Shown in pieces: positions 1 through 64,000 of a DNA stretch of 64,000 bases; within the stretch, counting starts at the first letter, position 1; each line of letters opens with the position of its first letter. The notes below the pieces were generated by a model, which saw nothing but the letters and a program-made list of their open reading frames with translations, was not told the DNA's origin and did no database searches. Source of the DNA: Agromyces mediolanus (GTDB taxonomy: Bacteria > Actinomycetota > Actinomycetes > Actinomycetales > Microbacteriaceae); contig NZ_BMRJ01000002.1 in assembly GCF_014648575.1 (NCBI RefSeq), positions 350,149-414,148 on the forward strand. Reading direction: 5' to 3'. Made by a program: the position numbers and the translations under genes.

Positions 1-35
1 CTCGCTGTTTCAGTGGGCCGCTCAGCGGCGGCGGC

Positions 36-998
36 TCACTCCAGGCCCTTGATGACGATCGCGTCGGTCGGCGGCGCCGTGTGGTGCGGATCGACGTAGA
101 CGTCCGGCTCGATGTAGATCACCCGGGCCGCCGGAACGGCCTGGCGGATGCGCTGCTCGATGACGTTCGTCGCGGCCGCGACCTCGAGCAGTCGCTGATC
201 GGCGGCGAACCCCAGCTTCGCCGCGACGAGCAGCTCGTCCGGCCCGAGGTACAGGGTCTTCATGTGGATGATCCGCTCGATCTCCGGGCCCGCCGTGATC
301 GCCCGTTCGATCTTCTCGACGTCGGCGTCGTTCGCGCCCTCGCCGACGAGCAGGCTCTTCGTCTCGATGCCGAGCACGATCGCCACGACGATCAGCAGCG
401 TGCCGATCATGAGCGTGCCGATCGCGTCGAACAGCGGGTTGCCCGTGAGGATCGTGAGCCCCACGCCGAAGAGGGCGAAGACGAGGCCGAGCAGCGCCGC
501 GACATCCTCCAGCAGCACCACCGGCAGCTCCGGCGCCTTCGCCCGGCGCACGAACTGCACCCAGCTCTGCCGGCCGCGCAGCGGGTTCGACTCCTTGATC
601 GCGGTGCGCAGCGAGAACGACTCGAGCACGATCGCGATCACGAGCACCAGGATCGGTAGCCACGGCACCTCGAGCGGGTGCGGGTGCTGGATCTTCTCGA
701 TGCCCTCGTAGATCGAGAACAGGCCGCCGACGGAGAACAGGATGATCGCGACGACGAAGGCGTAGACGTAGCGCTCCCGGCCGTAGCCGAAGGGGTGCTC
801 CTTGTCGGCCGCGCGCCGCGCCTTGCGGCCGCCGAAGATCAGCAGCAGCTGATTGCCCGAATCGGCGAAGGAGTGCACCGCCTCCGCGAGCATCGAGCTC
901 GAGCCCGAGAACGCCCACGCGATGAGCTTCGTGATCGCGATGCCGAGATTGGCGAGGAAGGCCGCGATGATGGCTTTGGTTCCGCCCGATGCGCTCAT
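36..998 (-). CDS. Cation diffusion facilitator (CDF) family metal transporter
   Basis: Predicted inner-membrane divalent-cation/proton antiporter of 320 residues, the usual CDF length. The N-terminal half carries several hydrophobic segments and the metal-site motif HSFAD (H42, D46), followed by the GNQLLL stretch typical of the family. A second acidic motif (LEDVAAL) lies near residue 160, and a cytoplasmic C-terminal domain ends around VIKGLE. The family exports Zn, Fe, Co or Mn; the substrate cannot be told here. The chosen ATG has no Shine-Dalgarno but sits 6 bases after TAGAAT, which fits a leaderless transcript. The start region is part of a 69-bp tandem triplication. Confidence 0.9.
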   Translation of the reverse strand: MSASGGTKAIIAAFLANLGIAITKLIAWAFSGSSSMLAEAVHSFADSGNQLLLIFGGRKARRAADKEHPFGYGRERYVYAFVVAIILFSVGGLFSIYEGIEKIQHPHPLEVPWLPILVLVIAIVLESFSLRTAIKESNPLRGRQSWVQFVRRAKAPELPVVLLEDVAALLGLVFALFGVGLTILTGNPLFDAIGTLMIGTLLIVVAIVLGIETKSLLVGEGANDADVEKIERAITAGPEIERIIHMKTLYLGPDELLVAAKLGFAADQRLLEVAAATNVIEQRIRQAVPAARVIYIEPDVYVDPHHTAPPTDAIVIKGLE

Positions 999-1004
999 GG
1001 ATCG

Positions 1005-1010
1005 ATTCTA
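1005..1010 (-). promoter_or_regulatory. Leaderless-type -10 box (TAGAAT) for the CDF gene
   Basis: TAGAAT lies exactly 6 bases before the ATG at 998 with no Shine-Dalgarno between them. This is the geometry of actinobacterial leaderless mRNAs. Confidence 0.5.
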
Positions 1011-1136
1011 GGAGTGGTGGATGCCGCGAGCGTGATGGGCTCTGCCGATTGCGCCCGATGCGCTCATGGATCGATTCTCGGAGTGGTGGATGCCGCGAGC
1101 GTGATGGGCTCTGCCGATTGCGCCCGATGCGCTCAT
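1008..1136 (-). other. Possible 42-codon upstream reading frame made by the repeat
   Basis: Because 69 is a multiple of 3, the copied start codons are in frame with each other. Reading from the ATG of the outermost copy gives two peptide repeats that begin MSASGAIGRAHHARG, closed by TAG at 1008-1010, four codons before the CDF ATG. No ribosome binding site is visible. It may simply be a by-product of the duplication. Confidence 0.25.
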
Positions 1137-1208
1137 GGATCGATTCTCGGAGTGGTGGATGCCGCGAGCGTGATGGGTTGCGCCACCGACGCCGGCTCTG
1201 TGGCGGCG

Positions 1209-2696
1209 TCAGTCGATCTGCTGGAGGTGCGTGGTCGACGTGCCGAGGTTCTGGGCGAGCCGTTCGAAGCGCTCCGGCTTGGTGCGTCGCCAGTGCCTCG
1301 CGAGCAGCACGCCGCCGAGGAACAGCAGCGGCGTCGGCAGGATCAGCGCCCCGTTCACCAGGACGCCTTCCAAGCCGCTGATGATCGAGAAGTTCAGCAC
1401 CACGACGACCCAGGCGATCGCGAGACCGATCGCGCCGACGAGGGGCGCGACGATCACGCGCCACGGGTGGTGGCCGCGCCGATCCCGCACGAAGTAGGCG
1501 ACGACGGCGAACCCCGCCACCGCCTGCGCGAAGATGATCGCCGCGACGCCCGTGGCGTACACGACCATCGCGAACACCAGGAACGGGTCGGCCCCCGTCA
1601 CCGCGCAGAGGGCGATCGGCACCATGGCGATGGCCGAGACCGCGAGGCTCGCGTTCGCCGGCGAGCCGTGCTTCGGGTGCACCCGGCCCAGCACCGCGGG
1701 CAGCGCGCCGTCGCGGCCCAGCGAGAACAGGTAGCGCGCCGAGGCGTTGTGGAACGCCATGACGCAGGCGACGAAGCTCGTCACGACGAGCACCGACAGC
1801 ACGACGGCCGCCCAGTGCCCGAGGTAGGTGTCGGACGCGGCGAAGATCATGTCCTGGAAATCGTCCTGCGCGGCCGCCTCGAGGACCCCCTCGGTGCCGA
1901 ACGCGACCGTGTACAGCCAGAACGCGAAGGAGTAGAAGATGCCGAGGAAGCCGACGGCGATGTACGTCGCGAGCGGCACGGTGCGCTCGGGGCGCTTCGC
2001 CTCCTCGGCGTAGATCGCCGTGCCCTCGAAGCCCACGAAGGCGCCGAAGCCGAGCACGAACAGCGCCGCGGCGCCGGGGACGAAGAGGTGCGCCGGGTTG
2101 TACGACTCCGCCGAGGCCGGCTCGGGGCCGCCGGTGACGAGCACCGCGACGGAGAGGAGCACGAGGATCGCGACCTCCGCCGTGAGCAGCACCGCGAGCA
2201 GGCGCGCACCCGCCTCGGCGCTGCGCCGACCGAGGAAGGCGACGAGCACCCAGCCGAGCAGGGCGCCGATCGTCCAGTGCACCTCGACGCCGAAGATCGT
2301 GCGCACGCCGATGCTCGTGAAGATGCCGATGAAGCCGAAGAAGCTCGCGGTGAGCACGACGTAGGCGAAGGTCGTGACCGCGGCGATGCCGAGCCCGGCG
2401 GGCCGGCCGAGCCCGCGTCCGACGTACGCGTAGAACGCGGCGGCGTTCGTGACGTGCTTGCTCATGGCCGTGAAGCCCATCGCGAAGCAGATCAGCACCG
2501 CGGCGCAGATCAGCATGGCGAGCGGGCCGCCGAGGCCGCCGAGCCGGAAGTTCGTGGGCCCCGAGCTCGCCGCCACGGTCAGCGGCGCAGCCGCGGATAC
2601 CACCAGGGACACGACCGCGAAGATGCCGAGCCGACCCGGCCGCAGTCGCTGCGGCGCTCCGGGGCCTGAGGTTTCTTGGGATCGGACTTCGGTCAC
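1209..2696 (-). CDS. APC superfamily amino acid permease
   Basis: Secondary transporter of 495 residues with about twelve hydrophobic segments. The N-terminus has the APC pattern LGIFAVVSLVVSAAAPLTV, and FYAYVGRGLGRPAG follows near residue 90. The family moves amino acids or amines by proton symport or exchange; the substrate is unknown. The GTG start at 2696 is preferred because GAAGGAG lies 7 bases upstream. It is transcribed divergently from proC with about 180 bases between, and reads toward the CDF gene as a separate unit. Confidence 0.85.
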   Translation of the reverse strand: MTEVRSQETSGPGAPQRLRPGRLGIFAVVSLVVSAAAPLTVAASSGPTNFRLGGLGGPLAMLICAAVLICFAMGFTAMSKHVTNAAAFYAYVGRGLGRPAGLGIAAVTTFAYVVLTASFFGFIGIFTSIGVRTIFGVEVHWTIGALLGWVLVAFLGRRSAEAGARLLAVLLTAEVAILVLLSVAVLVTGGPEPASAESYNPAHLFVPGAAALFVLGFGAFVGFEGTAIYAEEAKRPERTVPLATYIAVGFLGIFYSFAFWLYTVAFGTEGVLEAAAQDDFQDMIFAASDTYLGHWAAVVLSVLVVTSFVACVMAFHNASARYLFSLGRDGALPAVLGRVHPKHGSPANASLAVSAIAMVPIALCAVTGADPFLVFAMVVYATGVAAIIFAQAVAGFAVVAYFVRDRRGHHPWRVIVAPLVGAIGLAIAWVVVVLNFSIISGLEGVLVNGALILPTPLLFLGGVLLARHWRRTKPERFERLAQNLGTSTTHLQQID

Positions 2697-2862
2697 GGTG
2701 GGACTCCTTCGCCGTCGCGCTCGCTCGCGCTCGTGCGCGATGGGACTGAGGGCGACGGTAGCGAGGCGCCGGGATACCAGTCATGCGTTCCAGCGTCACT
2801 GCGCGCGATCGGTCAACCGCTGTGCGCGCATCGTCAAGCGATGCGGCTCGCCGGGCCGCTCC

Positions 2863-2868
2863 TAGGAT
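2863..2868 (+). promoter_or_regulatory. Leaderless-type -10 box (TAGGAT) for proC
   Basis: TAGGAT is followed by GGGCGC and then the proC ATG at 2875. There is no Shine-Dalgarno, so the transcript probably starts at the ATG. Confidence 0.6.
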
Positions 2869-2874
2869 GGGCGC

Positions 2875-3720
2875 ATGACTGCCGACGCGCCATCCCTTCC
2901 CGTCATCGCGTTCCTCGGCGCCGGATCCATGGCGCGCGCCGTGCTGCACGGCCTCCTGCAGCCGGGCGTCGCCGTCGACGGCATCCGCGCCACCAACCGG
3001 AGCGCCGTGAAGGCCGCCGAGCTCGCCGAGCTGCCCGGCGTCACCGCCTTCGCGACGGAGCAGGATGCCGAGGCGAACCGCCGCGCGGTCGCCGGAGCCG
3101 GCCTCGTCGTCGTCGCCGTGAAGCCCGCGATGGTGCCGGAGCTGCTGCGCGAGATCGCCGATGCGCTCGAGCCGGGCACCGTCGTCGTCTCCGTGGCTGC
3201 CGGGGTCACCGTCGCGACGTTCGAGTCGATCCTGCCCGAGCACGTCGCCGTCGTCCGCACCATGCCGAACACGCCCGCCGTCGTCGGCCGCGCCGTGACC
3301 GGCGTCTCCGCGGGCACGCGCTCGAGCGACGCGGAGCTCGCCCTCGTCGTGCGCCTGTTCGAGACCGTCGGCGAGGTGCTCGTCGTGCCCGAGGCGCAGC
3401 TCGACGCGCTCTCCACGATCTCGGGCTCGGGCCCGGCGTACGTGTTCTACCTCATCGAACAGCTCACCGCCGCCGCCGTCGCGAAGGGCTTCACAGCCGA
3501 GCAGGCGGCGACGATGGTGCAGGGCACCTTCCGCGGCGCGTGCGAACTGCTCGCCGCATCGGGGGAGGAGCCCGCCGAGCTCCGCCGCCGCGTGACGAGC
3601 CCGAAGGGCACCACCGAACGGGCGGTCGCCGTGCTCGAGTCCGCCGGGTTCGAGGAGATCTTCGCCCGCGCGACCGACGCCGCGCTCGCCCGCGCGCGCG
3701 AACTCGCCGCCGGCGCATGA
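2875..3720 (+). CDS. proC: Pyrroline-5-carboxylate reductase
   Basis: Cytosolic NAD(P)H-dependent enzyme catalysing the last step of proline synthesis. The Rossmann motif FLGAGSMARAV is at residues 12-22. The C-terminal signature SGSGPAYVFYLIEQL (about residues 184-198) and the downstream VTSPKGTTE segment are diagnostic. At 281 residues the length is normal. The gene appears leaderless, and its stop overlaps the next start as ATGA, so proC and the hexosaminidase are likely co-transcribed. Confidence 0.95.
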   Translation: MTADAPSLPVIAFLGAGSMARAVLHGLLQPGVAVDGIRATNRSAVKAAELAELPGVTAFATEQDAEANRRAVAGAGLVVVAVKPAMVPELLREIADALEPGTVVVSVAAGVTVATFESILPEHVAVVRTMPNTPAVVGRAVTGVSAGTRSSDAELALVVRLFETVGEVLVVPEAQLDALSTISGSGPAYVFYLIEQLTAAAVAKGFTAEQAATMVQGTFRGACELLAASGEEPAELRRRVTSPKGTTERAVAVLESAGFEEIFARATDAALARARELAAGA

Positions 3721-5021
3721 GCGCCGTCGTGCCGCCCGCCGCCGGGCTGCGTTTCCCGGGCGAGCCGCGCTTCGCCTGGCGCGGCGTCATGCTCGACGTC
3801 GCCCGGCGGTTCCGGCCGCTGCCGGAGCTCTTCCGCTTCGTCGACCTCCTCGCCGCGCACCGGATCACGGTGCTGCAGTTGCACCTCTCCGACGACCAGG
3901 GCTGGCGCTTCGAGGTGCGGGCGTACCCGAGGCTGACGGAAGTCGGCGGGCGCCGCTCCGAGACGCAGCTCGGCCACGGCCCGGCATCGACCCTCGACGG
4001 GGTGCCGCACGAGGGCTGGTACCGGCAGTCCGAGCTGCGCGAGCTCGTCGCCTACGCGGCGGAGCGGGGCATCCGCGTCGTGCCGGAGCTCGACGTCCCC
4101 GGGCACGCGAGCGCGATCCTCGCCGCGTACCCCGAGTTCGGCGTCGGCGGTGCCGAGGCGGTGGCGCGGCGCGTGCGCGAGCCGTGGACGCGCTTCGGCA
4201 TCAGCGACGAGGTGCTGAACGTCGAGGACGAGACCCTCGCCTTCGTCGGCACCGTCTTCGACGAGCTCTGCGAGGTCTTCGACGACGAGATCGTCGGCAT
4301 CGGCGGCGACGAGGTGCGCAAGGACCGCTGGCGCGCCGACCCGCGCACGCAGCGGCTCATGGCCGAGCGGGGCATCGCCGACGAGGAGGAGCTGCAGGCG
4401 TGGTTCCTCGGCCGCGTCGCCGACGGGCTCCGCGCCCGCGGTCGGCGCGCCGTCGGCTGGGACGAGATGCTCGAGGGCCGCGACCCGGCGCCCGATGCGA
4501 TCGTCGCGTCGTGGCGCGGCCCGGTCGGCGCCCGGCTCGGCGCGCGCCTCGGCCACGACGTCGTGCTCTGCCCCGACCTCTGGACCTACTTCGACTACCG
4601 CCAATCGGATGACCCGGCCGAGCCGATCCCGGTCGGCACCGTGCTCGCCCTGGAGGACGTGGCGGGCTTCGACCCGGTGCCGGCCGCCGAACCCGCCTGG
4701 TTCGCCGAACGGGTCGTCGGCGTGCAGGCGAACGTCTGGGCCGAGCACCTCGACGGGCCGGAGCGGCTCGACTACGCGGTGTTCCCGCGGCTCGGAGCGT
4801 TCGCCGAGGTCGCCTGGACGGGGCATCCGCTCGATCCGGCGGACTTCGCCGCGCGGCTGCCCGCGTACCTCGCCTGGCTCGACGAGCGCGGCGTCGGGTA
4901 CCGGCCGCCGTCCGGGCCTCGGCCCGAGCAGCAGCGGCCCGGAGTTCCCGGCGTGCCGCGCGACCGGGCGTCGCGCATCGCGGAGCTCGAGCGGCTCACC
5001 GCGGGGCTCGCGAGCTCCTGA
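3717..5021 (+). CDS. Glycoside hydrolase family 20 beta-N-acetylhexosaminidase, short form
   Basis: Predicted exo-hexosaminidase of 434 residues, smaller than typical GH20 enzymes because the non-catalytic N-terminal GH20b-like domain is missing; the barrel starts almost at once (FAWRGVMLDVARRF). HLSDDQGWRFE (about residue 57) and VPELDVPGHASAIL are family signatures. The catalytic Asp-Glu pair is D198-E199 in GIGGDE; the histidine that usually opens the H-x-GGDE motif is not obvious. No signal peptide is seen, so it is probably cytoplasmic, acting on imported amino-sugar oligomers. The ATG overlaps the proC stop. Confidence 0.85.
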   Translation: MSAVVPPAAGLRFPGEPRFAWRGVMLDVARRFRPLPELFRFVDLLAAHRITVLQLHLSDDQGWRFEVRAYPRLTEVGGRRSETQLGHGPASTLDGVPHEGWYRQSELRELVAYAAERGIRVVPELDVPGHASAILAAYPEFGVGGAEAVARRVREPWTRFGISDEVLNVEDETLAFVGTVFDELCEVFDDEIVGIGGDEVRKDRWRADPRTQRLMAERGIADEEELQAWFLGRVADGLRARGRRAVGWDEMLEGRDPAPDAIVASWRGPVGARLGARLGHDVVLCPDLWTYFDYRQSDDPAEPIPVGTVLALEDVAGFDPVPAAEPAWFAERVVGVQANVWAEHLDGPERLDYAVFPRLGAFAEVAWTGHPLDPADFAARLPAYLAWLDERGVGYRPPSGPRPEQQRPGVPGVPRDRASRIAELERLTAGLASS

Positions 5022-5073
5022 GACGTGGAACGCGGATGGATGTCTCGGCCCCGCGCTGCACGGCAGGCCCGAG

Positions 5074-6300
5074 CTACGATCGCGCGACAGTCTCGGCGGC
5101 GTCGAACGCTGCGGCAACTGCCTGCTGGAACTCGTGGTTAAGCAGGTAGTCCGCCGCCGTCTGGGCGAGCGCGATCGCGGCATCTGCGATCGTATCGTCG
5201 GCAGTGCGACTGACTGCGAGCTCCGCGAACTCTGCGGTGTGCAGGGCAGTGCCAGTTGGACCGATCGAGACCATCGGGTGGATGCTCGGTATGCGAATGC
5301 TGACGTTGCCCATGTCAGTCGAGCCGGCACCTGTGTCCAGTGCCGCTCCGAAAGAGGCGGCGCCACGTTCCCTGCCCGACAGGTGCGTCATGAACCGGGT
5401 AGCGAGCGGGTCGTTGCTCCGCAACGGCAGGCTCGGCGCATCGTCCCACTCTGCGGTCGCGACGGTGCCAGTCAGCAGCGCAGCGCCATCGAACACAGCC
5501 TGGGCGCGCCCGATCAGCGCGGTCAGGCCGGGCTCGCTCGGCGACCGAAGATAGAAGCGGGCAGCGGCATGCTCGGGGACGATGTTCGGAGAGTGGCCGC
5601 CATCGGTGATGATGCCGTGGATCCGTTCGCCGGGGCGCAGGTGCTGCCGGAGTGCGGCGATTCCCTGGTAGGCGGCCACCACTGCATCGAGCGCATTCAA
5701 ACCCTCGTCTGGGGACGCCGATGCGTGCGCCGCCCGCCCCCGGAAGGAAACGGCGACCTCAGTCAGACCCAAGACCGGCATCGCCGCAACATCGGGGCCG
5801 GCGTGCGGGTGGATCATGAGTGCGGCGTCGACATCATCGAAGGCGCCGGCTCGGGCCATGTGTTCCTTGCCGTTGCCGTTCTCTTCAGCCGGCGTTCCGA
5901 GCAGAACGATGGTCCCCGCGAGCTCGTCGGCGACCTTGCGAAGCGCGAGGAAAGCGCCGACGGCGGTGGCAGCGATCACATTGTGCCCGCAGGCATGGCC
6001 GAGAACGGGCAGCGCGTCATATTCGGCGAGAATCGCGATAGTCGGCCCTGGGCCGGCGGCTCCATCGAACCGCGCTACGAGTGATGTGTCCAGCCCGAAT
6101 ACGGCGCGGGAGGATTCGATCCCGTGTGCAGCGAGGACGTCGGCGATGCGCGAAACTGCGCCGACCTCGTCGAAGCCGAGCTCGGGGTTCGCGTGGATGG
6201 CGTGGCTGAGCGAGATCAGCAGGGGATGCACCGACTCCACCGCGGACTCGATCTGAGGAAGACTAGGGGCCAGGGTCACGGATGCCGATGGTAGGCGCAT
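5074..6300 (-). CDS. M20D-type metallo-amidohydrolase (N-acyl amino acid hydrolase)
   Basis: Zinc-dependent aminoacylase/carboxypeptidase-like enzyme of 408 residues. Metal-binding motif GHACGHN is at 101-107 and TPAEENGNG follows near 135. The GHSPNIVPEHAAARF segment marks the dimerisation domain. Members cleave amides such as N-acetyl, indoleacetyl or p-aminobenzoyl amino acids; the substrate is not predictable. It is divergent from the GntR regulator with 53 bases between, and a candidate operator for that regulator lies in the gap. Codon use is visibly less GC3-biased than in proC. Confidence 0.85.
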   Translation of the reverse strand: MRLPSASVTLAPSLPQIESAVESVHPLLISLSHAIHANPELGFDEVGAVSRIADVLAAHGIESSRAVFGLDTSLVARFDGAAGPGPTIAILAEYDALPVLGHACGHNVIAATAVGAFLALRKVADELAGTIVLLGTPAEENGNGKEHMARAGAFDDVDAALMIHPHAGPDVAAMPVLGLTEVAVSFRGRAAHASASPDEGLNALDAVVAAYQGIAALRQHLRPGERIHGIITDGGHSPNIVPEHAAARFYLRSPSEPGLTALIGRAQAVFDGAALLTGTVATAEWDDAPSLPLRSNDPLATRFMTHLSGRERGAASFGAALDTGAGSTDMGNVSIRIPSIHPMVSIGPTGTALHTAEFAELAVSRTADDTIADAAIALAQTAADYLLNHEFQQAVAAAFDAAETVARS

Positions 6301-6315
6301 GACGTAGCGGACGTC

Positions 6316-6339
6316 AATAGGGTCCGTGCGGATCCAAAT
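6316..6339. promoter_or_regulatory. Candidate GntR operator, copy 1
   Basis: A 24-base segment containing GGGTCCGTGCGGATCCAAAT matches the segment at 7212-7235 at about 18 of 24 positions, with GGATCCAAAT identical. It lies between the divergent amidohydrolase and regulator genes, where an autoregulatory operator is expected. Confidence 0.5.
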
Positions 6340-6353
6340 TACGGAGGGTGGAG

Positions 6354-7121
6354 ATGGTGCAGCCTGGAATCGGCGAGCTCGGTGATCGCCGGGGAGCCGA
6401 ATCCTGGCGGCTTGTCGCCGAGATGCTCAGGAAGCGCATCGCGCTTGGTGGCATGGAACCGGGCTCGAAACTACCCACAGAACGCGAACTGTCAGCGATT
6501 CTCGGGGTCGGGCGGAACACGGTCCGGCGGGCAGTTCGCCAGCTCGCTCAGGACGGGCTCGTTGTCACCACGCTTGGACGCTCGGGCGGGACCCGCCTGG
6601 CGGATGGCGTTCGGCTGGGGGAAGTGAGCGTCGGCGAGCGCGCGGTCGTCGCCGCAGAGTTTCGGGCTGCGATCCGCGACTACATGGAGTACCGGATCAT
6701 CTTGGAGCCGGCCGTGGCGCGGCTGGCCGCGGAGCGCGGGCCGACTGCGGCGAGGCGTTCGCTGGTGGAGATGTTCGACGAGGAGATCGCGGACGACGCC
6801 GATTACCAGCGCATCGATACGCGTTTCCACTTCGCGATCGCGGAGGCCGCCGGCAACGAACCACTCCGGCGGGCCGTCGAGGACGCGCGTATGGAGATGT
6901 TCGTGCGTGGGAACGCTCTCTGGCTCGGAACCGAATGGTCACTCGTCTACCGCGAAGGAATCAGTGGGGCGCAGATCTTCGAGCACGAGCACCGCGCGCT
7001 CGCGCTGGCGATCCTGGCGGGAGACGGGGATGCGGCTGAGCGGCTGATGCGCGCCCACCTGGTCGAATCGCGTGACGAGTTCTATGCCCTCGTCTCGCAT
7101 TTTGAACGGCTCGGCGTCTGA
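6354..7121 (+). CDS. GntR family regulator, FadR/FCD subgroup
   Basis: Transcription factor of 255 residues. The winged-helix DNA-binding domain occupies roughly residues 15-80 (GSKLPTERELSAILGVGRN then TVRRAVRQLAQDGLV). An all-helical FCD ligand-binding domain follows, with the FH-x-AIAEAAGN motif that carries metal/acid-binding residues. ATG 6354 is chosen over GTG 6348 because GGAGG at 6343-6347 touches the GTG but is 6 bases from the ATG. It probably controls the divergent amidohydrolase and the downstream decarboxylase/transport genes, since both promoter regions share a motif. Confidence 0.88.
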   Translation: MVQPGIGELGDRRGAESWRLVAEMLRKRIALGGMEPGSKLPTERELSAILGVGRNTVRRAVRQLAQDGLVVTTLGRSGGTRLADGVRLGEVSVGERAVVAAEFRAAIRDYMEYRIILEPAVARLAAERGPTAARRSLVEMFDEEIADDADYQRIDTRFHFAIAEAAGNEPLRRAVEDARMEMFVRGNALWLGTEWSLVYREGISGAQIFEHEHRALALAILAGDGDAAERLMRAHLVESRDEFYALVSHFERLGV

Positions 7122-7211
7122 CGCATCGCATCGTCCCCTGAACCTCGAGTCGAACGATCGGTCGGCACGAATTCGGGCTTGACGCGCCCGGGCGATGGGT
7201 CGTAGCTTCCT

Positions 7212-7235
7212 ATTTGGGTTCGTATGGATCCAAAT
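7212..7235. promoter_or_regulatory. Candidate GntR operator, copy 2, upstream of the decarboxylase
   Basis: The segment has inverted ends ATTTGG and CCAAAT around a 12-base spacer and repeats the core of the copy at 6316-6339 (GGGT-C-CGT and GGATCCAAAT). It ends 17 bases before the decarboxylase start codon. This is a good candidate for repression of the decarboxylase/ABC operon by the adjacent GntR protein. Confidence 0.55.
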
Positions 7236-7252
7236 AAGACTCTGGAGATGAA

Positions 7253-8626
7253 GTGCACACGTCCGACCCCGCTCTGACCGATGTCGTCCTCGAGCACGTG
7301 CGCCGCCGCCTCGCCGCAGACCCTGCACCGCTGGGGCGCAGAGGCGACGCCCACGAACTCGCTGCAGGGCTGGACGGCGCGATCGGTGCGGAGCCGCTCG
7401 GCCTCGACGCAGCGATGCGCCTCTACGTCCAGCACATCGAACCGACGATCGCCTCGAGCCGCAGCCCCCGCTACCTTGCCTACATTCCGGCGGCGCCGAC
7501 GCCGGCAGCGACCGCCTTCGACATGCTCGTCTCCGCCTTCGCGCTGCACGGGGACGGATGGGAGGACTGCTCTGGAGCGATCGCCGCTGAGAACCAGGCG
7601 CTCCGAGTCATCGCCGACCGTGCAGGACTCCCGGCGGGGGCGGGCGGGTGCTTTGTCAGCGGTGGATCGGCTGGCAATCTCTCGGCGCTGGTGGTCGCTC
7701 GCGACAGCCGTCCTCCGGTGACCCGGCCCAGGATCGCCGTCACTGCCGAGACTCATTCCTCAGTCGCGAACACGCTGCGGATCATCGGGGTCGAGCCCTT
7801 CCTCGTGCCGGTCGAGGATCATCGGTTGACCGGAGCCGCGCTCCGCGCCGCACTCCTCGAGGACGAAGCGCCCGAGACAGTTATCGCCGTCGTAGCGACC
7901 GCCGGAACCACCAACGCCGGCATCATCGACGATCTCGAGGGGATCGCGGAGGTTGCGCGAGAACTCGGGATCTGGTTCCACATCGACGCCGCGTACGGGG
8001 GAGGTGCGTTGTTCTCGGATCGACTCCGGCCCGCGTTCGCCGGGATCGAGCATGCGGACGCCGTGGTCATCGACCCCCACAAATGGCTGTTCACTCCGTT
8101 CGACTGCGGCGCCGTTCTCTATCGGGACCCCGCCAAGGCGGCGGCGGTGCATACCCAGGAAGCGGAGTACCTCGGGAATCCGAACGCAGGCGAGTGGAAT
8201 CCGAGCGACTATGCCTATCACCTCACGCGTCGAGCGCGGGGCCTTCCGCTGTGGTTCTCTCTGGCGACCTACGGCATCGACGCATACGGGCGAGCTGTCG
8301 ACGCCGGCCGCGCCTTGGCGCTGGCGACGGCAGCGCTCATCGAAGCGAGCGACCAGCTCGAGCTCGTGCGCGAACCAGGGCTCTCGGTCGTACTGTTCCG
8401 ACGCCACGGTTGGGGACAGGGCGAATACGAAGCGTGGGGTGAGTTGCTGTTTGCCCGAGGACTCGCGTATGTCGCGCCGACGAAGTGGGAGGGGCGGCCA
8501 GTCGGAAGGCTGGTGTTCATCCATCCCGATCTCACCTTGGACGTGGTCCGCGAGATCCTCGCGACGCTCGAGGAGCCGACACCGACAGTTGCGCGCCGAG
8601 GGTCGCTCGCCCAGGTCGCTGAGTAG
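7253..8626 (+). CDS. PLP-dependent group II amino acid decarboxylase
   Basis: Predicted fold-type I enzyme of 457 residues, related to aromatic-L-amino-acid, tyrosine and glutamate decarboxylases, converting an amino acid to its amine. YIPAAPTPAA near 80 and FVSGGSAGNLSAL near 135 match the family. HIDAAYGG lies near 245, and the PLP-binding lysine is K277 in DPHKWLF. The GTG start follows GGAG at 7244-7247. It heads an apparent operon with the ABC importer, which suggests that the imported compound, or its hydrolysis product, is decarboxylated. Substrate unknown. Confidence 0.85.
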   Translation: MHTSDPALTDVVLEHVRRRLAADPAPLGRRGDAHELAAGLDGAIGAEPLGLDAAMRLYVQHIEPTIASSRSPRYLAYIPAAPTPAATAFDMLVSAFALHGDGWEDCSGAIAAENQALRVIADRAGLPAGAGGCFVSGGSAGNLSALVVARDSRPPVTRPRIAVTAETHSSVANTLRIIGVEPFLVPVEDHRLTGAALRAALLEDEAPETVIAVVATAGTTNAGIIDDLEGIAEVARELGIWFHIDAAYGGGALFSDRLRPAFAGIEHADAVVIDPHKWLFTPFDCGAVLYRDPAKAAAVHTQEAEYLGNPNAGEWNPSDYAYHLTRRARGLPLWFSLATYGIDAYGRAVDAGRALALATAALIEASDQLELVREPGLSVVLFRRHGWGQGEYEAWGELLFARGLAYVAPTKWEGRPVGRLVFIHPDLTLDVVREILATLEEPTPTVARRGSLAQVAE

Positions 8627-8662
8627 CGCGACCGACACAACGGTACGAAGGGTAGGAAACAC

Positions 8663-9835
8663 GTGACAATGGAGTCAGAGACGCGAACAGCCGCTGCGCC
8701 GCCGCAGGCAGACGCTGTCGGTGGGGTCGTACTGGACCGAGTGAGCAAACGATACGGCGGCCAGGCGGCGGTCGACGACCTTTCCCTTGAGATCAGGCCT
8801 GGGGAGTTCCTGTCGTTGCTCGGGCCATCCGGCTGCGGAAAGACGACAACACTACGGATGATCGCCGGATTCGAGCACCCGGATGCAGGAGATATTCGAA
8901 TCTCGGGGCGTTCGGTGATCGGCCAGGCTCCGTACCGCCGGGACGTGAACACCGTCTTCCAGGCATACGCGTTGTTTCCCCACATGACCGTCGCCCAGAA
9001 CGTCGCGTATGGATTGCACGAACGTCGGGTGGCTCGAGTCGAGCTGCGCGCGCGTGTCGCTGAAGCGCTGGCGATGGTGCAGATGCGCCGATTCGCGGAC
9101 CGGAAGCCGTCCCAGCTCTCCGGAGGTCAGCAGCAGCGGGTCGCCTTGGCAAGGGCGCTCGTGAACCGGCCCGCCGTTCTCCTTCTCGATGAGCCATTGG
9201 CTGCGCTCGACCGAAAGCTCCGCGAGGAGATGCAGCTCGAACTCAAACTCATTCAGGCGAAGCTCGGTCTCACGTTCGTCTTCGTGACGCATGACCAGGC
9301 CGAAGCGCTCTCCATGAGCGATCGGATCGCCGTCATGCGCGACGGACGGATCGAGCAGCTCGACGATGCCACCACGATTTATCGTGCGCCGGTGTCGGCC
9401 TATGTCGCATCGTTCGTCGGGCAGCAAAACTTCTTCAGCGGGGTCGTCTCCGCCGTGGGAGGCGAAGTGCAGACGTCGTATGGGCCGATCTCGACCGTGT
9501 CGACCGGGCTGAGCGTGGGCCAGCGAGTCAGAGCAGCGGTCCGACCAGAGTTCGTGGAGCTCGCAACGGGCTCGCCTCCCGGCGATACCAACCGGGTTGA
9601 GGGGCGGCTGATCGGTGTTTCGCACCTCGGTGAGGCCCAGCAGTACCTCGTTCAGCTCGGCCCGGAGCTGTCGGTGATCGCGAGAGTCGCGACGCCGCTC
9701 GCGCCGAAGCTCCAGATCGGCGAGTCAGTTTGGTGCAGTTGGCGAGCCGAGTCGGTGCAGCTGTTCCCTGACGACGAGCCGATTGCCACCGGGTCGTTGA
9801 GTGCCCCGACCACAACCGCAATCCCGGCGCAGTGA
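8663..9835 (+). CDS. ABC transporter ATPase, spermidine/putrescine (PotA) type
   Basis: Cytoplasmic ATP-binding subunit of 390 residues. Walker A is GPSGCGKTTT near residue 55, signature LSGGQQQRVALARAL near 155, and Walker B LLLDEPLAALD just after. A C-terminal TOBE-like regulatory domain runs from about 250 (VRPEFVEL). The family energises uptake of polyamines and related amines. It starts 36 bases after the decarboxylase gene. Either GTG 8663 or ATG 8669 could be used; both give nearly the same protein. Confidence 0.9.
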   Translation: MTMESETRTAAAPPQADAVGGVVLDRVSKRYGGQAAVDDLSLEIRPGEFLSLLGPSGCGKTTTLRMIAGFEHPDAGDIRISGRSVIGQAPYRRDVNTVFQAYALFPHMTVAQNVAYGLHERRVARVELRARVAEALAMVQMRRFADRKPSQLSGGQQQRVALARALVNRPAVLLLDEPLAALDRKLREEMQLELKLIQAKLGLTFVFVTHDQAEALSMSDRIAVMRDGRIEQLDDATTIYRAPVSAYVASFVGQQNFFSGVVSAVGGEVQTSYGPISTVSTGLSVGQRVRAAVRPEFVELATGSPPGDTNRVEGRLIGVSHLGEAQQYLVQLGPELSVIARVATPLAPKLQIGESVWCSWRAESVQLFPDDEPIATGSLSAPTTTAIPAQ

Positions 9836-9864
9836 AGCGCCCGACGAGATCCCGGAGAACCTCA

Positions 9865-11049
9865 ATGTCCGATCAACAGCCCATCCGAATCCTCGCGGAG
9901 CGCTCCGCCGTCCCCGGCGTTCTCCGCTCGCTTTCGCGTCGGCAACTGCTTTCGATGACCGCGATCGCCGCGGGCGGCCTGCTTCTCGCCGCCTGCAGCG
10001 ACGGTGGCAGGCCAAGCCCGGGCGCCGTTGCCCGGCCGACCGGAGGCCCGCTCGAAGACCAGCTCTCGATCTACAGCTGGGCGGACTACGACGACCCCGC
10101 GCTTCTCTCGGCCTTCACGAGCGCCAGCGGGCCGAAGATCATCGTCGACTCCTTCGGTTCGAACCCGGAGCTCGTCGCCAAGCTCACTGCCGCCAAGGGC
10201 ACGAGTGGATATGACGTCGTGGTGCCGAGCAGCAACTACATTCCGCAGATGGCTGCGAACGGCCTGCTGATGAAGCTCAACAAGGAGCTTCTGCCGAACT
10301 TGGCGCACATGGACACCCAATTCGCCGTGGAGTCGGATCCCGATTCCGAATACGCGATCTGCAAGGCCTGGGGCACCACCGGCTTCGTCTACGACACAAC
10401 GGTTATCAATCGGGAGCTCAAGACCTGGGGCGACTTCATGGACGCTGCGGCGAACGAGGCGAGCGGGAAGACGAGCGTGCTCGATGATCCTGGCGAGCTG
10501 CCAGGCATCTATTTCTGGGCGAACGGCATCCAGTGGGAGACGAACGACGAGGAGCACCTCGCGGCCGCAGAGGACTATCTCGTCAACACCCTCGCCAAGC
10601 ACGTGTCCGTGTTCGACTCGAATCCCGCGAATGGGACGATCCCGCAGAGCACTGCGGTGTTGATCCAGGCATGGAACGGCTCCGCCCGCCAGGGCATTAT
10701 GGCCTCGAGCACTCCGGAGAAGTGGAGGTGGGTGCTGGGTGCTCCGAACACCGAGATCTTCATGGACACGTGGGCGGTCAGCGCGACCGCACCCCACCCT
10801 GAGGCTTCGCACGCCTTCATCAATTTCATGCTGAAGCCGGAGAGCCAGCTCGCGAACGTCGCCTACATGGGCTCGCATACAGGCGGGGCCGGTATCGAAG
10901 AGCTCGCGCGTGCGGAGGGCCTTCCGTATCTCGACATGATCTTCTACACGCCCGAACAGGTTGCGACGATGCAGCCGAGCACCACTACCGAGGGCATCGC
11001 CCGGCGCGTCGACATCTACAACAAGATGAAGGCCGCCGCCAGTGCGTAG
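9865..11049 (+). CDS. ABC transporter substrate-binding lipoprotein, PotD type
   Basis: Extracellular solute-binding protein of 394 residues. The N-terminus has a twin-arginine-like stretch (SRRQLLS, R25-R26) and a lipobox LLLAAC with C44, so it is a predicted lipoprotein, possibly Tat-exported. The mature part (LSIYSWADYDDPALL, then VPSSNYIPQMAANGLL) is typical of polyamine-type binding proteins. ATG 9865 is preferred over GTG 9832 because GGAG sits 7 bases upstream of it. Its stop overlaps the first permease gene. Confidence 0.9.
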   Translation: MSDQQPIRILAERSAVPGVLRSLSRRQLLSMTAIAAGGLLLAACSDGGRPSPGAVARPTGGPLEDQLSIYSWADYDDPALLSAFTSASGPKIIVDSFGSNPELVAKLTAAKGTSGYDVVVPSSNYIPQMAANGLLMKLNKELLPNLAHMDTQFAVESDPDSEYAICKAWGTTGFVYDTTVINRELKTWGDFMDAAANEASGKTSVLDDPGELPGIYFWANGIQWETNDEEHLAAAEDYLVNTLAKHVSVFDSNPANGTIPQSTAVLIQAWNGSARQGIMASSTPEKWRWVLGAPNTEIFMDTWAVSATAPHPEASHAFINFMLKPESQLANVAYMGSHTGGAGIEELARAEGLPYLDMIFYTPEQVATMQPSTTTEGIARRVDIYNKMKAAASA

Positions 11050-11932
11050 AGCCGTAGCGCCCGGCTTCGCGCTGGCACTGCCTGCGTGGATCTGGTTGGC
11101 AGCGTTCTTCGTCGCGCCCGTCGGCGTCGTGTTTTGGTACAGCTTCGGCTACAAGCCAGGACTCTTCGGCACACACGCGAACGATGTGCTCTCGCTCGAC
11201 CGCTACGCCGAAGTCCTCACTCCAACGTTCTTCGACACGTTCGCGAACACGCTTTGGGTCGGCGTGCTCGGGACCGCATTGTGCTTCGTGGTCGGCGCTC
11301 CGATCGCCTACTGGATGGCCCTCAAGGCACCAGCGCGCGTGAAGGGTCTCTTGATTGCGCTCGTCATGGTGCCGTTCTGGACGAACTTCCTCGTTCGCAC
11401 GATAGGTTGGCTGATCCTGCTCTCACCGGAGGGCTGGCTGTCGAGTCTGCTGCAGGACCTAGGGTTCGAACCGCTCGGTGTTCTGCAGACGCGTTCGGCG
11501 GTCCTGCTCGGGGTCGTATACAACTACTTGCCGCTCATGATTCTGCCGCTGTTCGTTGCGTTCGACCGTGTCGGCGATGTCGTCCGCGAGGCATCAAGTG
11601 ACCTCGGAGGCACTCCGCTCCGCACCTTCGCGCGGGTGACGTTCCCGTTGGCTCGGCCCGGCATCATCGTCGGCGTGCTGCTCGTCTACATCCCGCTGAT
11701 GGGCGACTACCTGACCGCCGTCGTGCTCGGCGGTGCCAAAGGCAACATGGTGGGCCAGATGCTCGCGTCTCAGTTCCAGACCGCGCAGAACTGGGCGCTG
11801 GGCTCGGCGATGGCGATCATGCTCGTCTTGATGATCGTTCTCTCGATCGTGGCGCTGGGCGCTCTGGCCCGGCTCATCGCAATTCCCGTCAGAGCGCGGT
11901 ATCGAGTGGACCTCATGGAGGAAGTCGCATGA
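11042..11932 (+). CDS. ABC transporter permease, PotB type
   Basis: Membrane subunit of 296 residues with about six hydrophobic segments. The cytoplasmic EAA-like loop reads EASSDLGGTPLRTFARVTFPLARPG near residue 185 and contacts the ATPase. It starts with GTG inside the end of the binding-protein gene and ends in an ATGA overlap with the next permease, so the subunits are translationally coupled. Confidence 0.9.
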   Translation: MRRAVAPGFALALPAWIWLAAFFVAPVGVVFWYSFGYKPGLFGTHANDVLSLDRYAEVLTPTFFDTFANTLWVGVLGTALCFVVGAPIAYWMALKAPARVKGLLIALVMVPFWTNFLVRTIGWLILLSPEGWLSSLLQDLGFEPLGVLQTRSAVLLGVVYNYLPLMILPLFVAFDRVGDVVREASSDLGGTPLRTFARVTFPLARPGIIVGVLLVYIPLMGDYLTAVVLGGAKGNMVGQMLASQFQTAQNWALGSAMAIMLVLMIVLSIVALGALARLIAIPVRARYRVDLMEEVA

Positions 11933-12852
11933 CGGCACGGGAAATGGCTCGCTCAACGGGAGTGCCCGCCGCGGCGAGCGCTGCGAGGCCCGGTCCGGCC
12001 GTGCACCGGCACCGCACGCCGATTAGGCACCGCCTGTTGTTGGCCTGGAGCCTCGTCGGCTTCGCCTTCCTGTTCGCGCCGATCGTCGTGATCGTGGCGT
12101 ACTCGTTCAACACGGGTCGGTTGCTGGTCTCGTTCGAAGACTTCGGAATCGAGAGTTATCTCGCCCTCTTCCAGAAGCAAGTGCTCAGCGACGCTGTCTC
12201 TGTATCGCTGCGGGCGGCAGGTCTCTCGTCACTGATCGCATCCGGCCTCGGGACACTCGCCGGCATCGCGCTGGCGAGGAGGCCCGGCGGCTGGACCGTC
12301 TGGTTCGTCGGGATTCTGCTTCTCGTGGCGGTGACGCCCAGCATCGTCGGTGCGGTCGCTCTGCTTCCATGGTTCGTATTCCTGGGGCAGGATCTCGGGT
12401 TCGGGGTCTTCAATGACGGCATCGCACGGCTAACGATCGGGAGCTCTTTGTTCTCCGTGGCGGTCGTGGCCTATTTGGTCAGGGCGCGTCTCATCGGCAT
12501 GCAGGCCAACCTGGAGGAGGCTGCCGCGGATCTCTACTCGACACCGTTGCGGACGCTGCGAAGAGTAACGTTGCCACTCGCGATGCCGGCTATCCTCTCC
12601 GGCTTTCTGCTTTCCTTCACCTTCAGCCTGGACGACACGATCGTGGCCGCGTTCGTCCAGGTGTCTGGCACCACCCCATGGCCCGTATATGTGCTGAGCG
12701 CGCTTCGCAGCGGGTTGCGGCCGGAGATCGCCGCTCTCTCGACGGGAATGCTCTTGCTGACCCTGTTTGCGCTTCTGGTCGTGGCGATCATTCTGAAGCG
12801 GGCCGGTGATTCCACGGCCGACATTGCGAAGACGATGGCTGGAGGTTCGTAG
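11929..12852 (+). CDS. ABC transporter permease, PotC type
   Basis: Second membrane subunit, 307 residues with about six hydrophobic segments after a charged, proline-rich N-terminus. The EAA loop is EEAAADLYSTPLRTLRRVTL near residue 195. It completes a four-part importer (ATPase, binding protein, two permeases). A strong hairpin just downstream marks the end of the operon. Confidence 0.9.
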   Translation: MTAREMARSTGVPAAASAARPGPAVHRHRTPIRHRLLLAWSLVGFAFLFAPIVVIVAYSFNTGRLLVSFEDFGIESYLALFQKQVLSDAVSVSLRAAGLSSLIASGLGTLAGIALARRPGGWTVWFVGILLLVAVTPSIVGAVALLPWFVFLGQDLGFGVFNDGIARLTIGSSLFSVAVVAYLVRARLIGMQANLEEAAADLYSTPLRTLRRVTLPLAMPAILSGFLLSFTFSLDDTIVAAFVQVSGTTPWPVYVLSALRSGLRPEIAALSTGMLLLTLFALLVVAIILKRAGDSTADIAKTMAGGS

Positions 12853-12862
12853 CGAACGTGGA

Positions 12863-12896
12863 ACGCGGGGCCGGCCAGCGATGGCCGACCCCGCGT
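12863..12896. terminator. Bidirectional hairpin terminator after the ABC operon
   Basis: Arms ACGCGGGGCCGGCCA and TGGCCGACCCCGCGT pair around a GCGA loop with a single two-base mismatch. It lies between convergent genes, 10 bases after the last permease. No T-run follows on the plus strand. Confidence 0.65.
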
Positions 12897-12929
12897 CCGG
12901 GTCTCCCGGGACGATCCCGGGTCTCGGGG

Positions 12930-13178
12930 CTAGCCCGCGTGCTTCGCGTCGCGCGACCGGGCCGCGCGAGCGGCGGTGCGCACGAGCCGGAACGCGATGA
13001 GCATCGCGCCGGCGATGGCGACGGCGGCAGCGCCGGAGAGGAGTCCGGCGAGCGCGGCACCGTCCGTCGCGGGCGCCGTGCCCGAGTCGAGACGGCCGAG
13101 GTAGCCGAACGTGAATCCGATGATGAACACCCAGGTCGCGACGATGATGGTCGCGGGGATGGTTCCGATCCTTCGCAT
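12930..13178 (-). CDS. Small two-helix membrane protein, unknown function
   Basis: Protein of 82 residues with two hydrophobic segments, about 7-28 (ATIIVATWVFIIGFTFGYLG) and 40-65, and a basic C-terminal tail. I do not recognise the family. The start is well supported: AAGGAGG lies 5 bases before the ATG. A perfect TATACT hexamer sits about 30 bases upstream. Confidence 0.65.
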   Translation of the reverse strand: MRRIGTIPATIIVATWVFIIGFTFGYLGRLDSGTAPATDGAALAGLLSGAAAVAIAGAMLIAFRLVRTAARAARSRDAKHAG

Positions 13179-13341
13179 GTCACCTCCTTTGCATGACCCG
13201 CCAGTATAGCCGATGGATCTGAGGAAAGGCCTGAACAGGGCGAGTTTCGTTCCGGGTGTCGATTTCCGGGGCCCGAGTTCGTCACCATGGTGTGACGATC
13301 GTCGTCACGGCCCGCGAGCGGGCTGACAGCTGGGAGACACC

Positions 13342-13728
13342 ATGACCGACACGTACGTCTACCTCATCCACGAGCCCGACTGGGACTCCGACGCCTACCT
13401 CTCGGGCACGGGCGTGCCGGGCGGCGACCCGGAGGCGAACTTCCCCGCGCACAAGGCGTTCCAGGAGGCCGTCGCCCGGCTCGGCGCCCGGCTCGTCGGC
13501 GGCTCCGCCCTGCAGAACGCGAAGTACGGCGGCCGCGTGACGCCCGGGTCCGGCGACCGCCTCGAGGCCGACGCGGTCTACTCCGACGGGCCGTACCCGG
13601 ACACGAGCGAGGTCGTCTCCGGCTTCTACCTCGTCGAGACCGACGACGAGGCGCTCGCCCGGCGCATCGCCGCGCTCGTGCCGACCGGCGGCCACGTCGA
13701 GTGGCGCAAGGTCTTCCCCACCTCGTGA
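13342..13728 (+). CDS. YCII/DGPF-domain protein
   Basis: Protein of 128 residues with the YCII-related fold; the DGPF-type motif appears as SDGPYPDTSEVVSGFYLVE near residues 80-97. Such proteins are consistently encoded next to ECF42-type sigma factors, as here, where the stop overlaps the sigma-factor start as GTGA. The biochemical role is unknown; it is thought to be part of the sigma-factor module. Confidence 0.88.
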   Translation: MTDTYVYLIHEPDWDSDAYLSGTGVPGGDPEANFPAHKAFQEAVARLGARLVGGSALQNAKYGGRVTPGSGDRLEADAVYSDGPYPDTSEVVSGFYLVETDDEALARRIAALVPTGGHVEWRKVFPTS

Positions 13729-15011
13729 CCGCCTCCGCCGCCGGCCTCGGCGAGGACTTCGCCGACGCCTGGCCGCGCGTCGTCCGCGCGCTCGCCGCGT
13801 ACACCGGCAGCCTCGACGACGCCCAGGAGTACGCCGCCGAGGCGATGGCGCGGGCCGTCGCCGAGGCCGGCGGCGGGCGGTCCATCGGCTCGCTCGCCGC
13901 CTGGTGCACGGCCGTCGGCAAGCGGGCCTTCCTCGACGACCGCCGGCGGCGCGCGACCGAGCAGCGGCACGCCGAGCGCGAGGCCGCCGAGCTCTCGGCC
14001 CGCCCGCGCCAGGCGGAGTGGGCGGAGCCCGAGGCATCCGCCGGCGCCCCGCCCGGCGACGCGCTCGACGACCGGCTCGCCCTGCTCTTCGTCGCCTGCG
14101 ACCCCGCGCTCACCGAGCAGGCGAGGCTCGTGCTCGCCCTCCGCGTCGTCTGCGGCCTCGACGTGCCGCGCATCGCGGCGCACCTCGGCGTGCAGCCCTC
14201 GGCCGCCGCGGCCCGGCTGACCCGCGCGAAGCGGGCCCTCGCGGAGGCGCGGGGGAGCTTCCGCGTGCCGGAGGGGCCGGAGCGCCGCGCGCGCCTGCCC
14301 GTCGTGCTCGCGAGCGTCGCCGGCATGTTCACCGTCGCCCACCGCGACGTGCTCGATCCCGGCTCGCCGCTCGACGACCTCGGCCGGCAGGCGCTGTCGA
14401 TCGCCGACGCGCTCGTCGCCGAGTTCCCGGACGACGCCGAGGTGCGCGGGCTGCGCGCGGTCGTGCGGCTCGGCCTCGCGCGGCGAGCGGGACGGGTGGA
14501 TGCCGAGGGCGCGGCGGTGCCGCTCGACGAGGCCGACCGGCGGCGCTGGGACGCCCGGCTCATCGAGGCCGGTCTCTCGGACGCCGCGGCCGCCGCCGAC
14601 CGGGGCGACGGGCGCTTCGTGCTCGAGGCCGCCATCGCCGGACTGCACACCGCGGCGCCGAGCTTCGCCGAGACCGATTGGACGCGGGTGGTCGCGTTCT
14701 ACCGCGCGCTCGAACGGGTGTGGGGTGCGCCCTCGGTGACGGTCGCCCGCCTCGTCGCCGAGCAGCAGCTGGCGCTGTTCAGCCCGCCCTCGGGGGAGCG
14801 CACCGCGGCGCTCCGCGCCGTCGAACGGGAGCTGCGGGTGCTCGCCGCGGGCGCCGCGCCGTACGCCGCGCTCGACGCCCGACTCGCGCTCGCCGACCTC
14901 GCCCGGCGCACCGGTCGCCGCGAGGAGGCCGCCGAACGCTACGCCGCGCTCGCCGCGGAGGTGCCGACCGAGGCGGTGCGGCGGCTCTGCGAGCGACGCG
15001 CGGCGGGCTGA
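13725..15011 (+). CDS. ECF sigma factor with C-terminal extension (ECF42/DUF6596 type)
   Basis: RNA polymerase sigma factor of 428 residues. Region 2 lies in the first 70 residues (ALAAYTGSLDDAQEYAAEA). Region 4 lies around 125-170, with LFVACDPALTEQARLVLALR followed by the recognition helix area IAAHLGVQPSAAAARLTRAK. The remaining ~230 residues form the helical, TPR-like extension typical of ECF42. No anti-sigma gene is adjacent; in this group the extension is thought to regulate activity. It is coupled to the DGPF gene through a 4-base overlap. Confidence 0.88.
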   Translation: MTASAAGLGEDFADAWPRVVRALAAYTGSLDDAQEYAAEAMARAVAEAGGGRSIGSLAAWCTAVGKRAFLDDRRRRATEQRHAEREAAELSARPRQAEWAEPEASAGAPPGDALDDRLALLFVACDPALTEQARLVLALRVVCGLDVPRIAAHLGVQPSAAAARLTRAKRALAEARGSFRVPEGPERRARLPVVLASVAGMFTVAHRDVLDPGSPLDDLGRQALSIADALVAEFPDDAEVRGLRAVVRLGLARRAGRVDAEGAAVPLDEADRRRWDARLIEAGLSDAAAAADRGDGRFVLEAAIAGLHTAAPSFAETDWTRVVAFYRALERVWGAPSVTVARLVAEQQLALFSPPSGERTAALRAVERELRVLAAGAAPYAALDARLALADLARRTGRREEAAERYAALAAEVPTEAVRRLCERRAAG

Positions 15012-15015
15012 GGCG

Positions 15016-16662
15016 TCAGCGTTCGAACACCGGCACGCCGTCGACGAAGGTCTGGTCGACGCGCGCCGCGCCGATCTCCTCCGCGGGGATCGCGAGCAGG
15101 TCCCGGTCGAGCACGGCGAGGTCGGCGGCGAAGCCGGGCGCGATGCGGCCGGTGTCGTCGAAGCCGTTCACATAGGCGGAGCCGGCCGTGTACGCCTCGA
15201 GGGCGGTCGCGACGTCGAGGGCCTGGCCCGGCAGGAACGGCTCCGCGCCGGAGCCGGGATGTCCCGCCGGCAGCGCGCGGTTCACGGCGACGTGGATGCC
15301 GGCGATCGGGTCCGGCGTGGAGACCGGCCAGTCGCTGCCCGCCGCGAGCCGCGCCCCGGCCGCGTGCAGCGAGCCGAAGGGGTACTGCTGCCCGGCGCGC
15401 TCCTCGCCGAGCACCGGCACGGTGTGCTCGACCATGAGCGGGTCGTTGCAGGCCCAATAGGGCTGGATGTTCGCGGTGACGCCGAGCTCGGCGAAGCGGG
15501 GCACGTCGGCCGGGTCGACGAGCTGCACATGGGCGAGGTGGTGCCGGGGATCCGGGCCGCGCCGGGTCGCCCGCGCCGCGGCGACGGCGTCGAGGCTCTC
15601 GCGCACGGCGCGGTCGCCGATGCCGTGGAAGTGCAGCTGGAAGCCCTCGGCCTCGAGCCGGACCGCGATCTCGCGGAGCAGTCCGGGGTCGACGAAGGAC
15701 AGCCCGGACTCGGCGTGCACGGCACGATACGGGGCGAGCAGTGCCGCCGTGCCGGACTCGATGATGCCGTCCTGCATGATCTTCACCGCCGGCGTGCTGA
15801 AGCGGCGGCCGCGGAAGCGCTCGCGGCGCCAGGCGAGCTCGGGGATCTGCTCGAGCCCGCGGGTGCGGTCCCACCAGAGCGCCCCCGCGACCTTGGCGGT
15901 GAGCCGCCCGGCGCGGTCGGCGCGGAGGTACGCCTCGGCAGGGTCCTCGCCGTCCTCGGCGCGGGAGAGGATGGCGTCCTGCCAGGCCGTGATGCCGAGG
16001 GCGTGCAGGTGCTGCTGGGCGCGCAGCACGGCGGCGTCGAGCTGCTCGGGGGTGGCGTCGGGCAGGATCGCGAGCACTGGGGCCACGGCCCCCTCGAGCA
16101 GGAAGCCCGTGGGTCGGCCCGAGGCATCCCGCTCGATGCGTCCGTCGGCCGGGTCGGGCGTGCTCGCATCGATGCCGGCGGCCGCGAGCGCGGCCGAGTT
16201 CACCCAGGCGCGGTGGCCGTCGTTGCCCCAGAGCAGGAGCGGGCGGTCGGGCACGACGCGGTCGAGCAGCGCGGCGGTCGGCGGGCCGTCGGGGAAGGCG
16301 GACTGCATCCAGCCGGCGCCCTGCAGCGTCGCATCGTGGGGATGGCTCGCCGCGTACGTCGCGACCGCGGCGAGGTACTCGTCGACGGTCGTGAGCCCGC
16401 CGAGGTGGCAGCTGGAGAGCTCGAGGGCGCCGAAGACGGGGTGCGCATGCGCGTCCTGGAAGCCGGGCACGAGGAGACGTCCGCCGAGGTCGACGGTGCG
16501 GGTGCCGGGGCCGGCGAGCGCGAGCAGGCCATCGTCGCCGACCGCGACGATGCGTCCCTCGCGCACGGCGACGGCGGTCGCGGGCGGGGCGCTCGCGGGG
16601 GATGCGTCGGGGCCGGCTCCCGTGAAGACGCGGCCGCCGTGGAAGACGAGTTCGGGGGTCAT
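15016..16662 (-). CDS. Amidohydrolase family protein (YtcJ-like, amidohydrolase 3)
   Basis: Metal-dependent hydrolase of 548 residues. FQDAHAHPVFGALEL near 65 is the metal-binding DxHxH region, with further HFHGIGDRAV and HHLAHVQLVDP motifs in the second half. Homologues act on amides or formamides, but the substrate is unknown. ATG 16662 matches the family N-terminus (TPELVFHGGRVFTGAG); the nearest purine-rich stretch (GAGGAG) is 13 bases upstream. It converges on the sigma-factor gene with a 4-base gap. Confidence 0.82.
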   Translation of the reverse strand: MTPELVFHGGRVFTGAGPDASPASAPPATAVAVREGRIVAVGDDGLLALAGPGTRTVDLGGRLLVPGFQDAHAHPVFGALELSSCHLGGLTTVDEYLAAVATYAASHPHDATLQGAGWMQSAFPDGPPTAALLDRVVPDRPLLLWGNDGHRAWVNSAALAAAGIDASTPDPADGRIERDASGRPTGFLLEGAVAPVLAILPDATPEQLDAAVLRAQQHLHALGITAWQDAILSRAEDGEDPAEAYLRADRAGRLTAKVAGALWWDRTRGLEQIPELAWRRERFRGRRFSTPAVKIMQDGIIESGTAALLAPYRAVHAESGLSFVDPGLLREIAVRLEAEGFQLHFHGIGDRAVRESLDAVAAARATRRGPDPRHHLAHVQLVDPADVPRFAELGVTANIQPYWACNDPLMVEHTVPVLGEERAGQQYPFGSLHAAGARLAAGSDWPVSTPDPIAGIHVAVNRALPAGHPGSGAEPFLPGQALDVATALEAYTAGSAYVNGFDDTGRIAPGFAADLAVLDRDLLAIPAEEIGAARVDQTFVDGVPVFER

Positions 16663-16748
16663 CTGGACGTCGTTGCTCCTCTCCGGACCGCCCGGGAGCG
16701 CACTCCGAAGCGCCGAGTCGCGTCGGGTCGAGAATCTGAGCATCGCTC

Positions 16749-16778
16749 TTGACCGCGCTCGGCGAGGGGCACTACCGT
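16749..16778 (+). promoter_or_regulatory. Promoter for the P1 peptidase/C45 operon
   Basis: TTGACC at 16749-16754 and TACCGT at 16773-16778 are separated by 18 bases, a good vegetative-type promoter in the intergenic region ahead of 16838. Confidence 0.5.
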
Positions 16779-16784
16779 CGGACC

Positions 16785-16804
16785 GTGCCGGATCGTTCCG
16801 GCAC
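16785..16804. promoter_or_regulatory. Perfect palindrome in the leader of the P1 peptidase gene
   Basis: GTGCCGGA and TCCGGCAC pair perfectly around a 4-base loop (16793-16796). Lying just downstream of the predicted -10, it could be an operator or an mRNA hairpin. Confidence 0.45.
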
Positions 16805-16837
16805 GAGTCATCGTAGGGATTTCTGGAGAGGAACACA

Positions 16838-17860
16838 ATGACGTACCCACCCCGCCGGCCGGCCGAACTGCCGCGCTTCCGCGGACTCGACGGCAACCCG
16901 CAGCTCGCACCGAGCCCCGTGCCCGGGACCCCGCGGGAACTGGTGGACCACGGCTTCGCCGAGCTCACGGTCGGCACGGCGGAGTACGCCGAGGGGCCCA
17001 CCGGGGTGACCGTCATGCGGCTGCCCGACCACGCCCGCGTCGCGACCGACTTCCGCGGCGGCTCGAAGGGCATGAGCGGCGGTTACCAGGTCGTCGAGGC
17101 GATCTGCTTCGCCGGCGGCTCGGTCTACGGCTTCGGCGCGGCGACGGGCGTCGCCGAGGCGCTGCTCGCCGAGCGGGACAACGACGTGTCCTTCCCGCGG
17201 CTCTCGCTCGTGAACGGCGCGATCATCTACGACTTCTCGGCGCGCAACAACGCCGTCATCCCCGACGCCGCCCTCGGCAAGGCGGCGCTCGCGAACGCCG
17301 TCGGCGGCACCGTGCCCGTCGGCCGCGTGGGCGCGGGCGTCGCGGCCACCGTGGGCAAGATCGACTGGTCCCGCGCGGAGTTCGCCGGGCAGGGCGCGGC
17401 CTACCGCGAGATCTCCGGGATCAAGCTCCTCGTCGTCACCGTGGTGAACGCCGTCGGGGCGATCGTCGACCGCGAGCAGCGCGTGGTGCGCGGCAACTAC
17501 GACCCGGAGACGGGCGAACGGCGCCACCCGGCCGAGGACTACGCCGCGGCGTTCGCGGGCGCGGCGATGCCGGCGACCGAGCTCGGCAACACGACCATCA
17601 CCGCGGTGTTCACGAACGTGCGGCTCGACGACCGCCAGCTCGACCAGTTCGCGAAGCAGGTGCACAGCTCGATGCACCGGGCCATCCAGCCGTTCCACAC
17701 CAGTCAGGACGGCGACGTGCTGTTCGCCGTCACCACCGACGAGCTCGACTTCCCCACCGAGACGAGCGCCGAGCTGGGCGTGCACCAGCTCGCGCCGAGC
17801 GCGCTCGGCGCGGTCGCGTCGGAGCTCGCCTGGGACGCCGTGCTGAGCGCCGCCGCATGA
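16838..17860 (+). CDS. P1/DmpA family (S58) self-processing aminopeptidase
   Basis: Predicted Ntn-type hydrolase of 340 residues, related to DmpA and the beta-aminopeptidases. The conserved run GNTTITAVFTN (G250-N251-T252) is the autoprocessing site, where T252 would become the N-terminal nucleophile. GGSVYGFGAATGVAEAL and FPRLSLVNGAIIYDF also fit the family. The family cleaves N-terminal amino acids from peptides, amides or beta-peptides. A GGAGAGGA ribosome site precedes the ATG. The stop overlaps the next gene as ATGA. Confidence 0.87.
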   Translation: MTYPPRRPAELPRFRGLDGNPQLAPSPVPGTPRELVDHGFAELTVGTAEYAEGPTGVTVMRLPDHARVATDFRGGSKGMSGGYQVVEAICFAGGSVYGFGAATGVAEALLAERDNDVSFPRLSLVNGAIIYDFSARNNAVIPDAALGKAALANAVGGTVPVGRVGAGVAATVGKIDWSRAEFAGQGAAYREISGIKLLVVTVVNAVGAIVDREQRVVRGNYDPETGERRHPAEDYAAAFAGAAMPATELGNTTITAVFTNVRLDDRQLDQFAKQVHSSMHRAIQPFHTSQDGDVLFAVTTDELDFPTETSAELGVHQLAPSALGAVASELAWDAVLSAAA

Positions 17861-18933
17861 TCATCCGACGACACGAATCCGAGACCCGCGACCCCGCGAT
17901 CCGCGGGGCCGAGATCGGCGAGCGCTTCGCCGCCCAGATCGCCGAGTCGCTCGACGGCTACTGGCGGCTGTTCCGCGCGAAGGGGATCGACGAGGGCGCG
18001 GCCCGCGACGCCGCCCGCCGCATCCTCGACGACGTCGCCGACTGGTCGCCGAGCCTCGCCAGCGAGCTCGCCGGCCTCGCCGCCGGCGCCGGCCTCGAGG
18101 CCTGGGAGGCCGCGCTCATGAGCGGCCGAACCGAGATCATCGCCCTCGCCGAGCCGAGCGGGCCGGGGGAGTGCTCGACCGGGGTGTTCCTGCCGGCCGA
18201 CGGGCAGGCACCCCGCACGCTGCAGATCTGGGACTGGTACACGCACCTCGCGACGGAGTCGCTCGCCTGGTCGTACGTCACCGACGCCGGGCGGCGGGTG
18301 CACGGCTTCACCGAGCTCGGCATCCTCGGCAAGATCGGGATCAACGACGCGGGCGTCGGCAGCCACATGAACATGCTGAACCACCGGGCGGATGGCTCGG
18401 TGCCCGGCATCCCGCTGCACCTCGTCGCCCGGCGCATCCACGACGAGGCCGCGTCGCTCGACGAGGCGATCGAGCTCGTTCGCGGCACCCGCTTCGGCGC
18501 CTCCACCACCCTCACGGTGGTGAGCTACGACGGCGAGCGGCCGCGGGCCGCGTTCCTCGAGGCGACGCCGGTCGGCGTGGCCGTGATCGAGGGGGCGCCC
18601 GGCGAGACGATGCGGCACACGAACCACTTCCTCGACGCCGGGCTCGCGCGCGGGGAACGCAACCCCGACATGAGCGACACGCACGCGCGGCTCGCGATGC
18701 TCGACGAGCGGGCGACGGCGTTCCAGGCGATCGACCCGGTGGCGAGGGCCGCGCAGCTCGTCGAGGGACTGCCCGACGGCGGCCCGGTGTGCATCTTCTA
18801 CCGCGACGAGGTGCACCCGGAGTTCAGCTGCGAGACGAAGGCGACGTTGTCGCTCGACTTCGACGAGCGCGTGCTGCGCTACCGCGCCGGCACGCCGGCC
18901 GCGGTGCGCGACGAGGGCTGGGAAGTGATCTGA
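17857..18933 (+). CDS. C45 family autoproteolytic acyltransferase/hydrolase
   Basis: Protein of 358 residues resembling acyl-CoA:6-aminopenicillanate acyltransferase. The expected N-terminal nucleophile after self-cleavage is C106 in GECSTGVF, and QIWDWYTHL and GKIGINDAGVG follow as in the family. It would hydrolyse or transfer an acyl group on an amine; the substrate is unknown. It is translationally coupled to the P1 peptidase, so two self-activating hydrolases are made together. Confidence 0.85.
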   Translation: MIIRRHESETRDPAIRGAEIGERFAAQIAESLDGYWRLFRAKGIDEGAARDAARRILDDVADWSPSLASELAGLAAGAGLEAWEAALMSGRTEIIALAEPSGPGECSTGVFLPADGQAPRTLQIWDWYTHLATESLAWSYVTDAGRRVHGFTELGILGKIGINDAGVGSHMNMLNHRADGSVPGIPLHLVARRIHDEAASLDEAIELVRGTRFGASTTLTVVSYDGERPRAAFLEATPVGVAVIEGAPGETMRHTNHFLDAGLARGERNPDMSDTHARLAMLDERATAFQAIDPVARAAQLVEGLPDGGPVCIFYRDEVHPEFSCETKATLSLDFDERVLRYRAGTPAAVRDEGWEVI

Positions 18934-18940
18934 GCCGGCC

Positions 18941-20098
18941 TCAGCGCCGCTCGAGCAGCACCATCACCTCGAAGTGACTCGTCTGCGGGAACATGTCGAA
19001 CACCCGCGCCCGCACGGGCCGGTACGACGGCATCGCCCGCAGGTCCTTCGCGAGCGAGGCCGCGTTGCAGCTCGAGTAGAGCACGTGCGAGATGCCCGCG
19101 CTCTGCTCGAGCCAGCCGGCGAGCTCGGCGCCGATGCCGCGCCGCGGCGGGTTCACCACCACGAGGTCGGGCGCGGACGACGCCGCGAGCGCGAACTCGG
19201 TGGCGTCGCCGGCGGCGAAGCGCAGCCGGTGGAGCGCGGCATCCGTGCGGCTCAGCTCCGCCGAGGCGACGGCCTCGACGCTCGTCTCGATGCCGGTGAT
19301 CTCGGGGCCGGTGCCCCCTGAGCCGGCGCCGCCGGGACCGCCGCCGGCGAGGTGCAGCGCGAAGCCGCCGACGCCCGAATAGAGGTCCCAGGCCGAGTCG
19401 GGGGCGAGCTCGCGGATCCAGTCCCGCGCCTCCGCGTAGAGCGCCGCCGCGATCGCCGTGTTCGTCTGGAAGAAGCTCTGCGGCCGCAGGTGCATCGTGA
19501 CGTCGTTGAGCCGCATCGGCAGCGTCTCCTGCTCGGTCAGCACGAGCTCGGCGTCGCCCTCGAGCACCGCCTTGTGCTCGGGCAGCAGGTTGACGGTCAC
19601 GACGCGGGCCTGCGGCAGCTCGGCGAGGAGCGCGGGCAGGTGCTTGCGGATGCGGGCGACCGGCTCGGTCGAGCGCAGCACGAAGCGCACCATGAGCTCC
19701 CCGTCGGGCGACTCGGTGACGATGAGGTGCTTCAGCTCGCCGCGCCGGGCGGCGAGGTCGTAGGGGGCGATGCGCGCGAGCGTGATGAACCTGGCCAGCA
19801 CCGGGAACGCCGCCCGGTGACCGGGCGAGCAGATGCCGCAGGCCTGCAGGTCGACGCCGTGCCCGTCGGCGTCGAGGATGCCGATCGTGGGCGCGTCGAC
19901 CGTGCCGCCGACGACCATCTTCGCCTTGTTGCGGTAGTCGCGCTCGCCGGAGGCGACGGGCGGATGCCACGCGCCGACGCCGAACGGCGCGAGCAGCTGC
20001 TCGGCGTGCGCCTGCTTCGCGGCGAGCTGGTCCGGGTACGGCTGCCCCATGAGGGCGCACGAGGTGCAGCGCCCGGCGTCGAAGTAGCCGCAGTCCAC
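18941..20098 (-). CDS. rlmC: 23S rRNA (uracil-C5)-methyltransferase RlmC-like
   Basis: SAM-dependent RNA methyltransferase of 385 residues. The N-terminal cysteines C3, C11 and C14 with a later CGIC form a putative Fe-S cluster site. WDLYSGVGGFALHLAG near 240 is the SAM-binding motif, VVNPPRRGIG follows, and SSCN near residue 345 holds the catalytic cysteine. The short N-terminus without a TRAM domain favours RlmC over RlmD. The GTG start lies 6 bases after TACGCT, suggesting a leaderless transcript. It is read in the same direction as the kdp genes but is probably separately transcribed. Confidence 0.87.
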   Translation of the reverse strand: MDCGYFDAGRCTSCALMGQPYPDQLAAKQAHAEQLLAPFGVGAWHPPVASGERDYRNKAKMVVGGTVDAPTIGILDADGHGVDLQACGICSPGHRAAFPVLARFITLARIAPYDLAARRGELKHLIVTESPDGELMVRFVLRSTEPVARIRKHLPALLAELPQARVVTVNLLPEHKAVLEGDAELVLTEQETLPMRLNDVTMHLRPQSFFQTNTAIAAALYAEARDWIRELAPDSAWDLYSGVGGFALHLAGGGPGGAGSGGTGPEITGIETSVEAVASAELSRTDAALHRLRFAAGDATEFALAASSAPDLVVVNPPRRGIGAELAGWLEQSAGISHVLYSSCNAASLAKDLRAMPSYRPVRARVFDMFPQTSHFEVMVLLERR

Positions 20099-20104
20099 CC
20101 GTCA

Positions 20105-20110
20105 AGCGTA
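20105..20110 (-). promoter_or_regulatory. Leaderless-type -10 box (TACGCT) for rlmC
   Basis: TACGCT, 6 bases, then GTG at 20098; no Shine-Dalgarno between. Confidence 0.5.
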
Positions 20111-20135
20111 GGCCGCGCGCGGGCCGTCGCCGGCG

Positions 20136-20837
20136 CTACGGCTCGAAGCGGTAGCCCATGCCGGGCTCGTTCAGGAAGTGGCGGGGTTCCGCCGGCACCG
20201 GTTCGAGCTTGCGGCGCAGCTGGGCGACGTAGAGCCGCAGGTATCCGGCGTCGTTCGCGTGGTACGGCCCCCACACCTCCGACAGCAGCATCTCGCGGGT
20301 CAGCAGGCGGCCGGGATGCTTCAGGAAGAGTTCCAGCAGGTGCCACTCCGTCGGCGTCAACCGCACCGCGCCGGTCGAGCCGCCGGTGCCGCCCGCCCCG
20401 TCCGCGCGGCGGATCGTCTTCGCCGCGAGGTCCACCTCGAGCTCGCCGATGCGGTGCACCGCGCCGGCGTCGTCCTCGCCCGCCGGGCGGCGGGAACGGG
20501 CGCGGATCCGCGCGAGCAGCTCGTCCATCGCGAACGGCTTCGTCACGTAATCGTCGGCGCCCGCGTCGAGCGCCTCGACCTTCTCGCCCGAGTCCGTGCG
20601 CCCCGACAGCACGAGGATCGGCACGCTCGACCAGGCCCGCACCGCGCGGATCACGTCGAGGCCGTCGACGCGCGGCATGCCGAGATCGAGCAGGATGAGG
20701 TCCGGATGCCCCGAGGCCGCCTGCTCGATCGCCTCCGCACCGTCGCGGGCGTGCAGCACCTCGTAGCCGCGCGCCGCGAGCGTGATGCGGAGCGCGCGCT
20801 GCAGCTGCTCGTCGTCGTCCGCGAGGAGGATCCTCAT
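20136..20837 (-). CDS. kdpE: Response regulator KdpE
   Basis: OmpR-family regulator of 233 residues that activates kdpFABC when phosphorylated by KdpD. The receiver domain carries the acidic pocket LLADDDE at 5-10, phosphoacceptor D51 in LLDLGMP and the conserved lysine in YVTKPF near 101. A winged-helix DNA-binding domain follows from about 130 (LTPTEWHLLELFLKHPG). It overlaps the end of kdpD by four bases, the usual coupled arrangement. Confidence 0.95.
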   Translation of the reverse strand: MRILLADDDEQLQRALRITLAARGYEVLHARDGAEAIEQAASGHPDLILLDLGMPRVDGLDVIRAVRAWSSVPILVLSGRTDSGEKVEALDAGADDYVTKPFAMDELLARIRARSRRPAGEDDAGAVHRIGELEVDLAAKTIRRADGAGGTGGSTGAVRLTPTEWHLLELFLKHPGRLLTREMLLSEVWGPYHANDAGYLRLYVAQLRRKLEPVPAEPRHFLNEPGMGYRFEP

Positions 20838-23368
20838 CGCACCGGCCCTTCCTCGCCCGCCGACGTCGTCGGCGCGGCATCCGCCGCAGCCCCGGCATCA
20901 GCCGCCGGCAGCGTCACCACCATCGTGAGCCCGCCGCCCGGGGTGTCCTCCACCTCCAGGGTGCCGTCCATCCCCTCGACGAAGCCCTTCGAGAGGGCGA
21001 GGCCCAGGCCGAGGCCCGTCTCATTGTCGGTGTCGCCCAGCCGTTGGAACGGCGTGAACACGCCGTCGCGGCGCTCCACCGGGATGCCGGGGCCGCGGTC
21101 CACGACGCGCAGCTGCACCCGCCCGCGGAACCCCGACGCCGCGATCCGCACCCGCTCCCCGGACGGCGAATGCCGCACCGCGTTCGCGAGCAGGTTCACC
21201 ACCACCCGCTGCAGCAGCCCGGCATCGGCGAGCAGCGGCGGCACGCCATCGGCGAGATCCAGCTCGACCTCGCCCGGGCCGAGGCCGAGCTCGTCGAGCG
21301 CGGGGAACACCACGTCCGCCGTCTCGACCGGCGCGAGCCGCACCGCGAGCGCCCCCGCCTGCACCCGGCTCACGTCGAGCAGGTTCGTCACCAGCTCGGC
21401 GAGCGAGTCGAGGCTCTCCGCCGCGGTGTCGAGCAGCTCCGCGCGCTCATCCGCTGGCAGCCGCAGCTCGGGGGAGCGCAGCGCGCTGATCGCCGCCGAT
21501 GCCGAGGTGAGCGGTCGGCGCAGATCGTGCCCCACCGCGGCGAGGAGCGCCGAGCGCACCTTGTCGGTCTCGGCCAGTTCGGAGGCCTCCTCGGCCGCGG
21601 ATGCGAGGGCGCCGTGCTCGATCGCGGCGTCCAGCTGGGTCGCGATCACCTGCAGCAGGCGGCGCTCCGAGGCATCCAGGTCCGGTCCGTGCAGTTCGAG
21701 CGTGCCGCGCTCGCCGATCGGCACGAGCGAGACCCGGTCGTCGCGGGTCGGCTCGCCGTCGGCGACCCGCGGCTCCCCGTCGAGGAGCAGGCGGACCCCC
21801 GCGAGCCCGAACGCCTCGCGCGTACGGGTGACCATCGCCTGCAGCGCGTCCTCGCCGCGCAGCACGCTGCCGGCCATCGTCGCGAGCAGCTGCGACTCGG
21901 CCGCCGCCCGCTTCGCCTCGCGGGTGCGGCGCGCCGCCTGGTCGACGACGTAGCTCACGAGCAGGGCGTTCGCGACGTAGAACACGAGCGCGAGGAACTG
22001 TCTCGGATCGGCGATCGTCAGCGTGTGCACTGGCGCCACGAAGAGGAAGTTCAGCGTGATCCCCGAGAGCACCGCCGCGAAGAGCCCCGGCCAGATGCCC
22101 CCGATGAGCGCGACGACGATCACGAGCAGCTGGTACGCGAGCACGTCGCTCGTGATCGAGGTCTCCGTGTGGAACTGCAGCAGCACCCAGCTGAGCAGCG
22201 GTCCCGCGACGAGCGCGACCGCGAAGCCGATGAGGAGCCGCGTGCGGCTGAGCGCCCCGCCGATCCGCGGCAGCGAGAGGGCCGCGCCGGCCGCCGCGTG
22301 CGTCACGATGTGCACGTCGATGTCGCCGGACTCGCGGATCACGGTCGCGCCGATGCCCGGCCCCGAGAACGCGGCGGCCAGCCGCGAGCGGCGGCTCACC
22401 CCGATGACGAGCTGCGTCGCGTCGACCGAGCGGGCGAACTCGACGAGCGCGCGGGGCACGTCCTCGCCGACGACCTGGTGGAAGGTGCCGCCGAGCTGCT
22501 CGACCAACGTGCGCTGGGCGTCGAGGGCGCCCGGATGCCTCGCCCGCATGCCGTCCGGCCGGGTCACGTGCACGGCGATCAGCTCGCCGCCGGAGGAGCG
22601 CGACGCGATCCGCGCCCCGCGGCGGAGCAGGGTCTCGCCCTCCGGGCCGCCCGTGAGCGCCACGACCACGCGCTCGCGCGCCTCCCACTTGTGGCTGATG
22701 CCGTGCTCGGCGCGGTACGCCTTGAGCGCCGAGTCCACCTCGTCGGCGAGCCAGAGCAGGGCGAGCTCGCGGAGGGCCGTGAGGTTGCCGAGCCGGAAGT
22801 AGTTCGAGAGGGCGGCGTCGATCCGCTCGGCCGGGTAGACGAGCCCGCCCGAGAGCCGGTCGCGGAGCGCCTGCGGCGCCAGGTCGACGACCTCGATCTG
22901 ATCGGCCGCCCGCAGCACCCGGTCGGGGATCGTCTCCCGCTGCGGCACCCCGGTGATCTGCAGCACGACGTCGCCGAGCGACTCGATGTGCTGCGTGTTC
23001 ACCGTCGAGATGACGTCGATGCCGGCGTCGAGCAGCTCCTCTACGTCCTGCCAGCGCTTCTCGTGGCGCGAGCCCGGCGCGTTCGTGTGGGCGAGTTCGT
23101 CGACGAGCGCGACCTCGGGCCGGCGGGCGAGGAGCGCGTCGAGGTCGAGCTCCTCCAGCGGCATCCCGCGGTGGGTGCTCACCCGGCGGGGCACGAGCTC
23201 GAGCCCCGCCGTCATGGCGGCGGTCGCCCGCCGGCCGTGGGTCTCGACGAAGCCGACGACGACGTCGCGGCCCTCGCCGAGCAGCCGCTTGCCCTCCTCG
23301 AGCATCGTGTACGTCTTGCCGACGCCGGGCGCGGCGCCGAGCAGTACCCGCAGCCGACCCCGTCGCAT
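20834..23368 (-). CDS. kdpD: Osmosensitive K+ channel histidine kinase KdpD
   Basis: Membrane sensor kinase of 844 residues. In order: N-terminal KdpD domain with Walker A-like GAAPGVGKTYT near residue 11, a universal-stress-protein domain to about 360, four transmembrane helices around 380-480, a GAF-like segment, then the kinase core. The H-box is AVGHDLRRPLTSAS near 630, and the ATPase motifs include GTDN-like GDTDNETGLGLGLALSKG near the end. The ATG at 23368 gives the standard N-terminus, 5 bases after kdpC. It senses low K+ or turgor. Confidence 0.94.
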   Translation of the reverse strand: MRRGRLRVLLGAAPGVGKTYTMLEEGKRLLGEGRDVVVGFVETHGRRATAAMTAGLELVPRRVSTHRGMPLEELDLDALLARRPEVALVDELAHTNAPGSRHEKRWQDVEELLDAGIDVISTVNTQHIESLGDVVLQITGVPQRETIPDRVLRAADQIEVVDLAPQALRDRLSGGLVYPAERIDAALSNYFRLGNLTALRELALLWLADEVDSALKAYRAEHGISHKWEARERVVVALTGGPEGETLLRRGARIASRSSGGELIAVHVTRPDGMRARHPGALDAQRTLVEQLGGTFHQVVGEDVPRALVEFARSVDATQLVIGVSRRSRLAAAFSGPGIGATVIRESGDIDVHIVTHAAAGAALSLPRIGGALSRTRLLIGFAVALVAGPLLSWVLLQFHTETSITSDVLAYQLLVIVVALIGGIWPGLFAAVLSGITLNFLFVAPVHTLTIADPRQFLALVFYVANALLVSYVVDQAARRTREAKRAAAESQLLATMAGSVLRGEDALQAMVTRTREAFGLAGVRLLLDGEPRVADGEPTRDDRVSLVPIGERGTLELHGPDLDASERRLLQVIATQLDAAIEHGALASAAEEASELAETDKVRSALLAAVGHDLRRPLTSASAAISALRSPELRLPADERAELLDTAAESLDSLAELVTNLLDVSRVQAGALAVRLAPVETADVVFPALDELGLGPGEVELDLADGVPPLLADAGLLQRVVVNLLANAVRHSPSGERVRIAASGFRGRVQLRVVDRGPGIPVERRDGVFTPFQRLGDTDNETGLGLGLALSKGFVEGMDGTLEVEDTPGGGLTMVVTLPAADAGAAADAAPTTSAGEEGPVR

Positions 23369-23373
23369 ACCGG

Positions 23374-23988
23374 TCAGTCTCCCACCAACTCGGCGAGCGC
23401 GAGGTTCAGCCGCAGCACGTTCACCGTCGGGTCGCCGAGGTAGCCGGCGTCGCGGCCCTGCACGAAGCGTTCGACGAGCGTGGCGACCTCGGTCTCGGGC
23501 AGCCCGCGCGCCTCGGCCACCCGGGCCACCTGCAGCCTGGCGTAGGCGGGGCTGATGTGCGGGTCGAGGCCGGATCCCGACGCCGTCACCGCGTCGACCG
23601 GGATCTCGCCCGGCGCCGCACCGTCGGCCTCGCCGATCGCCGCCTGCCGCTCGCCGATCGCGGCGACGAGGTCCGCGTTCTCGGGGCCGTAGTTGCTGCC
23701 GCTCGAGGCGCCGCCGTCGTAGCCGTCGCCCGCCGCCGAGGGGCGCGGCTGAAACCACTCGGGCAGCGCCGCGCCCTCGGCATCCGCGAACGACTGCCCG
23801 ATGAGGGCCGAGCCGACGACCGCGCCGTCGGCGTCGCGCACGAGCGAGCCGTTCGCCTGCGCCGGCAGGGCGAACTGGCCGATGCCCGTGACGACGGCGG
23901 TGTAGCCGACGCCGAGCACGAGGGTCAGCACGAGCATCGCGCGGAGCGCGACCCAGTGGGTGCGGAGGGTGGAGCGGGTGGTGCTCAT
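23374..23988 (-). CDS. kdpC: K+-transporting ATPase subunit KdpC
   Basis: Single-span periplasm-facing subunit of 204 residues that stabilises the KdpFABC complex. One N-terminal hydrophobic helix (about 17-37) is followed by signatures SALIGQSF, WFQPRPSA, SSGSNYGPEN and SGSGLDPHISPAYA, all typical of KdpC. It sits between kdpB and kdpD in the usual gene order. Confidence 0.95.
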   Translation of the reverse strand: MSTTRSTLRTHWVALRAMLVLTLVLGVGYTAVVTGIGQFALPAQANGSLVRDADGAVVGSALIGQSFADAEGAALPEWFQPRPSAAGDGYDGGASSGSNYGPENADLVAAIGERQAAIGEADGAAPGEIPVDAVTASGSGLDPHISPAYARLQVARVAEARGLPETEVATLVERFVQGRDAGYLGDPTVNVLRLNLALAELVGD

Positions 23989-24014
23989 GGGACGGTCCTT
24001 TCGTTCCGGGCGGG

Positions 24015-26120
24015 TCAGAACCCGGGGATGAGGCTGACGAGGAGGTCGATCAGCTTGATGCCGATGAACGGCGCGATGATGCCGCCGAGGCCGTACACGA
24101 GCAGGTTGCGGCTGAGCACGGCGCTCGCTCCGCCCGCCCGGTACTTCACGCCGCGGAGCGCGAGCGGGATGAGGAAGACGATCACGATCGCGTTGAAGAT
24201 GATCGCCGAGAGCACCGCCGAGGCCGGCGAGTGCAGCTGCATCACGTTCAGCACCGCGAGCCCCGGGAACACGCCCGCGAACATCGCCGGGATGATCGCG
24301 AAGTACTTCGCCAGGTCGTTCGCGATCGAGAAGGTCGTGAGCGCCCCGCGCGTGATGAGCAGCTGCTTGCCGATCCGCACGATGTCGATGAGCTTCGTCG
24401 GGTCGGAGTCGAGGTCGACCATGTTGCCGGCCTCCTTCGCCGCGGAGGTGCCCGTGTTCATCGCCACGCCGACGTCGGCCTGCGCGAGCGCGGGCGCGTC
24501 GTTCGTACCGTCGCCGGTCATCGCGACGAGGTTGCCGCCCTCCTGCTCGCGGCGGATGAGGGCGAGCTTGTCCTCGGGCGTCGCCTCCGCGAGGAAGTCG
24601 TCGACGCCGGCCTCCTTCGCGATCGCGGCGGCGGTGAGCGGGTTGTCGCCCGTGATCATGACGGTGCGGATGCCCATGGAGCGCAGCTCCGCGAAGCGCT
24701 CGGCGAGGCCGTCCTTCACGACGTCCTTCAGGTGCACGACGCCGAGCACGCGGGTCGCGCCGTCCGGCGCGCGCTCCGCGACGACGAGCGGGGTGCCGCC
24801 CGAGGCCGAGATCGCCTCCACCCGTTCGTCGAGCTCGGCGAGCAGGGAGGAGGGCTGGCGCCCGGATGCCTCGACCCACGCGAGCACCGCGGATCCCGCG
24901 CCCTTCCGCACGATCCGCCCGTCGGCGAGGTCGAGCCCCGACATCCGCGTCTGCGCCGTGAACGGCACGACCTCGCCGGCCGGCTGCGCGTCGCCCGAGG
25001 CGGGGAAGGCGAGGCCGCGCTCCGCCGCGAGCTCGACGATCGAGGCGCCCTCGGGCGTCGGGTCGGCGAGCGAGGCGAGCGCCGCCGCGCGGACGAGCTC
25101 GGCCTCCTCGACGCCGGGCAGCGGCACGAAGGCGCTCGCCCGGCGGTTGCCGTAGGTGATGGTGCCGGTCTTGTCGAGCAGCAGCGTGGTGACGTCGCCG
25201 GCGGCCTCGACCGCGCGGCCCGACATGGCGAGCACGTTGCGCTGCACGAGCCGGTCCATCCCCGCGATGCCGATCGCCGAGAGCAGCGCGCCGATCGTCG
25301 TCGGGATGAGGCAGACGAGCAGGGCGACGAGCACCGGGATCGAGGCGGGCAGCGCCGCGTAGGAGGCGATCGGGTTGAGCGTGAGCACGACGACGACGAA
25401 GACGATCGACAGGCTCGCGAGCAGGATGTTCAGCGCGATCTCGTTCGGCGTCTTCTGCCGGGCGGCGCCCTCGACGAGCGCGATCATCCGGTCGACGAAG
25501 GTCTCGCCCGGCTTCGAGGTGATGCGCACGACGATGCGGTCGGAGAGCACCCGGGTGCCGCCCGTGACCGCGCTGCGGTCGCCGCCGGACTCGCGCACGA
25601 CGGGGGCCGACTCGCCCGTGATCGCCGACTCGTCCACCGAGGCGATGCCGTGCACGATGTCGCCGTCGCCCGGGATGAGCTCGCCCGCCGTGACGACGAC
25701 GAGGTCGCCCAGCTGGAGGGCCGCCGAAGAGACCTCGGCCGTGCGGCTGCGCTCGGCGCCCGGGTCCGCGACCTCGTCGTACCGCTCGACGCGGTGCGCG
25801 ACGGTGTCGCTGCGGGTGCGGCGGAGCGACTCGGCCTGCGCCTTGCCGCGGCCCTCGGCGACCGCCTCCGCGAGGTTCGCGAAGAGCACCGTGAGCCAGA
25901 GCCAGGCGGCGATCGCCCAGGTGAACGACCAGGGCACCTCGCTGCCGCCGGAGGCGTGCGGCCCGCCGAGGAAGGGTTCGGCGATCGCGAGCAGCGTGGT
26001 GAGCACGGCGCCGAGCTCGACGACGAACATGACGGGGTTCCGCCACATCCGGCGCGGGTCGAGCTTGCGCAGCGCGCCGGGCAGCGCCTGCCCGAGCTGG
26101 GCGGTGGTGATGAGGGACAT
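24015..26120 (-). CDS. kdpB: K+-transporting P-type ATPase subunit KdpB
   Basis: Catalytic ATPase subunit of 701 residues. The phosphorylated aspartate is D316 in LLLDKTGT. The actuator-domain motif TGES is at about 168-171, [21 protein letters not shown] near 550 and [21 protein letters not shown] near 595 complete the P-type set. It drives high-affinity K+ uptake through KdpA. The gene lies 3 bases after kdpA. Confidence 0.97.
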
Positions 26121-26123
26121 GGG

Positions 26124-27797
26124 TCAGTTGAGCCCTTCTGCGAGGGGTCCGAGGGTGAGCACGGGGAAGTAGGTGAGCGCCGTGACGATCACGGTGACGC
26201 CGAGGAGGAGGCCGACGAACTGCGGTCGGTGCGTCGGCAGGGTGCCGGCGGTGGCCGGGACCTTCCGCTGCGCCGCGAGCGAGCCGGCGAGGGCGAGCAC
26301 GAGCACGATCGGCACGAAGCGGCCGAGCAGCATCGCCACGCCGAGCGCGATGTTGAACCACGGCGTGTTCGCCGTCAGCCCGGCGAAGGCCGAGCCGTTG
26401 TTGTTCGACGCGCTCGTGAAGGCGTAGAGCACCTCGCTCATGCCGTGGATGCCGGGGTTCCAGATCGAGGTCGACTCCACGTCCTCCCGGACGCCCGGGA
26501 GCGCGAAGCTCAGGGCGGTGCCCGCGAGCACGAGCGTCGGCGTGACGAGGATGTACAGGCTCGCGAGCTTGATCTCGCGCGGCCCGATCTTCTTGCCGAG
26601 GTACTCGGGCGTGCGGCCGACGAGCAGTCCCGCGATGAACACCGCGATCACGGCGAGCACGAGCATGCCGTAGAGGCCGGAGCCGACGCCGCCGGGGGCG
26701 ACCTCGCCGAGCATCATGTTCAGCATCGGCAGCATGCCGCCGAGCGCCGTGTACGAGTCGTGCATCGAGTTCACGGCACCCGTCGAGGTGAGCGTCGAGG
26801 TCGTGCCGAACAGCGTCGAGCCGAAGATGCCGAAGCGCGTCTCCTTGCCCTCCATCGCACCGCCGGCGAGCTCGGGCGCCGTGCCGCGGCCGGCGGCCTC
26901 GAGGGCGCTGAGCGCGACGAGCGAGAGCACGAAGAGCGTCGCCATGACCGCGAGGATCGCGTAGCCCTGCTTGTTCGACCCCACCATGCGACCGAAGGCG
27001 CGCGGCAGGGCGAAGGGGATGGCGAGCATGAGCACGGTCTCGAACAGGTTCGTCCATGCGGTGGGGTTCTCGAAGGGGTGCGCCGAGTTCGCGTTGAAGA
27101 AGCCGCCGCCGTTCGTGCCGAGGAGCTTGATGACCTCCTGGCTCGCGACCGGGCCGCCGGGCAGCTGCTGGCTGCCGCCGGAGAGGGTCTGCACCTCGGT
27201 GAATCCCGCGAAGTTCTGCACGACCCCGCCGGCGAGGAGCACGACGGCGCCGACGATCGCGAGCGGCAGCAGCACCCGCAGGCAGCCGCGCACCAGGTCG
27301 ACCCAGAAGTTGCCGATCGTGGGTGAGCCGTGCCTGGCGAAGCCGCGCACGAGCGCGATCGCGACGGCGATGCCGACGGCCGCTGAGACGAAGTTCTGCA
27401 CGGCGAGCCCGGCGAGCTGCACGGTGTAGCCCATCGTCAGCTCGGGGGAGTACGACTGCCAGTTCGTGTTGGCGACGAAGGAGGCCGCGGTGTTGAACGC
27501 GAGCCCTTCCGGCACGGCGGGCAGGCCGAGCGAGTACGGCAGCACCGCCTGCGCCCGCTGCAGGGCGTAGACGAGCAGCAGGCCGACGAGCGAGAAGGCG
27601 AGCACGCCGCGGAGGTACGCGGGCCAGGACTGCTCGGCGCGCGGGTCGACGCCGATGAGGCGGTAGAAGCCGCGCTCGACGCGCCAGTCGCGGTCGCTCG
27701 TGTAGGTGCGGGCCAGGTAGTCGCCGAGGGGGCGGTACAGGAGGGCGAGGATCAGCGCGAGGGTGGCCGCCTGCAGGGCGGCGAAGAGGACCTCCAT
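26124..27797 (-). CDS. kdpA: K+-transporting ATPase subunit KdpA
   Basis: Channel-like potassium-translocating subunit of 557 residues with about ten membrane segments. Filter-related motifs are TNWQSYSPE near 113, [18 protein letters not shown] near 230 and NNNGSAFAG near 465, as in the SKT family. It overlaps kdpF by one base (ATGA-type junction). Confidence 0.97.
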
Positions 27798-27886
27798 CAG
27801 AACCGCTCGGGCTTCACGAGGGCGATGACCAGGTAGATGACGGCGGCGATGCCCAGCGCGGCGGCGAGGAGCTCGAAGACGATCAC
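27797..27886 (-). CDS. kdpF: K+-transporting ATPase subunit KdpF
   Basis: A 29-residue single-helix peptide ending [14 protein letters not shown], the KdpF signature. GTG start at 27886 overlaps the stop of the preceding small peptide gene (GTGA), and its own stop overlaps the kdpA ATG. It stabilises the Kdp complex. Confidence 0.92.
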
Positions 27887-27966
27887 AGCTTCTCGACCCC
27901 CTTGGCGATGAGGGCGACGACCGCGAACACGGCGAGGATGCCGAGGATGGCGACGACGTCGAGCAC
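27883..27966 (-). CDS. 27-residue single-helix peptide at the head of the kdp operon
   Basis: GTG at 27966 is preceded by GGAG at good spacing (5 bases). The peptide is one hydrophobic helix ([20 protein letters not shown]) with an acidic residue at the N-terminus and KGVEKL at the end. It overlaps kdpF by four bases, so translation should be coupled. I infer a KdpF-like accessory peptide; no family name can be given. Confidence 0.65.
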
Positions 27967-28123
27967 GGGGACTCCAGGATCGGGCGCCGCCTGCCGCGGT
28001 CGCGGCGGGCGGGCAGCGGTTCGGCTGCACCTGCGATGCAACACCCGCGGCGGCGGCCGAGCGGCGGTCCTCACGGTTCCCTAACGCCCCGCCCGCCCCA
28101 TCCCTACGCGCCCCTCACGCTCG
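27967..28123. other. Upstream region of the kdp operon, no gene seen
   Basis: About 157 bases between the small peptide gene and the repeat cluster. It should contain the kdp promoter and KdpE site, but I cannot point to a convincing -10/-35 pair or direct repeat. No riboswitch-like structure was recognised. Confidence 0.4.
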
Positions 28124-28460
28124 TGGTTCGCTGAGCCTGCCCTGGTTCGCTGAGCCTGTCGAAGCGCCCCTCGACAAGCTCGGGGAACCATCTGGTTCGC
28201 TGAGCCTGTCGAAGCGACGGCCGCACCCCTCGACAAGCTCGGGGAACCACCTGGCCCGCTGAGCCTGTCGAAGCGCCCCTCGACGAGCTCGGGGAACCAC
28301 CTGGCCCGCTGAGCCTGTCGAAGCGCCCTCGACGAGCTCGGGGAACCACCTGGTTCGCTGAGCCCGTCGAAGCGATCGCACCCCTCGACAAGCTCGGGGA
28401 ACCACCTGGCCCGCTGAGCCTGTCGAAGCGATCGCACCCCTCGACAAGCTCGGGGAACCA
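28124..28460. repeat. Palindromic intergenic repeat cluster 1
   Basis: About six complete units and one truncated unit, each built as GGTTCGCTGAGCCTGTCGAAG, a 3-13 base spacer, then CCTCGACAAGCTCGGGGAACC. The two parts are near reverse complements, so each unit can fold as a hairpin. Variants swap TTC for CCC and AAG for GAG. It fills most of the gap between the MarR gene end and the kdp leader. Confidence 0.9.
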
Positions 28461-28466
28461 GCCGGC

Positions 28467-28955
28467 CTACTCCCCGCGGCGCAGCGCCTCGCGCTCGCCC
28501 TCCCACTCCTCGAGCAGCTCCGGCATCCGCGCCGCCATGAAGCGGAAGAAGCCGGCCATGTCCCGCCCGCGCGCGGCCGCGGCGTCGTCATGGGCGTCGT
28601 CGGCGATCTCGTCGATGAGCTCCGCGAGCCGCGAGTAGATCGGCAGCCCGCTCGTGAGCACCGCGTGCCAGGTGTCGTCGAACAGGCGGTAGCGGTCGCG
28701 GCGGCTGTCGGGGCTCGAGATGCGCTGGGCCATCCGCGCCGTCTGCAGGTAGCGCACCGCGCCCGACACCGCGGCGGCGCTCACGCCGAGCCGCTCGGCG
28801 AGCTCGGCCGCGGTGGAGCCCTCGGCGGGCGAGGCCACGAGGGCCATCAACACGCGCGAGGGCATCCGCGGCATCCCGGCGGCGGTGAGCATCGCCGCCC
28901 CCTCCTCGGCGGCGGCGATCGCGCGGTGCCGGCCGCGATCCTCGGATGCCGTCAC
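28467..28955 (-). CDS. MarR/GbsR-type transcriptional regulator
   Basis: Winged-helix regulator of 162 residues. The DNA-binding helices lie around 50-75 (TAAELAERLGVSAAAVSGAVRYL), and DSRRDRYRLFDDTW forms the wing. It is the last gene of an operon with the two ABC exporter genes and presumably represses them. A 16-bp perfect palindrome upstream of the operon is a likely binding site. The stop codon is 7 bases from the repeat cluster. Confidence 0.85.
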   Translation of the reverse strand: MTASEDRGRHRAIAAAEEGAAMLTAAGMPRMPSRVLMALVASPAEGSTAAELAERLGVSAAAVSGAVRYLQTARMAQRISSPDSRRDRYRLFDDTWHAVLTSGLPIYSRLAELIDEIADDAHDDAAAARGRDMAGFFRFMAARMPELLEEWEGEREALRRGE

Positions 28956-28982
28956 GCGTCCCTCCTCATGTCGATCCGCCGC

Positions 28983-30602
28983 TCAATCGCCCGCCGCGAG
29001 CTCGCGGCGCCGCATCAGGCCGAGCGCGAGCACGCCGCCCGCGGCGACGACGCCGAGCAGCCACCACAGCCCCTTGGCGTCGACCCCGTCGGTGGTGGCG
29101 ACGGGCGTCACGGCGACGGGCGACAGGTTCGTCACCCAGTCGGGCAGCCCGAACAGGGGGCCGAACATCCCCAGCAGCAGCGCGACGAGCACGAGCACCC
29201 AGCCGAGCGCGATCGTGAGCCGCGGCGCGAGCACGAAGACGAGCGCTGTCAGCACCAGGAACACCGCCGCCGCGGCGAGCTGCCCCGCCCCGGCGACGAG
29301 CGCGTCCCAGGCGAGCGAGGCGTCGGCGCCCTTCGCCTGCACGCCGAGCCAGGCGCCGAGCACGGCCGCCGCGCACACGGCGACCGCGGCGCCGAGGCCG
29401 ACGAGGAGGAACGCCCAGAGCCAGCGCACCCGGCCGACGGGCGCGGCGAGCACCTGCTCGGCGGTGCCGTGCGTCTCCTCCTGACGGGCGCGCGTGACGG
29501 TCTGCACGGCGGCGCACGCGGCGAGCACCCCGACGATCGTGAAGAAGATCACGACCATGCCCTGTTCGAGGCTGCCGCCCTTCGACAGCGCGGCGAAGAG
29601 CTCCTCGACCGCGGGGATCTTCGTGCCGATCTCGTCGATCACCGCGCCGAGGCTCGTGGCGAGCACCCCGGTGAGCAGGCCGCCGACGGTCCAGCCGACG
29701 ACGGAGCCGCGCGCGAGCCGCCAGACCAGGCCGAGCGGCGAGCCGAGGCTCGCGGGCGCCTCCAGCCGGCCGGCGCGTTCGGCGATGAAGCTGCCGTCGA
29801 GGTCGCGCAACCGCTGCAGCGCGAAGGCGAGCGCGGTGAGCGCGACGGCGACGGCGGCGCAGAGGGCGAGCGGCCACCAGGCGTCGTCGGCGAAGGGCCG
29901 CGCGTTCTCCGCCCAGCCGAACGGCGAGAGCCAGGTGAGCCAGGAGCTCTCGATGCGCTGCAGATCGCTCGACGGCGTGCCGAGGGCGTTGCCGAGCCCG
30001 CAGACGAGGAAGCTCCCGAGCAGCACCCAGACGCCGAGCGAGTTCGCGCCGCGCGAGGTGCGCATGAGCTGCGCCGCCACGAGGCCGACGCCGAGGAACA
30101 CGAGCCCGACGGCGGCCGCGGCGATCCCGGACACGATCGAGCCGAGCGGGGCGTAGCCCGCCCCGGCGAAGCAGGCGGCGACGAGCGCGGCGAGCGCGAG
30201 GTTCGCGCCGATGCCGTGCAGCACCGTCGCGACGAGCGGCGCGGTGCGCCCGGCCGGGGTCGCGGCGACGAGCTCCGCCCGGCCCAGCTCCTCGTCCATG
30301 CGGCTGTGCCGCACGGCGAGGAAGCTCGACATGAACGCCGCCATCATCGCGAGGAACGGCAGGATCAGGAACAGCGTGAAGGCGTCGAGCTCCGCCCCGG
30401 ACGGCAGCCCGCGGAAGAGCATGATGACGGGGTTCGCGGCGACCGCGGCGAGCACCTCCTGCCGGTCGGCCTCGGTGCCGTAGGACTGCTGCACCCCGCC
30501 GACGGCGGCGAGCGCGAGCAGCGCGGTGCCGCCGACCCAGAGCACGAGCTGCCAGCGGTCGCGGCGCAGGCGCTGGCCGAGCAGCGCGCCGAGGGCGCTC
30601 AT
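28983..30602 (-). CDS. ABC-2 type exporter permease (antibiotic/multidrug type)
   Basis: Membrane subunit of 539 residues with about twelve hydrophobic segments in two halves, the layout of the polyketide/tetronasin-type exporter permeases. LAVRHSRMDEELGRAELVAATPAGR near 90-115 and ETHGTAEQVLAAPVGRVRWL near 375 are typical paired cytoplasmic loops. It starts inside the ATPase gene end (4-base overlap). The substrate is unknown. Confidence 0.85.
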   Translation of the reverse strand: MSALGALLGQRLRRDRWQLVLWVGGTALLALAAVGGVQQSYGTEADRQEVLAAVAANPVIMLFRGLPSGAELDAFTLFLILPFLAMMAAFMSSFLAVRHSRMDEELGRAELVAATPAGRTAPLVATVLHGIGANLALAALVAACFAGAGYAPLGSIVSGIAAAAVGLVFLGVGLVAAQLMRTSRGANSLGVWVLLGSFLVCGLGNALGTPSSDLQRIESSWLTWLSPFGWAENARPFADDAWWPLALCAAVAVALTALAFALQRLRDLDGSFIAERAGRLEAPASLGSPLGLVWRLARGSVVGWTVGGLLTGVLATSLGAVIDEIGTKIPAVEELFAALSKGGSLEQGMVVIFFTIVGVLAACAAVQTVTRARQEETHGTAEQVLAAPVGRVRWLWAFLLVGLGAAVAVCAAAVLGAWLGVQAKGADASLAWDALVAGAGQLAAAAVFLVLTALVFVLAPRLTIALGWVLVLVALLLGMFGPLFGLPDWVTNLSPVAVTPVATTDGVDAKGLWWLLGVVAAGGVLALGLMRRRELAAGD

Positions 30603-31624
30603 CGCCGCGCCCCCTCCCTGGCGGTGTGCGAGGACCCGGCGGATGCCTCGACGGCGGATGCCGCGCCGTCGCCGATCTCGTCGCCGTAGTGCCGCAGGAA
30701 CAGCTCCTCGAGCGAGGGCGGCTCGATGCGCAGGCCGCGCACGTTCCGGCTCGCGAGGGCGGGCAGGATGCCGGCGACGCGATCGCTGTCGACGGTGAAC
30801 CGGGCCCGCCCGTCGGCGACGGCGGCGTCGTGGATGTCGGGGAGGCCGGCGAACGCGGTGTCGGCCGAGGCATCCGCCGCGCCCGAGGCATCCGTTCCGT
30901 CCGCCGCATCCGCCGCGTTCCCCGCGTCGAACGACACCTCCGTGCGGGTGAGGTGGCGGAGTTCGGCGAGCGTGCCGCTCTCGACGACGCGGCCGGCGCG
31001 GATGATCGACACCCGGTCGCAGAGCTGCTCCACCTCCGACAGGATGTGGCTCGACAGCAGCACGGTCGCGCCCGAGGCGCGCACGCGCGCGACCTCGCGG
31101 CGGAACACGAGCTCCATCAGCGGGTCGAGTCCGCTCGTCGGCTCGTCGAGGATGTAGAGCTCGGCGGGCACTGCGAACGCGGCGATGAGCGCGACCTTCT
31201 GCCGATTGCCCTTCGAGTACGCGCGGCCTTTCTTGCGCGGGTCGAACTGGAAGGCCTCGACGAGGCGGGCCTTCTCGGCCCGGTAGCCGGGGTCGCGGTG
31301 CGCGGCGCCGCGCAGCCGGGCGAGGAAGTCGACGGCCTCCCCGCCGGAGAGGTTCGGCCAGACGCTGACGTCGCCGGGCACGTAGGCGATCCGCCGGTGC
31401 AGGGCGACGGCGTCGCGCCAGGGGTGCGCGTCGAAGACGCTCGCCACCCCCGAGCTCGCGCGGGCGAGGCCGAGCAGGATGCGGATGGTCGTGGACTTCC
31501 CCGCGCCGTTCGGGCCGAGGAATCCGTGCACCTGGCCGGCGTCGACCTCGAGGTCGAGCCCGTCGAGGGCGCGGGTGCGACCGTAGCGCTTCACGAGGTC
31601 GCTGGTGCGGATGACGGTGGTCAT
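30599..31624 (-). CDS. ABC exporter ATP-binding protein
   Basis: ATPase subunit of 341 residues. Walker A GPNGAGKSTT is near 37, and YSKGNRQKVALIAAF near 135 replaces the canonical LSGGQ signature, as in drug-exporter ATPases. Walker B LYILDEPTSGLDPL is near 155. A C-terminal variable region contains an Ala/Asp-rich insert (NAADAADGTDASGAADAS). It is first gene of the ATPase-permease-MarR operon and probably leaderless. Confidence 0.88.
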   Translation of the reverse strand: MTTVIRTSDLVKRYGRTRALDGLDLEVDAGQVHGFLGPNGAGKSTTIRILLGLARASSGVASVFDAHPWRDAVALHRRIAYVPGDVSVWPNLSGGEAVDFLARLRGAAHRDPGYRAEKARLVEAFQFDPRKKGRAYSKGNRQKVALIAAFAVPAELYILDEPTSGLDPLMELVFRREVARVRASGATVLLSSHILSEVEQLCDRVSIIRAGRVVESGTLAELRHLTRTEVSFDAGNAADAADGTDASGAADASADTAFAGLPDIHDAAVADGRARFTVDSDRVAGILPALASRNVRGLRIEPPSLEELFLRHYGDEIGDGAASAVEASAGSSHTAREGARR

Positions 31625-31631
31625 GCGCGCG

Positions 31632-31637
31632 ACGCTA
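31632..31637 (-). promoter_or_regulatory. Leaderless-type -10 box (TAGCGT) for the exporter operon
   Basis: TAGCGT, 7 bases, then the ATG at 31624. A -35-like TTCACG lies 17 bases upstream and is inside the palindrome described next. Confidence 0.55.
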
Positions 31638-31644
31638 CGCCGAT

Positions 31645-31660
31645 TTCACGAATTCGTGAA
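31645..31660. promoter_or_regulatory. Perfect 16-bp palindrome, candidate MarR operator
   Basis: TTCACGAATTCGTGAA is its own reverse complement and overlaps the -35 region of the exporter operon. Position and symmetry fit repression by the MarR/GbsR protein encoded at the operon's end. Confidence 0.6.
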
Positions 31661-31714
31661 TCTTCCTAACGGAATCCTTACGCCCGAGTCGTGGAGGCCG
31701 CCCGCGCGCGTCCG

Positions 31715-32383
31715 CTATTCGAGCGCCGCGAACTTCTCGATGTCGCCCTCGGTGCCGGTCACGATGATGAGGTCGTGGTTCGACACCACCGTCTTCTCCG
31801 TCGCGTAGGTGAACGGCTTGCCCGGGCTCTTCACGCCGACCACGGTGACGTTGTGCTTCGTGCGCACGCCCGACTCGGTCAGGTTCTTGCCGCGGATCGG
31901 CTTCGGCGGGTACATCTTCACGAGCGCGAAGTCGTCGTCGAACTCGATGAAGTCGAGCATCCGCCCGCTGACGAGGTGCGCGGTGCGCTCGCCCGCCTCG
32001 CGCTCCGGGTAGATGACGTGGTTCGCGCCGATGCGCTGCAGGATCTTGCCGTGCGAGGCGGAGATCGCCTTCGCCCAGATCTGCGGCACGCCGAGGTCGA
32101 CGAGGTTCGCCGTGATGAGCACGGACGCCTCGATCGAGGAGCCGACCGCGCAGACCGCGGTCGAGAAGTCCTGCGCGCCGATCTGCTTCAGCGCGTCGAT
32201 GTTCTTCGCGTCGGCGACGACGGCGTGCGTGACCCGCTCGGCCCACTTCTGCACGAGGGACTCGTCGGTGTCGACGGCGAGCACCTCGCGGCCGAGCCGG
32301 TCGAGCTGCCCCGCGGTCGCGGCGCCGAAGCGGCCGAGCCCGATCACGAGGACGGGGGCGTTGTGCTTGATGCGATCAACCAA
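31715..32383 (-). CDS. ktrA: Potassium channel regulatory subunit, KtrA/TrkA type
   Basis: Cytoplasmic RCK protein of 222 residues. The Rossmann nucleotide-binding motif VIGLGRFGAATAGQL is at 13-27 and the conserved acid at VDTDE near 38. A C-terminal TrkA-C domain follows from about 140. One RCK domain (not two) favours KtrA over TrkA. It gates the KtrB channel in response to nucleotides or c-di-AMP in relatives. It overlaps the end of ktrB by 8 bases. Confidence 0.9.
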   Translation of the reverse strand: MVDRIKHNAPVLVIGLGRFGAATAGQLDRLGREVLAVDTDESLVQKWAERVTHAVVADAKNIDALKQIGAQDFSTAVCAVGSSIEASVLITANLVDLGVPQIWAKAISASHGKILQRIGANHVIYPEREAGERTAHLVSGRMLDFIEFDDDFALVKMYPPKPIRGKNLTESGVRTKHNVTVVGVKSPGKPFTYATEKTVVSNHDLIIVTGTEGDIEKFAALE

Positions 32384-33821
32384 CGATGGGCCTCTCTTCC
32401 GGTCGTTTGAACAGCTGCCGGCGGGTGCTCGCGGCGAGCGCTGCGGCGAGGGTGACGGTGCCGACGCGTCCCATGAACATCGTGCCCGCCATGACGTAGA
32501 CGCCCTCCGGCGGCAGTTCGGCGGTGAGCCCGGTCGACAGTCCGCAGGTCGCGAAGGCCGAGATGACGTCGAAGAGCACGTTCTCGAACGGCGCCTTCGT
32601 GATCTGCAGGATCGCGATGGAGGCCGCGGCGACGATCGTCGCGCCCCAGAGCACGACCGAGACCGACAGGCGCAGCATGTCGCGCGGGATGCGTCGGCCG
32701 AACGCCTCCATCGAAGGGGCGCCGCGCGCCTCGGCGACGGCCGCGAGGAACAGCACCGCGAGCGTCGTCACCTTGATGCCGCCCGCGGTGGACGCGGAGC
32801 CGCCGCCGATGAACATCAGCATGCTGCTGACGAGCTGGCTGGAGCCGTAGAGGTCGTGCATGTCGACGGTGGCGAAGCCGCCGGATCTCGTCATCGCGGA
32901 CATGAAGAACGACTGGAAGATCGTCGGCCCGGCATCGAGGTGGCCGTAGGTCTTCGGGTTGGCATGCTCGAGCAGGATGAACATCGCCGCGCCGGCGATG
33001 AACAGGATCACGGTCGTGGTGAGCGTGAGCTTCACGTGCACGCTCCACTTGCGCGGGGTGCGCCACGCCTTCGCGAGCGCGAAGATCACCGGGAAGCCGA
33101 GGCTGCCGAGGAACACGCCGACCATGAGCAGCGACTGCATCCAGTAGTCGTGCTCGAAGGGCGCGAGGCCGCCCGGGTTCGGCGAGAAGCCGGTGTTCGT
33201 GAACGCCATCGCCGAGTAGTACAGGCTGTACCAGATCGAGTGGCCGACGTCGTATCCCGCGGCGAGCATGCTCGGCATGAGGCCGATCGCGAGCGCCGCC
33301 TCGATGACGAGGGCGCTCACCGCGACGGTGAACAACAGCCCGCCGACCTCGCCGAGGCGGATCGCCTGGCGCTCCGCCACGGGGCCGACGTGCAGCCGTG
33401 AGGGGTTCGTGTCGCTCGCGGCCATGAGCTTCGCCCGCAGGCCGAGGCGCCGCGAGATCACGAAGCCCAAGGTCGTCGCGAGGGTCAGCACGCCGATGCC
33501 GCCGATGTTCACGCCGAGGTAGACGAGCCCGTGCCCGAACGGCGACCAGTAGGTCGCCATGTCCACGGTCGACAGACCCGTCACACAGATGACCGAGACG
33601 GCGGTGAACAGCGCGTCGTGCAGCGGCGCGGAGGGTGCCTCGCCGGCCCGCGCGATCGGCAGGGAGAACAGCAGCGTGAAGACGAGGATGAGCGCCGCGA
33701 AGACGAGGATGGCGAAGCGGGACGGCGAGTGCTTGACCAGGCCGTCGACGGCGTCGCGGACGACCCCGAGCCAGCTGCGGCTCCCGCGACCGGGGTTCCC
33801 GATCGTCGGCCGTGCGTGCAT
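32376..33821 (-). CDS. ktrB: Potassium channel/transporter subunit, KtrB/TrkH type
   Basis: Membrane protein of 481 residues with about eight main helices and repeated filter segments such as SVICVTGLSTVD, AFTNTGFSPNPGG, SAMTRSGGFATVD and SAFATCGLSTGLT. It mediates Na+- or H+-coupled K+ uptake with the partner KtrA. ATG 33821 is chosen over 33857 because GGAGGGGG stands 5 bases before it. It is divergent from an ArsR-fold regulator. Confidence 0.92.
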   Translation of the reverse strand: MHARPTIGNPGRGSRSWLGVVRDAVDGLVKHSPSRFAILVFAALILVFTLLFSLPIARAGEAPSAPLHDALFTAVSVICVTGLSTVDMATYWSPFGHGLVYLGVNIGGIGVLTLATTLGFVISRRLGLRAKLMAASDTNPSRLHVGPVAERQAIRLGEVGGLLFTVAVSALVIEAALAIGLMPSMLAAGYDVGHSIWYSLYYSAMAFTNTGFSPNPGGLAPFEHDYWMQSLLMVGVFLGSLGFPVIFALAKAWRTPRKWSVHVKLTLTTTVILFIAGAAMFILLEHANPKTYGHLDAGPTIFQSFFMSAMTRSGGFATVDMHDLYGSSQLVSSMLMFIGGGSASTAGGIKVTTLAVLFLAAVAEARGAPSMEAFGRRIPRDMLRLSVSVVLWGATIVAAASIAILQITKAPFENVLFDVISAFATCGLSTGLTAELPPEGVYVMAGTMFMGRVGTVTLAAALAASTRRQLFKRPEERPIVG

Positions 33822-33879
33822 CGAGCCCCCTCCAGCCTTGCGTGACGCGTGTGTCATGGTACTCCCCGGCGCGAGTGGC

Positions 33880-33885
33880 TACCCT
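33880..33885 (+). promoter_or_regulatory. Leaderless-type -10 box (TACCCT) for the ArsR-fold regulator
   Basis: TACCCT, 6 bases, then ATG at 33892. Confidence 0.5.
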
Positions 33886-33891
33886 TGCACC

Positions 33892-34311
33892 ATGGCGGAC
33901 ATCTTCGACGTGGTGGCGGATTCGACCCGGCGAGACATCCTCGCCGTGCTTCTCGAGCGCGAGCAGAGCGAACCGTCGTCCGGCGGCGAGATCAGCGTCT
34001 CGGAGATCGTCGCCGCCCTCGGCGTGAGCCAGCCGACCGTGTCGAAGCACCTCAAGGTGCTCCGCGAGGCGGGGCTCGTCGCCGTGCGCGAGGAGGGCCA
34101 GCACCGCTACTACCGGCTCGACCGGGAGCCGCTCGAGACGATCGAGGACTGGCTCATTCCGTTCACGGCATCCGATGCCGCCGCCGATGCCGCGACCCTC
34201 GCGAGCGCCGCGATCTCGCTGAACGACGACCAGCGCGCCTTCGCCTCGCGCCTCGGCGCCGCGTTCGCCGAGACCGCCCAGCGCGTCACGCAGGTGGTCA
34301 AGCGCAAGTAG
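33892..34311 (+). CDS. ArsR-fold winged-helix regulator
   Basis: Regulator of 139 residues. The DNA-binding part runs from about 5 to 85 (FDVVADSTRRDILAVLL, VSEIVAALGVSQPTVSKHLK, then wing REEGQHRYYRL). It has an extra Glu/Ser-rich loop at 25-32 and a C-terminal helical tail with no metal-binding cysteine pair, so it is probably not a metal sensor. Divergent from ktrB. The ATG is leaderless-type. Confidence 0.85.
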   Translation: MADIFDVVADSTRRDILAVLLEREQSEPSSGGEISVSEIVAALGVSQPTVSKHLKVLREAGLVAVREEGQHRYYRLDREPLETIEDWLIPFTASDAAADAATLASAAISLNDDQRAFASRLGAAFAETAQRVTQVVKRK

Positions 34312-34314
34312 CCC

Positions 34315-34682
34315 TGGTTCCCCGAGCTCGTCGAGGGGCCTTGGCTCCCCGAGCCTGTCGAGGGGCGCTTGGTTCCCCGAGCCTGTCGAGGGGCCGAGCT
34401 CGTCGAGGGGCCGAGCTTGTCGAGGGGCCCGCTGGTTCCCCGAGCTTGTCGAGGGGTCGAGCTTGCCGAGGGCGCTTCCGACAAGCTCAGCGAACCAGGT
34501 GGTTCCCCGAGCTTGTCGAGGGGTCGAGCTTGTCGAGGGGCCGCTTCGACAAGCTCAGCGAACCAGATGGTTCCCCGAGCTCGTCGAGGCGCTTCGACCG
34601 GCTCAGCGAACCAGATGGTTCCCCGAGCTTGTCGAGGGGCCGGGCTCGTCGAGGGGCCGCTTCGACCGGCTCAGCGAACCAG
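34315..34682. repeat. Palindromic intergenic repeat cluster 2, inverted orientation
   Basis: Same family as the cluster at 28124 but mostly reversed: TGGTTCCCCGAGCTTGTCGA alternating with GCTTCGACAAGCTCAGCGAA. Several units are fused or truncated. It fills the gap between two convergent genes, so it could act as a bidirectional terminator. Confidence 0.9.
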
Positions 34683-34683
34683 C

Positions 34684-35193
34684 TCAGCGCAGCGGCTTGA
34701 TCATCTCCAGCTCGAGGCCGCCGGGCGCGAGCTCGTACTGGCGGCTGCGGCCGGTGAGCGTGAAGCCGAGCTTCTCGTAGAACCGCCGCGCCCGCGCATT
34801 CGTCTCGTGCACCTCGAGCCGCAGGGTGTCGCCGAGGCCGAGCGCCCAGCGCTCCACCCCGTCGAGGAGCGCCCGGGCGACCCCGTGCCCGTCGCCGCGG
34901 CGGTCGGGGGCGACGAAGACGCCGACGAGCATCGGTCCCGTGGCGGCATCCGGCACGTACCCGCCCATCGTGCCGATCCAGCGCGCGCCCTCGATCGCGA
35001 CGAGCGCGGTCTGCCCGGCCGTCTCGCCGCGGCGGGCGCGGAGCCGCCAGCCCGCCTCGTCGACGTCGAGCGCGTGCTCGAGCGTCTCGGCGTAGGCGAT
35101 CGGCTCGTCGCGGAGCATCTCGAGGCGGAGGGCGCGCACTTCGCGCCAGTCGTCCTCGCGGGTGGAACGGACGGTGAACGGCGTGCCGGGCAT
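34684..35193 (-). CDS. GNAT family N-acetyltransferase
   Basis: Acetyl-CoA-dependent acetyltransferase of 169 residues. The acetyl-CoA loop is PDRRGDGHGVARALLDGVE near 97-115, and VHETNARARRFYEKLGF near 130-146 is the conserved C-terminal motif. The acceptor is unknown. The ATG follows TAGCGT by 6 bases, and GGAGG also lies just upstream. Confidence 0.88.
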   Translation of the reverse strand: MPGTPFTVRSTREDDWREVRALRLEMLRDEPIAYAETLEHALDVDEAGWRLRARRGETAGQTALVAIEGARWIGTMGGYVPDAATGPMLVGVFVAPDRRGDGHGVARALLDGVERWALGLGDTLRLEVHETNARARRFYEKLGFTLTGRSRQYELAPGGLELEMIKPLR

Positions 35194-35199
35194 CCTCCG

Positions 35200-35205
35200 A
35201 CGCTA
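35200..35205 (-). promoter_or_regulatory. Leaderless-type -10 box (TAGCGT) for the GNAT gene
   Basis: TAGCGT, 6 bases, ATG at 35193. Confidence 0.45.
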
Positions 35206-35314
35206 CCCGAGGCCCGCGGTCGGGGCATGCGGATGGATCGGGTAGACTACCCCGAGGCTCTTTGGGCCCTCGGCTGCGGCACGCGCGGCCGACACGATCT
35301 TCAGTGAGGTTTCG

Positions 35315-35413
35315 ATGGGTTCCGTCATCAAGAAGCGTCGCAAGCGCATGGCGAAGAAGAAGCACCGCAAGCTTCTTCGCAAGACGCGCCACCAGCGTCG
35401 CAACAAGAAGTAG
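35315..35413 (+). CDS. Small ribosomal subunit protein bS22 (AURKAIP1/COX24 domain)
   Basis: A 32-residue, extremely basic protein beginning [19 protein letters not shown] and ending RRNKK. It matches the actinobacterial bS22 seen bound to the 30S subunit of mycobacteria. TGAGG lies upstream of the ATG. A strong terminator follows. Confidence 0.92.
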
Positions 35414-35431
35414 TCGTTCCGACTACGGCTG

Positions 35432-35460
35432 AGCGTCAGGTCTGCGGACCTGGCGCTTTT
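35432..35460 (+). terminator. Rho-independent terminator after bS22
   Basis: AGCGTCAGGTC pairs with GACCTGGCGCT (one G-U pair) around a TGCG loop and is followed by a TTTT run. It is the clearest intrinsic terminator in the window. Confidence 0.8.
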
Positions 35461-35465
35461 CGCTG

Positions 35466-35800
35466 TCTCCGGATGGGTCGCTGAGCCTGTTCCCGGATGG
35501 TTCGCCGGGCCTGTCTCCGGATGGTTCGCTGAGCCTGTCGAAGCGCCCCTCGACGGGCTCGGGGAACCACCTAGCTCGCTGAGCTTGTCGAAGCGCCCTC
35601 GCCCCTCGACGAGCTCGGGGAACCACTTGGTTCGCTGAGCCTGTCGAAGCGCCCGTCGCCCCTCGACAAGCTCGGGGAACCATCGGGCCCCCTCGACGGG
35701 CTCGGGGAACCAGCGGGCCCCTCGACAAGCTCGGGGAACCAGCGCGCCCCTCGACGGGCTCGGGGAACCAGCGCGCCCCTCGACGGGCTCGGGGGACCAG
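35466..35800. repeat. Palindromic intergenic repeat cluster 3
   Basis: Same family and orientation as cluster 1, with about seven partial or complete units. The left end has three short half-units (CTGTnTCCGGATGGTTCGC type), and the right end has several half-units reading CCCCTCGACGGGCTCGGGGA. It lies between the bS22 terminator and the next promoter. Confidence 0.9.
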
Positions 35801-35809
35801 GGCGGCGCG

Positions 35810-35815
35810 TAGGCT
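35810..35815 (+). promoter_or_regulatory. Leaderless-type -10 box (TAGGCT) for the glutaredoxin-like gene
   Basis: TAGGCT, then GAGGGG, then ATG at 35822. The GAGGGG could alternatively serve as a ribosome site. Confidence 0.45.
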
Positions 35816-35821
35816 GAGGGG

Positions 35822-36088
35822 ATGGCCCGAGACCTCCGCCTCACCCTCGTCGGCAAGCCCGGCTGCCACCTCTGCGACGATGCCCGCGAGGTGATTCGGG
35901 CCGTGCGCGAGGAGCTCGCGGCCCTCCCCGACGGGCCGACGATCGCGTTCGACGAGCAGTCGATCCTCGACGACGAGGCCCTCGCGCAGCGCTTCGCCGA
36001 GGAGATCCCCGTCGTGCTCATCGACGGCGAGGTGCACACCTACTGGCGGGTCGATCCGGTGCGGTTGAAAGCGGCGCTCCTCGGCTGA
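35822..36088 (+). CDS. Glutaredoxin-like protein (DUF836 family)
   Basis: Thioredoxin-fold protein of 88 residues with redox motif C15-H-L-C18 in KPGCHLCDDA and the cis-proline segment EEIPVVLIDGE near 62. The family is probably a thiol-disulfide exchanger; its partner is unknown. It stands alone between the repeat cluster and the sulfatase operon. Confidence 0.88.
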   Translation: MARDLRLTLVGKPGCHLCDDAREVIRAVREELAALPDGPTIAFDEQSILDDEALAQRFAEEIPVVLIDGEVHTYWRVDPVRLKAALLG

Positions 36089-36103
36089 CCGCGCGTTCCC
36101 CCT

Positions 36104-36131
36104 CTAGCCAAACTCCGGTCGGGCTGGCTAG
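36104..36131. promoter_or_regulatory. Inverted repeat overlapping a -10-like box upstream of the sulfatase operon
   Basis: CTAGCCA (36104-36110) and TGGCTAG (36125-36131) are perfect inverted repeats 14 bases apart. TAGGTT at 36129-36134 looks like a -10 element. A further short hairpin, GGGCGG with CCGCCC, lies in the leader at 36145-36166. Confidence 0.4.
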
Positions 36132-36188
36132 GTTGGCCCAGAGAGGGCGGCCGACAACGTCCGCCCATGGTGATCTGGGGGGAGCATC

Positions 36189-38531
36189 GTGGCACGAGAA
36201 TTCCGTGGACGCATCGAGCTGGACTTTCGGGACTCGCAGGCGGACTGGGACGCCTTCCTGCCGAACCGCGCACCGAAGGGCTCGCCGAACGTGCTCGTCG
36301 TGCTGTACGACGACACGGGCATGGCGGCGTGGTCGCCGTACGGCGGGCGGATCCAGATGCCGACGATGGAACGGCTCGCGAAGAACGGCCTGACGTACTC
36401 GCAGTGGCATACGACGGCGCTCTGCTCGCCGACGCGCTCGACGTTCCTCACCGGCCGCAATCACCACCTCAACGGCTTCGCGACGATCTCCGAGTCCTCG
36501 ACCGGGTTCCCCGGCTACAACTCGCACATCCCGCCGTCGAACGCGACGATGGCGAACGTGCTGCGGGATGCCGGCTGGTCGACGTTCTGGGTCGGCAAGA
36601 ACCACAACGTGCCGATCGACGAGTGGACCGCGGGCGCCTCGAAGAAGAACTGGCCGCTCGCCCAGGGCTACGACCGCTTCTACGGCTTCATCGGCGGCGA
36701 GACGAACAACTGGTACCCCTCGCTCGCCGAGGACAACCGCTACATCGACCAGCCCTACCTGCCCGAGGACGGCTACCACCTGTCGAAGGACCTCGCCGAC
36801 CAGGCGCTGAAGATGATCCGCGACGTCAAGCAGACGGAGCCGGACAAGCCCTGGTACCTCTGGTTCTGCCCCGGCGCGAACCACGCCCCGCACCACGCGC
36901 CCGAGGAGTACATCGCCAAGTACAAGGGCAAGTTCGACGACGGCTACGAGGCCTACCGCGAGTGGGTCCTGCCGCGCATGATCGAGCGCGGCATCCTGCC
37001 GGAGGGCACCGCCCTCACCGAGCTCAACCCCATGCCCGACGGGACCTTCTCGCAGACCGACGAGGTGCGCCCCTGGGCGTCGCTGAACGACGAGGAGAAG
37101 GCCATGTTCTCGCGCATGGCCGAGGTCTACGCCGGCTTCAGCGAGTACACCGACGCGCAGGTCGGCCGCATCATCGACTACCTCGAGGAGTCGGGCCAGC
37201 TCGACAACACGATCGTCATCTACTGCGCCGACAACGGCGCGTCCGGCGAGGGCAGCCCGAACGGCTCGGTCAACGAGGGCAAGATCTTCGGCGGCTACCC
37301 CGACGACGAGGCCGAGAACCTCCGCATGGTCGACAAGCTCGGCTCGCCCGAGACGTACAACCACTACCCGACCGGGTGGGCGGCGGCGTTCTCGACGCCG
37401 TACAAGATGTTCAAGCGCTACACGTACCAGGGCGGCGTCGCCGACCCGCTCGTGATCTCGTGGCCGAAGGGCATCGCCGCGCGCGGCGAGGTGCGCCACC
37501 AGTACCACCACTCGACCGACATCGTGCCGACCATCCTCGAGGCCTGCGGCGTCGCGTTCCCCGACACGTACAACGGCATCGAGCAGACGCCGCTGTCCGG
37601 GGTGTCCATGGTGCCCTCCTTCGACGCGGCGCCCGACGCCCCCTCGAACAAGCAGACGCAGTACTACGAGATGTTCGGCCAGCGCGGCATCTGGCACGAG
37701 GGCTGGAAGGCCGTCACCGTGCACGGGCCGGTGAGCGGCAAGGGCAACTTCGACGACGACGTGTGGGAGCTGTACCACACCGAGGTCGACCGCTCGGAGT
37801 CGAACGACCTCTCGGCCGAGCACCCCGAGAAGCTCGAGGAGCTGAAGGCGCTGTGGCTCGAGGAGGCGAAGAAGAACAACGTGCTGCCGCTGAACGACCT
37901 GCAGATCATCGGCAACCCGAAGGACTTCGAGACCTTCGTCGCGATGGAGTTCCATCAGCCGGCGCCGCCGTCCGGGCGATTCGTCTACTACCCGGGCACG
38001 AGCGAGGTGCCCGAGCGCAGCGCGGCGAACGTGCACGGCGGCTCCTACAAGATCGCCGCCGAGATCGAGTTCACGCCCGAGACCGAGGGCGTCATCTTCG
38101 CGCACGGCTCCCGCTTCGGCGGCCACGCCCTCGTCGTGAAGGACGGCCAGGTGCACTACGTGTACAACTTCCTCGGCATCCCGCCGGAGGACCGCGTCTC
38201 CGCGCCCGTGCCGACCTCGGGCAAGCACATCATCGGCGTCGAGTTCGTGAAGGAGGGCGTCGGCGACTACCGCGAGCCGAAGGGGCCGGTGAAGCTCTAC
38301 ATCGACGAGCAGCAGGTGGGCGAGAAGCAGATCCGCACCGTGCTCGGCCACTTCTCGCTCTGCGGCGAGGGGCTCACGATCGGCCGCGACAGCGCCGATC
38401 CGGTGTCGTCGCTGTACGGCTACGGCTTCGACTTCACGGGCGGCGAGATCTCCCGCGTGGTCTTCGACATCGCCGACGACACGTACGTGGACCTGGAGGC
38501 GCACCTCGCCGCGGCGTTCGCGCGGGACTGA
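36189..38531 (+). CDS. Arylsulfatase (formylglycine-dependent, AtsA-like)
   Basis: Sulfate-ester hydrolase of 780 residues. NVLVVLYDDTG near 36-46 supplies metal-binding aspartates. The activation motif is C79-S-P-T-R with STFLTGR, where C79 must be oxidised to formylglycine. YCADNGASGEGSPNG near 350 gives further metal ligands. A C-terminal beta-sandwich-like domain begins near 610. No signal peptide is seen, so it is cytosolic. GTG start after a GGGGGGAG run. The formylglycine-generating enzyme is encoded 2.6 kb downstream on the other strand. Confidence 0.92.
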   Translation: MAREFRGRIELDFRDSQADWDAFLPNRAPKGSPNVLVVLYDDTGMAAWSPYGGRIQMPTMERLAKNGLTYSQWHTTALCSPTRSTFLTGRNHHLNGFATISESSTGFPGYNSHIPPSNATMANVLRDAGWSTFWVGKNHNVPIDEWTAGASKKNWPLAQGYDRFYGFIGGETNNWYPSLAEDNRYIDQPYLPEDGYHLSKDLADQALKMIRDVKQTEPDKPWYLWFCPGANHAPHHAPEEYIAKYKGKFDDGYEAYREWVLPRMIERGILPEGTALTELNPMPDGTFSQTDEVRPWASLNDEEKAMFSRMAEVYAGFSEYTDAQVGRIIDYLEESGQLDNTIVIYCADNGASGEGSPNGSVNEGKIFGGYPDDEAENLRMVDKLGSPETYNHYPTGWAAAFSTPYKMFKRYTYQGGVADPLVISWPKGIAARGEVRHQYHHSTDIVPTILEACGVAFPDTYNGIEQTPLSGVSMVPSFDAAPDAPSNKQTQYYEMFGQRGIWHEGWKAVTVHGPVSGKGNFDDDVWELYHTEVDRSESNDLSAEHPEKLEELKALWLEEAKKNNVLPLNDLQIIGNPKDFETFVAMEFHQPAPPSGRFVYYPGTSEVPERSAANVHGGSYKIAAEIEFTPETEGVIFAHGSRFGGHALVVKDGQVHYVYNFLGIPPEDRVSAPVPTSGKHIIGVEFVKEGVGDYREPKGPVKLYIDEQQVGEKQIRTVLGHFSLCGEGLTIGRDSADPVSSLYGYGFDFTGGEISRVVFDIADDTYVDLEAHLAAAFARD

Positions 38532-38535
38532 GCGG

Positions 38536-39459
38536 ATGGCGGAGCGGCTGGCCTCCTGGGCCGACACCCCGACCCGGGAGGCCATCCTGTCGTTCATCGA
38601 CCGCGTCGCGCACGGCCCGGACGCCGTGCCCGAGGCCGAGCGCGTCGCGGTCTTCGACAACGACGGCACGCTGTGGACCGAGAAGCCCATGCCGACGCAG
38701 CTGCACTACATCGTGGAGCAGTGGAAGCAGCAGGCCGCCGCCGACCCCTCGCTCGCCGAGAAGCAGCCCTACCGGGCGGCCGTCACCGGCGACTTCGCCT
38801 GGCTCGGCGGCGCCCTCGACCGGCACTACCAGGGCGACGACACCGATCTGAAGCTCCTGATCGGCGCCGTCGTCGGGGTCACCGACGGCATGAGCGTCGA
38901 GGACTACGCCGCCTCGGTGTCGCGCTTCTACGAGGAGGCGAAGCACCTCACGCTCGGCACCCCGTACGCCGACGCCGTCTACGCGCCGATGATCGAGCTG
39001 CTCCGCGAGCTCGAGGCGAACGGCTTCACCGTGTACCTGGTGTCGGGCGGTGAGCGCGACTTCATGCGGCCGATGACGGAGCAGTACTACGGCATCCCGC
39101 CGGAGCGCGTCATCGGCTCGGCGCTCGGCCTGCGCTTCGACGAGGACTCGGGGGAGGTGCGCTACACCGCCGGCCTCGACTTCTTCGACGACGGGCCCGA
39201 GAAGCCGGTGCGCATCTGGAGCCGCATCGGCCGTCGCCCGCTGCTCGCCGGAGGCAACTCCAACGGCGACCTCTCGATGCTCGGCTACGCGCGCGCCGGC
39301 GGCGGCCTCGCCCTGCTCGTGCACCACGACGATGACAGCGGCCGGGGCGACGCCCCGTACGACGCGGGCGCCGAGCGGGCGCTCGCCGAGGCATCCGATC
39401 GCGGGATCACCGTGGTGAGCGTGAAGCGCGACTGGTCGCGCATCTTCCCGGAGGGCTGA
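38536..39459 (+). CDS. HAD-superfamily hydrolase (phosphoserine phosphatase-like)
   Basis: Predicted phosphatase of 307 residues. Motif I is VFDNDGTLWTEKP near 38-50, where the first Asp would be phosphorylated. Motif II is VYLVSGGERDF near 165, and motif III/IV GGNSNGDLSMLGYA near 240. The substrate is unknown. It is 4 bases after the sulfatase and 4 before the SulP gene, so the three form one operon. Confidence 0.87.
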   Translation: MAERLASWADTPTREAILSFIDRVAHGPDAVPEAERVAVFDNDGTLWTEKPMPTQLHYIVEQWKQQAAADPSLAEKQPYRAAVTGDFAWLGGALDRHYQGDDTDLKLLIGAVVGVTDGMSVEDYAASVSRFYEEAKHLTLGTPYADAVYAPMIELLRELEANGFTVYLVSGGERDFMRPMTEQYYGIPPERVIGSALGLRFDEDSGEVRYTAGLDFFDDGPEKPVRIWSRIGRRPLLAGGNSNGDLSMLGYARAGGGLALLVHHDDDSGRGDAPYDAGAERALAEASDRGITVVSVKRDWSRIFPEG

Positions 39460-39463
39460 GCGG

Positions 39464-41095
39464 ATGGCCCGTGCCGCCGTCGCCCGCCGCGGGCGCCTGC
39501 TGCTGCCGACCCTGGAGGGGTACCGGCCCGCATCGATCCCGCGAGACCTGCTGGCCGGGCTGACGGCCGGCGCCGTCGTCGTGCCGCAGGCGATGGCGTA
39601 CGCGACCATCGCGAATCTGCCCGTGCAGCTCGGGCTCTACACCTGCATGGTGCCGATGTTCGTCTACGCCATGCTCGGCGGATCCCGGGCGATGAGCGTG
39701 TCGACGACGTCGACGATCGCGACGCTCACCGCGACGACGCTCGTGAGCGCGGGCGTCGCCGCCGGCTCCGACGACCCGGTGCCCGACCTCATGGCGCTGA
39801 CGCTCCTGGTCGGCGTGCTCCTGCTGCTCGCCCGGCTGCTGAAGGCCGGCTCGGCCGTCGAGTACATCTCGAAGGCCACCATCATCGGCGTACAGGTGGG
39901 CGTCGGCGCGACGGTCGCCGTCGGCCAGCTGCCGAAGCTGCTCGGCGAGGACGCCGAGTTCAGCGGGCACGGCTTCCTCCGCTCGATGGTCGCCGCCGTC
40001 GAGGCGCTGCCGGGCGCGAATCTGCCGACCGTGCTGCTGTCGGCGGGCTCCATCGTCGTGCTGTTCCTGCTCAAGCGCTTCGCGAAGCGGGTGCCCGGGC
40101 CGCTCGTCGTGGTGGTGGCCGGCATCCTGCTCGTCTGGCTCGCCGGCATCGACCGGCTCGGGGTCGAGCTGATCGCGGCGGTGCCGCAGGGCTTCCCGCC
40201 GTTCGAGCTGCCCTCCTTCGCGCACCTCGGCGGCATGCTGCCCGGCGCGCTGGCGATCGCCGTCATGGCGTTCCTCGAGTCGGCGGCGGTGGCGCGCGGC
40301 ATCCGCAAGCCCGGCGAGCCGCAGATCGACAGCAACCGGGAGCTGTTCGCGACCGGCGCGGCGAACACCCTCGGGGCCTTCTTCCAGACGCTGCCGGCCG
40401 CGGGCGGCTTCTCGCAGAGCGCCGTGAACCAGGGGGCGGGCGCGCGCTCGCAGCTCGCCTCGCTCACCACGGTCGTGCTCGCGGTGCTCGTCGCCCTGTT
40501 CCTCGGGCCGGTGCTGAGCCTCCTGCCGCAGGCGACGCTCGCCTCGCTCGTCTTCGTCGCCGTCATCGGGCTCATCGAGATCGGGGCGATCGTCGAGCTC
40601 TGGCGCACGAGCCGGAACGACTTCTGGATCGCGACGCTCACCGCGGTCGTCGGGCTCACCACCGGGCTGCTCTACGCCGTGCTCGTCGGCCTCGTCGCGA
40701 CCTTCGTCGTGATCCTCCGGGAGCTCAGCCGGGTGCGCATCGAGGCGGGGGAGCCGCGGGGCGGGGTGCTGCCGGTGCGACTCCTCGGCGGCATGTTCAC
40801 CGCCAACGCGCTCGCCTACGAGCAGGCGGTGCTCGCGCGGGCGGGCGAGGCCGTGCCGGGGGAGCCTCCCATCCGCGCGGTCGCGCTCGAGCTCACGCGG
40901 CTCGAGACGACCTCGATCACCGTGCTCGACATGCTCGCCGACCTCGATCGTGAGCTCGACGGCATGGGCGTCGAGCTGCGGCTCGCCGCGGTGCCGGAGT
41001 CCGGGGCGGCGATGGCCCGGCGCGGTGCGTGGTTCGCGGGGATGGAGCGCGCGGGGCGGGTCTACCCGACGCTCGAGGCGGCGACGGCGGGGTAG
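39464..41095 (+). CDS. SulP family anion transporter with STAS domain
   Basis: Membrane transporter of 543 residues. About ten to twelve helices include the SulP signature AGLTAGAVVVPQAMAYATIA near 31-50. A cytoplasmic STAS domain occupies roughly 440-540 (VALELTRLETTSITVLDML). Being last in the sulfatase operon, it may move sulfate or bicarbonate; export of released sulfate or uptake of a sulfonated substrate are both possible. Confidence 0.88.
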   Translation: MARAAVARRGRLLLPTLEGYRPASIPRDLLAGLTAGAVVVPQAMAYATIANLPVQLGLYTCMVPMFVYAMLGGSRAMSVSTTSTIATLTATTLVSAGVAAGSDDPVPDLMALTLLVGVLLLLARLLKAGSAVEYISKATIIGVQVGVGATVAVGQLPKLLGEDAEFSGHGFLRSMVAAVEALPGANLPTVLLSAGSIVVLFLLKRFAKRVPGPLVVVVAGILLVWLAGIDRLGVELIAAVPQGFPPFELPSFAHLGGMLPGALAIAVMAFLESAAVARGIRKPGEPQIDSNRELFATGAANTLGAFFQTLPAAGGFSQSAVNQGAGARSQLASLTTVVLAVLVALFLGPVLSLLPQATLASLVFVAVIGLIEIGAIVELWRTSRNDFWIATLTAVVGLTTGLLYAVLVGLVATFVVILRELSRVRIEAGEPRGGVLPVRLLGGMFTANALAYEQAVLARAGEAVPGEPPIRAVALELTRLETTSITVLDMLADLDRELDGMGVELRLAAVPESGAAMARRGAWFAGMERAGRVYPTLEAATAG

Positions 41096-41136
41096 CCGCC
41101 CCGATGCGCGCGCCGTCGTTCAGGTGGTGCGGTCGT

Positions 41137-42096
41137 TCAGCGCGCGCAGCGGAAGCCGATGTGCGTCGTCGCGGAGTCGTCGGCCTGCGGCGAACGGGCC
41201 GAGGGGCGGTAGCGCAGGCAGTAGTCCGGCGAGCAGAGGTGCGAGCCGCCCTTGAGCACCCGCCGCGGGATGCGCGAGCCGGGCTCGGCGGAGGCGGCGG
41301 CGAGCAAGTTCGGTCGGGCGCCCGCGTCGACGGCGGCATCGGCCGCGCCGGGCACGACGTGCCGCTCGGTGTAGTAGTCGCTCGTCCACTCCCAGACGTT
41401 GCCGGTCACGTCGAAGAGGCCGTAGCCGTTCGCCGGGAACGTCTTCACCGGGCTCGTGCCCACCCAGCCGGCCGCACCGGTGTTGCGGTAGGGGAAGGAG
41501 CCCTGCCAGCGGTTCACCATCAACCGGCCGTCGGGGTGCTCCGCGTCGCGCGGGAATTCCTCGTCGCCCCAGGCGAAGCGGGCGCCGTCGAGGCCGCCGC
41601 GCGCGGCGAACTCGAACTCGGCCTCGGTGGGCAGGCGCTTGCCGGCCCAGGCCGCGTAGGCCGAGGCATCCTCGAACGACACCTGCACGACCGGATGCGT
41701 CGGCCGCTCGACGAGGGCGTCGAAGCTCGGCTCGCCCTCGGGGGCCGCGCCGAAGGGATGCCGCCAGCTCGCGCCGGGGCCCCAGCGCCACCACTGCCGC
41801 CAGTCCCGGAGGTCGACCGGGCCGGCCGTGGGCGTGAAGACGAGGCCGCCGGGCACGAGCTCGGCCGGGTCGGCGCCGGGGAAATCGGCCGGGTCGAGCG
41901 GACGCTCGGCGACCGTCACGTAGCCGGTGTCCTCGACGAACGCGGCGAACTGCTCGGTCGTGACCGGGTGCAGGTCGAACTCGAAGCCGTCGACGGTGCG
42001 CTCGTGCACGGGCGACTCGTCGGCGTAGAACTCGTTCGAGCCCATGCGGAACGTGCCGCCCTCGATCCGGAGCATGGGCGTGGTCGCGACGGTCAT
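41137..42096 (-). CDS. Formylglycine-generating enzyme (SUMF1/FGE family)
   Basis: Copper-dependent oxidase of 319 residues that turns the sulfatase CxPxR cysteine into formylglycine. The catalytic pair is C288 and C293 in GGSHLCSPDYCLRYRPSAR, conserved as in characterised actinobacterial FGEs. GGTFRMGSNEFYADE opens the domain, and LPTEAEFEFAARGG and GNVWEWTSDYY are family signatures. It faces the arylsulfatase operon, which is its likely client. The ATG is leaderless-type. Confidence 0.93.
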   Translation of the reverse strand: MTVATTPMLRIEGGTFRMGSNEFYADESPVHERTVDGFEFDLHPVTTEQFAAFVEDTGYVTVAERPLDPADFPGADPAELVPGGLVFTPTAGPVDLRDWRQWWRWGPGASWRHPFGAAPEGEPSFDALVERPTHPVVQVSFEDASAYAAWAGKRLPTEAEFEFAARGGLDGARFAWGDEEFPRDAEHPDGRLMVNRWQGSFPYRNTGAAGWVGTSPVKTFPANGYGLFDVTGNVWEWTSDYYTERHVVPGAADAAVDAGARPNLLAAASAEPGSRIPRRVLKGGSHLCSPDYCLRYRPSARSPQADDSATTHIGFRCAR

Positions 42097-42102
42097 GCTC
42101 CG

Positions 42103-42108
42103 AGCCTA
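42103..42108 (-). promoter_or_regulatory. Leaderless-type -10 box (TAGGCT) for the FGE gene
   Basis: TAGGCT, 6 bases, ATG at 42096. Confidence 0.5.
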
Positions 42109-42145
42109 CGGCCGGCGCGGGCCATCCGCCCCTCTGGAGCCCCCA

Positions 42146-42213
42146 CCCGGCAAGCGGTCAGTATCTGCGGGTGCGCGGCGATCGGGACCCGCGAATAGTG
42201 ACCGCTTGCCGGG
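42146..42213. repeat. Long intergenic inverted repeat between FGE and aspS
   Basis: Perfect 15-base arms CCCGGCAAGCGGTCA and TGACCGCTTGCCGGG enclose a 38-base centre that itself contains GCGGGT/ACCCGC. It lies just beyond the aspS stop, so it may terminate aspS, but no T-run follows. Confidence 0.8.
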
Positions 42214-42230
42214 AGTGTGCGTCGGTGCGC

Positions 42231-43601
42231 CTAGGGCAGCAGGCGGGTCGGGCCGCGGAAGAGGTACGTGGTCTCGCGGATGGACGACTCGCCCAGCATC
42301 AGCATCAGCACGCGCGCGAGGCCCATGCCGAAGCCGCCGTGCGGCGGCACGCCGTAGCGGAAGAAGTCGAGGTAGAACGAGAGCTCCTCGGGCTCGAGCC
42401 CCTTCTCGCGGGCCTGCGCCTCGAGCACCTCGACGCGGTGCTCGCGCTGCGCGCCGGTCGAGATCTCGACGCCGTTGAAGATCAGGTCGTACGAGTTCGT
42501 GAGCGACGGGTCGCCCTCGTGACGCATGTGGTAGAACGGCCGGATGCTCGACGCGTAGTCGGTGAGGAACACGAACTCGTGGCCGTAGGTCTCGCGCACG
42601 TACTGCGAGATGCGGCGCTCGCCCTCGGGGTCCATGTCGTCGTCGGCGCGGGGGATGACGTAGCCCTGCTCGGCGACGATGCGCTTCGCCTCGGCGAGCG
42701 GGATGCGCGGGAACGGGCGCTGCGGCACCGTCACCTCGACGTCGAAGAACTCGCGGATCTCGTCGCCGTGCGTGTCGGCGACCGCCTGGAAGCCCGCGGC
42801 GAGGAGCTCCTCGTGGAGCGCCATGACGTCCTCGTGCGAGTCGATCCAGCTGAACTCGGTGTCGATCGAGGTGAACTCGGTCGCGTGCCGGGAGGTGAAC
42901 GACGGGTCGGCGCGGAACGCCGGCCCGACCTCGAAGATGCCGCCGAAGCCGGCAGACTGCGCCATCTGCTTGAAGAACTGCGGGCTCTGTGCGAGGTACG
43001 CGACGGTCTCGAAGTACTCGAGCTGGAACAGCTCGGCGCGCGACTCGGACGCGCTCGCCATGAGCTTCGGGGTCTGGATCTCGATGAAGCCCTTCTCGAC
43101 CCAGACGGTGCGCAGCGCGTGCAGGAAGGTGGTCTGCACCCGGAAGATGAGGCTCTGCTTCGGCTGGCGCAGGTCGAGGAAGCGCCAGTCGAGCCGCTTG
43201 TCGAGCGAGGAGTCGGCGGCGATGGGCGTCTCGAGCGCCTCGCTCACGACCTCGAGCGTGCCGATCTTCACCTCGAGCCCGCCGAGCTTCACGCGCTCGT
43301 CGTGCTTCAGCTCGCCCGTGACGCGCACGAAGGTGCCGTGCGAGAGCGCCGAGATGGACTCGGTCAGCGCGAGCGCGGCGGCGGAGCCGGGGCCCTCGGC
43401 GGGCGCCTCGCTCGGCTCCTGGGCCCCTGAGTCCGTCGAAGGGCGCGTCGCCGGGTTCACGAGCTGGGCGGCGCCCGACTCGTCGCGCAGGATGATGAAC
43501 TGCACCTTCTTCTGATCGCGGACGGTCTCCACCCATCCGGCGACGGTCACGGGGCCGTCGGGAAGCGCGGCCAGGTCCTGGATGAGGGTGCGGTGAGTCA
43601 C
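42231..43601 (-). CDS. aspS: Aspartate-tRNA ligase, short (archaeal-like/tRNA-Asn type)
   Basis: Class II tRNA synthetase of 456 residues, about 430 without an insert. The N-terminal OB fold begins TVAGWVETVRDQKK; motif 2 is near 190-230 (FRADPSFTSRHATEF) and motif 3 near 425 (GFGMGLARVLMLMLGE). The short form lacking the bacterial GAD domain is usually non-discriminating, charging tRNA-Asp and tRNA-Asn. Residues about 51-75 (RPSTDSGAQEPSEAPAEGPG) are an unusual insert encoded partly by a repeat-family sequence. GTG start, leaderless-type. Confidence 0.92.
   Translation of the reverse strand: MTHRTLIQDLAALPDGPVTVAGWVETVRDQKKVQFIILRDESGAAQLVNPATRPSTDSGAQEPSEAPAEGPGSAAALALTESISALSHGTFVRVTGELKHDERVKLGGLEVKIGTLEVVSEALETPIAADSSLDKRLDWRFLDLRQPKQSLIFRVQTTFLHALRTVWVEKGFIEIQTPKLMASASESRAELFQLEYFETVAYLAQSPQFFKQMAQSAGFGGIFEVGPAFRADPSFTSRHATEFTSIDTEFSWIDSHEDVMALHEELLAAGFQAVADTHGDEIREFFDVEVTVPQRPFPRIPLAEAKRIVAEQGYVIPRADDDMDPEGERRISQYVRETYGHEFVFLTDYASSIRPFYHMRHEGDPSLTNSYDLIFNGVEISTGAQREHRVEVLEAQAREKGLEPEELSFYLDFFRYGVPPHGGFGMGLARVLMLMLGESSIRETTYLFRGPTRLLP
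43414..43450 (-). repeat. Repeat-family sequence inside aspS
   Basis: Read on the aspS strand, CCCTTCGACGGACTCAGGG matches the half-unit of the intergenic clusters (GCTTCGACAGGCTCAGCGAA). It encodes RPSTDSG within the OB-fold region without breaking the frame. Confidence 0.6.
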
Positions 43602-43607
43602 CGCACT

Positions 43608-43613
43608 ATCCTA
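43608..43613 (-). promoter_or_regulatory. Leaderless-type -10 box (TAGGAT) for aspS
   Basis: TAGGAT, 6 bases, GTG at 43601. Confidence 0.55.
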
Positions 43614-43665
43614 CCGGCGTGCCGCCGAAGGCGGAGTCTCGGCGGATTCAAAGGGAGCGCCAACC

Positions 43666-43671
43666 TAGACT
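43666..43671 (+). promoter_or_regulatory. Leaderless-type -10 box (TAGACT) for the histidine phosphatase/cytochrome operon
   Basis: TAGACT, 7 bases, GTG at 43679. Confidence 0.55.
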
Positions 43672-43678
43672 TGGACCC

Positions 43679-44332
43679 GTGCCGGCCGAGCAGATCCATC
43701 TCGTGCGCCATGGCGAGGTGTCGAACCCCCAGGGCGTGCTCTACGGTCGGCTGCCCGGCTACGGGCTCTCGGATCTCGGCCTCCGCATGGCCGAGGCGGC
43801 CGCGGCCGACCTCGTCTCCCGCGGGCGTCCGGTCAGTGCGCTCGTCGTCTCCCCGCTCCAGCGCACCCGCGAATCCGCCGCGCCCATCGCCGCGGCCTTC
43901 GAGCTCGAGCCGATCATCGACGAGCGGGTCATCGAACCGACGAACCGCTTCGAGGGCACGCGCATGCGCGGCCCCGGCGGCTCGCTCCGCAGGCCCGCGA
44001 ACTGGCCGGCGCTGATGAACCCGTGGCGTCCCGGCTGGGGCGAGCCGTACCGCGCCGTCGTCGCGCGGATGGTGGCGGCGATCGTGGATGCCTCGGCCTC
44101 CGTCGACGGCGGCGACGTCGTCGTCGTGAGCCACCAGATGCCGATCTGGATGACCCACCTGCACCTCGCCGGGCAGCCGCTCGCGCACGACCCGAGGCGG
44201 CGCCGCTGCGCGCTGTCGAGCATCACGACGCTCGAGCCCTCCTCGTCGGCGGCGCGCGGCCTCGTCGAGATCGGGTACCGGGATCCGGCCGCAGCCCTCG
44301 CGGCCGGTGCGAGCGATGTAGGAGCAGTCTGA
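43679..44332 (+). CDS. Histidine phosphatase (phosphoglycerate mutase-like)
   Basis: Protein of 217 residues with the RHG motif at 10-12 (HLVRHGEVSNPQG; H11 is the phospho-acceptor), SPLQRTRESAAPIA near 58 and VVVSHQMPIWM near 150. The substrate is unknown. It precedes the cytochrome c maturation genes as in many actinobacteria, and its stop overlaps the TlpA start by one base. The GTG at 43679 gives the normal family N-terminus. Confidence 0.88.
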   Translation: MPAEQIHLVRHGEVSNPQGVLYGRLPGYGLSDLGLRMAEAAAADLVSRGRPVSALVVSPLQRTRESAAPIAAAFELEPIIDERVIEPTNRFEGTRMRGPGGSLRRPANWPALMNPWRPGWGEPYRAVVARMVAAIVDASASVDGGDVVVVSHQMPIWMTHLHLAGQPLAHDPRRRRCALSSITTLEPSSSAARGLVEIGYRDPAAALAAGASDVGAV

Positions 44333-44928
44333 TGAAGAAGCTGGTGGCCGCCGCAGCCCTCGCGGCGGCCTCGATCGTGGTGCTGGCCGGCTGCTCGAGC
44401 GATCCCCTCGCCGAGCAGTACCGCGAGGGCAGTGGCAAGAACTACATCGCCGGCGACGGCACGATCTCCGAGTTCGACGAGGCCTCGCGCGGCGAGCCCG
44501 TGTCGTTCTCCGGCCCCACGGTCGACGGCGGCGGCTTCGACTCGGCCGACATCGCCGGCGACGTGACGGTCGTGAACTTCTGGTACGCCGGCTGCGCGCC
44601 CTGCCGGGCCGAGGCGCCCATCCTGCAGGAGGTCTACGAGGGCTACGGATCGGGAGCGGACGAGGTGAGCTTCGTCGGCGTGAACGTGCGCGATCAGGCC
44701 GGCACCGCGAGCTCCTTCGAGCGCGACTACGGCGTGCACTACCCCTCCATCCTCGACGTCGACTCCGGCGACGCCCAGCTCGCCTTCGCGGGCGACGTGC
44801 CGCCCGCGGCGGTGCCCACCACGCTCGTGCTCGACCGCGAGGGCCGGGTCGCCGCGCGCGTGCTCGGCGAGCTGCAGGACGCGTCGATCCTGCGCGGCCT
44901 CGTCGACAAGCTCCTCGAGGAGCAGTGA
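44332..44928 (+). CDS. Thiol-disulfide oxidoreductase, TlpA/ResA-like lipoprotein
   Basis: Membrane-anchored thioredoxin-fold protein of 198 residues. The signal peptide ends in lipobox VLAGC (C21). The active site is C88-A-P-C91 in [13 protein letters not shown], and the cis-proline region is [12 protein letters not shown] near 165. It keeps apocytochrome c cysteines reduced, receiving electrons from CcdA encoded next. GGAG lies upstream of the ATG. Confidence 0.93.
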
Positions 44929-44956
44929 CGCACGTGAGCGATCCCGGAGGCCGGCG

Positions 44957-45709
44957 ATGACGCCCGGCGAGCTCGTCTTCAGCGGGCAGTTGCTCGTGGC
45001 GATCCCGATCGCGATGGCGGCCGGCATCATCTCCTTCCTCTCGCCGTGCGTGCTGCCGCTCGTGCCCGGCTACCTCGGCTACCTCGGCGGCTTCACCGAC
45101 GCCTCCGCCGACGCCGCCGCCGAGCGGCGCAACCGGCGCCGGCTGCTGCTCGGCGTGCTGCTCTTCATCGCGGGCTTCACCGTCGTGTTCCTCGTCTACA
45201 CCTCGCTCGCCGGCGCGGCGGGCGCGTGGCTGCGGGCCTGGCAGGACCCGATCACCCGCGTGCTCGGCGTCGTCATGATCGTGATGGGGCTCGTCTTCGT
45301 CGGCCAGTTCACCTTCCTGCAGCGGCAGCTGAAGCCGAGCTGGCGGCCGGCCACCGGCCTCGCCGGGGCGCCGCTGCTCGGCGTCGTGTTCGGCATCGGC
45401 TGGACCCCGTGCATCGGCCCCGCGCTCGCGGCCGTGCTGAGCCTCAGCCTGAACGCCGAGTCCGCGTGGCGCGGGGCGCTGCTCGGCCTCGCGTACTGCA
45501 TCGGCCTCGGCATCCCGTTCCTCCTCGTCGCGTTCGGCTTCGGCTGGGCGACCGGGGCGCTGGCGTTCCTCCGCCGGCACATCCGCACCATCAACCTCAT
45601 CGGCGGCGGCCTGCTCATTCTGATCGGCGTGATCATGGTGTCCGGGCTCTGGACCGCGTGGATGAGCGATCTGCAAGGGGTGATGAGTGGTATCGACCTC
45701 GTCCTCTGA
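44957..45709 (+). CDS. ccdA: Cytochrome c biogenesis protein CcdA
   Basis: Membrane electron carrier of 250 residues with about six helices. The two redox cysteines lie in [18 protein letters not shown] near 33 and [13 protein letters not shown] near 153. It passes reducing power from cytoplasmic thioredoxin to the TlpA/ResA-like protein. The gene overlaps resB by 23 bases. Confidence 0.93.
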
Positions 45710-47438
45710 CCGCGACGGCGGCGTCGACCCGCTGCGGCCGGCCGACCACGTCGACTCGCCGGAGCCCGCCCCGGGCGACGGCCCCGGCGTCGCCCAGCCG
45801 AAGCTCGGCTTCGTCGGCTGGCTGCGCTTCGGCTGGCGCCAGCTCACGAGCATGCGCACGGCCATCCTGCTGCTCCTGCTGCTCGCGATCGCGGCGGTGC
45901 CTGGCTCGCTCGTGCCGCAGCGCTCGAGCGACCCGAACGGCGTCACGCAGTACTTCACCGACCACCCCGACACGGCGCCGGTCCTGGACTCGTTCCAGAT
46001 GTTCGACGTGTACACCTCGGCGTGGTTCTCCGCGGTGTACCTGCTGCTGTTCGTCTCGCTGATCGGCTGCATCATCCCGCGCACGAAGCACCACTTCGAG
46101 GCGATGCGCGCGCGTCCGCCGCGCACGCCGGTGCGACTCGGCCGGCTCGCCGGCTACACGACGCGGCCGCTCCCGGACGGGGTGGATGCCGAGACCGCCG
46201 TCGCCGAGGCCACGAAGCTGCTGAAGCAGGCGCGGTACCGGGTCGAGCGCTACGAGTTGCGCGGCGAGCCGAGCGTCTCGGCCGAGCGCGGCTACCTGCG
46301 CGAGACCGGCAACCTCGTGTTCCACACCGCGATGCTCGGCATCCTGGTCGCGGTCGGCGTCGGCGGCGGCTTCGGCTTCGCGGGCCAGCGCGTCATCGTC
46401 GAAGGGCAGTCCTTCGTGAACACGCTCGCGGCCTTCGACTCGTTCAACCCGGGCCGCTTCTTCGACCCGAACTCGCTCGCGCCGTACAAGCTCTCCCTGA
46501 ACGAGCTCGGCGTCGTCTACGAGACGCAGAACCAGGACGCGCTCGGCCAGCCGATCGACTTCACCGCCCACGTGACGATCACCGACCAGTCCGGCCCGGC
46601 CGAGGACGGGCAGGTCAAGGTCAACGAGCCGTTGCGCACCCACGGCACCGACGTGTTCCTGCTCGGCAACGGCTACGCGCCGCACATCGTGGTGCGCGAC
46701 CCCGACGGGGAGATCGTCTTCGACGACGCGGTGCCCTTCCTGCCGCAGGACGCGAACCTCACCTCGATCGGCGTCGTGAAGGTGCCCGACGGCCTCGACG
46801 CGCAGCTCGGCATGGTCGGCTTCTTCTACCCGACGCAGGACGTGCTCGGCTCGGGCGCGTACGCCTCGACCTACCCCGACCTCGTGCTGCCCGTGCTCAC
46901 GCTGAACGTGTACGAGGGCGACCTCGGCATCGACTCGGGCGTCCCGACCTCGGTCTACACCCTCGACCCCTCGGGCATGGACCAGCTGACCGGCGGCGAG
47001 ACCGGCGTCGACTCGATCGAGCTGAAGCCGGGCGAGCGCACGGAGCTGCCGGGCGGCCGCGGCACCGTCGAGTTCGTCGACGACAGCCCCGACGCGCCGG
47101 CCGCGGTGCCGGCCGGGAGCGCCGCCGACCGCGACTACGCGCAGTCCGTGAAGCGCTTCGCCTCCTTCGACATCCACCACGACCCGACGCAGGGCTGGGT
47201 GCTGGTGTTCGCCATCCTCATCCTCGCCGGCCTGCTCGCCTCGCTCTTCGTGCCGCGCCGCCGCATGTGGGTGAAGGTGGCGACCCGACGCGACGGCAGC
47301 CGGGTGATCGAGTTCGCGGGCCTCGCCCGCGGCGAGGACCCGGGGCTCGAAGCGGCGGTCGCGGCCTTCGCCGACAAGCTCGCCGGCCCCGTGGCCGGCG
47401 CCGAATCCACCCACGACACCGCGAAGCCCACGACGTAA
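45687..47438 (+). CDS. resB: Cytochrome c biogenesis protein ResB
   Basis: System II heme-handling subunit of 583 residues. Hydrophobic helices lie near 60-80, 115-135 and 210-230, then a long extracytoplasmic domain, then a last helix near 515-535. [20 protein letters not shown] near 40-60 is the family N-terminus. It works with CcsB to carry heme outward and attach it to apocytochromes. The GTG at 45687 lies inside the end of ccdA. Confidence 0.9.
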
Positions 47439-47441
47439 GGT
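47436..47441 (+). promoter_or_regulatory. Leaderless-type -10 box (TAAGGT) for ccsB
   Basis: TAAGGT overlaps the resB stop, 6 bases before GTG at 47448. It may give ccsB an extra internal promoter. Confidence 0.4.
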
Positions 47442-47447
47442 AGAACC

Positions 47448-48545
47448 GTGCCCAGTCTCGATGAAATCTCAGTGCTCAGCGTGTACTCGGCCATGGCCGT
47501 GTACGCCATCGCCTTCATCGCCTTCTCGATCGACCTGGCCAGGCGCGGGGCCGTCGCGGCGAAGGCCGCCGACGCCGATGCCGGGCTGACGGGCACCGCG
47601 GACGGGCAGCCGGCGGCCGAGCGCGAGCCGGTCGGCGTGCTGCAGGCCGCCGCGACGACGAAGGCGGCCGCGAGCACCGCTGCTGCGAGCGCGGGCGGCG
47701 CTGGCGGCGCCGAGGCATCCGGCCGCGGCTCGCGCTGGCGCAGCGCGACCGCCGACGGCGCGAGCGTGGCGTACGGACGCTCGCCGGCGCTCCGGGTCGG
47801 CGTCGCGATGACCGTGCTCGCCTGGCTGCTGCACCTCACGGCGACCCTGCTGCGCGGCTTCGCCGCGGGCCGCGTGCCGTGGGCCAACATGTACGAGTTC
47901 GCCCTCACCGGCACGCTCATCATCACGACGGTCTTCCTCATCGTGCTCGTCGTGGCCAAGCACGACCTCCGCTTCCTCGGCACCTTCGTCACCGGCCTCG
48001 TGCTCGTACTGCTCGGTGCGGCGACCGTGAACTTCTACGTCTCGGTCGTGCCGCTGCCCCCGGCGCTGCAGTCCGCCTGGCTCGTGATCCACGTGTTCGT
48101 CGCCACGGCGTCGGTCGGCTTCTTCGCCCTGAGCTTCGCGCTCTCGGTCGTGCAGCTCATGCAGTCGCGCCGCGAGTCGCTCGTGGCGTCGGCGAAGGCC
48201 GCGAAGAAGTCGTTCCTCGCGACCCTCCCCGACTCGAACACGCTCGAGAACCTCGCCTACCGGGTGACGATCGTCGGCTTCATCCTGTGGACCTTCACGC
48301 TCATGGCCGGCGCCATCTGGGCCGAAGCGGCCTGGGGTCGCTACTGGGGCTGGGACACCAAGGAGGTGTGGACCTTCATCATCTGGGTGGTCTACGCCGG
48401 CTACATCCACGCCCGGGCGACGCGCGGCTGGCGCGGCTCCCGCTCGGCGTGGCTCGCGATCATCGGCTTCTCGACGGTGCTGTTCAACTTCACGGTCGTG
48501 AACCTGTTCTTCAAGGGCCTGCACGCCTACTCCGGCCTGCTCTGA
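47448..48545 (+). CDS. ccsB: c-type cytochrome biogenesis protein CcsB (ResC)
   Basis: Heme-export/ligation subunit of 365 residues. The tryptophan-rich WWD segment is WGRYWGWDTKEVWTFIIW near 295-312, with conserved histidines in flanking helices (HLTATLLRG, HVFVATASVGF, YIHARATRGW). An Ala-rich linker after the first helix (about 30-100) is unusual but common in actinobacteria. It completes the TlpA-CcdA-ResB-CcsB set. Confidence 0.93.
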   Translation: MPSLDEISVLSVYSAMAVYAIAFIAFSIDLARRGAVAAKAADADAGLTGTADGQPAAEREPVGVLQAAATTKAAASTAAASAGGAGGAEASGRGSRWRSATADGASVAYGRSPALRVGVAMTVLAWLLHLTATLLRGFAAGRVPWANMYEFALTGTLIITTVFLIVLVVAKHDLRFLGTFVTGLVLVLLGAATVNFYVSVVPLPPALQSAWLVIHVFVATASVGFFALSFALSVVQLMQSRRESLVASAKAAKKSFLATLPDSNTLENLAYRVTIVGFILWTFTLMAGAIWAEAAWGRYWGWDTKEVWTFIIWVVYAGYIHARATRGWRGSRSAWLAIIGFSTVLFNFTVVNLFFKGLHAYSGLL

Positions 48546-48588
48546 GCCGCGGCGCCTTCGCGGCCGCCCGCCCCTGCACCTGCACCTC

Positions 48589-48654
48589 GAGGGGGTCGCT
48601 TTCCAACATCCCGCCGGCTTTTCGGGCGTGCGGATGTCGGAAAGCGACCCCCTC
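48589..48654. repeat. Long intergenic inverted repeat after ccsB
   Basis: 22-base arms (48589-48610 and 48633-48654) match at 21 of 22 positions; they begin GAGGGGGTCGCTTTCC and end GGAAAGCGACCCCCTC. The 22-base loop contains CCGGCTTTTCGGG. It lies between the convergent ccsB and MFS genes and could terminate both. Confidence 0.85.
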
Positions 48655-48672
48655 GGCGGTGCTCCGCGGTGA

Positions 48673-49902
48673 TCAGTCGCGGGGGAGGCGGGCGAAGGCG
48701 GTCCGCACGGTCCCAGCGATGAGCGCGGCGACCGCGACGAGCCCGAGCGCGAGCCACGGCAGCGAGCCGATGCCGAGGGTGTCGAGCGCGAGCCCGCCCA
48801 GCAGGGCGCCGATGGCGATCGAACCGTTCCACGAGGCGACGACCATCGACTGGGCGACGTCGGCGGCCTCGCCGGCGATCCGGGCGGGCGCGGCCTGCAG
48901 CAGCGTGGGCGCACCGCCGTAGGCGAGGCCCCAGAGCGCGATCGCGACGAGCACGATCACGGGCTGCGCCGCGGCGAGCCCGATCGCGACCATGGCGACG
49001 CCGAGCACGGCCGAGGAGATCAGCACCATCGCCCGCAGGTGCCGGTCGACGAGGGCGCCCGCGGTCAGCACGCCCGCGACCGCGAATCCGCCGAAGAGCA
49101 GCAGGGCGAGATCGAGGTGCGCGGCGACGCCGGAGGCGACGGTGAGCGGGGCGATGTACGTGTAGGCCACGTTGTGCGCGAGCACGAAGGCGGCGGTCGT
49201 CGCGAGCACGGCGGCGAGGCCGGGCAGGCGCAGCACCTGCCGGAGCCCGGGCCGTTCGGCGGCGCGCTCGCCGCGGAAGGCGGGCAGCGCGAGGACGGCC
49301 CAGATCGCGAGGCCGGCGGCGAGGGCCGCCATCAGCGCGAACGCGGCCCGCCAGCCGAGCGCGGTGCCGAGGCTCGTCGCGATCGGCAGCCCGAAGGCGA
49401 AGGCGAGCGGGGTGCCGACCATCGCGACGGACAGCGCCCGACCGGAGTGGGCCGGCGGCACCATGCGCATCGCGTAGCCCGCGGCCATCGCCCAGAGCAG
49501 CCCGGCGAGCATGCCGCCGACGACGCGGGCGACGAGGATCGTGAGGTAGTCGCCCGCGAGCGCGGTCACCGCGTTCACGAGCACGAAGCCGGCGACGAGG
49601 GCGAGCAGCAGCGGCTTGCGGGGGATGCCGCGGGTCAGCGCCGTGAGCGGGATGGCCGTGACCGCGGTGGTCAGCGCGTACACCGCGACGAGGGAGCCGA
49701 TCTGCGATTCAGAGACGCCGAGCTCGGCGCTCATGAGCGGCAGCAGGCCGGCCGGCATGATCTCGGTCACGACGCCGGTGAAGACGATCGCGGCGAGGGC
49801 GAGCAGCCCGTTGTAGGGCAGGCGTCGGCCGGAGCGGGCGGATGCCTCGGCCGCCCGCCGCGGCTCGACGGCGGGGGTGGAATCGGTGATCGGAGCGGTC
49901 AT
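48673..49902 (-). CDS. MFS transporter, drug/sugar exporter type
   Basis: Major facilitator of 409 residues with twelve hydrophobic segments. FTGVVTEIMPAGLLPLMSAELG near 40-60 and the loop TRGIPRKPLL near 90 fit the DHA1 exporter group. The substrate is unknown. It is divergent from a MerR regulator, and a MerR-type dyad lies between them, so it is probably induced by the MerR ligand. Confidence 0.88.
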   Translation of the reverse strand: MTAPITDSTPAVEPRRAAEASARSGRRLPYNGLLALAAIVFTGVVTEIMPAGLLPLMSAELGVSESQIGSLVAVYALTTAVTAIPLTALTRGIPRKPLLLALVAGFVLVNAVTALAGDYLTILVARVVGGMLAGLLWAMAAGYAMRMVPPAHSGRALSVAMVGTPLAFAFGLPIATSLGTALGWRAAFALMAALAAGLAIWAVLALPAFRGERAAERPGLRQVLRLPGLAAVLATTAAFVLAHNVAYTYIAPLTVASGVAAHLDLALLLFGGFAVAGVLTAGALVDRHLRAMVLISSAVLGVAMVAIGLAAAQPVIVLVAIALWGLAYGGAPTLLQAAPARIAGEAADVAQSMVVASWNGSIAIGALLGGLALDTLGIGSLPWLALGLVAVAALIAGTVRTAFARLPRD

Positions 49903-49917
49903 GTCGCAAGTCTGAAA

Positions 49918-49937
49918 CCTTGACACTAGTGTGAAGG
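49918..49937. promoter_or_regulatory. MerR-type operator dyad
   Basis: CCTTGACACTAGTGTGAAGG is palindromic at 18 of 20 positions. It contains TTGACA and lies between the divergent exporter and merR genes, as expected for a MerR-family site within an over-long promoter spacer. Confidence 0.6.
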
Positions 49938-49962
49938 TCAAGCCGGATGAACGGAGGACGTC

Positions 49963-50325
49963 ATGCGCATCGGCGAACTCGCGGAGCGCACCGGGGTGTC
50001 GACCCGGCTGCTCCGCTACTACGAGGAGCAGGGGCTCGTCTCCTCGAGCCGGGAGTCGAACGGCTACCGCGACTACCCGGAGCCCGCCGTCGAGCGGGTG
50101 AACCAGGTGCGCGGGCTGATCGAGGCGGGCATCCCGACCGCCGTCATCCTCGACATGCTGCCCTGCCTCGCGAGCACCTCGGTGGTCGAGGCACCCGTCA
50201 TCGCGCAGGCGCTCGCGGAGACGCTCGCCGAGCGGCGCGCGCAGCTCGAGCAGCGCATCGGCTGCCTCGCGCGGAACCGCGACGCGATCAGCGCCTACCT
50301 CGACCGCGCGACGATCACCCGCTGA
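49963..50325 (+). CDS. MerR family transcriptional regulator
   Basis: Regulator of 120 residues. The N-terminal winged helix is the standard MRIGELAERTGVSTRLLRYY, followed by EEQGLVSSSRESNGYRDYPE. A coiled-coil dimer helix fills the rest, with an LPCLAS segment holding a cysteine. GGAGG is 6 bases from the ATG. Its 3' end overlaps the convergent menC end by 11 bases. Confidence 0.92.
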   Translation: MRIGELAERTGVSTRLLRYYEEQGLVSSSRESNGYRDYPEPAVERVNQVRGLIEAGIPTAVILDMLPCLASTSVVEAPVIAQALAETLAERRAQLEQRIGCLARNRDAISAYLDRATITR

Positions 50326-51298
50326 GCAGCGCGGCGCAGCGTTCGAGCCGGGCCAGCCACCAGCCGGTGCGTTCCGCGTCGGCCGCGTACCGGTCGAGCA
50401 GCACCGGATCCGGCACGACCCGCCGCACCGGCACGGCGCCGTCCTCGGGGGCCAACGGCGCCGCCGTGACATCCGCCGCCAGGAGCGAGGCGGTGCCGAG
50501 CCCGCAGTCGAACGGGAGCTCCGGAACCGCCGCGGCGAGGTGCGCGCCCATCGCGAGCCCGACGCTCGTGTCGAGCGCGCTCGACACGTTCACCGGCAGG
50601 CCGGCGCGCTCGACGATCTCGAGCGCGCGGCGGATGCCGCCGAGCGGCGCCGCCTTGACGACGAGGAGGTCCGCAGCGCCCGCCTCGGCGACGGCGAGCG
50701 GATCGGCCGCCCGGCGCACGCTCTCGTCGGCGGCGACCGGGATGTCGAGATAGGCGGTGCGCTCGCGGATCTCGGCGAGCTCCTCGACCGTCGCGCACGG
50801 CTGCTCGAGGTACTCGAGGTCGTACTCGGCGAGGGCGTGCACCGCCCGTTCGGCCTCGTCGACCGTCCAGCCGCCGTTCGCGTCGAGCCGCACCCGCCCC
50901 TCGGGGCCCAGCGCCCGGCGCACGGCCGCGACCCGCGCGATGTCCTGCGCGAGGGTCTGATCGGCCGCCGCGACCTTCACCTTCGCCGTGCGGCAGCCCG
51001 GGAAGCGGGCGAGCACGGCGGGCACGCTGTCGGGGTCGACGGCGGGCACCGTCGCGTTCACCGGGATCCGGTCGCGCAGCGGGGCGGGCGGCGCCGTCCA
51101 GCCGAAGTCGATCGCGGCGGCGAGCCAGACGGCGGCCTCCTCGTCGTCGTACTCGGCGAAGGGGCTGAACTCGGTCCAGCCCTCCGGGCCCTCGAGGAGC
51201 AGCGCCTCGCGCACGTCGATGCCGCGGAAGCGGGTCACGAGCGGCAGGGCGACGACGCGGGCGGTGGCGAGGAGCTCATGCAGCGACGGCTGGACCAT
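50315..51298 (-). CDS. menC: o-Succinylbenzoate synthase
   Basis: Enolase-superfamily enzyme of 327 residues of the menaquinone pathway, dehydrating SHCHC to o-succinylbenzoate. Catalytic lysines and metal ligands are visible as KVKVA near 130, LDANGGW near 160, EQPC near 187 and ADES near 210, with a later VKAAPLGG. It is divergent from menB with 54 bases between. A hexamer GAGACT 6 bases before the ATG resembles the leaderless boxes but lacks the first T. Confidence 0.93.
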   Translation of the reverse strand: MVQPSLHELLATARVVALPLVTRFRGIDVREALLLEGPEGWTEFSPFAEYDDEEAAVWLAAAIDFGWTAPPAPLRDRIPVNATVPAVDPDSVPAVLARFPGCRTAKVKVAAADQTLAQDIARVAAVRRALGPEGRVRLDANGGWTVDEAERAVHALAEYDLEYLEQPCATVEELAEIRERTAYLDIPVAADESVRRAADPLAVAEAGAADLLVVKAAPLGGIRRALEIVERAGLPVNVSSALDTSVGLAMGAHLAAAVPELPFDCGLGTASLLAADVTAAPLAPEDGAVPVRRVVPDPVLLDRYAADAERTGWWLARLERCAALLSG

Positions 51299-51339
51299 GC
51301 GCCCAGTCTCGCGCACCCCGGCGCGGCCCGCAGCGGGAA

Positions 51340-51345
51340 TAGGCT
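51340..51345 (+). promoter_or_regulatory. Leaderless-type -10 box (TAGGCT) for menB
   Basis: TAGGCT, 7 bases, ATG at 51353; GGGAGG between them could also act as a ribosome site. Confidence 0.45.
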
Positions 51346-51352
51346 GGGAGGC

Positions 51353-52303
51353 ATGAGCGCCGAGGTGTCCGAGCTGTTCGATCCGAGCGAATGGGTGGAT
51401 GCCGCACCCGCCCTCGCGGGCCCCGACGGCTTCACCGATCTGACGTACCACCACTCGAAGGACGGCCGCATCGCCCGGGTCGCCTTCGACCGCCCCGAGG
51501 TGCGCAACGCCTTCCGGCCGCACACCGTCGACGAGCTGTACCGCGCCCTCGAGGACGCCCGCACGAACCCGCGCATCGGCGTCGTGCTGCTCACCGGCAA
51601 CGGGCCGAGCGCGAAGGACGGCGGCTGGGCCTTCTGCTCCGGCGGCGACCAGCGCATCCGCGGCCGCGACGGCTACAAGTACTCCGACGCCGAGACCGCG
51701 ATCGTCGACGGCGCGGGCGGCACCGCCGATCCGCACGGGCACGCGGCCGTCGGGCGCCTGCACATCCTCGAGGTGCAGCGCCTCATCCGCTTCATGCCGA
51801 AGGTCGTCATCGCGGTCGTCCCGGGGTGGGCGGCCGGCGGCGGGCACTCCCTGCACGTCGTCTGCGACCTGACCATCGCGAGCCGCGAGCACGGCCGCTT
51901 CAAGCAGACGGATGCCGACGTCGGCTCGTTCGACGCGGGCTACGGCTCCGCCTACTTCGCCCGCCAGATCGGGCAGAAGTTCGCCCGCGAGGTGTTCTTC
52001 CTCGCCGAGGAGTACTCGGCCGAGCGGGCGTACGAGATGGGCGCCGTGAACCGGGTCGTGCCGCACGCCGAGCTCGAACGCGAGGCGATCGCGATGGCAC
52101 GCACGCTCCTCACCAAGTCGCCGACGGCGATCCGCATGCTGAAGTTCGCGTTCAACGCCGTCGACGACGGGATGGTCGGCCAGCAGGTCTTCGCGGGCGA
52201 GGCGACGCGGCTCGCCTACGGCACCGACGAGGCCGTCGAGGGCCGTGACGCCTTCCTCGAGAAGCGCGCGCCCGACTGGGGGCCGTACCCGTGGCACTTC
52301 TGA
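51353..52303 (+). CDS. menB: 1,4-Dihydroxy-2-naphthoyl-CoA synthase
   Basis: Crotonase-family enzyme of 316 residues that closes the naphthoquinone ring. Oxyanion-hole segments are FCSGGDQRIRGRDGY near 90 and VPGWAAGGGHSLHVVCDL near 155. The C-terminal catalytic region contains QTDADVGSFDAGYGSAYFARQ. The length is close to mycobacterial MenB. It is followed 25 bases later by menE. Confidence 0.95.
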   Translation: MSAEVSELFDPSEWVDAAPALAGPDGFTDLTYHHSKDGRIARVAFDRPEVRNAFRPHTVDELYRALEDARTNPRIGVVLLTGNGPSAKDGGWAFCSGGDQRIRGRDGYKYSDAETAIVDGAGGTADPHGHAAVGRLHILEVQRLIRFMPKVVIAVVPGWAAGGGHSLHVVCDLTIASREHGRFKQTDADVGSFDAGYGSAYFARQIGQKFAREVFFLAEEYSAERAYEMGAVNRVVPHAELEREAIAMARTLLTKSPTAIRMLKFAFNAVDDGMVGQQVFAGEATRLAYGTDEAVEGRDAFLEKRAPDWGPYPWHF

Positions 52304-52328
52304 GCCGCCGCGCGGCGGAGCCGGCGCC

Positions 52329-53534
52329 GTGAAACCGCTGCATCGGGTTCCGTCGGGCGAGCTGTCGCGGCTGCGATCCGCGCTCGCCGCGGCACTCGAC
52401 GGCGGCCCGGCGGTCTGGCCGGTGGCGGATGCCGACGCGGCCGGTCCGGCCGGCGCGCGCGACGAGGCATCCGCCGTCGATCCCGCGCTCCGGGAGGTGG
52501 CCGACGAGGTCGCCCTCGTCGTCGAGACGAGCGGCTCGACCGCCGCGCCGAAGCGGGTGGCCCTGAGCGCCGATGCGCTCGTGGCCAGCGCGGAGGCGAC
52601 GCACGACGCCCTCGGCGGCCAGGGGCAGTGGCTGCTCGCGCTGCCCGGGCACTACATCGCGGGCGCGCAGGTGCTCGTCCGCTCGTTCCTCGCCGGGCTC
52701 GACCCCGTGCCCGTGCCCGACGGGCCGTTCACCGCGGCGGGCTTCGCGGCCGCCGCCGCGACGATGCTGCCCGAGGTGCCGCACTACGCCTCGCTCGTGC
52801 CCGTGCAACTCGCCCGCCTCGTCGAGGGTGCCGACCGCGACCCCTTCGTCGCCGCGGCTCTGCGCTCCTTCGACGCCGTGCTCGTCGGCGGCCAGGCGCT
52901 CGGCGCCGAGCTCGCCGAGCGCGCCGAGGCGCTCGGCGCGAGGATCGTGCGCACCTACGGCTCCAGCGAGACGGCCGGCGGATGCGTCTACGACGGCCGG
53001 CCGCTCGACGGGGTCCGTCTGCGCATCGTCGACGGCGAGGTGCAGCTCGGCGGTCCCACGCTCGCGAGCGGCTACCTCGGCGATCCGGAGCGCACCGCGC
53101 GGGCGTTCCTCATCGAGCGGGGCGAGCGCTGGTACCGCACCGGCGACCTCGGCGAGCTGACGGCCGAGGGGCGGCTGCGCATCCGCGGCCGCGCCGACGA
53201 CGTCATCGTCTCCGGCGGCGTGAAGGTCGCGCTCGGCGAGGTCGAGCGCGCGGTGCGGGGGCTGCCCGGCTTCGCGGAGGCGGTCGTCGTCGCCGTGGCC
53301 GACGCCGAGTGGGGGGAGCGGCCGGGGGTGGCCGTCGAGGCGGCCGCGTTCGCGGGGCTCGGCGACGACGCCGTGCAGCGGCAGCTCGCCGCGATCGCGA
53401 GCGCCGACGACGCCGCCGGGCTGCCGCCGGCCGGCCGGCCGGTGCGGCTCGCGGCCCTGCAGGCGATGCCCCGCCTCGACTCCGGCAAGCCCGACCGCAA
53501 GGCCGTCGCCGCCCTGCTCGCGGCCGGCGCATAG
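52329..53534 (+). CDS. menE: o-Succinylbenzoate-CoA ligase
   Basis: AMP-forming ligase of 401 residues, the short actinobacterial form of MenE. The P-loop-like motif is VVETSGSTAAPKRVALS near 61-77, the core YGSSETAGG near 215, the hinge TGDLGELTAEGRLRIRGRADD near 275, and the C-terminal catalytic lysine in MPRLDSGKPDRKAV. It activates o-succinylbenzoate for MenB. The GTG start is read from GGAG about 9 bases upstream. Confidence 0.92.
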   Translation: MKPLHRVPSGELSRLRSALAAALDGGPAVWPVADADAAGPAGARDEASAVDPALREVADEVALVVETSGSTAAPKRVALSADALVASAEATHDALGGQGQWLLALPGHYIAGAQVLVRSFLAGLDPVPVPDGPFTAAGFAAAAATMLPEVPHYASLVPVQLARLVEGADRDPFVAAALRSFDAVLVGGQALGAELAERAEALGARIVRTYGSSETAGGCVYDGRPLDGVRLRIVDGEVQLGGPTLASGYLGDPERTARAFLIERGERWYRTGDLGELTAEGRLRIRGRADDVIVSGGVKVALGEVERAVRGLPGFAEAVVVAVADAEWGERPGVAVEAAAFAGLGDDAVQRQLAAIASADDAAGLPPAGRPVRLAALQAMPRLDSGKPDRKAVAALLAAGA

Positions 53535-53544
53535 CGTGCGGAAC

Positions 53545-53550
53545 TAGGCT
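53545..53550 (+). promoter_or_regulatory. Leaderless-type -10 box (TAGGCT) for menA
   Basis: TAGGCT, 7 bases, GTG at 53558. Confidence 0.55.
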
Positions 53551-53557
53551 GAGGGCC

Positions 53558-54550
53558 GTGGTACGCCAGAAGCCCGATCGCCCCGATTCCGCCGCCGCCC
53601 GTCGCGCCAAGCGCCCCGGCCCGAGCGGCAACCCCGCCCGCGCCGCCCAGGGGCCGGCCGTCTCGCGCGGGCCGGCCACCGTCGGCGACTGGATCTCGGG
53701 CGCCCGGCTGCGCACCCTGCCCCTCGCGATCGCGCCGGTCGCGCTCGGCACGGGCGCGGGCGTCGTCGCCATCGCGGACGGCCCGTGGCATCCGACCCGC
53801 GCCGTGCTGGCGCTCATCGTCGCGCTCGCGCTGCAGATCGGCGTGAACTACGCGAACGACTACTCGGACGGCATCCGCGGCACCGACGACCACCGGGTCG
53901 GCCCCGCGCGGCTCACCGGCTCGGGGCTCGCGAAGCCGAAGCACGTGCTCGCGGTCGCGCTCGCCTTCCTCGGCCTCGCCGCCCTCGCCGGCCTCGCCCT
54001 CGTCGTCATCACGCAGCAGTGGTGGCTGCTCGCCGTCGGCGCGGCCGCGATCGTGGCCGCCTGGTTCTACACCGGCGGCAAGCGCCCCTACGGCTACGCG
54101 GGCCTCGGCGAGCTCTTCGTCTTCGTGTTCTTCGGTCTCGTCGCGACCGCCGGCTCGGCGTTCGTGCAGGCCCTCGACGTGAATCTCGAGGCGTGGTCGG
54201 GCGGCGTCGGCGTCGGCCTCCTCGCCTGCGCCGTCCTCATGGCGAACAACCTGCGCGACGTCGAGCAGGACCGCGCCTCCGGGAAGCGCACGCTCGCGGT
54301 GCTCGTCGGCGCCCCCGTCGGGCGCGCGCTGTTCTGCGTGTTCATGCTCGTGCCGTTCGGCATCGCCGCCTTCTGGGCGCTGCTCTACCCGACCGGATGG
54401 CTCGTGCTGTTCGCCCTGCTCGCGGCGCTGCCGGCGTGCGTCATCGTCGTCTCGGCGCGCACGGCGAAGGAGCTGCTCATCGCGCTGCAGCTCGCGAGCC
54501 TCACGGCGCTCGTCTACGGCGTCGGTCTGGGGCTCGTCTTCGCGCTCTGA
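53558..54550 (+). CDS. menA: 1,4-Dihydroxy-2-naphthoate polyprenyltransferase
   Basis: UbiA-family membrane enzyme of 330 residues that attaches the isoprenoid tail. A basic, Arg/Pro-rich N-terminal extension of about 45 residues precedes the core. The aspartate-rich motif is NYANDYSDGIRGTDDHRVGP near 100-118, and the second NNLRDVEQDRASGKRTLAV lies near 231. About eight to nine helices follow the UbiA pattern. Confidence 0.93.
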   Translation: MVRQKPDRPDSAAARRAKRPGPSGNPARAAQGPAVSRGPATVGDWISGARLRTLPLAIAPVALGTGAGVVAIADGPWHPTRAVLALIVALALQIGVNYANDYSDGIRGTDDHRVGPARLTGSGLAKPKHVLAVALAFLGLAALAGLALVVITQQWWLLAVGAAAIVAAWFYTGGKRPYGYAGLGELFVFVFFGLVATAGSAFVQALDVNLEAWSGGVGVGLLACAVLMANNLRDVEQDRASGKRTLAVLVGAPVGRALFCVFMLVPFGIAAFWALLYPTGWLVLFALLAALPACVIVVSARTAKELLIALQLASLTALVYGVGLGLVFAL

Positions 54551-54569
54551 GCGGTGAGCGTGGCCGGGG

Positions 54570-54878
54570 CTACTCGGCGCGCTTCGCGTCGGCCGGGTGC
54601 GCGGATGCCTCGTGCTCGACGGCCTCGACGGCCGCGTCCTCCGCGGCGTCGTCGTCGCGCACGAGCGGCTGCTCGCGGTGGCGGGCGGCGTACAGATCGC
54701 CCGAGAGGGCTTCGCGCGGCTTGCGCAGGAACAGGAGCGAGGCGCTCAGCCCGAACACCGCCGCGACGAGGGTCGAAACCCAGACGTTCACGTTCGCGAT
54801 GAGCAGCACGGCGAGCGGCACCGCGAAGAGCAGGATGCGCAGCGCGGTGTACCAGATCCAGACGGGCACCGATTTCAC
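54570..54878 (-). CDS. DUF4229 small membrane protein
   Basis: Protein of 102 residues with two hydrophobic helices (about 8-27 and 30-48), then KPREALSGDLYAARH and an acidic Ala/Glu-rich tail. The family is found beside menaquinone genes in actinobacteria but has no known function. The GTG start lies 6 bases after TACACT. Convergent with menA. Confidence 0.82.
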   Translation of the reverse strand: MKSVPVWIWYTALRILLFAVPLAVLLIANVNVWVSTLVAAVFGLSASLLFLRKPREALSGDLYAARHREQPLVRDDDAAEDAAVEAVEHEASAHPADAKRAE

Positions 54879-54884
54879 CCTGCC

Positions 54885-54890
54885 AGTGTA
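54885..54890 (-). promoter_or_regulatory. Leaderless-type -10 box (TACACT) for the DUF4229 gene
   Basis: TACACT, 6 bases, GTG at 54878. Confidence 0.5.
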
Positions 54891-54964
54891 GGCGCGGCGG
54901 CTGAGCGCGGGCTGCGGGGCCGCGGTGCACCGGGCTCTCCCAGCCTGCCGTGATCTGGCGCGCC

Positions 54965-54970
54965 TAGACT
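54965..54970 (+). promoter_or_regulatory. Leaderless-type -10 box (TAGACT) for the PLDc_N/menD unit
   Basis: TAGACT, then GGGGGC, then ATG at 54977. Confidence 0.55.
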
Positions 54971-54976
54971 GGGGGC

Positions 54977-55408
54977 ATGCCGAGGCTCGCTGTCATCGTC
55001 GTGGCAGCCGCGATCGTCTTCTGGATCTATACGATCGTCGATTGCGCGCTGTTCGATCGGCTGCGCGTGCGCGGCCTCCGCAAGGGCTGGTGGGTCGCCC
55101 TCGTGATCCTCGTGCCGGTCGTCGGCGGGGTGCTCTGGTTCGTGATCGGCCGGGGTCGCCGCAGCCGCAGCGGCCGTTCGCTCGCGCCCGACGACGACGC
55201 GGAGTTCCTGCGCCGGCTCGGCTCCGACGCCGTGCAGGAGGAGCGCATCCGCCGCCTCGAGCAGGAGCTCGCCGACCTCGACGACGACCCGGGCGCGGGC
55301 GACGACGGGCACGACTCCGGGGCGGGCCATCCGAGCCGCGGCGACCGCGGCCCGCACGACCCCGAGGCGCCGGGAGAGCCCGGCCAGCCCGGTCGACCGC
55401 ATGACTGA
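54977..55408 (+). CDS. PLD nuclease N-terminal domain membrane protein
   Basis: Protein of 143 residues with two helices (about 4-22 and 40-58) separated by [18 protein letters not shown], typical of the PLDc_N family. No nuclease domain is present. A coiled-coil-prone stretch ([16 protein letters not shown]) and a disordered Gly/Pro/Asp tail follow. It overlaps menD by 8 bases, suggesting co-translation; function unknown. Confidence 0.82.
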
Positions 55409-57380
55409 CCCGGGTGCCGCGGGCGCTGCGCCCGAGGCATCCGAGCACCGGCGGAGCCCCGCGAGCGAGTTCGCCGTGGCCCTCATCGCCGAGCTCGAAC
55501 GGCTCGGCGTGCGCGACGTGGTCGTCGCCCCCGGATCCCGCTCCCAGGCGCTCGCGATCGCGGCCGCCGAGTTCGAGCGCGCGGGCCGGCTGCGGCTGCA
55601 CGTGCGCATCGACGAGCGCAGCGCGGGCTTCCTCGCGCTCGGCCTCGGCGTCGAGTCGGGGCATCCCGCCGCGGTCGTCGCCACCTCGGGCACGGCCGTC
55701 GCGAACCTGCACCCCGCGGTGCTCGAGGCGCACCACGCCGGGGTACCGCTGCTCGTGCTCGCCGCCGACCGGCCGGCGGAGCTCCGCGGCATCCGCTCGA
55801 ACCAGACCACCATGCAGCCCGGCATCTTCGCCGGAGCGGTGCGCCTCGAGCGCGACGTCTCCGCGCCCGAGGGCGCACCCGGCGAGACCGAGACGGCCGC
55901 CGAGCTCGCGCGGCTCGCGGTCGCCGCGGCGGAGGGACGGGATGGCACGGGCGAGCCGGTGCCGCACCCCGGTCCCGGCCCCGTGCTGCTGAACCTGCAG
56001 CTGCGCGAGCCGCTGTCGGCGGTGGCGGCGCTACCGCCCGCCCCCGGCGAGCCGGTGCCGCCGGTGTCGCCCGGTGCTGGTGGCCCTGTCCCTGGCGGGC
56101 AGGCGGGAGCGCTCGCCCGCGGACCGCGCACGGTCGTGGTCGCCGGTGCCGGCGCGGGTGCCGCCGCCGAGGCGCTCGCCCGCGCGGGCGGCTGGCCGCT
56201 CATCGCCGAGATCACGAGCGGCGCCCGCTTCGGGCCGAACCTCGTGCCCGCCTACCGCGAGGTGCTCGCCGAGCCCGGCCTCGGCGACGCCGTCGAGCGG
56301 CTCATCGTCTTCGGGCACCCGACGCTGTCCCGGGAGCTGCCCGCGCTCGTGCAGCGCGAGGGCGTCGAGACCGTCGTCGTCGCGCCGAGCGGCGTCGAGT
56401 GGTTCAACCCCGGCCACCGGGCCCGGCGTTTCGAGCGCGCCGTGCACGTCGAACCCGGTGCGCCGGCCGAGGGGGAGCGCGCCTGGCTCGGTCGCTGGCT
56501 GCAGACGGGCCGGGCGCTGGCCGCCGCGAGCGCGCCCGCCGAGCCGGACGCCGTCCGCACGGGCGTCGACGAGACCGGCCACGTCACCGACTTCGCCGCG
56601 CAGCGGGCCTTCCTCGACGCGCAGCTCGGCCGCATGCGCGAGCCCGTCGGCCGTCGCCTGCTCGCCGAGTCGGTGTGGGCGGCGAGCTGGCCGCACGACC
56701 GGCTCGTGCTCGGGGCGTCCCGGCTCATCCGCGACGCCGACCGCGTCGTGCCCGGGCGCCGCATCCACGCGCACGCCAACCGCGGGCTCTCCGGCATCGA
56801 CGGCACCGTCGCGACGGCGCTCGGCATCGCGATCGCCAGTCAGGAGCCGGCCGCGGCCGGCGGGCCGGCGGAGGCGGAGGCGGTGGTCGAGGCATCCGCC
56901 GCTCCGGCGCCGGCCGCGTCCGACGGCTTCGACCCGTCCGCCGGCGACGACCTCGCCGCCATGCTCGCCCGCGCCGCCGAGGTCGAGCAGCAGCTCGCCG
57001 AGGCGAAGGCCGGCCGCGCCGCCCAGGAGGCCCGCGCCCGCGCCGAGTCGAGCGTGACCCGGGTGCTGCTCGGCGACCTCACCCTGCTGCACGACGTCGG
57101 CTCGCTGCTGCTCGGGGCGGGGGAGACCCGGCCGCGGATCCTCGTCGTCGTCGGCAACGACGGCGGCGGCACGATCTTCGACTCGCTCGAGGTCGCCGCC
57201 TCCGCGCCCGCCGAGGCGTTCGACCGCGTGCAGTACACCCCGCAGTCGGTCGACCTCGAGGCCCTCGCCCGCGCCTACGGCTGGCGGTACCGGCGGGCCG
57301 CCGTCCGCTCGGAGCTCGAGGCCGCGCTCGGCGAGGCCGTGACCGAGCCCACCATCCTCGAGGTCCCGCTCTGCCGCTGA
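55401..57380 (+). CDS. menD: SEPHCHC synthase (MenD) with an internal insertion
   Basis: Thiamine-diphosphate enzyme of 659 residues that makes SEPHCHC from isochorismate and 2-oxoglutarate; most MenD proteins are about 550-590. [15 protein letters not shown] near 33 and [17 protein letters not shown] near 67 are N-terminal signatures. The ThDP-binding part is [17 protein letters not shown] near 460-476 with [15 protein letters not shown] near 554. Between these, residues about 480-550 form an extra Ala/Glu-rich, coiled-coil-like insert. An Ala/Pro/Gly-rich segment near 215-235 also adds length. Confidence 0.93.
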
Positions 57381-57439
57381 GGAGCGGGGCGGGCCCCTGC
57401 TCTGCCCCGGGCCCGCACGCTCACTGCCCGGCCCCCGGC

Positions 57440-57508
57440 GGAGGAGATTCGCGCGTCTGGAGGTCGGGTTCGGGGGTCTGATCCTCCCGCGATGCGAATC
57501 GCCTCCCC
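57440..57508. repeat. Intergenic hairpin element, copy A
   Basis: Outer arms GGAGGAGATTCGC (57440-57452) and GCGAATCGCCTCC (57494-57506) pair with one mismatch, with an inner GGAGG/CCTCC stem. The right half (ATCCTCCCGCGATGCGAATC) recurs in similar form at 63615-63634. It follows menD. Confidence 0.65.
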
Positions 57509-57553
57509 TCAGGGACGCCGGCGTGAGGCTGGCCGAACCGGCAATGGTCACTG

Positions 57554-57579
57554 TTTGCACAGTCAAGATTGAATATGCT
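57554..57579. promoter_or_regulatory. Shared regulatory motif upstream of the ABC importer operon
   Basis: Blocks TTTGCA, TCAA, TG, ATA and GCT occur at offsets 0, 9, 16, 19 and 23, the same spacing as in the PadR/reductase intergenic region at 62586-62611. The surroundings are AT-rich for this genome, as expected for a promoter/operator. CTAATT 17 bases after TTGCAC may be the -10. Confidence 0.5.
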
Positions 57580-57622
57580 AATTTCATCGAGCCATCAACG
57601 ACGAACGGCCGAAGGGAACGAC

Positions 57623-58735
57623 ATGGACGTGTTTTCTCGGAGCGGTTCCCGGCGGGCCCTTCCCGCCGCGATCGCCGCCATCGCCCTCATCACCGTGCTG
57701 GGCGGCTGCGCCCAGCAGGGCGCGGACGCACAGCCCGCATCCGGTGACACCGAGGTGCTCATCGACGACGCGGCGTGCCAGCGCAACCGCGACGCGGGCA
57801 CGATCACCTACATCTCGGGCTACGGCTACTCGGCGAGCGCCGGCCAGCTCGACGTCTTCCTCGCGAAGGAGCGGGGCTACTTCGACGCGCTCTGCCTCGA
57901 CGTCGAGATCAACGCCTCCGGTGCGAACGGCCAGCAGCTCGTGGCATCCGGCCAGGCGCAGTTCACCGCCCTCGGCTCGGCGTCCGACGTCATGCTCGCC
58001 GCGGCGAACAGCAAGAACCTCACGGCGATCGCCACCTACGGCGACACCTCGCCGTTCTCGATCTTCGCCAACGAGCAGATCACGAGCCTCAAGGATCTCG
58101 AGGGCAAGAAGCTCGGCTACTTCATCAACCTCACGCCCGTGGCCTCGGCGATGCTGGACGCCGCCGGCGTCGACGTCTCGAAGGTCGAGCTCATCAAGAT
58201 GACCAACTACGACCCGACCGTGGTGACCCGCGGTCAGGTCGACGCGATCGTCGGATACGCCTCGAACCAGCCCGAGAAGCTCCGCTCGCTCGACCTGCCG
58301 TTCACCGAGTTCCTGCCCGCCGACTCCGGGGTGGGCGGCACCTACAACGTGATGGAGGTGAACTCGGCGTTCCTCGCCGAGCACCGCGAGGTCGCCGCCG
58401 ACTTCATGCGGGCGAGCCTCAAGGCGCTGCAGGAGTGCCTCGACGACGAGGCCGCCTGCGTCGAGGAGATCAGTGCGCTCGCCGAGGCGAACAATCAGGG
58501 TTCGGCGTTCCCGGTCGACCAGCAGGAGCGCACCTGGCGCGTCGAGTCGAGCTGGGTCCGCGACAGCGCGAGCGGGATGCCGGGTGTGCTCAGCGAGGCG
58601 GCCTGGGAGTCCGAGTACGCCCTGGTCCAGGAGTACGGCGGGCTGAAGGACCTGCCGCCGCTCGCCGACATGATGGACACCGAGCTCGTGGCCTCGCTGT
58701 ACCAGGACGGCGCACTCGTCTGGCCGGGCGAATGA
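57623..58735 (+). CDS. ABC transporter substrate-binding lipoprotein, NMT1/THI5-like (RibY-like candidate)
   Basis: Solute-binding protein of 370 residues with a signal peptide and lipobox LGGC (C29). ITYISGYGYSASAGQLDVFLAKERGYF near 55-80 is the NMT1/SsuA-type opening, and GKKLGYFINLTPVASAMLDAAG near 170-190 the second lobe. Such proteins bind pyrimidines, sulfonates or, in RibXY systems, riboflavin. ATG 57623 is preferred because AAGGGA is 5 bases upstream. It heads an importer-monooxygenase operon. Confidence 0.87.
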   Translation: MDVFSRSGSRRALPAAIAAIALITVLGGCAQQGADAQPASGDTEVLIDDAACQRNRDAGTITYISGYGYSASAGQLDVFLAKERGYFDALCLDVEINASGANGQQLVASGQAQFTALGSASDVMLAAANSKNLTAIATYGDTSPFSIFANEQITSLKDLEGKKLGYFINLTPVASAMLDAAGVDVSKVELIKMTNYDPTVVTRGQVDAIVGYASNQPEKLRSLDLPFTEFLPADSGVGGTYNVMEVNSAFLAEHREVAADFMRASLKALQECLDDEAACVEEISALAEANNQGSAFPVDQQERTWRVESSWVRDSASGMPGVLSEAAWESEYALVQEYGGLKDLPPLADMMDTELVASLYQDGALVWPGE

Positions 58736-59532
58736 GCGCCGCCGTGGTCGACGCCGGAGTCCGGGTCAGCAACGTCTCGAAGTCGTTCGGCGCCGACGGC
58801 GCGCGCGTGAAGGTGCTCGACGACGTCAGCCTCACGATCGGGATGGGGGAGTTCGTCTCCGTCATCGGGCCGTCGGGGTGCGGCAAATCCACGCTCCTGA
58901 AGGTCGTCGCCGGGCTCATCGACGCCGACGGCGGCAAGGTCGAGATCGACGGGTCGACCGTGCGCGCGGCGGCCGCAGATAAGCGCATCGGGCTCGTGCC
59001 GCAGTCGCCGGCCCTGCTGCCGTGGCGCACGGTGCTCGACAACGTGCGGCTGCCGCTCACCGTGAACCGGCGGGCCAACGCCGGCCGAGCCATCCGCGAT
59101 CCGAAGGAACTGCTCGCCTCGTTCGGGCTCGGCCACGCGATGCAGAAGTACCCGGGTCAGCTCTCGGGCGGCATGCAGCAGCGCGCCGCGATCGCCAGGG
59201 CCTTCGTCTTCGACCCGGCCATCATGCTGATGGACGAGCCGTTCTCCGCGCTCGACGAGATGAACCGCGATCAGCAGCGGCTCGGGCTCCTGGAGTTCTG
59301 GCAGTCGAACCGCAAGGCCGTGCTCTTCGTGACGCACTCCGTGCCCGAGGCGATCATGCTCTCCGACCGGATCGTCGTGATGGCCGCCCACCCCGGTCGC
59401 ATCGACCGGATCATCGACGTCGACCTCCCGCGCCCCCGCACCGAGGAGGCGTACGCGAGCGACGAGTTCCGCGAACTGGAGCGGGTGGTGCGCACCGCCC
59501 TGCACGAAGTGATGGGTGGAGCCCATGTCTGA
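58732..59532 (+). CDS. ABC transporter ATPase, SsuB/TauB type
   Basis: ATP-binding subunit of 266 residues. Walker A GPSGCGKSTLL is near 43, the Q-loop LVPQSPALLPWRTVLDNV near 85-102, signature LSGGMQQRAAIARAF near 143 and Walker B MLMDEPFSALDEM near 164. It is coupled to the binding-protein gene by an ATGA overlap and to the permease by a short overlap. Confidence 0.92.
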   Translation: MSAAVVDAGVRVSNVSKSFGADGARVKVLDDVSLTIGMGEFVSVIGPSGCGKSTLLKVVAGLIDADGGKVEIDGSTVRAAAADKRIGLVPQSPALLPWRTVLDNVRLPLTVNRRANAGRAIRDPKELLASFGLGHAMQKYPGQLSGGMQQRAAIARAFVFDPAIMLMDEPFSALDEMNRDQQRLGLLEFWQSNRKAVLFVTHSVPEAIMLSDRIVVMAAHPGRIDRIIDVDLPRPRTEEAYASDEFRELERVVRTALHEVMGGAHV

Positions 59533-60391
59533 GACCAGCACGATCGATGCGACCGCCTCGATGGCGGCCGCCGAGCTCGCCGATCGCCGCACTCGGCGCG
59601 ATGCGCCGAGTGCGCGCCGAGCACCCGCGTGGCTCCGGCCGAGGGTATGGCTGCCGACGGCGATCACCTTCGCCGTCGCCGCCTTCCTCTGGCAGGTCGT
59701 GGCGATCACGAACCCGTACGTCATCCCGACGCTCGACGCGATCGGGGCGAGCCTTGCCGGCGACCCGGCGATGTACTGGGCGAACTTCCTGGTGACCCTC
59801 CAAGAAGTCGTGATCGGCGCGGCGAGCGGCATCGTCGCCGGCTTCCTGCTCGCCGTGGTGATGGCCGAGTTCCGCCTGATCGAACGCGCCGTGATGCCGC
59901 TCGTGGTGGTCGTCATGGTGACCCCGATCGTCGCGATCGCCCCGGCCCTCGTCGTGGCGTTCGGCTTCGGGATGATGCCGAAGTACATCGTGACCGCGCT
60001 CGTCGTGTTCTTCCCGATGCTGGTGAACTCGCTCGCGGGGCTCCGGGACGTCGACGTGAAGGCGCTCGACGTCTTCCGCACCCTGCATGCGAGCAAGTGG
60101 GAGATCTTCCGCGACCTCCGCTTCCCGGGCTGCATGCCGTACGTCTTCGCGGGCCTGCGCATCGCCCTGCCCCTCGCGGTGGTGGGCGCGGCGGTCGCGG
60201 AGTTCGTCGCGGCCGGCCAGCAGGCCGGTCTCGGCTCGCTCGTCACCACCTCGGCCGCGCAGGCGAACCTGCCGGTCACCTGGGCGAGCATCGCCCTGCT
60301 CTGCGTCATGGGCGTGCTGCTCGTCTCGCTCCTCGCCGTGGTGCGCAAGCGCGTGCTCTGGTGGAGCGACGGCGAGGTCGTCGCGCGCTGA
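59525..60391 (+). CDS. ABC transporter permease, SsuC type (RibX-like candidate)
   Basis: Membrane subunit of 288 residues with a charged N-terminal stretch and about six helices. The ATPase-coupling loop reads DVKALDVFRTLHASKWEIF near 178-196 and FPGCMPYVFAGLRIALPLA follows, both typical of the SsuC/TauC/RibX group. GTG 59516 is an alternative start. It completes a three-gene importer. Confidence 0.9.
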   Translation: MSETSTIDATASMAAAELADRRTRRDAPSARRAPAWLRPRVWLPTAITFAVAAFLWQVVAITNPYVIPTLDAIGASLAGDPAMYWANFLVTLQEVVIGAASGIVAGFLLAVVMAEFRLIERAVMPLVVVVMVTPIVAIAPALVVAFGFGMMPKYIVTALVVFFPMLVNSLAGLRDVDVKALDVFRTLHASKWEIFRDLRFPGCMPYVFAGLRIALPLAVVGAAVAEFVAAGQQAGLGSLVTTSAAQANLPVTWASIALLCVMGVLLVSLLAVVRKRVLWWSDGEVVAR

Positions 60392-60463
60392 TCCGCACCG
60401 GCGTCGACGGGGCGCCAGGACCCGCCGGCCGCGATGGCCGGACCCATCGAGAAGGAGGAACTG

Positions 60464-61828
60464 ATGAGACGACTGCGCTTCGGACTCTTCGAGAACGCCC
60501 AGGCGAACGACTCGGGCACGGCGACCTGGCGGCATCCCGACAACCAGCGGGTGCGCTTCGACGAACTCGCGTACTGGCGCGATCTCGCGCGACTCTGCGA
60601 GGACGCGCGGCTCGACTTCCTCTTCCTGGCGGATGCCTGGGGCTGGGCCGATGTGAACGGCGAACGGCCCGAGATCTGCTCGGTCGAGGGACTGGACCTG
60701 CCGCGGTTGGATCCGGCGGTCGTCGCCGCCGCGCTGATGTCGCAGACCGAGCAGCTCGGTCTGGTGATGACCGGATCGATCCTGACGGAGCAGCCGTACG
60801 CCTTCGCGAGGCGGATGGCCAGCCTCGACCAGCTCTCGGGCGGACGCATCGGCTGGAACGTCGTGACGACCGGCACTGCGGAGACGGCGGTGCAGGCGTT
60901 CGGCGTGCCGATGGTCGCCCACGACGAGCGCTACCGGATGGCCGACGACTTCATGGAGCTCGTCTACAAGCTCTGGGAGGGAGCCTGGGAGCCGGACGCG
61001 CTCGTGAAGGACAAGGCGGGCGTCTTCGCCGACCCGTCGAAGGTGCACCGCATCGCGCACGAGGGGCCGTACTTCCGCTCGCACGGCTACGGCAACACCG
61101 CGTACTCGCCGCAGGGCACCCCGGTGCTCTTCCAGGCCGGTGCGTCACCTGCGGGGCGGGCGTTCGGCGGCAAGCACGGCGAGTGCATGTTCATCGGCGC
61201 GGGCTCGGTCGCCCAGCTGGCCGAGCACACGCGGGCCATCCGCGCCGAGGCGGTCGCCTCCGGCCGCCCGGCAGATGCGGTCAAGATCATGTCGGCGTTC
61301 GCGTGCGTCGTGGGCAAGACGACCACCGACGCGCAGCGGAAGTACCAGCGGGTGCTCGACGCGCAGAGTCCGGAGGTGGCGGTCGCCTCCTACGCATGGT
61401 TCACCGGGCTCGACCTCTCCTCGTACGAGCCGGACACGCCCATGACGGAGCTGCACACGGAGCTCTCGCAGACACAGGTCGCACGGTTCGCGGGGCTCAC
61501 GGTGGGTGACGTGCTGAAGGACTGGCATGCGCACGGCGTCGGTGCGAAGCCGGTCGTCGGCACGCCGGAGGAGATCGCCGACCGCATGTGCGAGCTCGCC
61601 GAGGGCGCCGATCTCGACGGGTTCCTGCTGTCTCCGGTGATCCAGCCCGGTTCGACGCAGGACTTCGTCGAGCACGTGCTGCCGATCCTCCGTGAGCGCG
61701 GCGTCGCCGGGACGGAGTACGAGGGGGCGACGCTTCGCGAGCGGCTCCTCGGCACCGGCTCCGCGACGTTGCCGGCGGAGCATCCCGCCGCGGCGCACCG
61801 CCCGGCTGCGCTGCGCCGCGCGGCCTGA
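60464..61828 (+). CDS. NtaA/SnaA/DszA-type flavin-dependent monooxygenase, candidate riboflavin lyase
   Basis: Luciferase-like (TIM-barrel) FMNH2-dependent oxygenase of 454 residues. FGLFENAQANDSGTATW opens the barrel; RMASLDQLSGGRIGWNVVT near 122-140 is the family hallmark, and MADDFMELVYKLWEG near 158 follows. A perfect AAGGAGG lies 5 bases before the ATG. The class includes nitrilotriacetate and dibenzothiophene-sulfone monooxygenases and RcaE, the riboflavin lyase of Microbacterium. A nearby flavin reductase and dedicated riboflavin kinase favour the last, as inference. Confidence 0.9.
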   Translation: MRRLRFGLFENAQANDSGTATWRHPDNQRVRFDELAYWRDLARLCEDARLDFLFLADAWGWADVNGERPEICSVEGLDLPRLDPAVVAAALMSQTEQLGLVMTGSILTEQPYAFARRMASLDQLSGGRIGWNVVTTGTAETAVQAFGVPMVAHDERYRMADDFMELVYKLWEGAWEPDALVKDKAGVFADPSKVHRIAHEGPYFRSHGYGNTAYSPQGTPVLFQAGASPAGRAFGGKHGECMFIGAGSVAQLAEHTRAIRAEAVASGRPADAVKIMSAFACVVGKTTTDAQRKYQRVLDAQSPEVAVASYAWFTGLDLSSYEPDTPMTELHTELSQTQVARFAGLTVGDVLKDWHAHGVGAKPVVGTPEEIADRMCELAEGADLDGFLLSPVIQPGSTQDFVEHVLPILRERGVAGTEYEGATLRERLLGTGSATLPAEHPAAAHRPAALRRAA

Positions 61829-61845
61829 TCGGGTCGGGCTGCGCG

Positions 61846-61876
61846 GGCGCGGGACCGTTCGGGTCGGTCCCGCGCC
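61846..61876. terminator. Bidirectional hairpin terminator after the monooxygenase
   Basis: Perfect 11-base arms GGCGCGGGACC and GGTCCCGCGCC around a 9-base loop, between the convergent monooxygenase and PadR genes. A second hairpin (TCGCCCG...CGGGCGA) follows at about 61879-61905. Confidence 0.75.
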
Positions 61877-61954
61877 GGGTCGCCCGTCTTCGACGAAGGC
61901 GGGCGATCCGGCCGTCCGGCTGGATGCCGCGACAGTACCGCTGCCCGCGCACGG

Positions 61955-62554
61955 TCAGCGCCGGGGTCGCTCCTCGCGGGGGTCGTCCGCGAAGGCGTAC
62001 TCGCCCTGCTTGAGTCGCTCGGCGAGCGAGCGCGCCCATTCCTGCTCGGCCCGGAGCCGCGCCGTCGACAGCTCGAAGATCTCGCGCACGTACTTCGGCG
62101 TCGTCTCCGAGCGTGCGGTGTCTTCGATGTGGAAGCCGTTGGTGAGCACGATCGCGTCGATCTTGGAGATGCGGTGCTCGAGGCCGGCGATGACCTCCTG
62201 CCGGCTCAGGATGAACATGAACGAGGCGATCACCATGACTGCCTGCGTGTCGAACGGCTCGACGTTCCACAGCGTGTCGCGCAGCATCCGCATGAGCTCG
62301 ACCTCGCCGGCCGGTGTGATCGTGTAGCTCGTGCGAGCCGGTCGCTTGCCGTCGGACTCCGTGCCGCTCTCGCGTACGTAGCCGTCCTGCTCGAGCGAGC
62401 GGAGCGCGTTGTAGATCGAGCCGGGCTGGATGTTGGCCCACTCGTCCACGAGCCAGGTCATCAGCTCGCGACGGAGGAAGTAGCCGTGCACGGGTTGGAA
62501 CTGGTGCACCGCGCCGAGCACGACGAGACGTGTTGGTGACGACATGCCTCCCAT
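61955..62554 (-). CDS. PadR family transcriptional regulator
   Basis: Regulator of 199 residues (196 if ATG 62545 is used; a GGGAGG lies between the two candidates but too close to the second). The winged helix fills the first 85 residues (LVVLGAVHQFQPVHGYFLRREL, PGSIYNALRSLEQDGYVRE, TSYTITPAGEVEL). A long helical C-terminal domain makes it a larger PadR subtype. Divergent from the flavin reductase, it probably controls that gene and the importer operon through the motif they share. Confidence 0.88.
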   Translation of the reverse strand: MGGMSSPTRLVVLGAVHQFQPVHGYFLRRELMTWLVDEWANIQPGSIYNALRSLEQDGYVRESGTESDGKRPARTSYTITPAGEVELMRMLRDTLWNVEPFDTQAVMVIASFMFILSRQEVIAGLEHRISKIDAIVLTNGFHIEDTARSETTPKYVREIFELSTARLRAEQEWARSLAERLKQGEYAFADDPREERPRR

Positions 62555-62585
62555 CGTAGACAGGCGGACTCCAGATTCCGCTTGT

Positions 62586-62611
62586 TTTGCATGATCAAAT
62601 CTGCATAAGCT
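62586..62611. promoter_or_regulatory. Shared regulatory motif between padR-type and flavin reductase genes
   Basis: Same block spacing as at 57554-57579 (TTTGCA, TCAA, TG, ATA, GCT at 0, 9, 16, 19, 23). Here TGATCA and two TGCAT copies add local symmetry. Candidate PadR operator. Confidence 0.5.
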
Positions 62612-62676
62612 CTTCCCAGATAGACAAACTTGACTAACCGGGGCGCTCAATGGGCGTCCGGAGAGCGGAGTCGACG

Positions 62677-63180
62677 ATGACCACCCAGCAGTCCCTGAGC
62701 GAGGCCCCGCAGCTGGCGCTGCGCCGGGCGTTCTCGGCCTTCCCGACCGGCGTCGTCGCCCTCGCCGCGATCGTCGACGGCGCGCCGGCCGGTATGGCGG
62801 TGAACTCCTTCACCTCGATCTCGCTCGAGCCCCCACTGGTCGCGGTGAGCGTCGCGCGCACGTCCACCACCTGGCCGCTGCTGGCCGATCGCCCGGCGCT
62901 CGGCCTCAGCGTGCTCGGCTCGGACCAGGAGGCGCTCTGCCGCCAACTCTCCTCGCGCACGGCCGACCGCTTCGCCGAGGCCGGCTGGCGGGTCGGTGAA
63001 GACGGGTCGGTGCTCGTCGAGGGGGCCGCGCTGTGGCTCGAGTGCGGTATCCACGCCGTGTACGACGGCGGCGACCACGAGATCGTGCTGCTCGAAGTGC
63101 GCAGCTCCGAGATGTTCCCCGAGGTCGCGCCCCTCGTGTTCCACCAGAGCCGCTTCCATGCCCTCGGCAACGCCGGCTGA
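62677..63180 (+). CDS. Flavin reductase (NADH:FMN oxidoreductase-like)
   Basis: Flavin-binding split-barrel protein of 167 residues. FSAFPTGVVALAAIVDGAPAGMAVNSF near 19-45 is the FMN-binding opening, SLEPPLVAVSVARTSTTWPLL near 49-69 follows, and HEIVLLEVRSSE closes the fold. It would supply reduced flavin to the neighbouring monooxygenase. ATG 62677 is chosen because GCGGAG is 6 bases upstream. It overlaps the next gene by 23 bases. Confidence 0.9.
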   Translation: MTTQQSLSEAPQLALRRAFSAFPTGVVALAAIVDGAPAGMAVNSFTSISLEPPLVAVSVARTSTTWPLLADRPALGLSVLGSDQEALCRQLSSRTADRFAEAGWRVGEDGSVLVEGAALWLECGIHAVYDGGDHEIVLLEVRSSEMFPEVAPLVFHQSRFHALGNAG

Positions 63181-63565
63181 CGCATCCTTCGCCGGCATCG
63201 TCGTGGGAGGGCACGGGCGCGGGCGCGTGCTCGGATTCCCGACCGCGAACGTGGAGGTCGCCGAAGGAGAGGCGCCGCCGGTCGACGGCGTCTACGCCTG
63301 CTGGATCCGCTTCCCGCCCTCCGAGGTGCGCCATGGCGGCACGGTGAGCGTCGGCGACAACCCCACGTTCGACGACGTCTTCGACCGCCGGGTCGAGGCG
63401 TACGTGCACGATCTCGACGAGAACCTCTACGGCCGGGCGATCACCGTGGAACCGGTCGCGATGCTCCGCGAGATGCGCCGCTTCGACACACTCGGGGAGC
63501 TCATCGCGCGCACGGAGCACGATGTGCGCCGTTCGCGCGCGGTCCTCGCCCGACTCGATCCGTGA
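63158..63565 (+). CDS. Stand-alone riboflavin kinase domain protein
   Basis: Protein of 135 residues corresponding only to the C-terminal riboflavin kinase half of RibF, with no FAD synthetase domain. GGHGRGRVLGFPTANVEV near 17-34 holds the G-FPTAN nucleotide-binding motif. VSVGDNPTFDDVFDRRVEAYVHD near 63-85 and ENLYGRAITVE near 88 follow. It would phosphorylate riboflavin to FMN. The 23-base overlap with the reductase gene indicates coupled synthesis, matching the kinase-reductase pair (rcaA, rcaB) of riboflavin degraders. Confidence 0.9.
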   Translation: MPSATPADASFAGIVVGGHGRGRVLGFPTANVEVAEGEAPPVDGVYACWIRFPPSEVRHGGTVSVGDNPTFDDVFDRRVEAYVHDLDENLYGRAITVEPVAMLREMRRFDTLGELIARTEHDVRRSRAVLARLDP

Positions 63566-63590
63566 GCACCGCGGGAGGGGACGCGTGCGC

Positions 63591-63640
63591 AGGGAGGGCG
63601 GAGTCGGGGTTTTCATCCTCCCTCGGTGCGAATCCCGCCC
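63591..63640. repeat. Intergenic hairpin element, copy B
   Basis: AGGGAGG (63591-63597) pairs with CCTCCCT (63617-63623). The stretch ATCCTCCCTCGGTGCGAATC resembles copy A at 57481-57500 (17 of 20 positions identical). The two copies flank the importer/monooxygenase locus. Confidence 0.55.
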
Positions 63641-63699
63641 GCTCGCGCCATGATGGAGCCCACGCGGCATCCGCCGCCGACGCGCACAGGGGGAACCGA

Positions 63700-64000
63700 A
63701 TGGACCGCGAATCGTTCTGGACGGCGGACCCCGCCGAGCTGCTCCGCGTCGGCCCGGGCTTCCGCCTCGCCGACGTCGACACGAACGCGCACCCGGGCTT
63801 CGACGGCGACAAGGTCGCGGGCCAGGCCGCGCTCGCCGAGGGCGCCGCCGTGCTGAACCGCCTGCAGGAGCAGCTCTTCGCGAACAACGTCGTGAACGGC
63901 GACGAGCGGCGGGTGCTGCTCGTGCTGCAGGCGATGGACTCCGCCGGCAAGGGCGGCATCGTGAACCACGTCATGGGCGCCGTGGATCCGCAGGGCGTGC
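63700..64000 (+). CDS. Polyphosphate kinase 2 family protein, 5' part only
   Basis: First 100 residues of a PPK2-family protein, cut by the window edge. FRLADVDTNAHPGFDGDK leads into the helical N-terminus, and the Walker A-type motif is LQAMDSAGKGGIVNHVMGAV near 79-98. PPK2 enzymes transfer phosphate between polyphosphate and nucleotides. A GGGGGAA stretch precedes the ATG. Confidence 0.88.
   Translation, partial: MDRESFWTADPAELLRVGPGFRLADVDTNAHPGFDGDKVAGQAALAEGAAVLNRLQEQLFANNVVNGDERRVLLVLQAMDSAGKGGIVNHVMGAVDPQGV

Follow-up and report, generated by a model that had tools for sequence, protein, structure and literature searches.

We conclude, with a probability of about 0.8, that a 64,000-nucleotide stretch of the Agromyces mediolanus genome (the window) carries an rca-type locus for riboflavin scavenging, which would import the vitamin, cleave it to lumichrome and ribose, and hold both of its promoters under PadR control. 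The genes, the membership of the oxygenase in the RcaE family, the conserved linkage, the shared palindrome and the insertion site are computational observations. The enzymes with which bacteria break riboflavin down are already known, while the entry of riboflavin into the cell and the switching on of the genes seem, from the parts of the literature at hand, to be open. Neither 'transporter' nor 'PadR' is used in the accessible part of PMC12746152, where 'uptake' appears a single time, of lumichrome genes; the transporter content in the accessible part of PMC12934955 concerns other systems such as RibU; and we found no paper joining riboflavin catabolism, an ABC transporter and Microbacterium. 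The novelty of the window locus is a palindrome, TAGTCAA-NN-TTGACTA, that both of its promoters share.

A sequence-only reading had called an NMT1-type binding protein, an ATPase, a permease, an oxygenase, a PadR regulator, a reductase and a kinase-only RibF; Pfam matches confirm these calls, and all seven genes lie at the positions it gave, 57623-63565 (Table 1). The gene for the substrate-binding protein (SBP) begins with ATG, and the hydrophobic leader of its product ends in LGGC, a lipobox (by eye); the SBP and ATPase genes overlap by 4 bp. Because this gene set recurs in two phyla, it is not a chance array. Having rcaE, a flavin reductase gene and padR together, the locus is an rca cluster in the broad sense, and a kinase-only riboflavin kinase gene stands beside the reductase gene; it falls outside the strict five-gene rcaABCDE form, as rcaD is missing.

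Table 1. Features of the riboflavin locus, numbered from the first nucleotide of the window.
Feature	Position	Strand	Basis or remark
Predicted PadR operator 1, CAGTCAAGATTGAATA	57560..57575	.	47 bp 5' of SBP start codon
Substrate-binding lipoprotein (SBP), NMT1/THI5 fold	57623..58735	+	Pfam NMT1 120 bits
ABC transporter ATPase	58732..59532	+	Pfam ABC_tran 113 bits
ABC transporter permease	59525..60391	+	Pfam BPD_transp_1 94 bits
rcaE, FMN-dependent riboflavin monooxygenase (riboflavin lyase), 454 aa	60464..61828	+	5w48 807 bits; tree; Pfam Bac_luciferase 142 bits
PadR-family repressor	61955..62545	-	Pfam PadR 52 bits
Predicted PadR operator 2, TAGACAAACTTGACTA	62621..62636	.	between padR and reductase gene; 1 mismatch
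rcaB, flavin reductase	62677..63180	+	Pfam Flavin_Reduct 123 bits
rcaA, riboflavin kinase without FAD synthetase domain	63158..63565	+	Pfam Flavokinase 108 bits

Is the oxygenase a riboflavin lyase, as had been proposed? Among solved structures 5w48, "Riboflavin Lyase", matches it best, at 807 bits over residues 1-447, and the next is a dimethyl-sulfide monooxygenase at 334 bits. In a quick tree without bootstrap, where some outgroup branches are long, 51 RcaE rows form one group (SH-aLRT 98) against five outgroup rows comprising the dimethyl-sulfide enzyme and other oxygenases; the window oxygenase, 5w48 and the proteins of Devosia riboflavina (L012) and Microbacterium maritypicum (L020) all fall inside it. 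Moreover, 32 positions are invariant across 50 RcaE rows and absent in four outgroup proteins. The 454-residue oxygenase is classed by homology as an RcaE-type riboflavin monooxygenase, whose reaction is known from published work on relatives (PMC12746152, in the part accessible). The proposal of a riboflavin lyase stands: a grouping with sulfone, nitrilotriacetate or alkanesulfonate enzymes, named beforehand as refuting it, did not occur, and the oxygenase lies apart from the outgroup oxygenases in the tree. The 5w48 match and the tree placement likewise led us to reject a sulfonate or nitrilotriacetate (NTA) oxygenase.

The rca cluster of M. maritypicum, reportedly described in a 2016 study, is said to encode the kinase RcaA, the reductase RcaB, the ribokinase RcaD and the lyase RcaE. 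Its genes for RcaE, PadR, the reductase and a kinase-only RibF follow the same order as in the window. M. maritypicum MF109 (L020) has the ABC genes too, the palindrome at 0 mismatches in both promoters and an RcaE 73% identical to that of the window, but a ribokinase gene, which the window lacks, lies between its rcaE and padR. The same seven genes are found in Devosia riboflavina IFO13584 (L012), where each of the two promoters has the palindrome with 1 mismatch and RcaE is 71% identical to the window protein; there, however, a divergent ribokinase gene lies 3' of the kinase gene, and none does in the window region. The sequence-only reading had held that the window locus, unlike the described cluster, carries a transporter. 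At the sequence level this fails, because the importer genes adjoin rcaE in all 49 loci of a genome scan spanning two phyla and in one of two plasmid loci; in the public genomes of both MF109 and D. riboflavina the same three transporter genes lie directly 5' of rcaE. A transporter peculiar to the window locus is rejected on the same 49 loci.

The nearest solved relatives of the rcaB product are the flavin reductases 4ywn and 3pft, and it is expected to supply reduced FMN. The rcaA product aligns with the kinase module of RibF (5a88) and has no FAD_syn match in Pfam; the single FAD_syn match of the genome belongs to a contig C3 gene that carries the two RibF domains together, a full RibF. The kinase gene is absent from two of the 49 loci (L041 and L051), although the contig continues. 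No ribokinase gene adjoins the locus: across 19 kb of surrounding sequence no hit of three RcaD queries beats E = 1.2, and on C2 the closest PfkB gene identified lies ~31 kb off. Across the scan, rcaD is present in 36 of 49 loci, and for five of the 13 without it the contig breaks off in the cluster or close by. On C6, ribD and the genes for riboflavin synthase, ribBA and ribH lie behind one FMN riboswitch; by its gene content, A. mediolanus makes its own riboflavin. Control of the rca locus by an FMN riboswitch was rejected, since that riboswitch is the only one in the genome and no Rfam family reaches its gathering score in the 54-64 kb region.

What does the importer carry? The claim that it brings in riboflavin gains support from its linkage to rcaE. 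In a family sample of 398 genomes, an SBP sharing 63% identity or more lies ~3 kb from rcaE in all 15 that have RcaE, and such an SBP occurs in one further genome. Distances among RcaE and transporter proteins are correlated (Spearman 0.83-0.85, 48 rows), as shared descent alone can also bring about, and 21 RcaE-linked SBPs share 127 invariant positions, of which five paralogues lack 41. The importer looks like a regular part of the rca package, and the SBP is predicted to bind riboflavin, which would be the importer substrate. It is not strictly required, as a Streptomyces plasmid locus (L065) has a ribokinase-like gene, rcaE and the reductase and kinase genes, with no importer or PadR match found within ~7 kb on either side. 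Importer and lyase can also part: one genome (G724) has PadR and the complete set of importer genes (permease 70%) but no rcaE, reductase or kinase. RibXY of Chloroflexus aurantiacus, whose riboflavin transport was demonstrated by complementing an E. coli auxotroph, resembles the window importer by description in its COG0715-type binding protein and permease, but its orthologues were called via an FMN riboswitch (PMC4418817, in the part accessible); the window promoter has the palindrome instead. With no FMN riboswitch upstream, we do not file the window importer as RibXY, though it may work in a RibXY-like manner.

The two palindromes of the window are among the three best sites in the genome, operator 2 being the best of all, and operator 1 has two mismatches to TAGTCAANNTTGACTA, deviating at two of the 14 consensus positions. 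A -10-like TATGCT is visible by eye beside operator 1. Of the 32 sites in 18 other genomes, 31 fall inside the rca locus, and the reversed pattern gives 4 matches per strand against 32 for the pattern itself. A site with at most two mismatches precedes 48 of 52 SBP genes, a count that is not one of independent promoters, because these promoters themselves yielded the consensus and many loci come from closely related Microbacterium. Upstream of the G724 SBP gene no close palindrome was found (best 7 mismatches, 200 bp taken). In the window's own genome at up to three mismatches the reversed control exceeds the pattern (16 vs 10 matches per strand), so only sites with at most two mismatches are informative. 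A control of random pieces was contaminated, as these could contain the second site (13 of 2064 at 0 mismatches), and we relied on a Markov control. A PadR relative is present in 47 of the 49 loci, the remaining two being cut off. The palindrome is probably the operator of the PadR repressor, which is itself probably rcaC, and its ligand would be a flavin, either riboflavin or lumichrome. LmrR, a PadR protein whose DNA binding weakens when it binds riboflavin, offers a precedent, but LmrR governs a drug exporter (PMC4534193, in the part accessible). The window PadR has six PDB matches at E <= 0.01, and none of them is named LmrR.

The cluster sits between menD and ppk2, which adjoin each other in 11 of the 14 same-genus loci examined. 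The idea that the palindromic repeats bracketing it are ends of a mobile element found no support: the A. kandeliae locus has none of them at up to three mismatches, and the genome has six copies at up to two. Compared with shuffles, their folding shows no gain or a weak one (z 0.06 and -1.5), and they may be terminators.

Riboflavin could be degraded here while the importer serves some different substrate, for instance a precursor of thiamin, a product of the pathway or another heterocycle. The structure model of the SBP (mean pLDDT 87.7) has as its nearest solved folds ThiY (3ix1) and a thiamin-bound protein (4nmy), with Thi5 also among the closest, and its nearest solved relatives bind thiamin or thiamin precursors; the importer without lyase in G724 and the lyase without importer in L065 point the same way. 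We nevertheless think this unlikely, given the unbroken adjacency to rcaE in scan loci of two phyla, the palindrome that the importer genes share, at their promoter, with those for the reductase and kinase, and the invariant SBP positions that the paralogues lack. A locus for salvage, in which import and the kinase yield FMN and RcaE is silent or just limits excess, is very improbable: importer and kinase alone would form such a route, and G724 carries the importer but not the lyase, but A. mediolanus has its own riboflavin synthesis and a full RibF, and rcaE follows the permease gene in the same orientation after 72 bp. We give hardly any credence to an oxygenase acting on a sulfonate, sulfone, aminopolycarboxylate or other NtaA/DmoA-family compound with the kinase and reductase there by coincidence. 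The protein does pass the cut-off of that broad family (439 vs 280 bits), and loci with ABC and oxygenase genes exist in the same bacterial family (L072, L073 and L075, with oxygenases 26-39% identical), yet no solved oxygenase other than riboflavin lyase exceeds 334 bits, the tree places the protein with riboflavin lyases, and a riboflavin kinase gene lies in the same locus.

If the locus scavenges riboflavin in the rca manner, the lipoprotein-dependent ABC importer would carry external riboflavin inward, RcaA would convert a portion of it to FMN, RcaB would reduce the FMN, and RcaE, with reduced FMN and O2, would oxidise a second riboflavin at C1' and set lumichrome and ribose free. The ribose may serve as a carbon source via a ribokinase whose gene lies outside the locus, the ribokinase-like genes at C4:47736 and C2:779798 being candidates, and the lumichrome would leave the cell as a waste product or signal. 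PadR would occupy the palindrome common to both promoters until freed by the binding of riboflavin or lumichrome. We also consider it fairly probable that the locus represents a self-contained, horizontally spreading module for vitamin B2 capture, in which a dedicated riboflavin ABC importer, regulated unlike FMN-riboswitch importers, is joined to the RcaE enzymes under one flavin-sensing PadR with TAGTCAA-NN-TTGACTA as its private operator. Possible uses include a lumichrome-producing module and a flavin biosensor. The conserved importer and specific operator make riboflavin entry and gene control testable in soil bacteria, and, if the capture module is real, a bacterium that makes its own riboflavin would strip vitamin B2 from its surroundings and release lumichrome.

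Riboflavin degradation to lumichrome is close to certain as the function of this cluster at family level. Among all solved structures, the 454-residue oxygenase (RcaE) gave its top, almost full-length match to 5w48, 'Riboflavin Lyase', with 807 bits; dimethyl-sulfide monooxygenase came second with 334 bits. A search that represented each species by a single genome, and that may omit records very near the window's genome, found 49 RcaE loci in actinobacteria (Agromyces, Leifsonia, Microbacterium, Nocardioides, Demequina, Salinibacterium, Ruicaihuangia) and alphaproteobacteria (Devosia, Maritalea, Pelagibacterium). Forty-seven of these (L046 and L050 were too short), two plasmid loci, the window, 5w48 and five outgroup rows were placed in a 56-row tree, in which all 51 ingroup rows cluster together (SH-aLRT 98; quick search without bootstraps, several long outgroup branches). 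The window's RcaE pairs with that of A. soli (99; 97% identity) and Nocardioides astragali adjoins them (94), while 5w48, Devosia riboflavina and Microbacterium maritypicum lie on other branches. Devosiaceae rows split into two sets among actinobacterial rows, a placement that would fit transfer of rcaE between phyla. RcaE is rare, being present in 15 of 398 genomes of the family sample (E <= 1e-130) and in 3 of 394 of the class sample (E <= 1e-100), two of the latter just 42% identical.

Family scans bore out the gene labels of the sequence-only reading. The kinase protein matches the kinase part of bifunctional RibF only, and a full RibF is encoded on another contig. The convergent genes rcaE and padR are separated by a probable terminator, a GC-rich hairpin picked out by eye (GCGCGGGACCG-N7-CGGTCCCGCGC).

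Features of the rca cluster and its surroundings in the window
Feature	Position	Strand	Remarks
Interval between menD and ppk2	57380-63700		filled by the cluster
Left copy, TCCTCCCNCGRTGCGAATC-core element	57482-57500		direct copy
Palindrome, SBP upstream region	57560-57575		2 mismatches
Seven-gene cluster	57623-63565		
SBP lipoprotein, ATPase, permease, oxygenase	successive genes	+	first two junctions overlap 4 and 8 bp, then 72-bp gap
Hairpin	61850-61880		
PadR gene	between oxygenase and flavin reductase genes	-	
Palindrome, padR-reductase region	62621-62636		1 mismatch
Flavin reductase, kinase-only RibF relative	after padR	+	gene ends overlap
Right copy, TCCTCCCNCGRTGCGAATC-core element	63616-63634		direct copy

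The PfkB-type ribokinase gene rcaD occurs in 36 of the 49 loci; its usual place is between rcaE and padR, and in some loci it lies downstream. It is absent from the window region, in agreement with the sequence-only reading. The 13 loci in which rcaD was not found are those of A. soli, two Leifsonia, four Devosia and Ruicaihuangia (L005, L007, L008, L010, L011, L013, L019, L051), and five whose contigs stop close to or inside the cluster (L016, L017, L026, L046, L050). Two ribokinase-like genes lie elsewhere in the window's genome (C4:47736, 273 bits; C2:779798, 239 bits), both under the curated ribokinase cut-off of 299.65.

Is the importer peculiar to this locus? Its presence had been taken to set the locus apart from the described cluster, a distinction that falls away: SBP, ATPase and permease genes are present in all 49 scan loci, those of M. 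maritypicum MF109 and D. riboflavina among them. Across 50 loci the median spacing is -4 bp between SBP and ATPase genes, -8 bp between ATPase and permease genes and 56 bp between the permease gene and rcaE. Each of the 15 RcaE genomes in the family sample has an SBP at least 63% identical, about 3 kb from rcaE; 28 further genomes have SBPs at most 41% identical (E <= 1e-40), and one genome without RcaE, G724, has an SBP at 76%. G724 (L068 7589-10828) keeps PadR and the three importer genes, is missing rcaE, reductase and kinase, and shows no close palindrome upstream of the importer. A Maritalea plasmid locus holds the whole set, its ribokinase and riboflavin kinase genes being annotated as such; 3' of the latter is a gene annotated fructose-6-phosphate aldolase (L066 11937-12590). 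On a linear 1.5-Mb Streptomyces plasmid (L065 7059-10291), a ribokinase-like gene, whose matches fall in two frames, is followed by rcaE, reductase and kinase, with neither importer nor PadR found within about 7 kb on each side.

The SBP model (mean pLDDT 87.7) has as closest folds ThiY, a thiamin-bound binding protein and Thi5, with the PQQ-binding PqqT ranked lower; these matches are compatible with riboflavin as ligand and no proof of it. When the window's SBP was compared with the RcaE-linked SBPs of 20 of the 49 loci, picked for spread, 127 positions proved invariant across the 21 proteins; five paralogues with 36-40% identity lack 41 of these. Import of riboflavin by the cluster transporter is likely. 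Within the same bacterial family, paralogous ABC transporters (L072, L073, L075; SBP 37-39%) adjoin other luciferase-type oxygenases, 26-39% identical to RcaE.

What controls the cluster? Promoter comparison revealed a palindrome, TAGTCAA-NN-TTGACTA, common to the SBP upstream region and the padR-reductase intergenic region. Allowing two mismatches, 48 of the 52 regions upstream of SBP genes contain it, compared with 1 of 2080 first-order Markov controls; allowing one, 41 of the 47 padR-reductase regions do, compared with 0 of 1880. Near relatives do not give independent regions. The window holds only its two tabulated matches at up to three mismatches (expected 0.07), and the whole genome one further site, C9:422, with two. 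Eighteen of the 49 genomes, picked for spread, together hold 32 sites at up to one mismatch, against 4 for a reversed control pattern; 31 lie inside the fetched rca loci, the remaining one being G780:C181:8056. Because sites concentrate in rca loci, and the best match in the PadR-less Streptomyces plasmid stretch has four mismatches, the palindrome likely belongs to PadR, for which the rca locus is probably the sole target, and control of the cluster through this site is likely. The excerpted account of the PadR protein LmrR (PMC4534193) places riboflavin in its pore and describes DNA binding that is then 2- to 4-fold weaker, which by analogy makes a flavin a plausible PadR ligand.

The cluster is flanked by menD (NCBIfam menD, 315 bits, cut-off 244) and a polyphosphate kinase 2 gene (ppk2; Pfam PPK2). 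A MenD-end search of 41 same-genus genomes gave 39 matches; among the best 14 of the 39, which were fetched, menD is followed by ppk2 in 11 and by the SBP gene in 3 (the window, L086 and L088), where the cluster fills the interval. L086 and L088 probably belong to the genomes of A. soli (locus L005) and A. kandeliae (locus L006), in which the cluster occupies the menD-ppk2 site. In the closest cluster-free relative among the 14, G810 (MenD at 95% identity), the intergenic stretch is short, and its right part aligns with the window between about 63637 and ppk2. Two histories at this one site would fit the pattern: gain with subsequent loss, or more than one gain. The two copies of an imperfect palindromic element that flank the cluster have similar counterparts bracketing the A. 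soli cluster. The window's genome has six copies at up to two mismatches. They are possibly terminators or a REP-like repeat.

According to an excerpt of PMC12934955, the known riboflavin degradation pathway is oxygen-dependent, with reports of it from Actinomycetota and Devosia. Excerpts of PMC12746152 state that ribose sustains growth of M. maritypicum and that lumichrome precipitates, that no strain is reported with rcaE and lumichrome-degrading genes colocalized, and that the authors suggest lumichrome as a signal. The present cluster belongs to this known kind, to which the conserved importer and operator are its addition; no description of either was found in the literature searched, a scope that excludes the two primary papers. 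The genome's sole FMN riboswitch, on contig C6, precedes genes for riboflavin synthesis (ribD, riboflavin synthase, ribBA and ribH), and external riboflavin should therefore be unneeded as a vitamin by this organism.
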